From Candidatus Tectomicrobia bacterium RIFCSPLOWO2_12_FULL_69_37 (lineage in GTDB: Bacteria > UBA8248): a DNA stretch of 43,888 bases. Made by a program: the position numbers and the translations under genes. The stretch covers positions 1,245-45,132 of the forward strand of contig MGDP01000132.1 of NCBI GenBank assembly GCA_001790955.1, in the 5' to 3' direction. Shown here in pieces: positions 1-43,888 of this stretch. The notes under the pieces are model-generated. The model was not told the origin of the DNA and did not search any database. It saw nothing but the letters and a program-made list of their open reading frames with translations. Numbering within the stretch: position 1 is the first letter of the stretch; the number at the start of each line of letters is the position of its first letter.

Positions 1-33
1 GGGGGCGGACGCAAGATTCGCCCCTACAGGGGG
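1..33. repeat. Possible edge-truncated palindromic intergenic repeat (GGGGGCGGACGCAAGATTCGCCCCTACAGGGGG)
   Basis: Imperfect inverted repeat GGGGGCG...CGCCCC at the window edge, noncoding; resembles dispersed GGGGCGAATCTTG-type repeats but copy number cannot be tested here. Confidence 0.3.
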
Positions 34-150
34 AAAACGCCCGATTCGGACACTGGAAAGGAGGTTGTCACGCGAATTAACGGGAATTAAATAGAAAAGA
101 TACCCGAAAAATATCCCTGCACTGGTCAGGCCACGGCCCGGCGGGGCGCC

Positions 151-1656
151 CTAGGCTCCCTCCGGCTGGCCGGGCAAGGGCGGCTCCCCGGCCTTGGCTC
201 CGTCCCCCTGTGGAGAGCCGGCCCGGGGGGGCTTGGGCCCGGCCCAGGCGAGGGTGCGGTGGGGGAAGGGGATCTCGATGCCCCGGGCGTCGAAGGCGTT
301 CTTGATGCGGCGGTGGAACTCGCGCCGGACGGACCACTGCTTGATGGGCTGGGTCTTGAAGCGGCCCTTGATGACGACGGCGGAGTCGGCGAACTTGTCG
401 AGCCCGGCGATCTCGACGGGCTCCAGGATCGTGCTGCTCCATTCGGGGTCCGTGCGCATCCCCTCGGCCACCTCGCGGATGAGGGCGATGACCTCGTCCA
501 CGTTCTCCCGGTAGGCCACCCCGACCTCGAAGACGGCTTGGCTGAACTCCTTGGTGAGGTTGGTCACCACGTCGATGGCCCCGTTCGGGATGACGTGGAC
601 GTTGCCGTCGTAGTCCCGCAGGCGGACCGAGCGCAAGTTGAAGCCCTCGACGAGGCCGCCGATGCCCTTCACCTGCACCACGTCCCCGACGGCGATGTTG
701 TTCTCGAGCAGCATGAAGACGCCCGTGATCACGTCCTTGACCAGGGACTGGGCCCCGAAGCCCACGGCGAGGCCGAGAATCCCGGCGCCGGCCAGGATGG
801 GGCTCACGTTCACCCCCAGGTGGGAGAGGATGCCGACGCCCGCGGCGGAGATGACGGCCCACCGGAAGATCGACAGCGCCAGGGGCAGGAGGGTGCGCTG
901 CTGGGGGGTGGGGGCGCGGCGGTTGCCCTCCGGGTCCTTCCGCCGGAAGAGAAAATACTCCACGGCGGCGCGGGCGGCCTCGATGCAGGCCACGGCCACG
1001 GCAGCCGTCACGGCGATGCCCAGGAGGCTCCTCAGCAGGCCCAGGCCCGCCTCGGAGAGCAGGACGGCCAGGGCCGGCAGCCCCCAGGCGTCCAGCGCGA
1101 GGAGGGAGGCCGCGGCCCACACGAGGGCGGCGAGGGCGGTGACGGCGAAGGGCGCGTAGAGATGCACCTTCCGCTCGGCGCCGGGGGCCAGGGCCCTGAG
1201 GCGCCCGCTCCAGGCAAGGAGCCGCGCCGCGCCCCGGCGGATCAGGCGGACCAGGATGAGGGCCGCGGCCAGGATGAGAGCAGTGAGGGCGAGCGCCTTG
1301 GTGAGGAAGCGGAGAAGAGCGCGGAGATCCCCCCGCCAGAAGGGGGAGGAAGCCAGGCCGCCCCGGAGGGTTTCCCCCAGGGCGCGCATCATCTCGGCGA
1401 AGAAGCTGTTGAGGGCGGATGGCGCTCCGGCCGGAGAGGCGGAGGGGCCCTTCTGGGCCTCCAGGAGGAGCTTGAGCTGGCGGACGAGGGCCTCGCGCTC
1501 GGCGGGGCTCTCGATTCGCCGGATCAGGGCCTCGACCTCCTGCCGAGAGGGAGAGCCTTCCTTGGCCGGGGCGGGAGCCGCGGCCGCCATCAGGGGGAAG
1601 GCGAGCGCGAGCGCCGCGGCGCAGGCCGCCCGCCAAGGGGGCCGAATCGCCGGCAT
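151..1656 (-). CDS. MscS-family mechanosensitive ion channel with signal peptide
   Basis: MscS core: GILGLAVGFGAQSLVKDVITGVFMLLENNIAVGDVVQVKGIGGLVEGFNLRSVRLRDYDGNVHVIPNG. Confidence 0.9.
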   Translation of the reverse strand: MPAIRPPWRAACAAALALAFPLMAAAAPAPAKEGSPSRQEVEALIRRIESPAEREALVRQLKLLLEAQKGPSASPAGAPSALNSFFAEMMRALGETLRGGLASSPFWRGDLRALLRFLTKALALTALILAAALILVRLIRRGAARLLAWSGRLRALAPGAERKVHLYAPFAVTALAALVWAAASLLALDAWGLPALAVLLSEAGLGLLRSLLGIAVTAAVAVACIEAARAAVEYFLFRRKDPEGNRRAPTPQQRTLLPLALSIFRWAVISAAGVGILSHLGVNVSPILAGAGILGLAVGFGAQSLVKDVITGVFMLLENNIAVGDVVQVKGIGGLVEGFNLRSVRLRDYDGNVHVIPNGAIDVVTNLTKEFSQAVFEVGVAYRENVDEVIALIREVAEGMRTDPEWSSTILEPVEIAGLDKFADSAVVIKGRFKTQPIKQWSVRREFHRRIKNAFDARGIEIPFPHRTLAWAGPKPPRAGSPQGDGAKAGEPPLPGQPEGA

Positions 1657-1904
1657 CGTCCGTGTCTCCTCTGGCGGCGGATGGGAGCGGGAAGGAGAGC
1701 CCTCGGGCGGGCCGTTTCGCGGCGCGGTTCACCGCATGGGGTGGGGACGGCCTGAGGCGGCGGGGCCCTTTCCGGAGGAGTGCTAGAACCCGAACGGTTT
1801 TCATTGTAAAGGCAGCCGCTTCGCGGGGCAAAGGGGGGACGGAGGGGGGCTGGAGAGGACAGGGGACCTCCGGGGATGCGGGGCGGGGGCGAGCGGGCGG
1901 GATG

Positions 1905-1940
1905 AAAAAAAGCCGGGGCGGGGTGGCCCCCGCCCCGGCT
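1905..1940 (-). terminator. Intrinsic terminator of the solute-binding protein gene
   Basis: Perfect 13-bp stem AGCCGGGGCGGGG-TGGC-CCCCGCCCCGGCT; A7 on plus strand (T7 after hairpin on minus), 17 nt past the stop codon. Confidence 0.9.
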
Positions 1941-1956
1941 GGAGCGCTGCCGGCGG

Positions 1957-2976
1957 CTAGACGCCGAACTTCTTGCGGAACATCTCCTGGATCTCCTTCG
2001 ACTTCGCCTTCACCTCGTCCGGGGTGGAGTCGATGAGCTTGAGGCCGTCGAGGGAGGGGAGCCCCGCGGGGTACTTGACCGACGGGTGGCCGACGTGGAG
2101 GCCCTGATCCACGAGCAGCTGCTGGGCCTCCTGGCTGAAGAGGAAGTCGGTGAACACCTGGGCGGCGTTCGGGTGGGGCGCCTTCTTGAGGACCGCGTGG
2201 GGCGAGGAGATGAGGGCCACGCCCTCCTTGGGGAGGACCATCTTGATGGGCTCGCCCTTCTTGATGTCGCCGAAGGTGTTGTAGGCGGCGGTGCCGGCCA
2301 CGGCGTGGGCTTCGCCGCGGGCGACCAGCGGGATGACGGCCACGGCGGACTGGACGATCTTGGGCTTGAGGGCCGCCATCTTGTCGTAGTAGCCCCACCC
2401 GTGGAGCTTGAGGATGGAGAGCATCCCCACCGTGATCACCCCGCTGTAGGCCGGGTGGGCGTGGGCCAGCAGGCCGTTCCAGCGGGGCTTGAGGAGGTCG
2501 GTCCAGGTCTGGGGAGCGTCCTCGGGCTTGACGAGCTTGGTGTTGTAGGCGAGCACGTAGACGCTCGCCCGGAGGATGTTCCAGGCGCCGTCCGGGGTGA
2601 AGAAGGAGGGGTTGAACTTCTCGCTGCCCTGGAACTTGTAGGGGCGCAGGTGGTCCTTCTTCAGGTTGACGAAGTGGCCGATGTTCGAGGTGTGGAGGAC
2701 GTCGGCCTTGAAGACGCCGCCCTTGGCCTCCTGGAGGTAGCGCTGGTAGAGCTTCCCCGAGCCGTCGCGGTGGAGGACGCAGGTGACCCCCAGCTTCTTG
2801 TCGTTGAACTGCTTGCAGACCTTCTGGGCGACGGAGAGGGAGAGCGAGGAGTACCACATCACCTCGCCTTCCTTCTTCGCGGCCTGCATGTCCGCGGCCT
2901 CCGGGACGGCGGGGGCGAGGAGCCCCCACGCGGCGACGGCGGCCAGCAAGCCTTGTGCGGCGCGTCCGAGCGTCAT
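1957..2976 (-). CDS. Extracellular solute-binding protein, Fe3+/putrescine-type ABC SBP
   Basis: Signal peptide then EGEVMWYSSLSLSVAQKVCKQFNDKKLGV; periplasmic binding protein pattern; GGAGGAG before ATG at 2976. Confidence 0.8.
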   Translation of the reverse strand: MTLGRAAQGLLAAVAAWGLLAPAVPEAADMQAAKKEGEVMWYSSLSLSVAQKVCKQFNDKKLGVTCVLHRDGSGKLYQRYLQEAKGGVFKADVLHTSNIGHFVNLKKDHLRPYKFQGSEKFNPSFFTPDGAWNILRASVYVLAYNTKLVKPEDAPQTWTDLLKPRWNGLLAHAHPAYSGVITVGMLSILKLHGWGYYDKMAALKPKIVQSAVAVIPLVARGEAHAVAGTAAYNTFGDIKKGEPIKMVLPKEGVALISSPHAVLKKAPHPNAAQVFTDFLFSQEAQQLLVDQGLHVGHPSVKYPAGLPSLDGLKLIDSTPDEVKAKSKEIQEMFRKKFGV

Positions 2977-3061
2977 GACTTCTCCTCCCTGCGGGCGCCC
3001 CCGTCCGGGGCGGCAGTCGATCATAGGGGCCGGCGTTTCCCAGGCGTCTTGCGGAGGAGCG

Positions 3062-3070
3062 ATTTTAGCA
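3062..3070 (-). promoter_or_regulatory. Extended -10 (TGCTAAAAT) upstream of the SBP gene
   Basis: TGCTAAAAT on minus strand; no convincing -35. Confidence 0.35.
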
Positions 3071-3139
3071 CGAGATGGGGCGGAAATCCCGGTCTTTCTG
3101 CGGGTGTGGAAGGGGGCGGCCCGGACGGGGTTCCAGGCC

Positions 3140-3490
3140 CTACCTTCCCCGCCAGATGAGCACGCCGATCACGGCCAGGAGCACTCCCACCCCCAGCCAG
3201 AGGAGCTGGCCCTCGGCGCGCAGGAAGTGGTGCCACTCCTCGCGGGCCTCCTCGCTCATGGCCTCCTGCCGGGAGTCCCCGGCGGGGCCCTCCGCCCCGC
3301 CGGACCTCTCCTCTTCCCGCAGCCGGGCGCGGGCCTGGGCCGTCCAGTTGAGGAGGGCGAAATAGAGCAGGAAGAGGGCGAGGGCGCCGATGCCCGTCAG
3401 GCGGGCCGCGATGTGGCCCCCGAAGACCCAGCTCCCCAGGGCGACGCCCACGAGGGCGAGGAGGAAGAAGGGAGCGCAGCCGGTGATCAT
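3140..3490 (-). CDS. Small hypothetical membrane protein
   Basis: 116 aa ORF with predicted TM segments at both ends; 3 nt from plsY stop. Confidence 0.6.
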   Translation of the reverse strand: MITGCAPFFLLALVGVALGSWVFGGHIAARLTGIGALALFLLYFALLNWTAQARARLREEERSGGAEGPAGDSRQEAMSEEAREEWHHFLRAEGQLLWLGVGVLLAVIGVLIWRGR

Positions 3491-3493
3491 CCG

Positions 3494-4120
3494 CTAGGCG
3501 CTCCCCTCTCCGCGCGTTCGGCCGAGGCGGTTCTCCTCGCCGCGGAGGAGGCGGCGGATGTTGCCGGCGTGCCGCCGGACGATGAAGCCGGCGATGAGGG
3601 CGGCGGTGACGACCGCGGGGTCGGGGTAGCCCATCACCGCCCCCGCCAGGGGCAGCGCGCAGGCGGCCAGGATCGAGCCCAGCGAGACGTAGCGCGTCGC
3701 GGCCACCGTCCCCGCGAAGACCAGGGCGGCCCACCCCGCCGGGCCGGGCATCCAGTAGAGGAAGACCCCCAGGCCCGTGGCGACCCCCTTGCCGCCCTTG
3801 AAGCCGGTGAAGGGGGAGAACATGTGGCCGAAGACCGCGCCCAGGGCGGCGGCGGGCTGGTGGAAGGGGAGGAGCGGGCTCCCGGGGGCCAGGAGAGCGG
3901 GGATCCAGGCGATGGCGAGGGTCCCCTTGAGAAGGTCCCCGGCCAGGGTCAGGAGGCCGGGCAGCCAGCCGCTCGTGCGGATGACGTTGGTGGCGCCGAT
4001 GTTCCCGCTCCCGGCGGCGCGCGGGTCGTCGAGGCCGAGGAGGCGGGTCACGAGGACCCCGGAGGGGATGGAGCCGAGGAGGGCGGCGGCCAGGAAGACG
4101 GCGAAGATGGAGAGGCTCAC
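3494..4120 (-). CDS. plsY: Acyl-phosphate:glycerol-3-phosphate acyltransferase PlsY
   Basis: GSIPSGVLVTRLLGLDDPRAAGSGNIGATNVIRTSG and GFKGGKGVATGLG; GTG start overlapping pgsA stop. Confidence 0.92.
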   Translation of the reverse strand: MSLSIFAVFLAAALLGSIPSGVLVTRLLGLDDPRAAGSGNIGATNVIRTSGWLPGLLTLAGDLLKGTLAIAWIPALLAPGSPLLPFHQPAAALGAVFGHMFSPFTGFKGGKGVATGLGVFLYWMPGPAGWAALVFAGTVAATRYVSLGSILAACALPLAGAVMGYPDPAVVTAALIAGFIVRRHAGNIRRLLRGEENRLGRTRGEGSA

Positions 4121-4746
4121 GTGAATTCCCGGAGGAGCTGGCGGAAGTAGTCCGCCCCCGAGACGACCGCCACGATCATCGCCGCCCAGATGAGGAGGGT
4201 GCCCGCCGGCGGCAGCAGCTCTAGGGTCAGGAAGAGGACGGCCGCGACCTGGAGGCACATCTTCCACTTCCCGAGCCGGTTCGCCGGGACCACCTTCCCG
4301 TGCTGAAGCGCCACCGCCCGCAGCGCCGTGACCAGGAACTCCCGCCCGAGGATGACCCCGACGATCCACGCGTCCACCTCGCCCAGGGCCACCAGGGGGA
4401 GGAGGGCGGCCACCATGAGCAGCTTGTCCGCCACGGGGTCGAGGATCTCCCCCACCGGCGTGACCTGGCACCGGGCCCTTGCCAGGCGGCCGTCCAGCCA
4501 GTCGGTGAAGGCGGCGGCGGCGAAGATGAGGGCGGCGATCGCCCGGGAGAGGTAGGAGCCTTGGAGCAGGAAGAGGACCACCAGGGGCAGCATGAGGATG
4601 CGGGTCAGGGTGAGGCGGTTCGCGAGGTTGAGGGAGCGCCAGCCTTCGCTGGTGAGGAAGCGCAGGGCGGCCCCGCGCCAGCGGGTGCGCCGGGAGGCGG
4701 GGGAGGCTCCCCCGAGGGTGGGGTTGCGGGATCCGGCCGGCGCCAT
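4117..4746 (-). CDS. pgsA: CDP-diacylglycerol--glycerol-3-phosphate 3-phosphatidyltransferase
   Basis: NLANRLTLTRI and DWLDGRLARARCQVTPVGEILDPVADKLL (CDP-alcohol phosphotransferase motif). Confidence 0.92.
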   Translation of the reverse strand: MAPAGSRNPTLGGASPASRRTRWRGAALRFLTSEGWRSLNLANRLTLTRILMLPLVVLFLLQGSYLSRAIAALIFAAAAFTDWLDGRLARARCQVTPVGEILDPVADKLLMVAALLPLVALGEVDAWIVGVILGREFLVTALRAVALQHGKVVPANRLGKWKMCLQVAAVLFLTLELLPPAGTLLIWAAMIVAVVSGADYFRQLLREFT

Positions 4747-4748
4747 GG

Positions 4749-5750
4749 CTACCTCAGGTAGTCGAGCAGGGTCTTGTTCTTCGCCCGCGCGCGGAAGCGG
4801 CGGATGATCTTCTTCTCGATCTGGCGGATGCGCTCGCGCGAGAGGCCGATCCGCTGGCCGATCTCCTCGAGGGTCATTGGGTCGCCGTCGAAGCCGAAGC
4901 GAAGGCGGATGATCTCGCGCTCGCGCGGATCGAGGCCCGCGAGGAGGTCCTCGATCTCCTCCTCGAGAGAGTGCTGCACCAGGTTCTCCTCGGCGGAGAT
5001 GACGTCCTTCGCCTCGAGGAGGTCCAGGTAGCTCGTCTCCTCGCTCCCCGAGATGGGGGTGTCGAGGGAGAGGTAGTTGCGGTGGACGCGGAGGACGTTC
5101 TCGACGTCCTCCATCTTCATGCTGAGGCGCTCGGCGAGCTCCTCGGAGGAGGGCTCGCGGTCCATCTCCTGGCGTAGCCGCTGGTAGGCCTGCCCGATCT
5201 TGTGGATGAGGCCCGCCTGCTTGATCGGGAGGCGGACGGTTCCCGTGTGGTCGGCGATGGCGTGCATGATGGCCTGGCGGATCCACCAGACGGCATAGGT
5301 GATGAGCTTCACGCCGCGGTCGGGGTCGAAGCGGCGGATGGCGTGGATGAGGCCGATGTTGCCCTCGTTGATGAGGTCCTCGAGGGAGAGGCCGAAGCCC
5401 TTGTAGCGGTTCGCGACGCTCACGACGTAGCGCAGGTTGCAGCGCACGAGCCGGTTGAAGGCCTCCGTCTCCCCGGCCTTGGCCCGGACGGCCAGCTCGT
5501 GCTCCTGCTCGCGGGTGAGGATGGGGTACTGGCCGATCTCCCTGAGGTAGATGGCCAGGGTGTCTTCGCTGGGGGGGAGGGAGACGGTCTCCCGCTCCAT
5601 CTCCTCGAGAAAAGGCTCGGCCCTGGGCGCCTCCTCGGCCGGCGCCTCTTCCTCGATCTCGGGCAGGGGGGGATCGGCGGCGCGGGCCCGCTTCCTCGGC
5701 CCCCTGCGCCGGGGCTTCGGAGAGCCGGAGGCGGCCTGCTTCTTGGCCAT
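4749..5750 (-). CDS. Group 2 sigma-70 factor (RpoD/RpoS-like)
   Basis: Regions 1.2-4.2: DTLAIYLREIGQYPILTREQEHELA, RFDPDRGVKLITYAVWWIRQAI, TLEEIGQRIGLSRERIRQIEKKIIRRFR. Confidence 0.92.
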   Translation of the reverse strand: MAKKQAASGSPKPRRRGPRKRARAADPPLPEIEEEAPAEEAPRAEPFLEEMERETVSLPPSEDTLAIYLREIGQYPILTREQEHELAVRAKAGETEAFNRLVRCNLRYVVSVANRYKGFGLSLEDLINEGNIGLIHAIRRFDPDRGVKLITYAVWWIRQAIMHAIADHTGTVRLPIKQAGLIHKIGQAYQRLRQEMDREPSSEELAERLSMKMEDVENVLRVHRNYLSLDTPISGSEETSYLDLLEAKDVISAEENLVQHSLEEEIEDLLAGLDPREREIIRLRFGFDGDPMTLEEIGQRIGLSRERIRQIEKKIIRRFRARAKNKTLLDYLR

Positions 5751-5814
5751 CAGACCACCCCCGCGGCCGTCCCCTTGCCGGGGGGGCGGAGGGAGGAACC
5801 CAGGGACCCGGGCC

Positions 5815-6573
5815 TCATCGCGTGCCCGAGAGGCTGACGAGGCGCTGGTGGGCGCGCTGGGAGAGAGGGTTCGCCGGATACTCCTTGATCAGGCTCCGGT
5901 AGGCCTCGCCCGCTTTCTGGTAGCTTTCCTCCAGCATGTAGCTCTCCGCCAGGAAGAACATGGCCTCGGCGCGGAGGCCGGGCTGGTCGGCGAACTCCTT
6001 GATGACTTCCTGGAAGCGGGGGATGGCGGAAACCCGCTTGCCCTTGGTGAGGTAGAAGCGCGCGATGTGGAGGTGGTGGCGGGCCAGCTGGTCCCGCAGG
6101 GATTGGATCCTCTCCTTGGCCTGGGCGGTGAACTCGGAGCGGGGGAAGCGCCGGACCAGCTCCTGGAAGCTCTTCAGCGCGTCGCGGGTGACGGCCTGCT
6201 CCTGGTCCGGGGCCAGGATGCGGTTGTAGTCCGACATGCCGAGATAGTAGTAAGCCTGCGGCGTCTGCCGGCTGACCGGGTAGAGCTGGACGTACTCGGC
6301 GTACTGCACCCGTGCCTCGATGTACTCCTCCCCCTGGTAGTAGGAGTTGGCCAGGTTCAGGAGGGCCTCCCGCCGGTGGTTGCTGTCTGGGTACTCGCGC
6401 AGCAGGCGCTGGAAAGCTTGGCGGGCGCTCTCGTAGCGCTCTGCGCGCAGATCCTCCTGGCCCAAGAGCATGAGCTCGCCGGGCGAGGCCTTGTCGGCGG
6501 GGCGGACGGCGCAGCCCCCGGTGGAGGCGAGAAGGGCGGCGGCGAGAAGGAGAGCGGCCGGGTGCCTTCGCAT
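5815..6573 (-). CDS. bamD: Outer membrane assembly lipoprotein BamD
   Basis: Lipobox LLASTGGC, TPR repeats with BamD-type spacing (FQRLLREYPDSNHRREALLNLANSYY). Confidence 0.85.
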   Translation of the reverse strand: MRRHPAALLLAAALLASTGGCAVRPADKASPGELMLLGQEDLRAERYESARQAFQRLLREYPDSNHRREALLNLANSYYQGEEYIEARVQYAEYVQLYPVSRQTPQAYYYLGMSDYNRILAPDQEQAVTRDALKSFQELVRRFPRSEFTAQAKERIQSLRDQLARHHLHIARFYLTKGKRVSAIPRFQEVIKEFADQPGLRAEAMFFLAESYMLEESYQKAGEAYRSLIKEYPANPLSQRAHQRLVSLSGTR

Positions 6574-6655
6574 GCGCTTGGGCTCCATCAGGTGACAGTC
6601 ATCAGCCAAATGAGAGGAGAAACAAGAGCGGCCTGTGGACGATGGCACCACGGCG

Positions 6656-6685
6656 ATCTTAGGAGAGCAGGCCACAGGGTGTCAA
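6656..6685 (-). promoter_or_regulatory. Sigma-70 promoter for bamD
   Basis: TTGACA-N18-TAAGAT on minus strand; a CCTGTGG/CCACAGG inverted repeat has one arm in the spacer and one in the 5' UTR. Confidence 0.65.
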
Positions 6686-6707
6686 GGAAGGCGTGATCGG
6701 GCGCCGC

Positions 6708-8195
6708 CTAGCGGCGGACGCGCAACCGGTCCCCCGGGAAGATGACGGCCGACGTGGACAGGCTGTTCCAGCGGATGAGATCCTCGGGCGAGACGCCGTA
6801 GAGGCGGGAGATGGTCCAGACGCTCTCGCCGGCCTCCACGACGTGGTGGGTTTCCCCCCGGGCGGCCGCCGCGTGCGTCTCCTCTCCGGGTTTCCCTTCT
6901 TCGCTGGGGAGGCGTACGAGGGCCCCGACGGGGAGGCGGCGGGGATCCAGGTGGAGGTTCAGCTCCAGGACCCGCGGGAGGGGGACGTTGAAGCGCTGGG
7001 CAATCGCCGAGAGGGTGTCGCCCGCGCGGATGCGGTACTGCCCGGGCGAGGGGGGCACGTCCCGGGGGGCCCTGGCCAGCTTCTGGAGGAAGAGGGCAGC
7101 CTTGCCGGCCGGGAGCTTCAGGGCGAAGCCGCCGCCCGGCGGGGAGACGCCCATCCGCAGCTCGGGGTTGAGGTCGGCGATCTCATCGATGGAGACGCCG
7201 GTGAGCTTCGAAACGGTTTTAAGCGACACCGGCCGGGGCAAGTTCGCCGCCTCGAAGCGGAGCATCGACTCGTACTCCAGCCCCGCGAAGCTGAACACCT
7301 CGGGGTTCTTCGCAATCATCATGCCCGCCAGGTACTTGCCCACGTAGTTCTTGGTCTCGACCGGCAGGTGGCGGGTCCGCGCCAGCTCCCAATAGGTCTT
7401 CCGGCCCGACGCCCGGATGGCCGACCGGATGCGGTTCTCCCCGGCGTTGTAGGCCGCGAGGGCGAGGTGCCAGTCGCCGAACTCCTGGTAGAGCTGGGCT
7501 AGGTATTGGGCGGCCGCCCGGGTGGCCTTCAGGGGTTCGCGCCGCTCGTCGAGGTAGGAATCCACCCGGAGGCCCACGCGCCGGGCGGTGCCTTCCATGA
7601 ACTGCCACGGCCCCACGGCCCCGGCCCGGGAGCGGGCCCGCAGGCTGTATCCGCTCTCGATGAGGGGCACGTAGGCGAGGTCCTCGGGCAAGCCTTCCTC
7701 TTTCAGTATCTTGCGGAAAGCCGGGAGGAAGCGCGCGCTCCGGCGCAGCCACTCCCCGAAGCGGTCGCGGCCCGGGCCGGTGAAGTAGTCGATCCAGCGC
7801 TCGACGGTCCCGTTGCGGACGACGGGCACATCGAAGGCGAAGCCCAGCACCGCCTTCCCGGCCCCGGCCGCTGGGGGAGCGGGCGAGGGCGTGTCCTCGC
7901 CGCTCTCTCCCTCGGGCACTGGCAGGTTGAGGTCATGGGGCGGAGGCGCGGGCGGCTCCTGCCTCTGGCGCAGGAGGCCCAGCTCATTGAAGGTCGGGAG
8001 TGAGGCCGGGGAAGCGAACGAGGAAAGGGGAGGGGCGGGAAGGGTGGTTCCCTCGGCGGGCGGGGGGGCCACCCGGGCCTGGCTCGTCCCGCCGGGGGCA
8101 TCCTCCCCTCCCACGAGGCCATGAGGAGCCGCCGCGCAGCCCGCCGCCAACACTCCGCAAATGAGCAGACTCGCCCGTCTTGTGCTCAGGTTCAT
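6708..8195 (-). CDS. mltD: Membrane-bound lytic murein transglycosylase D with LysM domains
   Basis: SLT motif PLIESGYSLRARSRAGAVGPWQFM, two LysM repeats, lipobox GVLAAGC. Confidence 0.9.
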   Translation of the reverse strand: MNLSTRRASLLICGVLAAGCAAAPHGLVGGEDAPGGTSQARVAPPPAEGTTLPAPPLSSFASPASLPTFNELGLLRQRQEPPAPPPHDLNLPVPEGESGEDTPSPAPPAAGAGKAVLGFAFDVPVVRNGTVERWIDYFTGPGRDRFGEWLRRSARFLPAFRKILKEEGLPEDLAYVPLIESGYSLRARSRAGAVGPWQFMEGTARRVGLRVDSYLDERREPLKATRAAAQYLAQLYQEFGDWHLALAAYNAGENRIRSAIRASGRKTYWELARTRHLPVETKNYVGKYLAGMMIAKNPEVFSFAGLEYESMLRFEAANLPRPVSLKTVSKLTGVSIDEIADLNPELRMGVSPPGGGFALKLPAGKAALFLQKLARAPRDVPPSPGQYRIRAGDTLSAIAQRFNVPLPRVLELNLHLDPRRLPVGALVRLPSEEGKPGEETHAAAARGETHHVVEAGESVWTISRLYGVSPEDLIRWNSLSTSAVIFPGDRLRVRR

Positions 8196-8317
8196 CACCA
8201 TCCGCCGCGACAAAGGCCAAGAGCCTTAAAATAAAACCGGGCGAAAAAAAGAGCGGGCGAATCCTAGCAATTTTTCCGGTGCGAGGCAATCCTCGAATAG
8301 GGGGGCATCTGGAAAAA

Positions 8318-9760
8318 TTACGCCCGATGTTCGCTGGCCTTAAGCTCTTGGAAAAGCCAGAGCTGGGGCTCCACCCGGTGGACGGGGATCGGATAGCTCC
8401 CGGTGAAGCAGGCGGTGCAGAACTCGCCTCCCCGAGGGTGCACGCAGCGGAGCAGGCCCTCCAGCGAGAGGTAGGCCAGGCTGTCGGCGTTGAGGTGGAG
8501 GCGGGTCTCCTCCACCGATTTGGCGGAGGCGATGAGCTCCTTGCGGGTGGGCATGTCGATGCCGAAGAAGCAGGGATGGGTAATGGGCGGGGAACTGATC
8601 CGCATGTGCACCTCGGCGGCCCCGGCCTTGCGGATCATCTCGACGATCTTGCGGCTCGTCGTTCCCCGGACGATGGAGTCGTCCACCACGACCACCCGCT
8701 TGCCCTCGAGGTAGGCCCTCATCGGGTTGAGCTTCACCTTCACCCCGAAGTGCCGGATGGACTGCTGGGGCTCGATGAAGGTGCGCCCGACGTAGTGGTT
8801 CCGCACCAGGCCCCACTCCAGGGGGAGGCCGGACTCGGCCGAGAAGCCCAGGGCGGCGGCCAGCCCCGAGTCGGGAACGGGGATGACGATGTCGGCCTCC
8901 ACCGGGTTCTCGCGGGCCAGCTCGACGCCCAGCTGGCGCCGGACGGTATATACGTTCTCGCCGAAGATGTAGCTGTCGGGCCGGGCGAAATAGATGAACT
9001 CGAAGATGCACTGGGTGGGCGTCGCCGGCGGGAAGGGGAAGAGGCTGTGCAGCCCCTCCTCGTCCACCACGATCATCTCCCCCGGAGCCACCTCGCGGAC
9101 GAAGGTGGCCTCGATGAGGTCCAGGGCGCACGTCTCGCTCGCGAGCACCCAGATGGTGCCGCCGCCCGGCTCCCCCATCCGGCCCAGGACGAGGGGGCGG
9201 AAGCCGTAGGGGTCCCGCACCCCGATGAGCTTGTCGCGGGTCATCATGATCAGGGTGAAGGCGCCCTCCAGGCGGTTCAGGGCGTCCACGATGGCCCCCT
9301 CGGTCTCCTGCTCCAGCGAGCGGGCGACCAGGTGGAGGATGACCTCGCTGTCCGTCGTGCTGCGGAAGATGGAGCCCGTCGCCTCGAGCTCGCGGCGCAG
9401 GTCGCCCGCGTTGACGAGGTTGCCGTTGTGCCCGAGCGCCATGATCCCCCGCGAGTAGGTGACCATGAAGGGCTGCGCGTTGGTGATGTGGGACTGGCCC
9501 GCCGTGGAGTAGCGGTTGTGGCCGATGGCGAGGTGGCCCTTGAGCTTGTCGAGGCGCGCCTCGGTGAAGACGTCCGCCACGTGGCCCATGCCCACTTCGC
9601 TGTGGACGCGCTCGCCGTCCGAGGCCACGATGCCCGAGCTCTCCTGCCCGCGGTGCTGGAGGGCGTAGAGGCCCAGGTAGGTGAGGTTGGCCGCCTCGGG
9701 ATGGCCGTAGATCCCGAAGACGGCGCACTCCTCGTGGGGATGATCGTCGAAGGGCGTCAT
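8318..9760 (-). CDS. purF: Amidophosphoribosyltransferase, Fe-S/propeptide type
   Basis: [32 protein letters not shown]; cysteines at QCIFEF, HPCFFG and CTAC fit the 4Fe-4S class. Confidence 0.96.
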
Positions 9761-11949
9761 GTGCCGAAGACCTCATCCAGGGCGCCGCACCACGCGGCCT
9801 GAAGCGCGCTCAGCTCCACGTCCAGGAGCGGGAAGCCGTCCGGCGCGTCCACCCGCAGGGCGGAGCCCGCCGCCGCCCCGATCGCCGCGAGGCCCACGCC
9901 CGCCCGCTCCGCCGCCTCCCGCAGCCGCCCCTCCGACGCCGGAGGCACCGAGACCAGGATGCGCGAGGCGGACTCGCCGAAGAGCCTCCCATCCGCCCGC
10001 CCGGACCCTTCCGGCAGGCGCACTCGCGCCCCCAGCCGGGAGGCAGGAGACGCTAGGCAACTCTCCGCCAGGGCCATGCCGAGCCCTCCCTCCGAGAGGT
10101 CGTGCGCCGAGCGGATGAAGCCCCCCAGGATACCCTCCCGGCAGAGGGCCTGGACGGCCGCCTCCGCCACGAGGGAGATCGCCGGAGGCTGGCCACCCTC
10201 CTGGCCGCAACGCACCCACACGTACTCGTGCGCGCCGCCCGGGGGCAGGGGGGCTTCCCGGGCCGGATGGAGGAGGAAAAGGAGGTCTCCCTCCCGCTGG
10301 AGCCCGTGGCCCGCCCGGCGCCCGGCCTCCTCCAGAAGCCCCACCATCCCCACGACGGGGGTGGGGTAGATGTCCACCCCCTGGGTTTCATTATAGAAGC
10401 TTACGTTCCCGCTGACGACGGGCACGTTCAGCGCCCGGCAGGCCTCGGCCATGCCCTCGATGGCCGCCGCGAACTGGGCCATCACGGCGGGCCGCTCGGG
10501 GTTGCCGAAGTTGAGGCAGTTCGTCATGGCGAGGGGAAGGGCCCCCGTGCAGCTCAGGTTCCGGGCCGCCTCGGCCACGGCGAGCATTCCGCCCGCGTAG
10601 GGGTCGAGCATGCAGTAGCGGGCGTTGCCGTCCGTCGTGAGGGCGAGGGCCTTGGCCGTCCCCTTCAGGCGCAGGAGGGCGGCGTCCCCGCCCGGGGGCG
10701 TCAGGGTGTTCGTGCGCACCATGTGGTCGTACTGGCGCCAGATGGGCTTCTTGAGCCCCTGGTTAGGATGGGCGGCCAGGGCGAGGAGGGAGGGCCCCAG
10801 GTCCTTCTCCTCGGGCAAGGTCCCGATGGGGTCGGCCGAGGGCAGCCCCCGCTCGGGCCGCAGGGGCCGCTCGTAGAGGGGGGCATCGTCCGTGAGGGCG
10901 CGCACGGGCAGGTCGGCGACGATCCCGCCCTCGGACTCGACCCGCAGGCGGCCGTCCCCCGTCACCTCGCCCACCACGGCCATGGGGAGGTCCCAGCGCG
11001 CGAAGATCTCCCTCACCTCCCCTTCGCGCCCGCGCTGGGCCACGAGGAGCATCCGCTCCTGGCTCTCCGAGAGCATGAGCTCGTAGGGGGTCATCTCCTC
11101 CTCCCGGCGGGGGACGGCGTCGAGCCGGAGGATGAGACCCGTCCCCGCTCTTCCCGCCATCTCGGCGGAGGAGGAGGTGAGGCCCGCCGCCCCCATATCC
11201 TGGATGCCGATGACCGCGCCCTTCTTCATGAGCTCCAGGCAGGCCTCCAGCAGGAGCTTCTCGCGGAAGGGGTCCCCCACCTGGACGGTGGGGCGCTTCT
11301 CCAGCGCCTTCTCGTCGAAGCCGGCCGAGGCCATCGAGGCCCCGTGGATGCCGTCCCGCCCCGTGGCAGCCCCGACGTAGATGACGGGGTTGCCGAGCCC
11401 CGAGGCGGTGCCCCGGAAGATGGCGTCCGCCCGGAGCGTCCCCGCGCACATCACGTTCACGAGGATGTTCTCGTTGTAGCAAGGGTGGAAATAGGTCTCC
11501 CCCCCGACGGTCGGGACCCCGATGCAGTTGCCGTAGCCCGCGATGCCCGACACCACCCCGCCCGCCAGCCAGGGGGTGCGGTCGTGATCCACCGCGCCGA
11601 AGCGCAGGCTGTCGAGGAGGGCGATGGGCCGGGCGCCCATGGTGAAGACGTCCCGCAGGATGCCCCCCACCCCAGTCGCCGCCCCCTGGTAGGGCTCGAT
11701 GAAGGAGGGGTGGTTGTGGCTCTCCATCTTGAAGGCGACGGCGAGGCCCCCGCCCAGGTCCACCACCCCCGCGTTCTCGCCCGGGCCCTGGAGGACGCGG
11801 GGGCCCTTGGTGGGGAACTTCTTCAGGTGGATGCGGCTGCTCTTGTAGGAGCAGTGCTCGTTCCACATGGCGGAGAAGACGCCCAGCTCGGTCAGGTTGG
11901 GGGCGCGGGCGGTTTCGAGTGTGGCGCGGGACTGGGCCGCCGTGCTCAC
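9757..11949 (-). CDS. purL: Phosphoribosylformylglycinamidine synthase subunit II
   Basis: [33 protein letters not shown] start overlapping purQ stop (GTGA). Confidence 0.95.
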
Positions 11950-12638
11950 GAGGCAGCCACCGCCAGGGCGGATTGGAAGAGGCGCAGGCCGTCCTCGCTC
12001 CCCATGTCGCGCTCGCTGGCGCGCTCGGGGTGGGGCATGAGGCCGAGGACGTTGCCCTCGCGGTTGCACACCCCCGCGATGTGGGCGGTCGAGCCGTTCA
12101 GGTTGGCGGCCCGGGTCGTCTGGCCCCCGGGGTCGCAGTAGCGGAAGACGATCTGGCCGTTCGCCTCGAGCTCGGCGAGGGCCTCCGGCTCGCAGAAGAA
12201 GTTCCCCTCGCCGTGGGCGATGGGCATCTTCAGCACCTGACCGGGCTCGATGCCCTGGGTGAAGGGGGTGCGGGAGCTCTCGCAGCGCAGCCAGACGTCG
12301 TCGCAGATGAAGCGCAGCGAGGCGTTCCGCCTGAGCGCGCCGGGCAGGAGGCCCGCCTCGGTCAGGATCTGGAAGCCGTTGCAGATGCCGAGGACGGGCC
12401 GCCCCTGGGCGGAGTGGCGGCGCACCGCCTCCATGACGGGGGAGAAGCGGGCGATGGCCCCGGCCCGGAGGTAGTCGCCGTAGCTGAAGCCGCCGGGGAC
12501 GACGGCCACGTCGGCCCCGGCGAGGCTGCGCTCCTTGTGCCAGACGAAATGAACGCCGGCGCCGACGACGTGCTTGATCGCGTGGTAGCAGTCGTGGTCG
12601 CAGTTGGAGCCGGGGAAGACGATTACCGCAAAGCGCAT
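11946..12638 (-). CDS. purQ: Phosphoribosylformylglycinamidine synthase subunit I
   Basis: [39 protein letters not shown]. Confidence 0.95.
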
Positions 12639-12645
12639 CGGCCAC

Positions 12646-12909
12646 CTACTTGGGGGCGGAAGGGCCGGGAGCGATCTCGATCCGGAAGTCCTCCAGCACG
12701 GGGTTGGCGAGGAGCTCGCGGCACATCTTCTCCACCGCGGCCCGCTGCTCCTCGGGGCGGCCGTTGGCCAGCTCGATCTCGATATACTTGCCGACGCGCA
12801 CCCCCGCGACGCCCTGGAAGCCGAGCGAGGAGAGGGCGCCGCGCACCGCCTCGCCCTGGGGGTCGAGGACGCCGCGCTTGTAGGTCACGTAGACGACGGC
12901 CTTCGCCAT
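12646..12909 (-). CDS. purS: Phosphoribosylformylglycinamidine synthase subunit PurS
   Basis: [36 protein letters not shown]. Confidence 0.93.
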
Positions 12910-12941
12910 CCAAGCCTCCTGGGGAGGGCGCGCCCGGGCCC

Positions 12942-13655
12942 TCAGCGGGTGACGAGGCGCTCCACCTCGGCGTAGGCCTCCTCGACCTGGCCGAGGTCCC
13001 GGCGGAAGCGGTCCTTGTCGAGCTTGCGGCCGGTGCCCTTCTCCCAGAGGCGGCAGCCGTCCGGGGTGATCTCGTCCCCGAGGAGGAGCCTCCCGCCCTG
13101 GGACGGGCAGCGGCCGAACTCGAGCTTGAAGTCCACGAGGTCCACGTTCCGCCCGCCGAAGAAGCTTTGCAGGATCTGGTTCACCTTGAGGGCGTAGGCG
13201 CGCATCTGAGCCAGCTCCTCGCGGGTGCCGAGGCCGAAGGCCGAGATGGTGTCCTCGTTGATCATGGGGTCGTCCAGGGCGTCGTTCTTGAGGTGGAGGT
13301 CGATGATGGGGTGGGGGAGCCGCCGGCCCTCGTCCACCCCCATGCGCTTGGCGAGGTTCCCCGCCACGACGTTCCGCAGCACCACCTCGACCTTGATGAT
13401 GTCGAGCTTCTGGACGAGCATCTCGCGGTCCGAGAGGGTCTTGACGAAGTGGGTGGGGACGCCCTCCTTCTCCACCACCTGGAAGAGCTTGGAGGAGATG
13501 TGGTTGTTGAAGATGCCCTTGGACACGATGGTGCCGCGCTTCTTGGCGTTGAAGGCGGTGGCGTCGTCCTTGAAGTATTGGATGTAGTAGGCCGGGTCGT
13601 CCGTCGCGTACACGATCTTGGCCTTGCCCTCGTACAGTTGTCCTCTGCGCTCCAT
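12942..13655 (-). CDS. purC: SAICAR synthetase
   Basis: QLYEGKAKIVYATDDPAYYIQYFKDDATAFNAKKRGTI. Confidence 0.95.
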   Translation of the reverse strand: MERRGQLYEGKAKIVYATDDPAYYIQYFKDDATAFNAKKRGTIVSKGIFNNHISSKLFQVVEKEGVPTHFVKTLSDREMLVQKLDIIKVEVVLRNVVAGNLAKRMGVDEGRRLPHPIIDLHLKNDALDDPMINEDTISAFGLGTREELAQMRAYALKVNQILQSFFGGRNVDLVDFKLEFGRCPSQGGRLLLGDEITPDGCRLWEKGTGRKLDKDRFRRDLGQVEEAYAEVERLVTR

Positions 13656-13795
13656 GAAGCGTCTCCCGTGGGCCTTCGGCGGGCCTTGGTGGTTCCCCCA
13701 GGGCGTCTCCGTCACGCGTCAGGCAGGAGGAAGGGAGGGGCCGAGGGTTCGGCCCCGCGAGGGCTTCATCCTACCACAAGGCGGGGCGGGGGGGG

Positions 13796-15100
13796 TCAGC
13801 CGCCTCCGGGCCCGAACACGCGCCGGAAAATGTCCTCTAGGTGACGGAAATGCTCTTCGAGGTCGAAGCAGCGGGCGAGCGCCTCCAGGCCCAGCACTCC
13901 CCCCACCTGGGGGTCGGCCAGTAGCCGGGCCTGAAAATCCCCCCCTTTGGCCCAGGTCTCCATGGCATGGCCCTGGATCCGGGCGTAGGCCTCCTCCCGG
14001 GTGAGCCCCCGGCGGATGAGGGCGAGCATGACGTGCTCGCCCAGGAGAAGCCCCCGCGAGCGCTCCAGGTTCTCCTTCATCCGCTCGGGGTAGACCACCC
14101 AGCGGTCCATCAGCTCCTCCAGCTTGGCGAGCATGTAGTCCACCAGGATGGTGCTGTCCGGCAGGATGACCCGCTCGACCGAGGAGTGGCTGATGTCCCG
14201 CTCGTGCCAGAGGGGGACGTTCTGAAGCGCCGCCGCCGCGTTTCCCTGCACCACCCGGGCCAGGCCGCAGAGCTGCTCGGAGACCACCGGGTTCCGCTTG
14301 TGGGGCATCGAGGAGCTGCCCTTCTGGCCCGGGCTGAAGTACTCCTCCGCTTCGCCCACCTCGGTCCGCTGGAGGTGGCGCACCTCGGTGGCCACCCGGG
14401 CGACGCTCGCCGCCACGAGGGCGAGGGCCGAGTGGTACTCGGCGTGGCGGTCGCGCTGGACGACCTGGCTGCTCGCGGGCTCGGCCGCGAGGCCCAGGCG
14501 CTTGAGGATGGCCTCCTCCACGTCCGGCGGGATGTGGGGGCAAGCCCCGACCGCCCCCGAGATCTTGCCCACTCGCACCGCCTCGCGCGCCCGGCGCATC
14601 CTCTCCTCGGCCCGGCCGAACTCGGCGTGCCAGACGGCGATCTTGAGGCCGAGCGTGGTGGGCTCGGCGTGCATCCCGTGGGTGCGCCCGGCCATGAGGG
14701 TTCGCTTGTGCTCCAGGGCCCGGCGCTTGAGGACGGCCCGGAGGCGCGCGATGTCCGCGAGGATGATGTCCGCCGCGCGGATGAGCTGGAGGGCCAGGGC
14801 CGTGTCGAGCGCGTCGCTGCTCGTGAGCCCAAGGTGGATGAAGCGGGAGGCGGGGCCCACGTTCTCGGCTACGTTGGTCAGGAAGGCGATGACGTCGTGC
14901 TTGATGGTCCGCTCGATCTCGCGCACCCGGGCGGGGTCGAAGGCGGCCTTGGCCTTGATCTCGTCCACCGCCTCCTTGGGGATCTCCCCGCGCGCGGCCA
15001 GCTCCTCGCAGACGGCGATCTCGACCTCCAGCATCCTCTGGAGGCGCTCGCGCTCCTCCCAGATCTTGGCCATCTCGGGCCGGGTGTAGCGGGGGATCAC
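13796..15100 (-). CDS. purB: Adenylosuccinate lyase
   Basis: RYTRPEMAKIWEERERL, GLTSSDALDTALALQL, GSSSMPHKRNPV. Confidence 0.95.
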   Translation of the reverse strand: MIPRYTRPEMAKIWEERERLQRMLEVEIAVCEELAARGEIPKEAVDEIKAKAAFDPARVREIERTIKHDVIAFLTNVAENVGPASRFIHLGLTSSDALDTALALQLIRAADIILADIARLRAVLKRRALEHKRTLMAGRTHGMHAEPTTLGLKIAVWHAEFGRAEERMRRAREAVRVGKISGAVGACPHIPPDVEEAILKRLGLAAEPASSQVVQRDRHAEYHSALALVAASVARVATEVRHLQRTEVGEAEEYFSPGQKGSSSMPHKRNPVVSEQLCGLARVVQGNAAAALQNVPLWHERDISHSSVERVILPDSTILVDYMLAKLEELMDRWVVYPERMKENLERSRGLLLGEHVMLALIRRGLTREEAYARIQGHAMETWAKGGDFQARLLADPQVGGVLGLEALARCFDLEEHFRHLEDIFRRVFGPGGG

Positions 15101-15888
15101 GGACGCTCCTCCCGGATGCCGCCCGGCCCGAACCGGGGGGTGGGCCGGTCCTGGCTCGCGGCGTAGGGGGCGAAGCCGCACCCGTTCAGGGCGGCGGCGG
15201 CCCGCTCGAGCACGATTCGCTCCTCGTTGTTCTCCTGGCTGATGTGGGCGCAGACCACCCATTCGAGGTCGTCCCCCGCCACCTCGGCGAGGAGGCCGGC
15301 CGCGTCCTCGTTCGAGAGGTGGCCGAGCTTCCCCCGGATGCGCTGCTTGAGGGGCCAGGGGTAGGGCCCGGAGAGGAGCATGTCGAGATCGTGGTTGAAC
15401 TCCAGGATCAGGCCCTGCACCCCCTTCGCCCGCTCCCGCACGAGGCGGGTGACGAAGCCCATGTCGGTCGCGAGGGCCACCCGGTAGCCTTCGCGGCCTT
15501 GCATGAGGAGGCCGAAGGGGTCCGCCGCGTCGTGGGGGACGCTGAAGGGATCGAGCCGCACCCCCGCCACCTCGAAGGGCGCCCCGATCTCCACCTCGTG
15601 CCAGCGCCCGATGGGCCCCAGGAGCCCGGCCCCCGCCTCGCGCGTCGCCCGGTTGGTCCAGACGGGGAGGCCCCACTTGCGGGCGAGGGCCCCCGCGCCG
15701 CGCACGTGGTCGATGTGCTCGTGGGTGATCACGAGGCCCGCCAGCTCCCCCGGGGAGAGGCCGAAGCCGGCCATCCGCTCCCCGATCTGGCGGGCGCTGA
15801 GGCCGGCGTCGATGAGGAAGGCCCCCTCGCCCGAGCGCACGAGGACGGCGTTCCCCTGGCTGCCGCTCCCGAGAAGGGCGATCTCCAC
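15097..15888 (-). CDS. MBL-fold metallo-hydrolase (YycJ/WalJ-like)
   Basis: LGSGSQGNAVLVRSGEGAFLIDAGLSARQIGERM, THEHIDHVRGAG; stop overlaps purB GTG. Confidence 0.88.
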   Translation of the reverse strand: MEIALLGSGSQGNAVLVRSGEGAFLIDAGLSARQIGERMAGFGLSPGELAGLVITHEHIDHVRGAGALARKWGLPVWTNRATREAGAGLLGPIGRWHEVEIGAPFEVAGVRLDPFSVPHDAADPFGLLMQGREGYRVALATDMGFVTRLVRERAKGVQGLILEFNHDLDMLLSGPYPWPLKQRIRGKLGHLSNEDAAGLLAEVAGDDLEWVVCAHISQENNEERIVLERAAAALNGCGFAPYAASQDRPTPRFGPGGIREERP

Positions 15889-15898
15889 GCGCGGTTCC

Positions 15899-16891
15899 TC
15901 AGCCGTGGACGAGGGCCGGGCGCAGGCGCTCCCAATAGCGCGCCGCGCCTTCCTCGATGGGGGTGAAGGCTTTCCGGTAGCCCGCCGCGCGGAGCTTCTC
16001 CATCCGCGCCTCGGTGAAGTACTGGTAGCGCTCCCGGACCTGGGGCGGGGTGTCGATGTAATCGATCCGAGGTTCCGTCCCCACGGCGGCGAAGGCCGCG
16101 CGGGCCAGGTCGAGGAAGGTGCGCGCCCGGCCCGTCCCCAGGTTGTAGATGCCGTCGGGAAGGCCCTCCCGCCAGGCGTGGAGGAGCGCGTCCACGAGGT
16201 CGTCCACCAGGATGAAGTCGCGCTTCTGGTGGCCGTCCGCGACGCCCGCCTTGTGGGAGCGGAAAAGGCGCACCCGGCCGCGCTCCTGGATTTGAGCAAA
16301 TGCTTGGCGGAGGACGCTCGACATCTTGGCCTTGTGGGTCTCGGCGAAGCCATAGACGTTGAAGAAGCGGAAGCCGGCCCAGCGGGGGGGCCTGGCCGCC
16401 TGGCCTTCCTCCAGCGCCCAGACGTCGAAGCGCAGCTTCGAGGCGCCGTAGGGGTTGAGGGGGGAGAAGGCCCCGGGCGGGGTGGCGTCGTCGTAGCCCT
16501 GGGCGCCGTCGCCGTAGACGGCGGCGCTGCTCGCGTAGAGGAGGGGGGCCCTGAGCCGGGCGGCGAGCCCCCACAGCGTCCGGGTGCAGGCCGTGTTCAT
16601 CCGCTCCATGTAGGCCTCGTCGTAGTTCGTGGTGTCGGTGCAGGCCCCCATGTGGAAGATGGCCCCGACCGAGCCCGGGGCCCGGCCCGCGAGCCAGGCG
16701 GCGAGCCTCTCGCGGTCCACCACCTCCACGGGCGGGGAGGCCTTGTAGAGGGCCGCGATCTCGGGCCGCGCCTCGAAGTGCCCGGGGGCGTCGCAGGCGG
16801 CGACCTTCTCCCCCTCCCGCATCAGGCGCTCGGCCAAGCGAGCCCCGATGAAGCCGGCCGCGCCCGTCACGAGGAGGAGGGGGCCGCTCAC
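15899..16891 (-). CDS. rfaD: ADP-L-glycero-D-manno-heptose-6-epimerase
   Basis: GAAGFIGARLAERL, HMGACTDTTNYDEAYMERMN, NPYGASKLRFD. Confidence 0.93.
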   Translation of the reverse strand: MSGPLLLVTGAAGFIGARLAERLMREGEKVAACDAPGHFEARPEIAALYKASPPVEVVDRERLAAWLAGRAPGSVGAIFHMGACTDTTNYDEAYMERMNTACTRTLWGLAARLRAPLLYASSAAVYGDGAQGYDDATPPGAFSPLNPYGASKLRFDVWALEEGQAARPPRWAGFRFFNVYGFAETHKAKMSSVLRQAFAQIQERGRVRLFRSHKAGVADGHQKRDFILVDDLVDALLHAWREGLPDGIYNLGTGRARTFLDLARAAFAAVGTEPRIDYIDTPPQVRERYQYFTEARMEKLRAAGYRKAFTPIEEGAARYWERLRPALVHG

Positions 16892-18357
16892 GGCTTCTCC
16901 TTCGCGGGGGCGTAGCGCTCCACGATGGTCTCCACGATCTGGGTGGTCGAGAAGCCCTCGACGTAGGGGAGCACCTCTACCCGGCCCCCGTGGGACTCGA
17001 CGGCGTCCTTCCCCACCACCTGATCGGGGCCGTAGTCCCCCCCCTTCACCAGGATGTCCGGCCGGACGGCCTCGATGAGCTTGAGGGGGGTGTCCTCCCC
17101 GAAGAAGACCACGAAGTCCACGCAGGCCAGCGCCCCCAGGAGTTCGGCCCGCTGGCGCCCGCCGATGAGGGGGCGGCCCGGGCCCTTGAGGCGGCGGACG
17201 GAGTCGTCGTCGTTCAGCCCGATCACCAGAAGATCCCCCAGCCGCCTCGCCTGCTGGAGGTACTGGATGTGGCCCACGTGGATGAGGTCGAAGCAGCCGT
17301 TCGTGAACACGACCTTCCGCCCCTGGGCGCGCTCGCGGTGGAGGCGGCGCAGGAGGTCGGCCGGGGAGAGCACCTTCTCCCCGGCCCCCTCGCGCCGGCC
17401 CTCCTGGGCGGCCTCCAGCTCGGCCGGGGTGACGACGGCGGTGCCCACCTTCCCGACGGCGATGCCGGCCCCCAGGTTGGCGAGGCGGGCGGCCTCGGCG
17501 GGCGGAAGGCCCCCGAAGAGGGCGAGCCCGAAGAGGGCGGCGGCGGTGTCCCCCGCGCCCGTCACATCGTACACCTCGAGGGCGCGGGCGGGCTCGTGGG
17601 AGAGACGGCCCTTGGGGCCGAAGAGGGTCATGCCGCCCGCCCCCCGCGTCACCAGGATGAGCTCGGCCCGGGTCTCCTCGATGAGCTTCCGGGCGGCCTT
17701 TTCCAGGTTCTCCTCGGAGTCCACCGGGAGGCCGGAGGCCAGGGCCACCTCGGCCAGGTTGGGGGTCAAGGCCCGGGCGCCCCGGTACTTGGCGTAGTCG
17801 CGCCCCTTGGGGTCCACCACGGCGGAGAGCTTGAGGCCCCTGGCCTGGGCGAGGAGGGTCTGGGTGAGGCGGGGGCTGAGGACTCCCTTGAGGTAGTCCG
17901 AGCAGATGACGCCCTCGACCCCTTCGAGCGCCCCGGAGAGGGCGGCGAGGAGGGCCTCCTCGGCGGCGGGGGGCGGGAAGGCGTCCGCCTCCTTGTCCAC
18001 CCGCAAGACGTGCTGGCTGCGGGCCAGGAGGCGGGTCTTCGAGATGGTGGGCCGTCCCCCGAGCCGCTGGACGAAGCGGGTGTCGACCCCCGCCTCCCCG
18101 GCCAGGGCCAGGAAGCGCTCCCCCTCGGCGTCCTCCCCCACGATGCCCAGCAGGCGCACCTCGCAGCCCAGGGCCGCGAGGTTGTGGGCCACGTTCGCGG
18201 CGCCGCCCAGGGCCTCGTTTTCGGCCCGCCAGCGGAGCACCTGGACGGGCGCCTCGGGCGAGATGCGGTCCACATCCCCCCAGACGTAGCGGTCGAGCAT
18301 GAGGTCTCCCGCCACGAGGACGCGGGAGGGCCTCCCGCCGAAGAGCCGGGCGCTCAC
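16888..18357 (-). CDS. hldE: Bifunctional heptose-7-phosphate kinase / heptose-1-phosphate adenylyltransferase
   Basis: PfkB domain (VLVAGDLMLDRYVWGDVDRISPEAPV) plus NGCFDLIHVGHIQYLQQAR nucleotidyltransferase. Confidence 0.94.
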   Translation of the reverse strand: MSARLFGGRPSRVLVAGDLMLDRYVWGDVDRISPEAPVQVLRWRAENEALGGAANVAHNLAALGCEVRLLGIVGEDAEGERFLALAGEAGVDTRFVQRLGGRPTISKTRLLARSQHVLRVDKEADAFPPPAAEEALLAALSGALEGVEGVICSDYLKGVLSPRLTQTLLAQARGLKLSAVVDPKGRDYAKYRGARALTPNLAEVALASGLPVDSEENLEKAARKLIEETRAELILVTRGAGGMTLFGPKGRLSHEPARALEVYDVTGAGDTAAALFGLALFGGLPPAEAARLANLGAGIAVGKVGTAVVTPAELEAAQEGRREGAGEKVLSPADLLRRLHRERAQGRKVVFTNGCFDLIHVGHIQYLQQARRLGDLLVIGLNDDDSVRRLKGPGRPLIGGRQRAELLGALACVDFVVFFGEDTPLKLIEAVRPDILVKGGDYGPDQVVGKDAVESHGGRVEVLPYVEGFSTTQIVETIVERYAPAKEKP

Positions 18358-18938
18358 TTCGCGCCCCCTTCCGGGAAGGCGGCGTCCAGACGGTGGCAGA
18401 GGTAGTGGAGGGCCGCCTCGTGAGCCTCCTGGATGAAATCGGTGTCCTCCGAGGGGACAGCGGCGGCGATCTCGGCGGCCTTGGCGGCGGGCCCGCCCTC
18501 CCTGCCGGTCAGGACGGCGGTCCTCACGCCCGTCCTCCGCGCGCCCTCCAGGGCCGCCAGGACGTTGGGGGACTTGCCGCTCGTGGTGAGGCCGAGCGCC
18601 AGGTCGCCGGGCCGGGCGAGGGCCTCCAGCTGGCGGGCGAAGACCTTTTCGTAACCGAAGTCGTTGGCGATGGCGGTCAGGGCGGCGGTCTCCGCCGTGA
18701 GGGAGAGGGCGGGGAGGGGGCGGCGGCTCTTGAGGAAGCGCCCGGTCAGCTCCCCGGCGAAGTGCTGGGCGAGGGAGGCGCTGCCGCCGTTGCCGAAGAC
18801 GAGGATCTTCCCCCCGCCGCGCAGGCAGGCAAGGGCCGCCGAGGCCAAGGCATCGACCTGGCGGGGGTACTCGCCCGCCGACGCGGCCTCGAAGCGGCGG
18901 GCGCGGTCGGCCAGGAATTCCCGTGCGGAGAGATCCAC
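18354..18938 (-). CDS. gmhA: Sedoheptulose-7-phosphate isomerase
   Basis: SIS domain GGKILVFGNGGSASLAQHFAGELTGRF. Confidence 0.92.
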   Translation of the reverse strand: MDLSAREFLADRARRFEAASAGEYPRQVDALASAALACLRGGGKILVFGNGGSASLAQHFAGELTGRFLKSRRPLPALSLTAETAALTAIANDFGYEKVFARQLEALARPGDLALGLTTSGKSPNVLAALEGARRTGVRTAVLTGREGGPAAKAAEIAAAVPSEDTDFIQEAHEAALHYLCHRLDAAFPEGGAK

Positions 18939-19039
18939 CGCGTTCCTCGCGCTTTCTCGCTTGGGGCGGGCGAATGCGTTCGCAAGGATGAAGGCGGGCG
19001 ATCCGACCGGGCCAATCTAGCCGATCCGCCCCCGGCATT

Positions 19040-19732
19040 TCAAGGAGGCCATCCCCCCTCGGCGAAGCTGAAGAAGGCCCCACGGCCCAGGATGACGTGG
19101 TCGAGGAGGGGGACGCCCACCAGCTGGCCGCTCTGGCGCAGGCGGGTGGTCAGGGCACGGTCCTCGGGGGAGGGGGCGGGGTCACCGCTTGGGTGGTTGT
19201 GGGCGCAGACGACGGCGGCGGCCCGCTCCCGGAGGGCGGCGCTGAAGACCTCGCGGGGGTCCACGGCGGTCCCGGCCAGCGTGCCCCTGGAAATGGTCAG
19301 CTCGCGGTTCAGGCGATGCTTGGTGTCGAGGAGGAGAAGCCTGAACTCCTCGTGGGGGAGGCTCGACATGGCGGGGGCGAGGTGGCGGAAGACGTCCCCC
19401 CCGCCGTGGAAGGCGGGGCGGACCGCCCCGTCCTGGCCCCCAAGGCGGCGGGAGAGCTCGATGCCGGCCTTGATCTGGGCGGCCTTGGCCGGGCCCACGC
19501 CCTTCGCCTCGCAGAGCTCGGCCACCGAGGCGGCGGCGAGGCCGTCCAGGCCGCCGAAGCGGGAGATCAGGGCGAGGGCGAGGTCCAGGGCGGACTGCGA
19601 GGCGTCGCCGGTCCTGAGGAGGATGGCCAGGAGCTGGGCGTCGCTGAGGGTGCCGGGGCCCTTCTCGATCAGGCGCTCGCGGGGGCGTTCGGCGCTCGGC
19701 CAGTTCTTGATCGGGCGCCGGCCCTCCGTCAC
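19040..19732 (-). CDS. radC: RadC family JAB/MPN protein
   Basis: [22 protein letters not shown] motif with N-terminal UPF0758/HhH region. Confidence 0.92.
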
Positions 19733-20685
19733 CTGACGGGCACCTCGCCGAAGATGCGCCGGCGGAAATCCTCGGCGGTGAGGCGGATGCCCTCGTCGAA
19801 GGGCACCTTGGGCTCCCAGCCCAGGAGGGTGCGCGCCCGGGTGATGTCGGGCTTGCGCACCAGGGGGTCGTCCACGGGGAGGGGCTTGTGGACGATGGGG
19901 GACTTGGAGCCGGTCAGCTCCTTGATGCGCTGGGCGAGCTCGAGGATGGTCATCTCGTGGGGGTTCCCGAGGTTCACGGGCTCGTGGAAGTCGCTCTCCA
20001 TCAGGCGGATGAGGCCCTCGACGAGGTCCGAGACGTAGCAGAAGCTCCGGGTCTGGGAGCCGTCCCCGAAGACGGTCAAGGGCTCCCCGCGCAGGGCCTG
20101 GGCGAGGAAGGCGGGCACGGCGCGGCCGTCGGCGATGCGCATCCGGGGGCCGTAGGTGTTGAAGATGCGAACGATGTGCACGCTCACGCCGTGGGCGCGG
20201 TGGTAGGCCATGGTGATGGCCTCGGCGAAGCGCTTGGCCTCGTCGTACACCCCCCGGGGGCCGATGGGATTGACGTTCCCCCAGTAGTCCTCCTTCTGGG
20301 GGTGGACCTTGGGATCGCCGTAGACCTCGGAAGTCGATGCGAGGAGGAAGCGGGCCTTCTTGGCAAGGGCCAGGCCCAGGGCGTTGTGGGTGCCCAGGGA
20401 GCCCACCTTAAGGGTCTGGATGGGGTACTGGAGATAGTCCACCGGGCTGGCCGGGCTGGCCATGTGGAAGATGGCGTCCACGGGCCCCTCGATCGTCACG
20501 TGCTCGCTGATGTTGTGCTTGTGGAGGGAGAAGCGGCCCTGGCCCCTCTCGAGCAGGGCCTCGATGTGGGCGGGGTTGCCGGTGATGTAGTTGTCCACGC
20601 AGACGACCTCGTGGCCCAAGCCGATGAGGCGGTCCGAGAGGTGGGAGCCGATGAAGCCCGCCCCGCCGGTGACGACGGCGCGCAC
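19729..20685 (-). CDS. UDP-glucuronate decarboxylase-like SDR
   Basis: [70 protein letters not shown] (UXS-type). Confidence 0.88.
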
Positions 20686-20686
20686 C

Positions 20687-22021
20687 TTATGTCTCCCTGG
20701 GGCCGACCGAGGGCCGCCCGATGCTGTGGTACTCGATGCCGGCGGCGGCGACCTGCGCGGGGGTGTAGATGTTGCGCCCGTCGAAGATGATGGGCTGGCT
20801 CATGGCGTCGCGCAGCCGGGCGAGGTTCAGCTGGATGAACTCGCGCCACTCCGTGACGATGACGGCGGCGTCCGCCCCCTGGGCGGCCTCGTAGGCGTTC
20901 CGGCAGTACTCGACGTTCTCCTCGCCGATGAGGGGTCGGGCCTTCTCCGTGGCCACCGGGTCGTAGGTGCGCAGGGAGGCGCCTGCTTGCCGCAGGCGGG
21001 AGCAGATCTCGACACTCTTGGCCTCGCGCATGTCGTCGGTGTCGGGCTTGAAGGCGAGGCCGAGGATGGCGATGCGCCTGCCGGCGAGAGGGGCGGGCGC
21101 CCCGGTCCCCAGGCGCTCCACGATGCGCTGGGCGAAGCGGGGCACGCGGGAGTCGTTCTCCGCCGCGACGCTCTTGAGGATCTCGAAGGGGGTCCCGAAC
21201 TCCCGGGAGGTGTACATGAGGGAGTCCACGTCCTTGGGAAAGCACGAGCCCCCGTAGCCCAGGCCCGCCTCGAGGAAGGCGGGCCCGATCCGCGCGTCAG
21301 CCCCGATGCCCTTGGTCACGGCCTTCACGTCCGCCCCTGCCCGCTCGCACAGGTTGGCGACCGAGTTGATGAAGCTGATCTTGGTGGCGAGGAAGGCGTT
21401 GGAGGCGTACTTGATGATCTCGGCGCTGTGCATGTCGGTGATGAGGATGGGGCGCTCGATCGGCCGGTAGAGCTCCGAGAGACGCGCCGCCGCCGCCTCC
21501 GAAGAAGTGCCGATCACGATTCGGTCGGGCTGGAGGGTGTCGCGGATGGCCTGTCCCTCGCGGAGGAACTCGGGGTTGCTCACGACCTCGAAGGGGGTGC
21601 CGTCGTGGCGGTGCGCCTCGATGATCTTGCGGACGAAGTCCCCCGTGCCGACCGGCACGGTGCTCTTGGTCACGATGATCTTGGGGCCGTTCAGGGCGCC
21701 CGCGATGTCCTGGGCGGCGGCCTCGACGTAGGAGAGGTCGGTCCGGCCGTCTTCCTTGGGGGGCGTCCCGACGCAGATGAAGACGATCTCGCTCCTGCGG
21801 ACGGCGAAGGCGGTCGAGGTGGTGAACTCGAGCCGGCCTTCCCGGCGGTTGTGGGCGATCATCTCGGGGAGGCGGGGCTCGTAGATGGGGCACTCGCCCC
21901 CCTGGAGCATCCGCACCCGGCTCTCGTCGATGTCCACGCAGATGACGTCGTTGCCCATGTCGGAGAAGACGGCTCCGGTGACGAGGCCTACGTAGCCGGA
22001 GCCGATCACGCTGATATTCAT
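20687..22021 (-). CDS. ugd: UDP-glucose 6-dehydrogenase
   Basis: [42 protein letters not shown]. Confidence 0.94.
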
Positions 22022-22083
22022 GCCCGTGAAATCCCTTTCCGCCAGAGGATGAGCCCAGGGGGATTTTCCCCCAAAAAGCGAAG

Positions 22084-22113
22084 GCAATATCGCAAGGCGT
22101 TCGCCCTTGTCAA
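22084..22113 (-). promoter_or_regulatory. Sigma-70 promoter for ugd-uxs-radC
   Basis: TTGACA-N18-TATTGC on minus strand with near-palindrome AAGGGCGAACGCCTT in the spacer; GGGGGA-TTT-TCCCCC hairpin at 22058-22072 lies in the 5' UTR. Confidence 0.5.
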
Positions 22114-22122
22114 GAAGCCTCC

Positions 22123-24474
22123 TCAGGGCTCCGGGAGGGGGGACGGGAAGCGCAGGGGGGCGAGCCCCCCCGAGCCTCCCAGGAACCGGCCTTCCTCCGC
22201 CACCGTCCGGCCGTGGCGGAAGGTCGGGGTCTTGGCGCCTTCGATGAGTCCCAGGAGGCTGAAGGTGACGAAAACCTCGCTCTTGTCCTGGGTGTCGGTC
22301 AGGGTCAGGGCGACGCCCCAGCAGCAGCCCTGGTAGCGCAGAATGATGCTCTGCTCGAGCGTGGCGCGCTCGACCTTGTTGAGGCGCGTGAGATACTCCA
22401 CGAAAATGCGCGGGGTGATGGCCACGCCGCCCGAAAAGTTGATGAAGCTCTCACCCGCGCTGGCGGGGAAAGAGTTGCGCTGCCGCTTCCAAGCGCGGTC
22501 GACGTTGAGGAACCAATTCCGCCCCCCGTCGAGCAGGAAGCCCGTGGTGTGCTGGGTGATCTCCCTTTCGTAGCGGCTATACTGGGCCTGGTGGATGAGC
22601 CGCACTTGGCGGGTGGGCCGCGCCTCCACGTCGATGATGAAGTTGCCAAAGGGCCGCCGTTCGGAGGACTCGGTGTCCTGGGTCCGCCGCGCCTCGGCGA
22701 TATCATAAGTCTGGCCGATCCCCACCCGGGCGATCTGGCGGGTCTCGAAGCCGCCATCTTCATTTTCTATCCGGGTGAGGAACCGGTTGACGACCGCATA
22801 GGTGACCTTGTTCTCGTCCTGGAGTGAGTCGACCGCGTCAAGCGGGATGATGAGGCGCCGGTCCTGGGAGTCCATGGCCGGACTGTAGTTGTAGACCGTT
22901 TCGAGACCGATGATGTGCTTGAGGTCGCGCATCGGGCCTATCTGCCCTTCGAAGACGCGGCTGAACCGAGGCCCGAGCACGCTAAGTGCTGCGAACCACA
23001 TCTCGCGGGAGAGCCCCTCCTCCTTGCGCTGCCCGGGTGTGGGGTTCGCGCTCACGGTCTCGTCGGCGCTGCGGACAGTCCAGTATGTCTCCCGAAAACC
23101 GACCTCGGGGGTGACACCGAGCCAAGGCACAGTCTGCAGCGGGAGCGACAGGCGCGGCTCCAAGTGCGCTCTCTGCAGCTCGAGAGTGTTGCGGTCGAGA
23201 TCACGGCGGAAGGCGGTGTAGGAGCTTCGGACGGCCTTGTAGAAGTCGGAAGTTCCGATACGGGACGAAAGGATGTCGAATTTCACCTCCGGCAGCTTCT
23301 GGAACAGCTGCCCATCGGTTTCGTTGAGGCCTTCACGGCGCTCCATGCCCACTTGGAGTTGAGCCTCCGGCGAGGCGAAGTTCTTGATGTATTGAATGCG
23401 CGTGTCGGTGGCCTGGCGGGTCCGCTCGAGGAGATCGGTTTCGAGGGAGCGGTCGATGATATCCCGCTTGGCCAGATCGATGAAGGCGGTGAAGGAGGAG
23501 TCGCTCGCGGGGAAGTTGCTGATGTGATCCGCCTTGAGGTCCCAGAAGTCGGTCTTTTCGAGCTTGTCCCCGAGGAAGCGGCCCTGGATGCGCCCCCGGG
23601 TGTTGTCGCTCAGGATGTACCGGTACTCGCCCTTGTAGCGGAACCCCCGCTTGCTCAGGTAGTCGAAGCCGAGGGTGGCGTCGGACCACTCGTTGATGGC
23701 CCAGAAGAATTCGGGGGAGAACTGGAATCCGTTTCGGTTGCCAGCGCCGAACTGGGGTATCAGGAAGCCGGTCGCCCGCCGGGTCTTCACGGGGACGACG
23801 GCGAAGGGAAGGACGGCCGCCGGCACGCCGGCCACCTCCACCGCGGCCCCCTCGATGATGCCGTAGCCTTCGATCTGGAAGGTGGAGCGCTTGAAGCGGA
23901 AGCCCCAGTCCGGGCGGTCGCCCTCGCAGCTGGTGAAGGTGCCGTCGACGATCTCGTAATGGTCCTGCGCGAGGCGCCGCACGAGCTCGCCCGTGATGTA
24001 GTAAGTGCCGCCGAGGTATCCGCGGGCGTCGTAGATGAGCACGCGCTCGCTGTCGAGGTTGAACTCGATCCGGGTACCGATGATCCGGTCGTTCCCCGCC
24101 TGGAAGATGATGTTGCCGGTGGCCACCCCGTCGCGGGTGGAGGACTGGACCTCGACGTAATCCGCCTGGATGCGCTTGTCCAGGTAGCGGATGTCGGCGA
24201 AGCCGCGGCCGACGACCCGCTGGCGTTCCCGGTCCTCGACGAGCTGGTCGGCCGAGACGGCGGCCGCGGCGCTCGGGTCGCGCAGGAAGCGAAGTCCCCG
24301 CTCGGCCGGGGAGGAGCTCTCCCGGCCGGGGGCGGGGGCGGCGGGGCGGGGCGGGGCGGCGGGCGCAGAGGGCGGAGTGAATTGCGCGGCCGCGGAGCCG
24401 GCCCACAGGGCGGCGAGGAGCGGGGCCAGCGCGGCCAGGCGCGCGCGGCGCGCGGGCGGGCGGTTTTCCCTCAT
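22123..24474 (-). CDS. lptD: LPS-assembly protein LptD
   Basis: OstA-type start (DQLVEDRERQRVVGRGFADIRYLDKRIQADYVEVQSSTRDGVATGNI) and long beta-barrel region with LptD-like CCWG-type segment (GCCWGVALTL). Confidence 0.85.
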   Translation of the reverse strand: MRENRPPARRARLAALAPLLAALWAGSAAAQFTPPSAPAAPPRPAAPAPGRESSSPAERGLRFLRDPSAAAAVSADQLVEDRERQRVVGRGFADIRYLDKRIQADYVEVQSSTRDGVATGNIIFQAGNDRIIGTRIEFNLDSERVLIYDARGYLGGTYYITGELVRRLAQDHYEIVDGTFTSCEGDRPDWGFRFKRSTFQIEGYGIIEGAAVEVAGVPAAVLPFAVVPVKTRRATGFLIPQFGAGNRNGFQFSPEFFWAINEWSDATLGFDYLSKRGFRYKGEYRYILSDNTRGRIQGRFLGDKLEKTDFWDLKADHISNFPASDSSFTAFIDLAKRDIIDRSLETDLLERTRQATDTRIQYIKNFASPEAQLQVGMERREGLNETDGQLFQKLPEVKFDILSSRIGTSDFYKAVRSSYTAFRRDLDRNTLELQRAHLEPRLSLPLQTVPWLGVTPEVGFRETYWTVRSADETVSANPTPGQRKEEGLSREMWFAALSVLGPRFSRVFEGQIGPMRDLKHIIGLETVYNYSPAMDSQDRRLIIPLDAVDSLQDENKVTYAVVNRFLTRIENEDGGFETRQIARVGIGQTYDIAEARRTQDTESSERRPFGNFIIDVEARPTRQVRLIHQAQYSRYEREITQHTTGFLLDGGRNWFLNVDRAWKRQRNSFPASAGESFINFSGGVAITPRIFVEYLTRLNKVERATLEQSIILRYQGCCWGVALTLTDTQDKSEVFVTFSLLGLIEGAKTPTFRHGRTVAEEGRFLGGSGGLAPLRFPSPLPEP

Positions 24475-24567
24475 CTTGGACGCTCGGTCAGGCAACGTTC
24501 CGATCCCGGTCCGGGGGGCGGGCCTTCGTGCTTGCGCGCCGGCGGTGCGAATTGGTGGAGCGCCCGC

Positions 24568-24596
24568 ATTATGCGTCCGGACCGCGGGGACCGCAA
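24568..24596 (-). promoter_or_regulatory. Possible sigma-70 promoter for lptD
   Basis: TTGCGG-N17-CATAAT on minus strand. Confidence 0.4.
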
Positions 24597-24598
24597 CG

Positions 24599-25435
24599 CT
24601 AGGGGGCGGGGGGGGAGGCTTCTTCGCCCTGGGGGGGGCGCTCCCTCAGCCGCCGCACGCGGAGGAGGAGCTGGAGGGGCCCCGAGGCCGCGTATCCGCA
24701 CATGACGGCGAAGGCCACCACCTGGGGCGCGGCGGCCGCCACGAACAGGGCCAGAACCGCGCCCACGAGAGCCCGGAAGGGGCGTTTCAGGGGGACGCTC
24801 AGGTTCTTGAAGCTGCGGTAGCGGATGGTGCTCACCATGAGGAAGGCGAGGAGGTAGGCGACCACCGCGATGAGGGCGTGGGGGAAGAACGCATGGAGGC
24901 GGAAGTCCTCGGCGAGATAAACCGTCGATGCCAGCACGCCCGCCGCCGCCGGGATGGGCAGCCCCCGGAAGTCGCTCGCGCCCTCACCGCTCTGGGCAAG
25001 CACGTTGAAGCGCGCGAGCCGCAGCGCCCCGCAGGCGACGAAGACGAAGGCCGCCAGCCACCCGAAGCGGCCGAAGGGGGCCAGCGCCCAGTTGTAGACG
25101 AGGACGGCCGGCGCCAGGCCGAAGGCGGTGAGGTCGCACAGCGAGTCGTACTGGAGGCCGAAGGGGCTCGCGCTCTTGGTGAGGCGGGCGACCGTGCCGT
25201 CCATCCCGTCGAGCACGATGGCGGCGAGGATGGCCAGGGAGGCCTGCCAGTACTGCTCGTGGATGGACGCGATGATGGCGTAGAAGCCGATGAAGAGGCT
25301 CCCCGTCGTCAGGAGGTTCGGCAGGAGGAAGATGCCCCGCTTGAAGGAGCCTCTGCCCCGGCGCCTCCTGGAGCGGCGGAACCGCCCCCGGAACCTATTT
25401 CGGAAGGGCTCGTGCAACGACGGTCTCTCCTCCAC
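24599..25435 (-). CDS. pssA: CDP-diacylglycerol--serine O-phosphatidyltransferase, Arg-rich N-terminus
   Basis: LPNLLTTGSLFIGFYAII, DGMDGTVARLTKSASPFGLQYDSLCDLTAFGLAP; GTG at 25435 overlaps psd by 41 nt. Confidence 0.88.
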   Translation of the reverse strand: MEERPSLHEPFRNRFRGRFRRSRRRRGRGSFKRGIFLLPNLLTTGSLFIGFYAIIASIHEQYWQASLAILAAIVLDGMDGTVARLTKSASPFGLQYDSLCDLTAFGLAPAVLVYNWALAPFGRFGWLAAFVFVACGALRLARFNVLAQSGEGASDFRGLPIPAAAGVLASTVYLAEDFRLHAFFPHALIAVVAYLLAFLMVSTIRYRSFKNLSVPLKRPFRALVGAVLALFVAAAAPQVVAFAVMCGYAASGPLQLLLRVRRLRERPPQGEEASPPAP

Positions 25436-26033
25436 GCACTTTCTCCCCGGCGCGGACGCATGGCTCGTAGCCGGAGGGCAGGTGCAGGTCCGTCCGCGAG
25501 CCGAACTGGATGAGCCCGATGCGGTCGCCCGCCCGGAGCTCATCCCCCGCCTTGCACCAGCACACGATCCGGCGGGCGAGGACGCCGGCGATCTGCACCA
25601 CCCGGAAATTCTCCCCCGAGAGGGCCCGGATGTCGAGCGCGTTCTTTTCATTCAGGTCGGAGGCCGCGTCCTTGTAAGCGGCCAGGAAGCGCCCCTTGGT
25701 GTACTCGGTGCGGGTAATCCGGCCCGAGACGGGGGCGCGGTTGATGTGGACGTCCAGGGGCGAGAGGAAGATGCGGATGGCGCTCCCGCCCTCCCTCGCC
25801 GGGCCAGCGGCGACCACCCGCCCGTCCGCCGGGGCCAGGACGGCGCCCGGCTCCTGGGGGGGGGTGCGATCCGGGTCGCGGAAGAAGCCGGCGATCATGA
25901 GGGTGAGGAGGCCGAAGACGGCCGACCAGGCCCAGCCCTCCCAGTAGGCGCTCAGGAGGGTGAGGAGGAGGAAGGCGAGGAGGAGGCCCCAGCCCTCGCG
26001 GGCCACAGGGGGGCGTCGGGATGGGCGGGCCAC
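25395..26033 (-). CDS. psd: Phosphatidylserine decarboxylase, short form
   Basis: FRDPDRTPP, APADGRV, FGSRTDLHLP cleavage-site region. Confidence 0.92.
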   Translation of the reverse strand: MARPSRRPPVAREGWGLLLAFLLLTLLSAYWEGWAWSAVFGLLTLMIAGFFRDPDRTPPQEPGAVLAPADGRVVAAGPAREGGSAIRIFLSPLDVHINRAPVSGRITRTEYTKGRFLAAYKDAASDLNEKNALDIRALSGENFRVVQIAGVLARRIVCWCKAGDELRAGDRIGLIQFGSRTDLHLPSGYEPCVRAGEKVRGGETVVARALPK

Positions 26034-26038
26034 GGCGG

Positions 26039-26566
26039 TCAGCTCTTGACGCTCTTGAGCGTCCGTGGGCCGCGGCTGAGGGCGGCCTTGCCCGTCCGGG
26101 CAATCTCCTTGACGCCGAAGGGGGCGAGGAGCTCGAGGAAGGCCGCGATCTTCCCGTCGTCGCCGGTGATCTCGATGGTGAGGGTCTCGGCCGAGAGGTC
26201 CACGATGCGCGCCCGGAAGACCTCGACGATCTGGAGGATCTCGGCCCGCTCCCTGCGGGGGGCCGACACCTTGACCAGCATCATCTCGCGCTGGACGGTT
26301 TCCTCCTTCACCATGTCCATCACCTTGATGGTGTCGATGAGCTTGCTGAGCTGCTTGCGGATCTGCTCGAGGACTCGCTCGTCCCCCCGCGTCACGAGGG
26401 TGATGCGCGAGACGGTCGGGTCCTGGGTAACGCCCACCGAGAGGCTGTCGATGTTGTAGCCCCGGGCGCTGAAGAGGCTCGCCACCTTGGCCAGGACGCC
26501 GAACTTGTTCTCGACGAGGACGGCGATGGTATGGCTCGGGCCGCCGTTCTTCTCTTCGGGGCTCAT
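26039..26566 (-). CDS. ilvN: Acetolactate synthase small subunit, copy 2
   Basis: HTIAVLVENKFGVLAKVASLFSARGYNIDSLSVGVTQDPTVSRITLV. Confidence 0.92.
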   Translation of the reverse strand: MSPEEKNGGPSHTIAVLVENKFGVLAKVASLFSARGYNIDSLSVGVTQDPTVSRITLVTRGDERVLEQIRKQLSKLIDTIKVMDMVKEETVQREMMLVKVSAPRRERAEILQIVEVFRARIVDLSAETLTIEITGDDGKIAAFLELLAPFGVKEIARTGKAALSRGPRTLKSVKS

Positions 26567-27069
26567 CAGGCCAGGGGCTCCCAGTCGGAGGGCATGCCGG
26601 TGTAGGGGAGGGCGATCATGCCCGTCCGGGCCACCTGGGCGATGCCGTAGCGCTCGAAACTCTTGAGCAGGGTGCGGATCTTCTGGTCGTTGCCGCTCGC
26701 CTCGAGGGTGACGGACTCGTCCGAGATGCTGACGACGTTGGCCCCGAAGGCGGTCGCGAGCTGGAAGACCTCGCCCCGCTTCTCGGGGCCGGCCAGGATC
26801 GTGGCGAGCAGGAGCTCCCGCGTGACCGAGCGGTTGTAGGGCACCTGCTGGACGTCCCGCACGTCGTAGAGCTTGCGCAGCTGCTTAGCGATCTGCTCGA
26901 GCTCGTGCGGCTCGCCGAAGGCCACGATGGAGATGCGGGTGACCTCGCTGTCCTCGGTGGGGCCGGCCGCGATGCTCTCGATGTTGTAGCCCCGGCGCGT
27001 GAACAGCCCCGCCACGTGGGAGAGGACGCCCGGGTGGTTGTTGACGAGGATGGAGTAGATCTGCCTCAT
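26566..27069 (-). CDS. Acetolactate synthase small subunit, copy 1
   Basis: RQIYSILVNNHPGVLSHVAGLFTRRGYNIESIAAGPTEDSEVTRISIV; TGATG junctions both sides. Confidence 0.9.
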   Translation of the reverse strand: MRQIYSILVNNHPGVLSHVAGLFTRRGYNIESIAAGPTEDSEVTRISIVAFGEPHELEQIAKQLRKLYDVRDVQQVPYNRSVTRELLLATILAGPEKRGEVFQLATAFGANVVSISDESVTLEASGNDQKIRTLLKSFERYGIAQVARTGMIALPYTGMPSDWEPLA

Positions 27070-28760
27070 CAGGCGTCCTCCGGGGAGGGCGGGGCGAGCT
27101 GCATCTCGTCGTTGCCGGCGCCCGCGGGGACCATGGGCCAGACGTTCTCCTCGGGGTTCACGTGGAAGTCCATCACCACGGGGCCGTCGTGCTCGGCCGC
27201 CTGCTCGAGCACGCTCCGCACCTGGTCCACGTCCCGCACCGAGAAGCCCTTGACCCCGTAGCCCTCGGCGATCTTGGCGAAGTCGGGGTTCGTCGGGTAG
27301 TGCGAGTGGGAGTAGCGCTTGCCGAAGAAGAGCTCCTGCCACTGTCGCACCATGCCGAGGAAGGCGTTGTTCAGGATGGCCACCCGGATGGGCACGTTGT
27401 ACATGGAGGCGGTGGCGAGCTCGACCAGGGTCATGGCGAAGCTGCCGTCCCCGTCGATGAGCCAGACCTCCTTGTCCGGCCGGCCGAACTTGGCCCCGAT
27501 CGAGGCGGGGAGGCCGTAGCCCATGGTGCCGAGGCCGCCCGAGCTGATGAAGGCCCGCGGCTCGTTGAAGCGCAGGAACTGGGCCGCCCACATCTGGTGC
27601 TGGCCCACGCCGGTGGCGTAGATGCCCTCGCCCCCGGTGATCTCCTGGATCTGCTCGATGACGTACTGGGGCTTGATGCTCCCGTCCCAGCCGTACTGGA
27701 GGGGGTAGTCGCGCTTCCATGCCTCCACCTGGTCGAGCCAGGCGCGCCGCTCGGTGGGCTTCACCTGCCGGTTGAGGGTGTGCAGCACCTCCCGCACGTT
27801 CCCGAGGACGGGGATGTGGGTCTTCACCCGCTTGCCGATCTCGGCGTCGTCGATGTCCACGTGGGCGATGACGGCCTTGGGGCAGAAGCTCGAAACCTTG
27901 CCCGTGACGCGGTCGTCGAAGCGGGCGCCGAGGCTGATGAGCAGGTCGCACTCGCAGAGGGCGAAGTTGGCGTAGGCCGTCCCGTGCATGCCGGGCATGC
28001 CGAGGAAGAGGGGGTCCGTCCCCGGGAAGCCGCCCATCCCGAGCAGGGTGTTGATGACCGGGATCTTGGCGTGCCGGGCGAACCGGGCGAGCTCGGCCGC
28101 GGCCCCCGCCTTGATGATGCCCGCCCCGGCCAGGATGACGGGCCGCTCGGCCTGCTCCAGGGCTTCCATGAGCTTCTCGATGGCCTTCGCGTCCGCCTCG
28201 GGCATCTGCCGCACGGCGGGGAGGGCGCCCTTGGCCGGGGCCTGGGGGTTGTAGTCGGTGCGCGCGGTCTGGATGTCCTTGGGGATGTCCACGAGGACGG
28301 GCCCGGGCCGGCCGGTGGTGGCCACGCGGATGGCCTCGCGGATGACCCCCTGGATCTGGCGCGCGTCCTTGACGAGCCAGTTGTACTTCGTCACCGGGAT
28401 GGAGCAGCCGTAGATGTCGGCCTCCTGGAAGGCGTCCGTCCCGATCATCGGGGTGGCGACCTGGCCGGTGACGGCGATGAGGGGGACGGAGTCCATCTGG
28501 GCCGTGAGGAGGCCGGTGATGAGGTTCGTCGCCCCGGGGCCCGAGGTGGCGACGACGACGGCCACCTTGCCGCTGACGCGGGCGTAGCCGTCGGCCATGT
28601 GGGCCGCCCCCTGCTCGTGCCGGGTGAGGATGTGCTTGAAGTTCGCCTTCAGCAGGTCGTCGTAGAACGGCATGATCGCCCCGCCGGGGATGCCGAAGGC
28701 GATCTCGACCCCGCCCGCCTTGAGCTCCTCGATGGCGATCTGGGCGCCGGTCATCTCCAT
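27069..28760 (-). CDS. ilvB: Acetolactate synthase large subunit, canonical copy
   Basis: GIPGGAIMPFYDDL, LTRHEQGAAHMADGYAR, GDGSFAMTLVELATA, GMVRQWQELFFGKRYSHS. Confidence 0.94.
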   Translation of the reverse strand: MEMTGAQIAIEELKAGGVEIAFGIPGGAIMPFYDDLLKANFKHILTRHEQGAAHMADGYARVSGKVAVVVATSGPGATNLITGLLTAQMDSVPLIAVTGQVATPMIGTDAFQEADIYGCSIPVTKYNWLVKDARQIQGVIREAIRVATTGRPGPVLVDIPKDIQTARTDYNPQAPAKGALPAVRQMPEADAKAIEKLMEALEQAERPVILAGAGIIKAGAAAELARFARHAKIPVINTLLGMGGFPGTDPLFLGMPGMHGTAYANFALCECDLLISLGARFDDRVTGKVSSFCPKAVIAHVDIDDAEIGKRVKTHIPVLGNVREVLHTLNRQVKPTERRAWLDQVEAWKRDYPLQYGWDGSIKPQYVIEQIQEITGGEGIYATGVGQHQMWAAQFLRFNEPRAFISSGGLGTMGYGLPASIGAKFGRPDKEVWLIDGDGSFAMTLVELATASMYNVPIRVAILNNAFLGMVRQWQELFFGKRYSHSHYPTNPDFAKIAEGYGVKGFSVRDVDQVRSVLEQAAEHDGPVVMDFHVNPEENVWPMVPAGAGNDEMQLAPPSPEDA

Positions 28761-28771
28761 GGCCGTCTCTC

Positions 28772-30481
28772 CTAGTTGTCCGGCAAGGCGCTGAGCTTGC
28801 CGCTGAGGGCGCGCTTGCGGTCGTCGCGGACGATCATGTCCTTGGTCGCCGCGCCGGCGGGCACCATCGGGAAGACGAGCTCGTCCGGGTCCACCACCAC
28901 GTCGAGGATGAAGGGCCCGGGGGTCTCGATCATCTTCCGGATGGCGGGGCGCAGCTCCACGTAGTCGGGCGAGACCTCGAGGCCCACCTCGCTGAAGCGG
29001 CGGTCCATGAAGAGATCCTGCCACTGGCGGACCATGCCCAGGGAGTAGTTGTTCAGGAGGAAGACCTTGACCGGAACGCCGTACTGCATCGCCGTGGCCA
29101 GCTCCTGCATGACCATCTGGAAGCTCCCGTCCCCGGCGATGTCGATGGCCAGCTTCTCGGGCCGCGCGAGGGCGGCCCCGATGGCGGCCGGGAAGCCGAA
29201 GCCCATGGTGCCGAGCCCCCCCGAGGAGATGAACTGGCGGGGGAAGGTGAAGTTATAGTACTGGGCCGCCCACATCTGGTGCTGGCCCACCTCGGTGGTG
29301 ATGATAGCCCGATCGCCCGCCTCCTGGCTCAGGGTGAGGATGGCCTCCTGGGGCTTGATGGGCGAGCTCTGGGAGTCGAAGAGGAGGGGGAAGTCCGCCT
29401 TCAGCTTCTCCACCCGCTTGCGCCAGAGGGGGCGCTTCTGGGCCTTGACGAGCTTGTTGAGCTCGTGGAGCACGAGGCGCGCGTCGCCCACCACGGGGAT
29501 GTCGGCCTGCTTGTTCTTGCCGATGGCCGTGGGGTCGATGTCGATGTGGACGACCTTGGCCCGGGTGGCGAACTCCGAGACCTTGCCCGTCACCCGGTCG
29601 TCGAAGCGGGCCCCGACGGCGAGGAGAAGGTCGCACTCGCAGACGGCGTAGTTGGCGTAGGCCGTTCCGTGCATCCCCAGCATGCCGAGGGAGAGCTCGT
29701 GCGCGCTCGGGAAGGAGCCCGCCCCCAGCAAGGTGAAGGTGACGGGAATGTCGGCCGTCTCGGCGAGCTTGAGGAGCTCGGCGTGGGCCTCGGCGTGGAT
29801 GGCCCCGCCGCCCACGTAGAGGATGGGCTGCTTCGCCTCGGCGATGGCCGCCGCCACGCGCTCGATCTGGCGCGGGTGGCCCCGGGTGGTGGGCTTGTAG
29901 CCCCGGATATCCGGCTCCTCGGGAACCTCGAAGGCTGCCTCGCCCAGGATGACGTCCTTGGGGAGGTCCACGAGGACGGGTCCGGGCCGCCCTGTGCGGG
30001 CGATGTAGAAGGCCTCCTGGAGGACCCGGGGGAGGTCGTCGGTCTTCTTCACGAGGTAGCTGTGCTTGGTGACGGTGCGGGTCATCCCCACGATGTCGGC
30101 TTCCTGGAAGGCGTCGTTGCCCACCATGGCGGTCGAAACCTGACCCGTCAGGCAGACGATGGGGATGGAGTCCATGTAGGCGTCGGTGATGCCGGTGATG
30201 AGGTTGGTGGCCCCCGGCCCCGAGGTGACGAGGCAGACCCCCACGGTGCCGCTGGCGCGGGCGTAGCCCTCGGCCATGTGGGCGGCGCACTGCTCGTGGC
30301 GGGTGAGGATGTGCCGGATCTGGGAGCGCTTGAGGAAGAGATCCAGCAGAGTGAGGAGGATGGCCCCCGGATGGCCGAAGATGTATTTCACCCCCTCGCG
30401 CTCGAGGCTGCGGTAGATGATCTCGGCGCCGGAGATCTTGGACGACTTGATGGGGATGGGGCGCTTCGCTCTGGTGCTCAA
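28772..30481 (-). CDS. Acetolactate synthase large subunit paralog, divergent
   Basis: LTRHEQCAAHMAEGYARASG, GDGSFQMVMQELATAMQYG, GMVRQWQDLF; GGAGGA 8 nt before TTG start; lacks about 17 residues after SPDYV relative to the neighbour. Confidence 0.9.
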   Translation of the reverse strand: MSTRAKRPIPIKSSKISGAEIIYRSLEREGVKYIFGHPGAILLTLLDLFLKRSQIRHILTRHEQCAAHMAEGYARASGTVGVCLVTSGPGATNLITGITDAYMDSIPIVCLTGQVSTAMVGNDAFQEADIVGMTRTVTKHSYLVKKTDDLPRVLQEAFYIARTGRPGPVLVDLPKDVILGEAAFEVPEEPDIRGYKPTTRGHPRQIERVAAAIAEAKQPILYVGGGAIHAEAHAELLKLAETADIPVTFTLLGAGSFPSAHELSLGMLGMHGTAYANYAVCECDLLLAVGARFDDRVTGKVSEFATRAKVVHIDIDPTAIGKNKQADIPVVGDARLVLHELNKLVKAQKRPLWRKRVEKLKADFPLLFDSQSSPIKPQEAILTLSQEAGDRAIITTEVGQHQMWAAQYYNFTFPRQFISSGGLGTMGFGFPAAIGAALARPEKLAIDIAGDGSFQMVMQELATAMQYGVPVKVFLLNNYSLGMVRQWQDLFMDRRFSEVGLEVSPDYVELRPAIRKMIETPGPFILDVVVDPDELVFPMVPAGAATKDMIVRDDRKRALSGKLSALPDN

Positions 30482-30734
30482 GGCCGTTTCCTCCACGTCC
30501 GGGCCCGGGGGACCCTGGGGACGTCGGGGTGAATCCGCTGTGGAACCGTTCCGGTGCGCTAGGGGATGATCAGGGGACGGAGCGCAGCCACACTCCATCC
30601 CCTCCCTACGATCGACCCCCAAACCCTCGAAACGGCCTTCGGATCCATGTGGCCTTGATCCTTCCGGAAAGAGAAAACCCGCCGCAAGAGGGTGTCGCGC
30701 ACGCCCCCCCCAGGGCGGCCTTCACAGGCATAAA

Positions 30735-30763
30735 ATCCTACATCTCAGGGGGATGGCGGTCAA
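30735..30763 (-). promoter_or_regulatory. Sigma-70 promoter of the ilvB-ilvB-ilvN-ilvN operon
   Basis: TTGACC-N17-TAGGAT on minus strand, about 250 nt upstream of TTG start. Confidence 0.5.
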
Positions 30764-30808
30764 GGCCCCCCTCCCTGCGTGAACTTTTCGGACCGCTGGG
30801 CCAGGACT

Positions 30809-31003
30809 TTAGGCCTTGGCCAAGTGTTGCATCCGATCCTTGAGGGCCAGCTTCTGCTTCTTGAGCGCCTTGATCGCAAGTTCTTCCTCGGGGGTGGGGA
30901 ATCGGACGCTCTCCAGGCGGCTGAGCTTCTCGTCCAATTCGTGGTGCTCGGCCTTGAGGCGGCTGATTTCGTCGATAGCCCCTGGCATCTGGCCGGACTG
31001 CAT
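30809..31003 (-). CDS. DUF465/YdcH-like small protein
   Basis: EISRLKAEHHELDEKLSRLESVRFPTPEEELAIKALKKQKLALKDRMQHL. Confidence 0.8.
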   Translation of the reverse strand: MQSGQMPGAIDEISRLKAEHHELDEKLSRLESVRFPTPEEELAIKALKKQKLALKDRMQHLAKA

Positions 31004-31099
31004 GCTGCACCCTCCCATGAAAGGAAGACCGTCATGGCGGCGGGCTGGGAATAGCCGCCGCAATTAAACAGGGGAGATTTCGTCACTCCTGGTCTGAAA

Positions 31100-31843
31100 C
31101 TAAGTCAAAGATGGGCCGTGGTCAACACCCGGGGGAGCCCCCCACTGGGTCATGGCCCGGGGCTCCCGCCCGTAGCGGGGCTCGAGGCCGGGCGGGGCAG
31201 GAGGCTCCCGGCGCATGAGGGCCTCCCGGGCCAGGCGGGCAACGGCCGGAGCCGCTGTCGAGAGCGCTACGTGCGAAACCCCCACCCAGGCGGCCCAGGC
31301 GGGAGGGAGCGCCGCGTCCGAGCCGACGGCCAGGGTCCGCCCTCGGGGAAGGGCGATGCGCGAGGGCTCCGCCACTCCATCCTCGCCCTCCCGGCGGGGG
31401 AGGCCCCCGGGCGCTTGAGGGGCCTCGAAACGCGCCCAGAAGAGCTCCCCTTGGCGGGCGTCCCGGAAAGGGAGAATCCACTCGGGCGGCTCTCCCTTCG
31501 GGCGGAGGCGCCAGGCCAACAGCGCGAGGGCCTCCAGGGAGGAGACGCTGTAGAGCGGGATTCCCAGGGCGAGGGAGAGGCCCTTGGCGGTGGAGAGGCC
31601 GATCCGCAACCCCGTGAAGGTGCCCGGGCCGGTGGCCGCGCCCACGGCGGCGAGGTCCTCCCGCCGGACGCCCGCCTCGCGGAGCAGGAGGTCCAGCGCG
31701 GGCATGAGGGCGCGCGAGCTGCGGGCGCCCGCATCGAGCGCCCGCCCGGCGAGGGTCTCGCCCTCCCGCTCGAGGAGGGCCAGCCCGCCGGCCGCCCCGG
31801 ACGTGTCGATCCCCAGGATCCAGGCGCGGCCGCCGGAGGGCAT
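31100..31843 (-). CDS. tsaB: tRNA threonylcarbamoyladenosine biosynthesis protein TsaB
   Basis: ILGIDTSGAAGGLAL, GPGTFTGLRIGLSTAKGLSLAL. Confidence 0.9.
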   Translation of the reverse strand: MPSGGRAWILGIDTSGAAGGLALLEREGETLAGRALDAGARSSRALMPALDLLLREAGVRREDLAAVGAATGPGTFTGLRIGLSTAKGLSLALGIPLYSVSSLEALALLAWRLRPKGEPPEWILPFRDARQGELFWARFEAPQAPGGLPRREGEDGVAEPSRIALPRGRTLAVGSDAALPPAWAAWVGVSHVALSTAAPAVARLAREALMRREPPAPPGLEPRYGREPRAMTQWGAPPGVDHGPSLT

Positions 31844-31847
31844 GGGC

Positions 31848-32792
31848 TCAGCGGGCTCCGGGCTGCTGGGAGAGGTAGAAGGCCAGCCGCTCGAGCTCGC
31901 TCCCGAGCTCCACGGTCTGCACCTTGATGTGGGGGGGGGCGGTGATCTGGGTGGGTGCGAAGTTGAGGATGCCCTTCACTCCCGCCTCGACGAGCCGGTT
32001 CGCCACCGTCTGGGCGCTCTCGCTCGGCACGGCCACGATGCCGATGCGGATGTCCATCGCGCGGATCACCTTCGCGAGCTCCTCCATCGGCCGCACGGGC
32101 GGCCAGCCGGGTTTGAGGGGGGCGACCTGATCCGGGAACTTGTCGAAGACCGCGTCGATGGTGAAGCCGTGGGCGAGGAACCCCCGGTAGGAGAGCAGCG
32201 CCAGCCCCAGGTTGCCCGCCCCCACGAGGGCCACCTTCCAGACCCGGGTGACACCCAGGATGGTCCGGAGGTTCGCCTTGAGGTCGCGGACCTCGTAACC
32301 CTTGCCCCGGACCCCGAACTCGCCGAAGTAGGCGAGGTCCTTCCGGATCTTGGCCGGGTTCAGCCCGCAGCGGCGCGCCAGCTCGGCCGAGGAGACGACG
32401 CGGCTCCCTTCCTCTTCCAGGCGGTTGAGCACCCGTGCGTAGGTGGAGAGGCGGCCGACCGTGACGGCGGGGATCCTCGCCTTCGGGTCTCGCAGGCGCC
32501 GGAGAATCTCCATAAGCTCGGGGAAGGGGAATCCCCTCCGCCGCGTGGCCGCCGGAGGGGCGCCGAAGTCCTCGGCGACCTGGGCCTCGCTCAGGCCCGC
32601 GCGGCGCGCAAGCTCCGCCACGGGGACGTGGGAGGGCCTTTCTTTTTCGAGGGTCCGGGCGGCGGCGGCGTAGAGGGCGAGGCGCTCGTGGAGGTCGGGG
32701 GGAGGCTTCCGGCCGGAGCGGGGGCTCGCGGAGGGAGCGGGCGTTCCTTGCCCCGAGGGAGCCGGGCGCGCCGCTTTCCGCTTGCCAGCCAT
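31848..32792 (-). CDS. rex: Redox-sensing repressor Rex with extra N-terminal winged-helix-like domain
   Basis: Canonical Rex from residue ~107: IRKDLAYFGEFGVRGKGYEV, VGAGNLGLALLSY, GILNFAP; extra ~100 residues resemble the Rex winged helix. Confidence 0.92.
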   Translation of the reverse strand: MAGKRKAARPAPSGQGTPAPSASPRSGRKPPPDLHERLALYAAAARTLEKERPSHVPVAELARRAGLSEAQVAEDFGAPPAATRRRGFPFPELMEILRRLRDPKARIPAVTVGRLSTYARVLNRLEEEGSRVVSSAELARRCGLNPAKIRKDLAYFGEFGVRGKGYEVRDLKANLRTILGVTRVWKVALVGAGNLGLALLSYRGFLAHGFTIDAVFDKFPDQVAPLKPGWPPVRPMEELAKVIRAMDIRIGIVAVPSESAQTVANRLVEAGVKGILNFAPTQITAPPHIKVQTVELGSELERLAFYLSQQPGAR

Positions 32793-32858
32793 GGGGGTAG
32801 CCGCCGGCGGGAGGCGGGTGGAGGCGGTGGCCGCCTCCCCCCGCTCCTCAGAAACCGC

Positions 32859-33188
32859 CTATCCGAGGATGATGATGAGGCAGATGACGAAGGTGTAGAT
32901 GACCAGCGACTCGATGAGGGCGAGGCCGATGATCATCGAGACGCGCAGATCGCCGCCCGCGCCGGGGTTGCGGGCCGTTCCCTCGAGGGCGGCCGCGATG
33001 GTGCGCCCCTGGGAGACGGCGCCCGCGGCCGCCGCGATGGCCAGGGCGAAGGAGGAGGAGATGATCCTCCACTTGAGGACCTCGCCGCTGGCGCCTCCGG
33101 GGGCGGCGGCCGCTGCGGCCGCGAGGGCGTCGGTGGCCAGGGCCGCCAGGGCGGTGAGGGCGAGACCGAGAGTCGTCAGCCGTTTCAT
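32859..33188 (-). CDS. atpE: F0F1 ATP synthase subunit c with N-terminal signal-like extension
   Basis: AVSQGRTIAAALEGTARNPGAGGDLRVSMIIGLALIESLVIYTFVI. Confidence 0.92.
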   Translation of the reverse strand: MKRLTTLGLALTALAALATDALAAAAAAAPGGASGEVLKWRIISSSFALAIAAAAGAVSQGRTIAAALEGTARNPGAGGDLRVSMIIGLALIESLVIYTFVICLIIILG

Positions 33189-33230
33189 TCGCTTCTTCTC
33201 CTTGTTCAGGTTTTCGGCCGGGCGCCGATT

Positions 33231-33947
33231 CTAATGGGCGTGAGCGGCCTCGTGCCCATGCTCGTCGTGTTCGTGGCCTTCCAGCGAACCGGCGATGTAT
33301 ATCATGGTCAGGAGGACGAAAACAAAGGCCTGGATGAAGCTTCCGAAGATCGCGAACATCTGCATGGCCCAGGGGAGGGGGAGGTATACCTGCAGGCAAA
33401 GCAGCATGAGGACGGCGAGGACGAGGTCCTCCCCCGTGATGTTGCCGAAGAGGCGCAGCGTCAGGGAGAGGGGCCGGGCGAAATGGGAGATGAGCTCGAT
33501 CGGCACCATCAGGGGGGCCAGCCAGATGATGGGGCCCGTGAAGTGCTTGAGGTAGCCCCAGCCGCTCTGCTTGAAGCCGACGTAGTGGGTGGCCAGGAAG
33601 ACGGTGAGGGCGCAGCCGATGTTGGTGTTGATGTTGCTCGTGGGCGACATGAAGCCGGGCAGGATGCCCATCACGTTGCTCAAGAAGAGATAGACACCCA
33701 GGGTGAAGACGAGGGGGAAGTAGGGCCTCCCCGCGGGCCCGAGCGTGCCTTCCATGAAGGAGGCGACGGCCTCGAAGAGGGTCTCGAAGACGTTCTGCCC
33801 GCCGTAGGGGATGGTCTGGAGCGCCCGGGTGACAAGCAGCGAGGCGGCAATGAGGAACGCCATCACCACCCAGGTGTAGAGGACGTTCGGGTACTCGCCG
33901 AAGCCCGGGATGAAGCCGAGGTAGAGATAGGGGTGGAATTTTTCCAT
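33231..33947 (-). CDS. atpB: F0F1 ATP synthase subunit a
   Basis: ELISHFARPLSLTLRLFGNITGEDLVL and FGSFIQAFVFVLLTMIYIAG. Confidence 0.94.
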   Translation of the reverse strand: MEKFHPYLYLGFIPGFGEYPNVLYTWVVMAFLIAASLLVTRALQTIPYGGQNVFETLFEAVASFMEGTLGPAGRPYFPLVFTLGVYLFLSNVMGILPGFMSPTSNINTNIGCALTVFLATHYVGFKQSGWGYLKHFTGPIIWLAPLMVPIELISHFARPLSLTLRLFGNITGEDLVLAVLMLLCLQVYLPLPWAMQMFAIFGSFIQAFVFVLLTMIYIAGSLEGHEHDEHGHEAAHAH

Positions 33948-33950
33948 TCG

Positions 33951-34370
33951 CTAGATCCCCGCCGAGGCCGCCTTCCCGCTCCGGCGCAGGGCGGCGGCGG
34001 CCCCGTGGAGCGAGATGGCCATGAGGGGGACCGACAGCCCCGCAGCCACGCCCACCACGGACGCCTTCAGCCAGACGACAGCCGCCGCGACAGCGGCCAG
34101 CAGGCCGATGAAGCGGGCGCCGTAGAGCGCGTGGTGCCACCAGCGGGGGCGGCCAGCCCCTCTTTGGAACATCCGGGCGACGTAGAGGTCCAGGCAGCGG
34201 AAGTTCCCCAGGGCGAGCGCGCCTCCGAGGCCCAGGCCCCAGGCCTGGCCGGCGGGGAGCAGCCCCGCCGCCGCCAGCGTCAGCGCCCCCAGGAGGATCC
34301 AGCCGAGCCTTTCAATGCGCTTGAGCGTCCGCTGGGGCTCCGGGCCCGGGGAGAAGCGATGCCGTTCCAC
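33951..34370 (-). CDS. ATP synthase subunit I family protein
   Basis: Four hydrophobic segments, GGALALGNFRCLDLYV, immediately upstream of atpB. Confidence 0.7.
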   Translation of the reverse strand: MERHRFSPGPEPQRTLKRIERLGWILLGALTLAAAGLLPAGQAWGLGLGGALALGNFRCLDLYVARMFQRGAGRPRWWHHALYGARFIGLLAAVAAAVVWLKASVVGVAAGLSVPLMAISLHGAAAALRRSGKAASAGI

Positions 34371-34631
34371 TCAGCGCGCGCTCCTGAGAATTTCCATGAA
34401 TGCGGCGGCGAACCCGAGGGCCATGCCCGCCACCATCGCCCAGGGGTAGGAGCCGAGAAGCTTGTCCGCCCCGTAGCCCAACGCCCCCCCCACCAGGGGG
34501 GCGGTCACGAAGTTCCACCCCAGCGAGGCGGCCCGCAGCTGGCGAAGACGCTCGGCAACCTTCCCGCCCGGGGGGGCGCCGGAGCCCTTGGGAGTGGGGG
34601 CTGGGTCGTCCGGGGGGATGCGAGAGGTCAC
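34371..34631 (-). CDS. AtpZ/AtpI-like F0F1 accessory membrane protein
   Basis: LGWNFVTAPLVGGALGYGADKLLGSYPWAMVAGMALGFAAAFMEILR. Confidence 0.8.
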   Translation of the reverse strand: MTSRIPPDDPAPTPKGSGAPPGGKVAERLRQLRAASLGWNFVTAPLVGGALGYGADKLLGSYPWAMVAGMALGFAAAFMEILRSAR

Positions 34632-34676
34632 GGAGAAGCCTCCACTCGCTCCGCCAGGCCATCGTTACGGGGGCGC

Positions 34677-34705
34677 AACCTACCAACCCCTTCCCAGAGT
34701 GTCAA
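34677..34705 (-). promoter_or_regulatory. Sigma-70 promoter of the atpZ-atpI-atpB-atpE-rex-tsaB cluster
   Basis: TTGACA-N17-TAGGTT on minus strand, 46 nt from atpZ start. Confidence 0.65.
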
Positions 34706-35020
34706 GGCGAAAGCGGCAGGAGGGGAAAACCCTTTGCGGAACGGCGGAGTCGCGGGCCCGGCGGCGTCGGGAGAGGGGGGTCGGCGCCGCCTTCCGCTGG
34801 GTGGCTGGGGGGCGGCGGCCCCGGCACTCCCCGAGGTGCCTTGAGGCCGATGGCATCTTGCCGCCGAAAAATAGATGCTTCCTTGACGATCCTGCCGAGG
34901 ATTAAGCCGGCTTCATGGCGCACGGCATTGGCTCGAAGTTTGCTTTTTCTAGATGCAGCCGATCGGGGCGAGCGGATATCGATTCGAGGAAAATTTGCAT
35001 AAATAATTGATAAATTGTGC

Positions 35021-35036
35021 GATTAAAATTTTAATC
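35021..35036. promoter_or_regulatory. 16-bp perfect palindrome GATTAAAATTTTAATC, candidate operator/UAS
   Basis: Perfect self-complementarity inside an AT-rich intergenic island. Confidence 0.5.
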
Positions 35037-35080
35037 AAAAGAAAACATCGGCTGAATGAAAAATCGTTGAAGCCATTTTT

Positions 35081-35112
35081 TTGACATCCTATGGGCGAAA
35101 ACGTGCTATATT
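35081..35112 (+). promoter_or_regulatory. Candidate promoter for sigma-54 activator 1
   Basis: TTGACA at 35081 and extended -10 TGCTATATT ending 35112; 20-nt spacer is longer than ideal. Confidence 0.4.
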
Positions 35113-35173
35113 CGGAATACCAGGAGGTTGGCTGTATTGTTGTTAATATTATAATTTGGAGGTCGACCGGTCG

Positions 35174-36568
<1,395 letters not shown>

Positions 36569-36590
36569 GCGCCGCGGGCGGGAGGCTGTC

Positions 36591-38744
36591 ATGAACATGC
36601 GCCGGAGGAAAAAGAGCAGCGTTCGCGCGGGATGCGCCGCGCTGCTCGTGGCGGGCGCGCTGGCCGCGCTCTCCGCCTGGGCGGCTCCCGCCCCGCCCGC
36701 TGCCCCTGCCGCGGCAGGTTCCGGCGAGCCTCCGATCGAGCAGCAGCTCGAGAGCGACCCGACCCTTCTCTTCCGCTTCGCCATCCGCGAGTTCCAGCGC
36801 GGCCTCTACCTCCGGGCAATCCCCCTCCTGGCCCGCTTCGTCGAGAAGTTCCCGCAGCACTCCGAGCACCAGCGCGCCATCTACATGCTGGCCGACTCCC
36901 ATTTCTTCGTCGCGAGCACGGGGGTTCCCGCCGAGTACGTGAAGGCGGTCCAGGTCTATGAAGAGGCCCTCAAGAAATACCCGGACGCGCCCCAGATGCC
37001 GCTGGCCTACTTCCGCGTGGGGCAGTCTTACCAGGCCCAGCAGAAGCCCGCCGAGGCCCAGGTCGCCTTCCGCACCCTGATCCAGAAGGTGCCCAACAGC
37101 TCCCTCGCCCCGCGCGCCCAAGTGGAGATCGCCAAGCGGTTCATGGAGCTGGGCGACCCGCGGAACGCCATCGTGGAGTTCGAGAAAATCCTCCGGAACT
37201 ACCCGAACTCCCCCGCCGAGCAGGAGGCCCACTTCGGGGTGGCGGACGCGATGGTCAGCCAGGGGCTCTACAGCCAGGCCCTCGTGCGCTACGAGGTCGG
37301 CAACCGGCGGTGGCCCACCTTCCTCAAGGTGAACCCCGGCTCGCTCTACAACTACGCCGAGACCTTATTCCAGGCGCGGCGCTACCCCCAGGCCGCGCAG
37401 GCCTATCTCCAGATGGTCAACATCGATCCCTCGGCCGAGTTCGCCCACCGGGCGCTCGCCCGGCTGGGCGATCTCTACCTCCAGGACAAGAGGCGGGACG
37501 AAGCCCTCAAGGTCTATACGCGCGTCATCCGGCGCTACCCGCTCTCGGAGGGCTCGATGGTCTCCCTCATCCGGCTGGGCGATCTGGTTTCGGAGGGGGA
37601 GTTCAAGCTGGAGGGTGAGCACATCTTCCCGATGGCCTACGTCCGGGACCCCCTGGCCACCTACCGGAGGGTGATCGAGCTGGCCCCCACCAACCAGCTT
37701 GCCGAGGTGGCCTACCTCCGGATCGCCGGCTACCTCAAGAAAAGAGGGGAGTTCCAGAAGGCTCTTGAAACCCTGCAGGAGTTTTACAAGAAGTACCCCG
37801 CTTCCCAGCTCACCCAGAACGCCCAGTTCCTCCAGGCCGAGACTTACATGGAACAGGTGTCGTTTTATTTCGAGCGGGGCTATTTCCTCCGGGCGATCCA
37901 AACCTACACCCACTTCCGGGCCTCCGTGCCGGAGCAAGTGATCCGCCAGGCCCGCCCCCACAAGGCCATGGTGGTGGTGGGGGAGAGCTACATGCGCCTC
38001 GGCCTCTACAGCCAGGCCAGCCAGATGTTCGAGACGGTCCTGGCCGACCCCGAGGCGGTGGTGACGATCGGGGATCAGACCCTCTTCCGCCTCGCTCACG
38101 CCCACCTCCTATCGGGCGACAAGGGGCGGGCGAAGGAAGTGGCCGGGCGCTTCCTGGCCACTTTCCCCCGCAGCCCGCTGCGGGGCTCGGTGCAGGCGCT
38201 CCTGGGGGAAATCGCATTCGGCAATCGCGACCTCCGAACCGCCGCCTCCCTCCTCATCCAGGCCCTGAACGGCGAGCTGGACGACGAGTTGCGGGCCCGC
38301 TCCTTGTTCTACCTGGCCGAGGCGAATTTCCAAGAGGGGCTATACCCCCAGGCGGCGGACGCCATGCGCAAGGCCATCAGCCTTCACTCGCGCGTCCCGG
38401 GCGAGGTGAAACCCTTCTCCCTGGAGATGGCCCACTTCCGCCTGGGCGACATCCTCTACGAGGGGCGTGGCTGGCTGAGCGCGATGGTGGCCTATCAGAA
38501 CGCGGCCGGGCTGTTCCCCCAGAGCCGCCTCGTCGGGTGGGCCCAGCACCGGATCGCCCGGATCCAGGATCAGCTGAATCTGGCCGGGCGGGGGGACTCG
38601 CGGCCCCGGCCCGCCTCGGGGCAGGGGCGGGAGGAGGATCCCTTCTGGCGGGATGTAAACCGCATCCGCTCGGAGAGCCGAGTGTGGGACGACAAGAACC
38701 TCTCCAAGCTGGAGCAGCTCCTGAAGGGAAGGTCCCGGAACTAG
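36591..38744 (+). CDS. Secreted/periplasmic multi-TPR protein
   Basis: N-terminal signal peptide, repeated TPR-like helices over ~620 aa (e.g. AQVAFRTLIQKVPNSSLAPRAQVEIAKRF). Confidence 0.85.
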   Translation: MNMRRRKKSSVRAGCAALLVAGALAALSAWAAPAPPAAPAAAGSGEPPIEQQLESDPTLLFRFAIREFQRGLYLRAIPLLARFVEKFPQHSEHQRAIYMLADSHFFVASTGVPAEYVKAVQVYEEALKKYPDAPQMPLAYFRVGQSYQAQQKPAEAQVAFRTLIQKVPNSSLAPRAQVEIAKRFMELGDPRNAIVEFEKILRNYPNSPAEQEAHFGVADAMVSQGLYSQALVRYEVGNRRWPTFLKVNPGSLYNYAETLFQARRYPQAAQAYLQMVNIDPSAEFAHRALARLGDLYLQDKRRDEALKVYTRVIRRYPLSEGSMVSLIRLGDLVSEGEFKLEGEHIFPMAYVRDPLATYRRVIELAPTNQLAEVAYLRIAGYLKKRGEFQKALETLQEFYKKYPASQLTQNAQFLQAETYMEQVSFYFERGYFLRAIQTYTHFRASVPEQVIRQARPHKAMVVVGESYMRLGLYSQASQMFETVLADPEAVVTIGDQTLFRLAHAHLLSGDKGRAKEVAGRFLATFPRSPLRGSVQALLGEIAFGNRDLRTAASLLIQALNGELDDELRARSLFYLAEANFQEGLYPQAADAMRKAISLHSRVPGEVKPFSLEMAHFRLGDILYEGRGWLSAMVAYQNAAGLFPQSRLVGWAQHRIARIQDQLNLAGRGDSRPRPASGQGREEDPFWRDVNRIRSESRVWDDKNLSKLEQLLKGRSRN

Positions 38745-38775
38745 TCCGCACGGAAACGCTGGAGAAGGGGGTCGC

Positions 38776-40125
38776 TTGGCTGAGGTTTTCCTCTTGGGCC
38801 GGGAGAAAGCGTTCCCGAGCAGCCTGGACGCGGCCGTCCGCGAGGGAGGGCACCAACTCCTCCGGCTCCAAGCCTCCGCCCAGCTCCTGACGCGGCTGGG
38901 GGAGGGAGGGGAGGACTCCCTCATCCTCGTCGAGGCGGGTGGAAGCCAGATCGACGCTGTGGACGTGCTGCGCAAGGCCGTCTCCCGCCAGCCCCAGGCC
39001 CGGGTGGTGCTGGTTTCGGAGGAGCCCTCTCTCGCCGTGGCCGTCGAGGCCATGCGGGAGGGGGCCTGGGACGTCCTCCAGGGGCCGCTGGACCCCGGGC
39101 GCCTCGCCCTTCTGCTGGGAAAGCCCCCGGCGCAGCGGAGGGCCGCCAAGGCCGAGGAGGACGGCCGGCTCCCCCTTATCACCGCCGATCCCAGGTTCCT
39201 CCAGGTGCTCGGCATCGCCGACCTGGCGGCGGCGGGCAAGGTCTCGGTCCTCATCCAGGGGGAGAGCGGGACGGGCAAGGAGATGCTGGCCCGCTACATC
39301 CACCAGAAGAGCCCCCGGCGGGAGAAGCCCTTCGTCGCCGTCAACTGCGCCGCCCTGCCCGAAAGCCTCCTCGAGAGCGAGCTTTTCGGCCACGAGAAAG
39401 GGGCCTTCACGGGGGCGATCACCCGGAAGCTGGGGCGCTTCGAGCTGGCCAACGGGGGGACGCTCCTCCTCGACGAAGTTTCGGAGATGGATGTCCACCT
39501 CCAGGCCAAGCTCTTACGGGTGCTCCAGGAGCAGACGGTGGACCGGCTCGGGGGGCAGAGCCCCGTCCCGGTAGACGTCCGGATCGTGGCCACCACCAAC
39601 CGGGTCCTCAAGCCCTTCATCGAAGAGGGGAGATTCCGGGAGGATCTCTTCTACCGCCTAAACGTTATCCCCCTCCACATCCCCCCCCTCCGGGAGCGGC
39701 TGTCGGACATCCCCCCCCTGATCGAGCATTTTGTAAGAAAGCATAACCTTCGTAATAATAAAGTCATATCAAAAATTTCCAAGGATGTTTATGAAGTTTT
39801 GAGGGGGCTTCCCTGGAAGGGTAACGTCCGGGAACTGGAGAACGCCATCGAGCGCGCCGTGGTTCTCGCCCCGGGGGCGGAGTTGCGCGTGGAACATCTT
39901 TTGCTCGATGAATCGCCTCCTGCGGCCGCCACGGCTGCACGGGTAGGAAGCCCTGGGCAGGCCTCCCTGGTGGGGCTTACGGTCGAGGAGGTGGAGCGCC
40001 GCCTGATCCTCTCCACCTTGGAGAACGTGAGCGACAACCGCACTCGGGCGGCCGAGATGCTGGGCATCAGCATCCGTACCCTGCGGAACAAGCTGAAAGA
40101 GTATGAAACCCGCACCCGGGAGTAG
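38776..40125 (+). CDS. Second sigma-54-dependent Fis-family activator, degenerate receiver
   Basis: [26 protein letters not shown], Fis HTH NRTRAAEMLGISIRTLRNKLKEY; TTG start. Confidence 0.92.
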   Translation: MAEVFLLGREKAFPSSLDAAVREGGHQLLRLQASAQLLTRLGEGGEDSLILVEAGGSQIDAVDVLRKAVSRQPQARVVLVSEEPSLAVAVEAMREGAWDVLQGPLDPGRLALLLGKPPAQRRAAKAEEDGRLPLITADPRFLQVLGIADLAAAGKVSVLIQGESGTGKEMLARYIHQKSPRREKPFVAVNCAALPESLLESELFGHEKGAFTGAITRKLGRFELANGGTLLLDEVSEMDVHLQAKLLRVLQEQTVDRLGGQSPVPVDVRIVATTNRVLKPFIEEGRFREDLFYRLNVIPLHIPPLRERLSDIPPLIEHFVRKHNLRNNKVISKISKDVYEVLRGLPWKGNVRELENAIERAVVLAPGAELRVEHLLLDESPPAAATAARVGSPGQASLVGLTVEEVERRLILSTLENVSDNRTRAAEMLGISIRTLRNKLKEYETRTRE

Positions 40126-40203
40126 GGGACGAGTCAACTTCCTGACGGATATCCCTTTCAGACGGATGGGTTCCTTGACCTTCCATGGTTCAGACATCAG
40201 TTA

Positions 40204-40220
40204 AGATATATTTTATATCT
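40204..40220. promoter_or_regulatory. Inverted repeat AGATATA-TTT-TATATCT, candidate activator site upstream of flgB promoter
   Basis: Perfect 7-bp arms in AT-rich intergenic island, ~50-65 bp upstream of the -24 element. Confidence 0.45.
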
Positions 40221-40267
40221 AATTGAAATATCTCATGTTAATTGTTAGATTTCACTCGGCATTCCAT

Positions 40268-40282
40268 TGGCACCGGTTTTGC
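40268..40282 (+). promoter_or_regulatory. Sigma-54 (-24/-12) promoter for flgBC-fliEFG
   Basis: TTGGCACCGGTTTTGCTTTTT: TGGCAC-N5-TTGC, 62 nt before flgB ATG. Confidence 0.88.
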
Positions 40283-40343
40283 TTTTTGGCCCTTCGTCCT
40301 AAGCCCCCTCCCTGGGGAGCGGGCCGCTTGACGGAGGAGCGCC

Positions 40344-40772
40344 ATGTCAGGGCCACGCCTGTTCAGCGACACCATGTACGCCTTCGAGCGCTCGCTCGAT
40401 TTCCGCTCGATGCGCCACAACATCGTCACCACGAACATCGCCAACGCCGACACCCCCGGCTTCAAGTCCAAGGACATCCGCTTCGAGAGCCTCCTCCAGC
40501 GGGCCTTGGATAAGGACCGGGGCATCGCCCTCGCCCGGACCCACGTCAACCACATCGAAGGGGGGAGCCGGGTGGACATCCTCACCACGGCCGAACCCGA
40601 CATCGTCAAGACGGAGTCCCCCATCGCCTCGTTCGACGGGAACACGGTCTCGGTCGACACCGAGATGCACAAGCTCACCGAGAACAGCCTGCTCTATCAG
40701 TCGGAGACGGATGTCCTGGCCCGCCTGTTCTCCGGCCTGCGATACGCCGTGACCGAGGGAGGAAGCATCTGA
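40344..40772 (+). CDS. flgB: Flagellar basal-body rod protein FlgB
   Basis: RHNIVTTNIANADTPGFKSKDIRFESLL. Confidence 0.94.
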   Translation: MSGPRLFSDTMYAFERSLDFRSMRHNIVTTNIANADTPGFKSKDIRFESLLQRALDKDRGIALARTHVNHIEGGSRVDILTTAEPDIVKTESPIASFDGNTVSVDTEMHKLTENSLLYQSETDVLARLFSGLRYAVTEGGSI

Positions 40773-41230
40773 TGGATCTCTTCCAAGCGATGCAGATCAG
40801 CGCCTCCGGGCTGACGGCCCAGCGGATCCGGATGAACATCCTGGCGTCGAACCTGGCCAACGCCAACACCACCAAGACGCCCGAAGGGGGGCCCTTCCGC
40901 CGCAAGGACGTCTACTTCCAGACCATCGGCCTCTCGGAGCTCTCGGCCCGCTCTTACCCGCGGGAGGCCGGCCGCTTCGAGGACGAACTCGACCGGCAGC
41001 TCCAGGGGGTCCAGGTGAGCCAAGTCGTCCGCGACGCCCGCGCCCCCCGGCTGGTCTACGACCCCAACCACCCCGACGCCAACAAAGACGGCTACATCGC
41101 CCTGCCGAACATCACCGTCATCTCCGAGATGGTCAGCATGATGAACTCCCAGCGCTCGTTCGAGGCGGGCGTCACCGCCATCAACGCGGGCAAGTCCATG
41201 GTGAACAAAGCCTTGACCATCGGGAGATAA
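40772..41230 (+). CDS. flgC: Flagellar basal-body rod protein FlgC
   Basis: AMQISASGLTAQRIRMNILASNLANANTTKTPEGGPFRRKDV; TGATG junction with flgB. Confidence 0.95.
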   Translation: MDLFQAMQISASGLTAQRIRMNILASNLANANTTKTPEGGPFRRKDVYFQTIGLSELSARSYPREAGRFEDELDRQLQGVQVSQVVRDARAPRLVYDPNHPDANKDGYIALPNITVISEMVSMMNSQRSFEAGVTAINAGKSMVNKALTIGR

Positions 41231-41255
41231 CCCCTAAGCAGAGGAGGAGAGGGAC

Positions 41256-41582
41256 GTGGCGCGCATCGATCTCATACCGGTTCCGCAGCCTCCCGTGGCC
41301 GGGAGCGCCTCGCTCAGCCTTCCCGGCGCCCCGAGCGCCGCGCCAGGCGCCCTGAGGGGGAGCGAAAGTTTCGGGGACATGCTCTCGAACCTCCTCTCCA
41401 CCACCAACGATCTTCAAATCCGGGCGAGCGAGCAGAGCCAGGCGCTCCTCTCCGGCGAGAGCAAGAACATCCACGAGACCATGATCGCCCTGGAGAAGGC
41501 CAACGTCTCGTTCCGCTTCCTCAACCAGGTGCGGAACAAGGCCCTGGAGGCCTACCGCGAAGTCCAGCGGATGCAGATGTAG
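41256..41582 (+). CDS. fliE: Flagellar hook-basal body protein FliE
   Basis: SKNIHETMIALEKANVSFRFLNQVRNKALEAYREVQRMQM. Confidence 0.94.
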   Translation: MARIDLIPVPQPPVAGSASLSLPGAPSAAPGALRGSESFGDMLSNLLSTTNDLQIRASEQSQALLSGESKNIHETMIALEKANVSFRFLNQVRNKALEAYREVQRMQM

Positions 41583-41615
41583 CGGAGCGCGGACGCCCGC
41601 GACGAGGAGACAGCG

Positions 41616-43268
41616 ATGGGACCGATTCTAGCCCGCTTGGCCGGCCAGTTCCGCGGCCTCATCTCGGACATGCCCGCCTCCCGGCGGACGGCCGTCCTCA
41701 TCTTCCTGGGGCTGATCATCTCCTCGATGACCGCCCTCATGATGTGGGCCCGCCAGCCCGAGTACCAGGTGCTCTACTCGGGCCTCTCCCAGGCAGACTC
41801 GGTCACCATCGTGTCGCGGTTGCGCGACAAGCGGGTGCCCTTCCGCCTCGAGGCCGGGGGAGCGGCCGTCCTGGTCCCGGGCGAGCAGGTGCACGAGGCG
41901 CGCCTCGCCCTGGCGGAGGAGGGGATTCCCTCGGGCGGCGGGATCGGCTTTGAGATCTTCGACCGCTCCTCCCTCGGGGTGACCGACTTCGTCCAGCGGG
42001 TCAACTTCCAGCGCGCCCTCCAGGGCGAGCTGGCGCGCACCATCAGCCAGATCCGGGGGGTGGAGTCGGCCCGGGTCCACGTCGTGATGCCCGATCGCTC
42101 TTTGTTCGCCGAGCAGCAGCGCAAGCCCAGCGCCTCGGTCATCGTCAAGCTGGCCGGAGGGACGGTATTGCCCCCCAACCAGGTGAAGGCTATAGTTCAT
42201 CTGGTGGCCAGCGCCATCGAGGGGTTGGAGTCGAAGAGCGTGACGGTGGTGGACGCCCGGGGCAACATCCTGGCCGGCGGGCGGCCCGAGGCGGATGAGC
42301 AGTTCCTCACCGCCTCCCAGATGGAGTTCAAGACCCAGCTCGAGCGCCGGCTGGAGGACCGCGTCGAGTCGATGCTGGCCAAGGTGGTCGGCGCCGGCCG
42401 GGCGGTCGCCCGTGTGGATGTGGACCTGAACATGCGGCGGGTGGAGCGGACGCGCGAGCTCTACGACCCCGAGAAGCAGGTCGTGCGCAGCGAGCGCCGG
42501 ACCAAGGAGAGCTCCGAGAGCGGGCAGGCGGGCGCGGGCGGCGTGCCCGGCGTCCAGTCCAACGTCTCCGCCAGCGAGCAGTCCTCCCCCACCGCCCAGG
42601 CCCAGGGCGGCCGCGCCACCCAGAAAAGCAACCGGGTCATCGAGACCGTCAACTTCGAGATCGACAAGACGATCGAACGGATCGTGGAACCCACGGGCGA
42701 CCTCCGCCGCGTCTCGGTCGCCGTCATGGTGGACGGCATCTACACCGCGCCCGCCGCCGGCGGGACGCCCCAGTTCCAGCCCCGCAGCCAGACCGAGATC
42801 ACGAATTTCACCCAGCTCGTGAGCGCGGCCATCGGCTTCAACCAGCAGCGCGGCGACACCATCCGGGTCATGTCCGTGCCCTTCCAGGCGGTCGTGCCGG
42901 AGGGCGCGGACCTGGGCGCCGCGGCCCAGCAGGAGTTCATCCTGACGCTGGTGAAGTATGTCCTGGGCGTGGTCGCCCTGGCGTTGATCTTCCTCTTCGT
43001 GATCCGGCCCCTGCTCGCCTGGGTCGCCGCGATCGAGTTCAGGGCGCGCCCCGCGCGCGAGGGCCTGGCGGTCGGGCCCGAGGGCTTGGCCCTGCCCGGC
43101 GGGATGATGGCGGCCCTGCAGGCTCCCATGGCGGAGCCCGAGAAGACGGCGCAGCAGCTCGAGATCGAGGCGGCGCGCAAGATCTACGAGGAGGTCTACT
43201 CCTTCGTGGAGGAGAACCCCGAGAAGACGGCGGACGTCCTGAGGGGCTGGATCAAGGAGCGGCCGTAG
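41616..43268 (+). CDS. fliF: Flagellar M-ring protein FliF
   Basis: YQVLYSGLSQADSVTIVSRL, ALQGELARTISQIRGVESARVHVVMPDRSLF; C-terminal FliG-binding tail. Confidence 0.95.
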   Translation: MGPILARLAGQFRGLISDMPASRRTAVLIFLGLIISSMTALMMWARQPEYQVLYSGLSQADSVTIVSRLRDKRVPFRLEAGGAAVLVPGEQVHEARLALAEEGIPSGGGIGFEIFDRSSLGVTDFVQRVNFQRALQGELARTISQIRGVESARVHVVMPDRSLFAEQQRKPSASVIVKLAGGTVLPPNQVKAIVHLVASAIEGLESKSVTVVDARGNILAGGRPEADEQFLTASQMEFKTQLERRLEDRVESMLAKVVGAGRAVARVDVDLNMRRVERTRELYDPEKQVVRSERRTKESSESGQAGAGGVPGVQSNVSASEQSSPTAQAQGGRATQKSNRVIETVNFEIDKTIERIVEPTGDLRRVSVAVMVDGIYTAPAAGGTPQFQPRSQTEITNFTQLVSAAIGFNQQRGDTIRVMSVPFQAVVPEGADLGAAAQQEFILTLVKYVLGVVALALIFLFVIRPLLAWVAAIEFRARPAREGLAVGPEGLALPGGMMAALQAPMAEPEKTAQQLEIEAARKIYEEVYSFVEENPEKTADVLRGWIKERP

Positions 43269-43325
43269 CGGCGCGGCCGCCCGGCGTCGCGGGCGGCCCC
43301 GGACAACGACGGGAGAGAGGGTCTC

Positions 43326-43888
43326 ATGGTCAGGGCAGCCGCGGTAGACAAGCTGAACGGGTCGGAGAAGGCGGCCATCCTCCTGCTCAACATCGGCGAG
43401 GAGCTCGCGGCCAAGGTCCTCCAGAAGATGGCGGAGGACGAGATCCAGCACGTGGGCAACTACATGGCCAGCATCGGGGTGGTCGCGCCCGAGGCCGCCA
43501 AGAAGGTGAACCAGGAGTTCCTCGTCCGGCTCGCCGGCGGCTCCAGCCGGGGCTTCAACGTGGGGAACGTTGCGAGCGTCCGCAAGCTCCTCGAGGCCGC
43601 CCTGGGCGCCGAGCAGGCCGAGAGCATGATCTCCAACCTCTCCGTGCCCACCGAGGAGGCGGGCATCGAGACCCTGCGCATCCTCGACGCCAAGACCATC
43701 GCCAACTTCCTCAAGAACGAGCACCCCCAGACCATCGCGCTCATCCTCGCCCACCTGGAACCGGAGAAGTCGAGCGACGTGCTCAGCTACCTCTCCGAGA
43801 CGATCCGGGGCGAGGTGGCCTACCGCATGGCCACGCTGGACCGCATCCCCCCCGGCGTCATCAACGACCTCGACACCATCCTGGGCAA
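43326..43888 (+). CDS. fliG: Flagellar motor switch protein FliG, truncated by window end
   Basis: LNGSEKAAILLLNIGEELAAKVLQKM, FLKNEHPQTIALILAHLEPEKSSDVLSYL. Confidence 0.94.
   Translation, partial: MVRAAAVDKLNGSEKAAILLLNIGEELAAKVLQKMAEDEIQHVGNYMASIGVVAPEAAKKVNQEFLVRLAGGSSRGFNVGNVASVRKLLEAALGAEQAESMISNLSVPTEEAGIETLRILDAKTIANFLKNEHPQTIALILAHLEPEKSSDVLSYLSETIRGEVAYRMATLDRIPPGVINDLDTILG

Follow-up and report, generated by a model that had tools for sequence, protein, structure and literature searches.

Results

A rex gene with an N-terminal extension behind the F0 genes

The window analysed here is a stretch of 43,888 nt from Candidatus Tectomicrobia bacterium RIFCSPLOWO2_12_FULL_69_37. On its minus strand, an ATPase_gene1 family gene, atpI, atpB, atpE, rex, a tsaB-like gene, a DUF465 gene and a gene for an acetolactate-synthase-like TPP enzyme follow one another. 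The features considered in this work are, by window position:

31100–31843, minus strand: tsaB-like gene, directly downstream of rex (PF00814, E 1.7e-24)
31848–32792, minus strand: rex, 314 aa, redox-sensing repressor with tandem winged helices (NCBIfam Rex equivalog, PF06971 and PF02629)
31851–32249, minus strand: NAD(H)-binding Rossmann domain and C-terminal helix, residues 182–314 (PF02629, E 4e-16)
32250–32477, minus strand: copy 2, canonical Rex winged helix with RKDLAYFGEFGVRGKGY, residues 106–181 (best PF06971 stretch)
32478–32693, minus strand: copy 1, degenerate Rex-type winged helix, residues 34–105, ~72 aa (shuffles, PF06971, hhalign, AlphaFold2)
32511–32513, minus strand: in-frame ATG (M94), potential start of a 221-aa single-domain Rex
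32526–32564, minus strand: wing of copy 1, residues 77–89, one residue shorter, basic (RRRGF), wing Arg kept
32565–32588, minus strand: recognition helix of copy 1, residues 69–76, with A73/E74 in place of the Rex R/K (contact residues from PMC8836258)
32694–32792, minus strand: basic tail, residues 1–33 (AlphaFold2 pLDDT 35–41 over residues 1–30)
32859–33188, minus strand: atpE (F0 subunit c), directly upstream of rex (PF00137, E 7.7e-13)
33231–33947, minus strand: atpB (F0 subunit a; PF00119, E 4e-54)

The gene length of 314 aa and the coordinates in the original prediction were correct; the interval 32256–32684 singled out there corresponds to residues 37–179 and runs from the RL..Y motif of copy 1 to near the end of copy 2. 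The 3.3-Mb draft genome contains a single rex. Throughout the family, rex is located behind atpE, as it is in L013 and L014, two genomes further removed; the position of an NADH sensor gene beside the F0 genes is suggestive, and Rex may affect atp. The order atpB-atpE-rex-tsaB (window positions 30809–34631) is kept across the family (loci L006–L012) and in at least one more distant genome (L013); in L014 atpB-atpE-rex is followed by an ispE-like gene. A sigma-54 activator with AAA+ and Fis-type HTH domains (35156–36568) is divergent from the atp-rex gene cluster.

Residues 106–314 form a complete Rex core

The protein scored 267 bits against the NCBIfam Rex equivalog NF003993 (cut-off 217), and both PF06971 (85 bits) and PF02629 (60 bits) were above their Pfam cut-offs. 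The whole-protein match to PF06971 (E 3.7e-24) had its best stretch in copy 2. T. maritima Rex was the closest solved chain (E 2e-45), with an alignment that starts only at residue 106. In that protein, Arg48 and Lys49 read bases in the major groove and Arg60-Gly61 engage the minor groove, while Arg12, Ser33, Lys43, Ser52, Gly58 and Tyr64 contact the backbone (PMC8836258). Copy 2 keeps R150, K151, R162 and G163 in all three species of the genus examined here. In the Rossmann part, GAGNLG at 191–196, Y202 and D217 align to residues 89–94, Y100 and D115 of the T. maritima NAD site, and K120 of T. maritima Rex aligns to Q222. The features of Rex membership were hence present: the equivalog match, the Rex_N plus CoA_binding (Rossmann) architecture, the base-reading and wing residues, and the NAD(H) site. 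Copy 2 is very likely the operator reader.

The extension is a second Rex-type winged helix

Copy 1 and copy 2 reached a local BLOSUM62 score of 82, compared to a mean of 24.6 (sd 4.5, maximum 55) for shuffled sequences (Z 12.7), none of 2000 shuffles attaining the observed value. The same test gave Z scores of 11.1 and 10.3 in the two related species, and in the third species of the genus the alignment of both copies was gap-free over 60 residues. An ungapped match with 18 identities in 40 had been counted by eye in the original prediction; our recount gave 18 of 39 residues, with 73 of 117 nucleotides identical. Searched alone, copy 1 had Rex_N (PF06971) as the best Pfam family in all three species (E 3e-5 to 8e-5, 3e-5 for the window's copy; next best 0.015–0.019). 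PF06971 was also the only family matched by all three sequences, every other family matching at most one. In hhalign, the copy-1 profile aligned over 69 columns to 14 single winged helices of Rex proteins encoded in other genomes (probability 97, pairwise E 1e-10).

AlphaFold2 modelling of the whole protein assigned copy 1 a pLDDT of about 67–86 and the first 29 residues values below 50, and predicted for copy 1 the same order of elements as in copy 2 (long helix, short strand, two helices, strand, helix). The pTM of this full-length model was 0.45; therefore it does not place the domains relative to one another. Modelled alone, using an alignment with one relative, copy 1 reached a pLDDT of 85.7 and a pTM of 0.74, and is thus predicted to fold still as a winged helix. 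With this model as query against the PDB, the top 36 matches were all Rex chains (TM 0.60–0.76 by query), followed by TetR-type proteins; the E-values were modest (0.01–0.5), as expected for 78 residues, and the Rex-first ordering was unbroken.

A generic HTH or an unrelated fold for copy 1 was ruled out by the Pfam, hhalign and fold searches, and an assembly artefact was ruled out because the extension occurs in three separate assemblies. The extension is almost certainly a Rex-type winged-helix domain in tandem with the canonical one. The original prediction had described an extension of ~100 residues; its domain character holds for residues ~34–105, whereas residues 1–33 are a basic tail of low model confidence. 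Neither an unrelated fold nor disorder emerged for the domain from the profile-profile and fold comparisons that it had suggested, and the homologues within the genus do align to Rex winged helices. The tail, probably disordered as judged from the model, begins with MAGKRK in all three species and contains 7–11 K/R but only 0–1 D/E.

Copy 1 has lost the base-reading residues

At the positions of T. maritima Arg48/Lys49, copy 1 carries Ala/Glu, Ala/Glu and Leu/Asp in the three species. The major-groove base readers are gone in all of them, one by charge reversal, whereas copy 1 retains the Arg of helix 1 and a basic wing: Arg12 is matched by Arg in three of three species, Arg60 by R/R/R and Gly61 by R/R/K. 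Among the backbone contacts, Ser33 is replaced by V/P/P and Tyr64 by F/F/I. As 35 of 76 columns are invariant, the retention of the two arginines could be chance. The counterparts of RKDL read AEDF, AEDL and LDDL. The loss of RKDL...FGEFG stated in the original prediction is accordingly confirmed for the R-K pair and the FGEFG wing start, but not for the D-L/F half, which is retained.

Because both base-reading residues were lost in all three species, copy 1 likely does not read the operator. The window's copy 1 is almost without net charge (13 K/R, 11 D/E); therefore a possible DNA role would rest on the wing and the tail.

The second winged helix is restricted to one genus

The extension was found in all three species of the genus examined, the Rex proteins of the two relatives being 87% and 80% identical to the window's Rex over the full length. 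In the sister genera within the family, the frame before the Rex core is short or lacks a second domain, and the atpE-rex spacers (187–280 nt) of eight sister-genus loci gave no trace of copy 1 with either profile. An older duplication with remnants in the sister genera was rejected on the basis of these spacers. With a profile (A6) built on the tandem stretch, Rex was found in 156 of 386 genomes from many families; among the matches listed, only the three members of the genus matched from position 1, and the others started at position 51 or later. PF06971 surveys of 40 genomes from one further phylum and 112 from another showed no adjacent pair among the matches listed. Likewise, 40 Rex frames preceded by a long open stretch yielded no second winged helix, while both positive controls were recovered. 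Such surveys could miss a tandem copy that diverged independently. A duplicated winged helix was not described in the open-licence literature on Rex structures and regulons. Among the Rex proteins surveyed by sequence, the second winged helix is an architectural variant restricted to one genus of uncultured Tectomicrobia-like bacteria.

Two other arrangements were noticed. The Rex at sister-genus locus L012 (G008, around 1405–1506) has a lysine-rich tail of ~30 aa (MVKKKSSKTPLKKSR...) and no second domain, and the basic tail may predate the duplication. At L072 (G336 C361:2700–4200), the Rex winged helix lies inside a stop-to-stop open frame of 937 aa with one detectable winged helix, which may be a fusion or an open frame by chance.

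Origin of copy 1

The mean score of copy 1 was highest with the genus's own copy 2, and single Rex winged helices of other phyla came close (L014 74, L019 73, against 79 for the own copy 2). In the tree, copy 1 stood on a long separate branch, and approximately unbiased (AU) tests neither rejected nor supported an origin within the genus (p 0.24) or within the family (p 0.36). The long branch and the nearly equal scores of foreign winged helices would be expected if copy 1 had come from another rex by fusion or recombination, an origin compatible with any function. We consider this quite improbable, since the own copy 2 has the highest mean score, a clade of copy 1 with it is not rejected and the genome lacks a second rex gene. 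Internal duplication of the own rex is the simplest reading. Of the internal duplication proposed in the original prediction, the Rex-type tandem and the degeneration of the DNA-reading helix were borne out; the own gene as source was neither rejected nor demonstrated (AU p 0.24).

Selection on copy 1

Between species, copy 1 is 46–72% identical, copy 2 94.6–96% and the Rossmann part 92–94%. The dN/dS values of copy 1 (bootstrap intervals in brackets) were 0.40 (0.20–0.82), 0.71 (0.40–1.23) and 0.48 (0.25–0.96) for the three species pairs, indicating purifying selection in two of them, with intervals below 1, while the remaining pair was indistinguishable from neutrality. Copy 2 had values of 0.05–0.09, and copy 2 together with the NAD(H) domain 0.05–0.10. 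Copy 1 is constrained, several times more weakly than the rest of Rex.

Operator scans

Operator scans bear on the regulon and not on Rex family membership. The sequence TTGTGAAN4TTCACAA was not found in the window when up to 3 mismatches were allowed, and the operators of a GC-rich uncultured phylum may differ from this consensus; TTGTGN8CACAA had no site in the window's genome. One-mismatch versions of the latter palindrome numbered 37 in the three genomes of the genus versus 12 in the reversed control, a clear excess seen only in this genus. The inspected ones resemble CRP-type sites (TGTGATCTAGATCACA) near an FAD oxidoreductase-like gene and were not assignable to Rex. Near-perfect palindromes kept in two species, TTGTGATCTAGATCACAC (L054:1524–1541, G000 C100) and GTGTGATCTGAATCACAA (L067:1105–1122, G002 C283), are located between a gene for an FAD-dependent oxidoreductase-like protein and a divergent gene and look like CRP-family sites.

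Discussion

With a probability of roughly one half, the whole is best explained by a duplicated winged helix whose first copy serves as a non-reading accessory module at the operator flank. The Rex winged helix would have been duplicated in tandem in the ancestor of the genus, with its own gene as the source. Judged from their intact residues and from solved relatives, copy 2 and the Rossmann domain would do the ordinary work of Rex: with NAD+, the dimer would spread its recognition helices and bind the operator, and with NADH it would be released. Copy 1 is predicted to fold yet would no longer read the operator. Helix 1 of S. agalactiae Rex begins with residues that contact the DNA phosphates, namely Pro8, Lys9 and Ala10 (PMC8376106); by alignment, they correspond to residues 108–110 of the window's Rex. 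The last helix of copy 1 ends near residue 101–103, about five residues before Pro108. Because it is tethered this closely to a DNA-contacting point, copy 1 should, in the bound state, come to lie beside the DNA at the operator flank, one per subunit. Its basic wing and the tail would most likely add a contact to the backbone or minor groove that is not sequence-specific and tunes the affinity or the NAD+/NADH switch point, which is the weakest step of the proposal. Copy 1 would thus probably alter the manner, and not the site, of DNA binding by the repressor. The accessory function at the DNA flank itself is put forward tentatively. Going further, a dimer with four winged helices, in which selected contacts of the second pair with operator-flanking DNA or the partner subunit give the NADH/NAD+ switch a new setting or the operator a new length in this genus, appears unlikely.

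The main rival is that copy 1 is a functionless leftover of the duplication, tolerated and slowly decaying, whose frame is maintained solely by the Rex core downstream of it. Its identity between species of 46–72%, as opposed to ~95% for copy 2, dN/dS values of 0.40–0.71 with one pair indistinguishable from 1, and the missing base readers in three of three species all fit such decay. The open frame is by itself no evidence of function, because the conserved Rex core to which the domain is fused follows in the same frame. However, a relic would have to be reconciled with purifying selection in two of three pairs, with its retention in all three species, with its confidently predicted fold and with the invariant MAGKRK at the start; we regard it as somewhat unlikely, though a serious contender. 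Copy 1 could instead be a protein-protein module that binds the partner subunit, e.g. competing for the swapped C-terminal helix, or another regulator, and thereby shifts the NAD+/NADH switch. Release by NADH is driven by packing of the Rex winged helix on the partner's C-terminal helix (PMC8836258). A copy with the fold but without DNA reading could keep the packing surface. This possibility ranks third among the functional readings and seems improbable.

If the extension were untranslated, Rex would start internally, e.g. at M94, which is placed where a canonical Rex could begin and would yield 221 aa; no obvious Shine-Dalgarno sequence directly precedes M1 in the window's sequence. Still, M1 is the sole start before the core that is common to all three species. 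The extension is probably translated, because the ATG of M94 is absent from both relatives, one of which lacks any ATG, GTG or TTG in the interval from residue 67 to residue 121. That the codons of copy 1 are under purifying selection in two pairs likewise speaks against an exclusively internal start, which is thus highly improbable; M94 is possible as a second start in the window's species only.

As for the wider interest, Rex is an NADH/NAD+ switch that has been studied in depth, and in all of its solved structures each subunit has just one winged helix. A winged helix that was doubled and then disarmed is a natural experiment in re-tuning a two-state repressor without touching the sensor, and the sister genera without copy 1 provide a ready control. 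If the reading with four winged helices were true, a redox sensor would have been re-tuned by duplicating the domain with which it reads DNA and blunting one of the two copies; a relic would instead be a domain duplication caught mid-decay.

Tandem winged helices with unequal binding roles exist, e.g. in the C-terminal part of SelB. That part likewise consists of tandem repeats of one winged-helix fold; it belongs to an unrelated family with an unrelated ligand and is a precedent for the principle only. The Rex proteins of the sister genera (L006–L012) have a core 61–64% identical over residues ~101–312 and the same gene order, but lack the second winged helix. Compared with the Rex family, represented by the proteins of T. 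maritima (5zz5/7wb3), Thermus (1xcb/3ikt) and S. agalactiae (3ket), residues 106–314 are a complete canonical Rex, sharing RKDL, RGxGY, the GxGxxG NAD site and the C-terminal helix. Whereas the solved chains comprise 207–224 aa with one winged helix, the window's Rex adds a degenerate winged helix and a basic tail in front.
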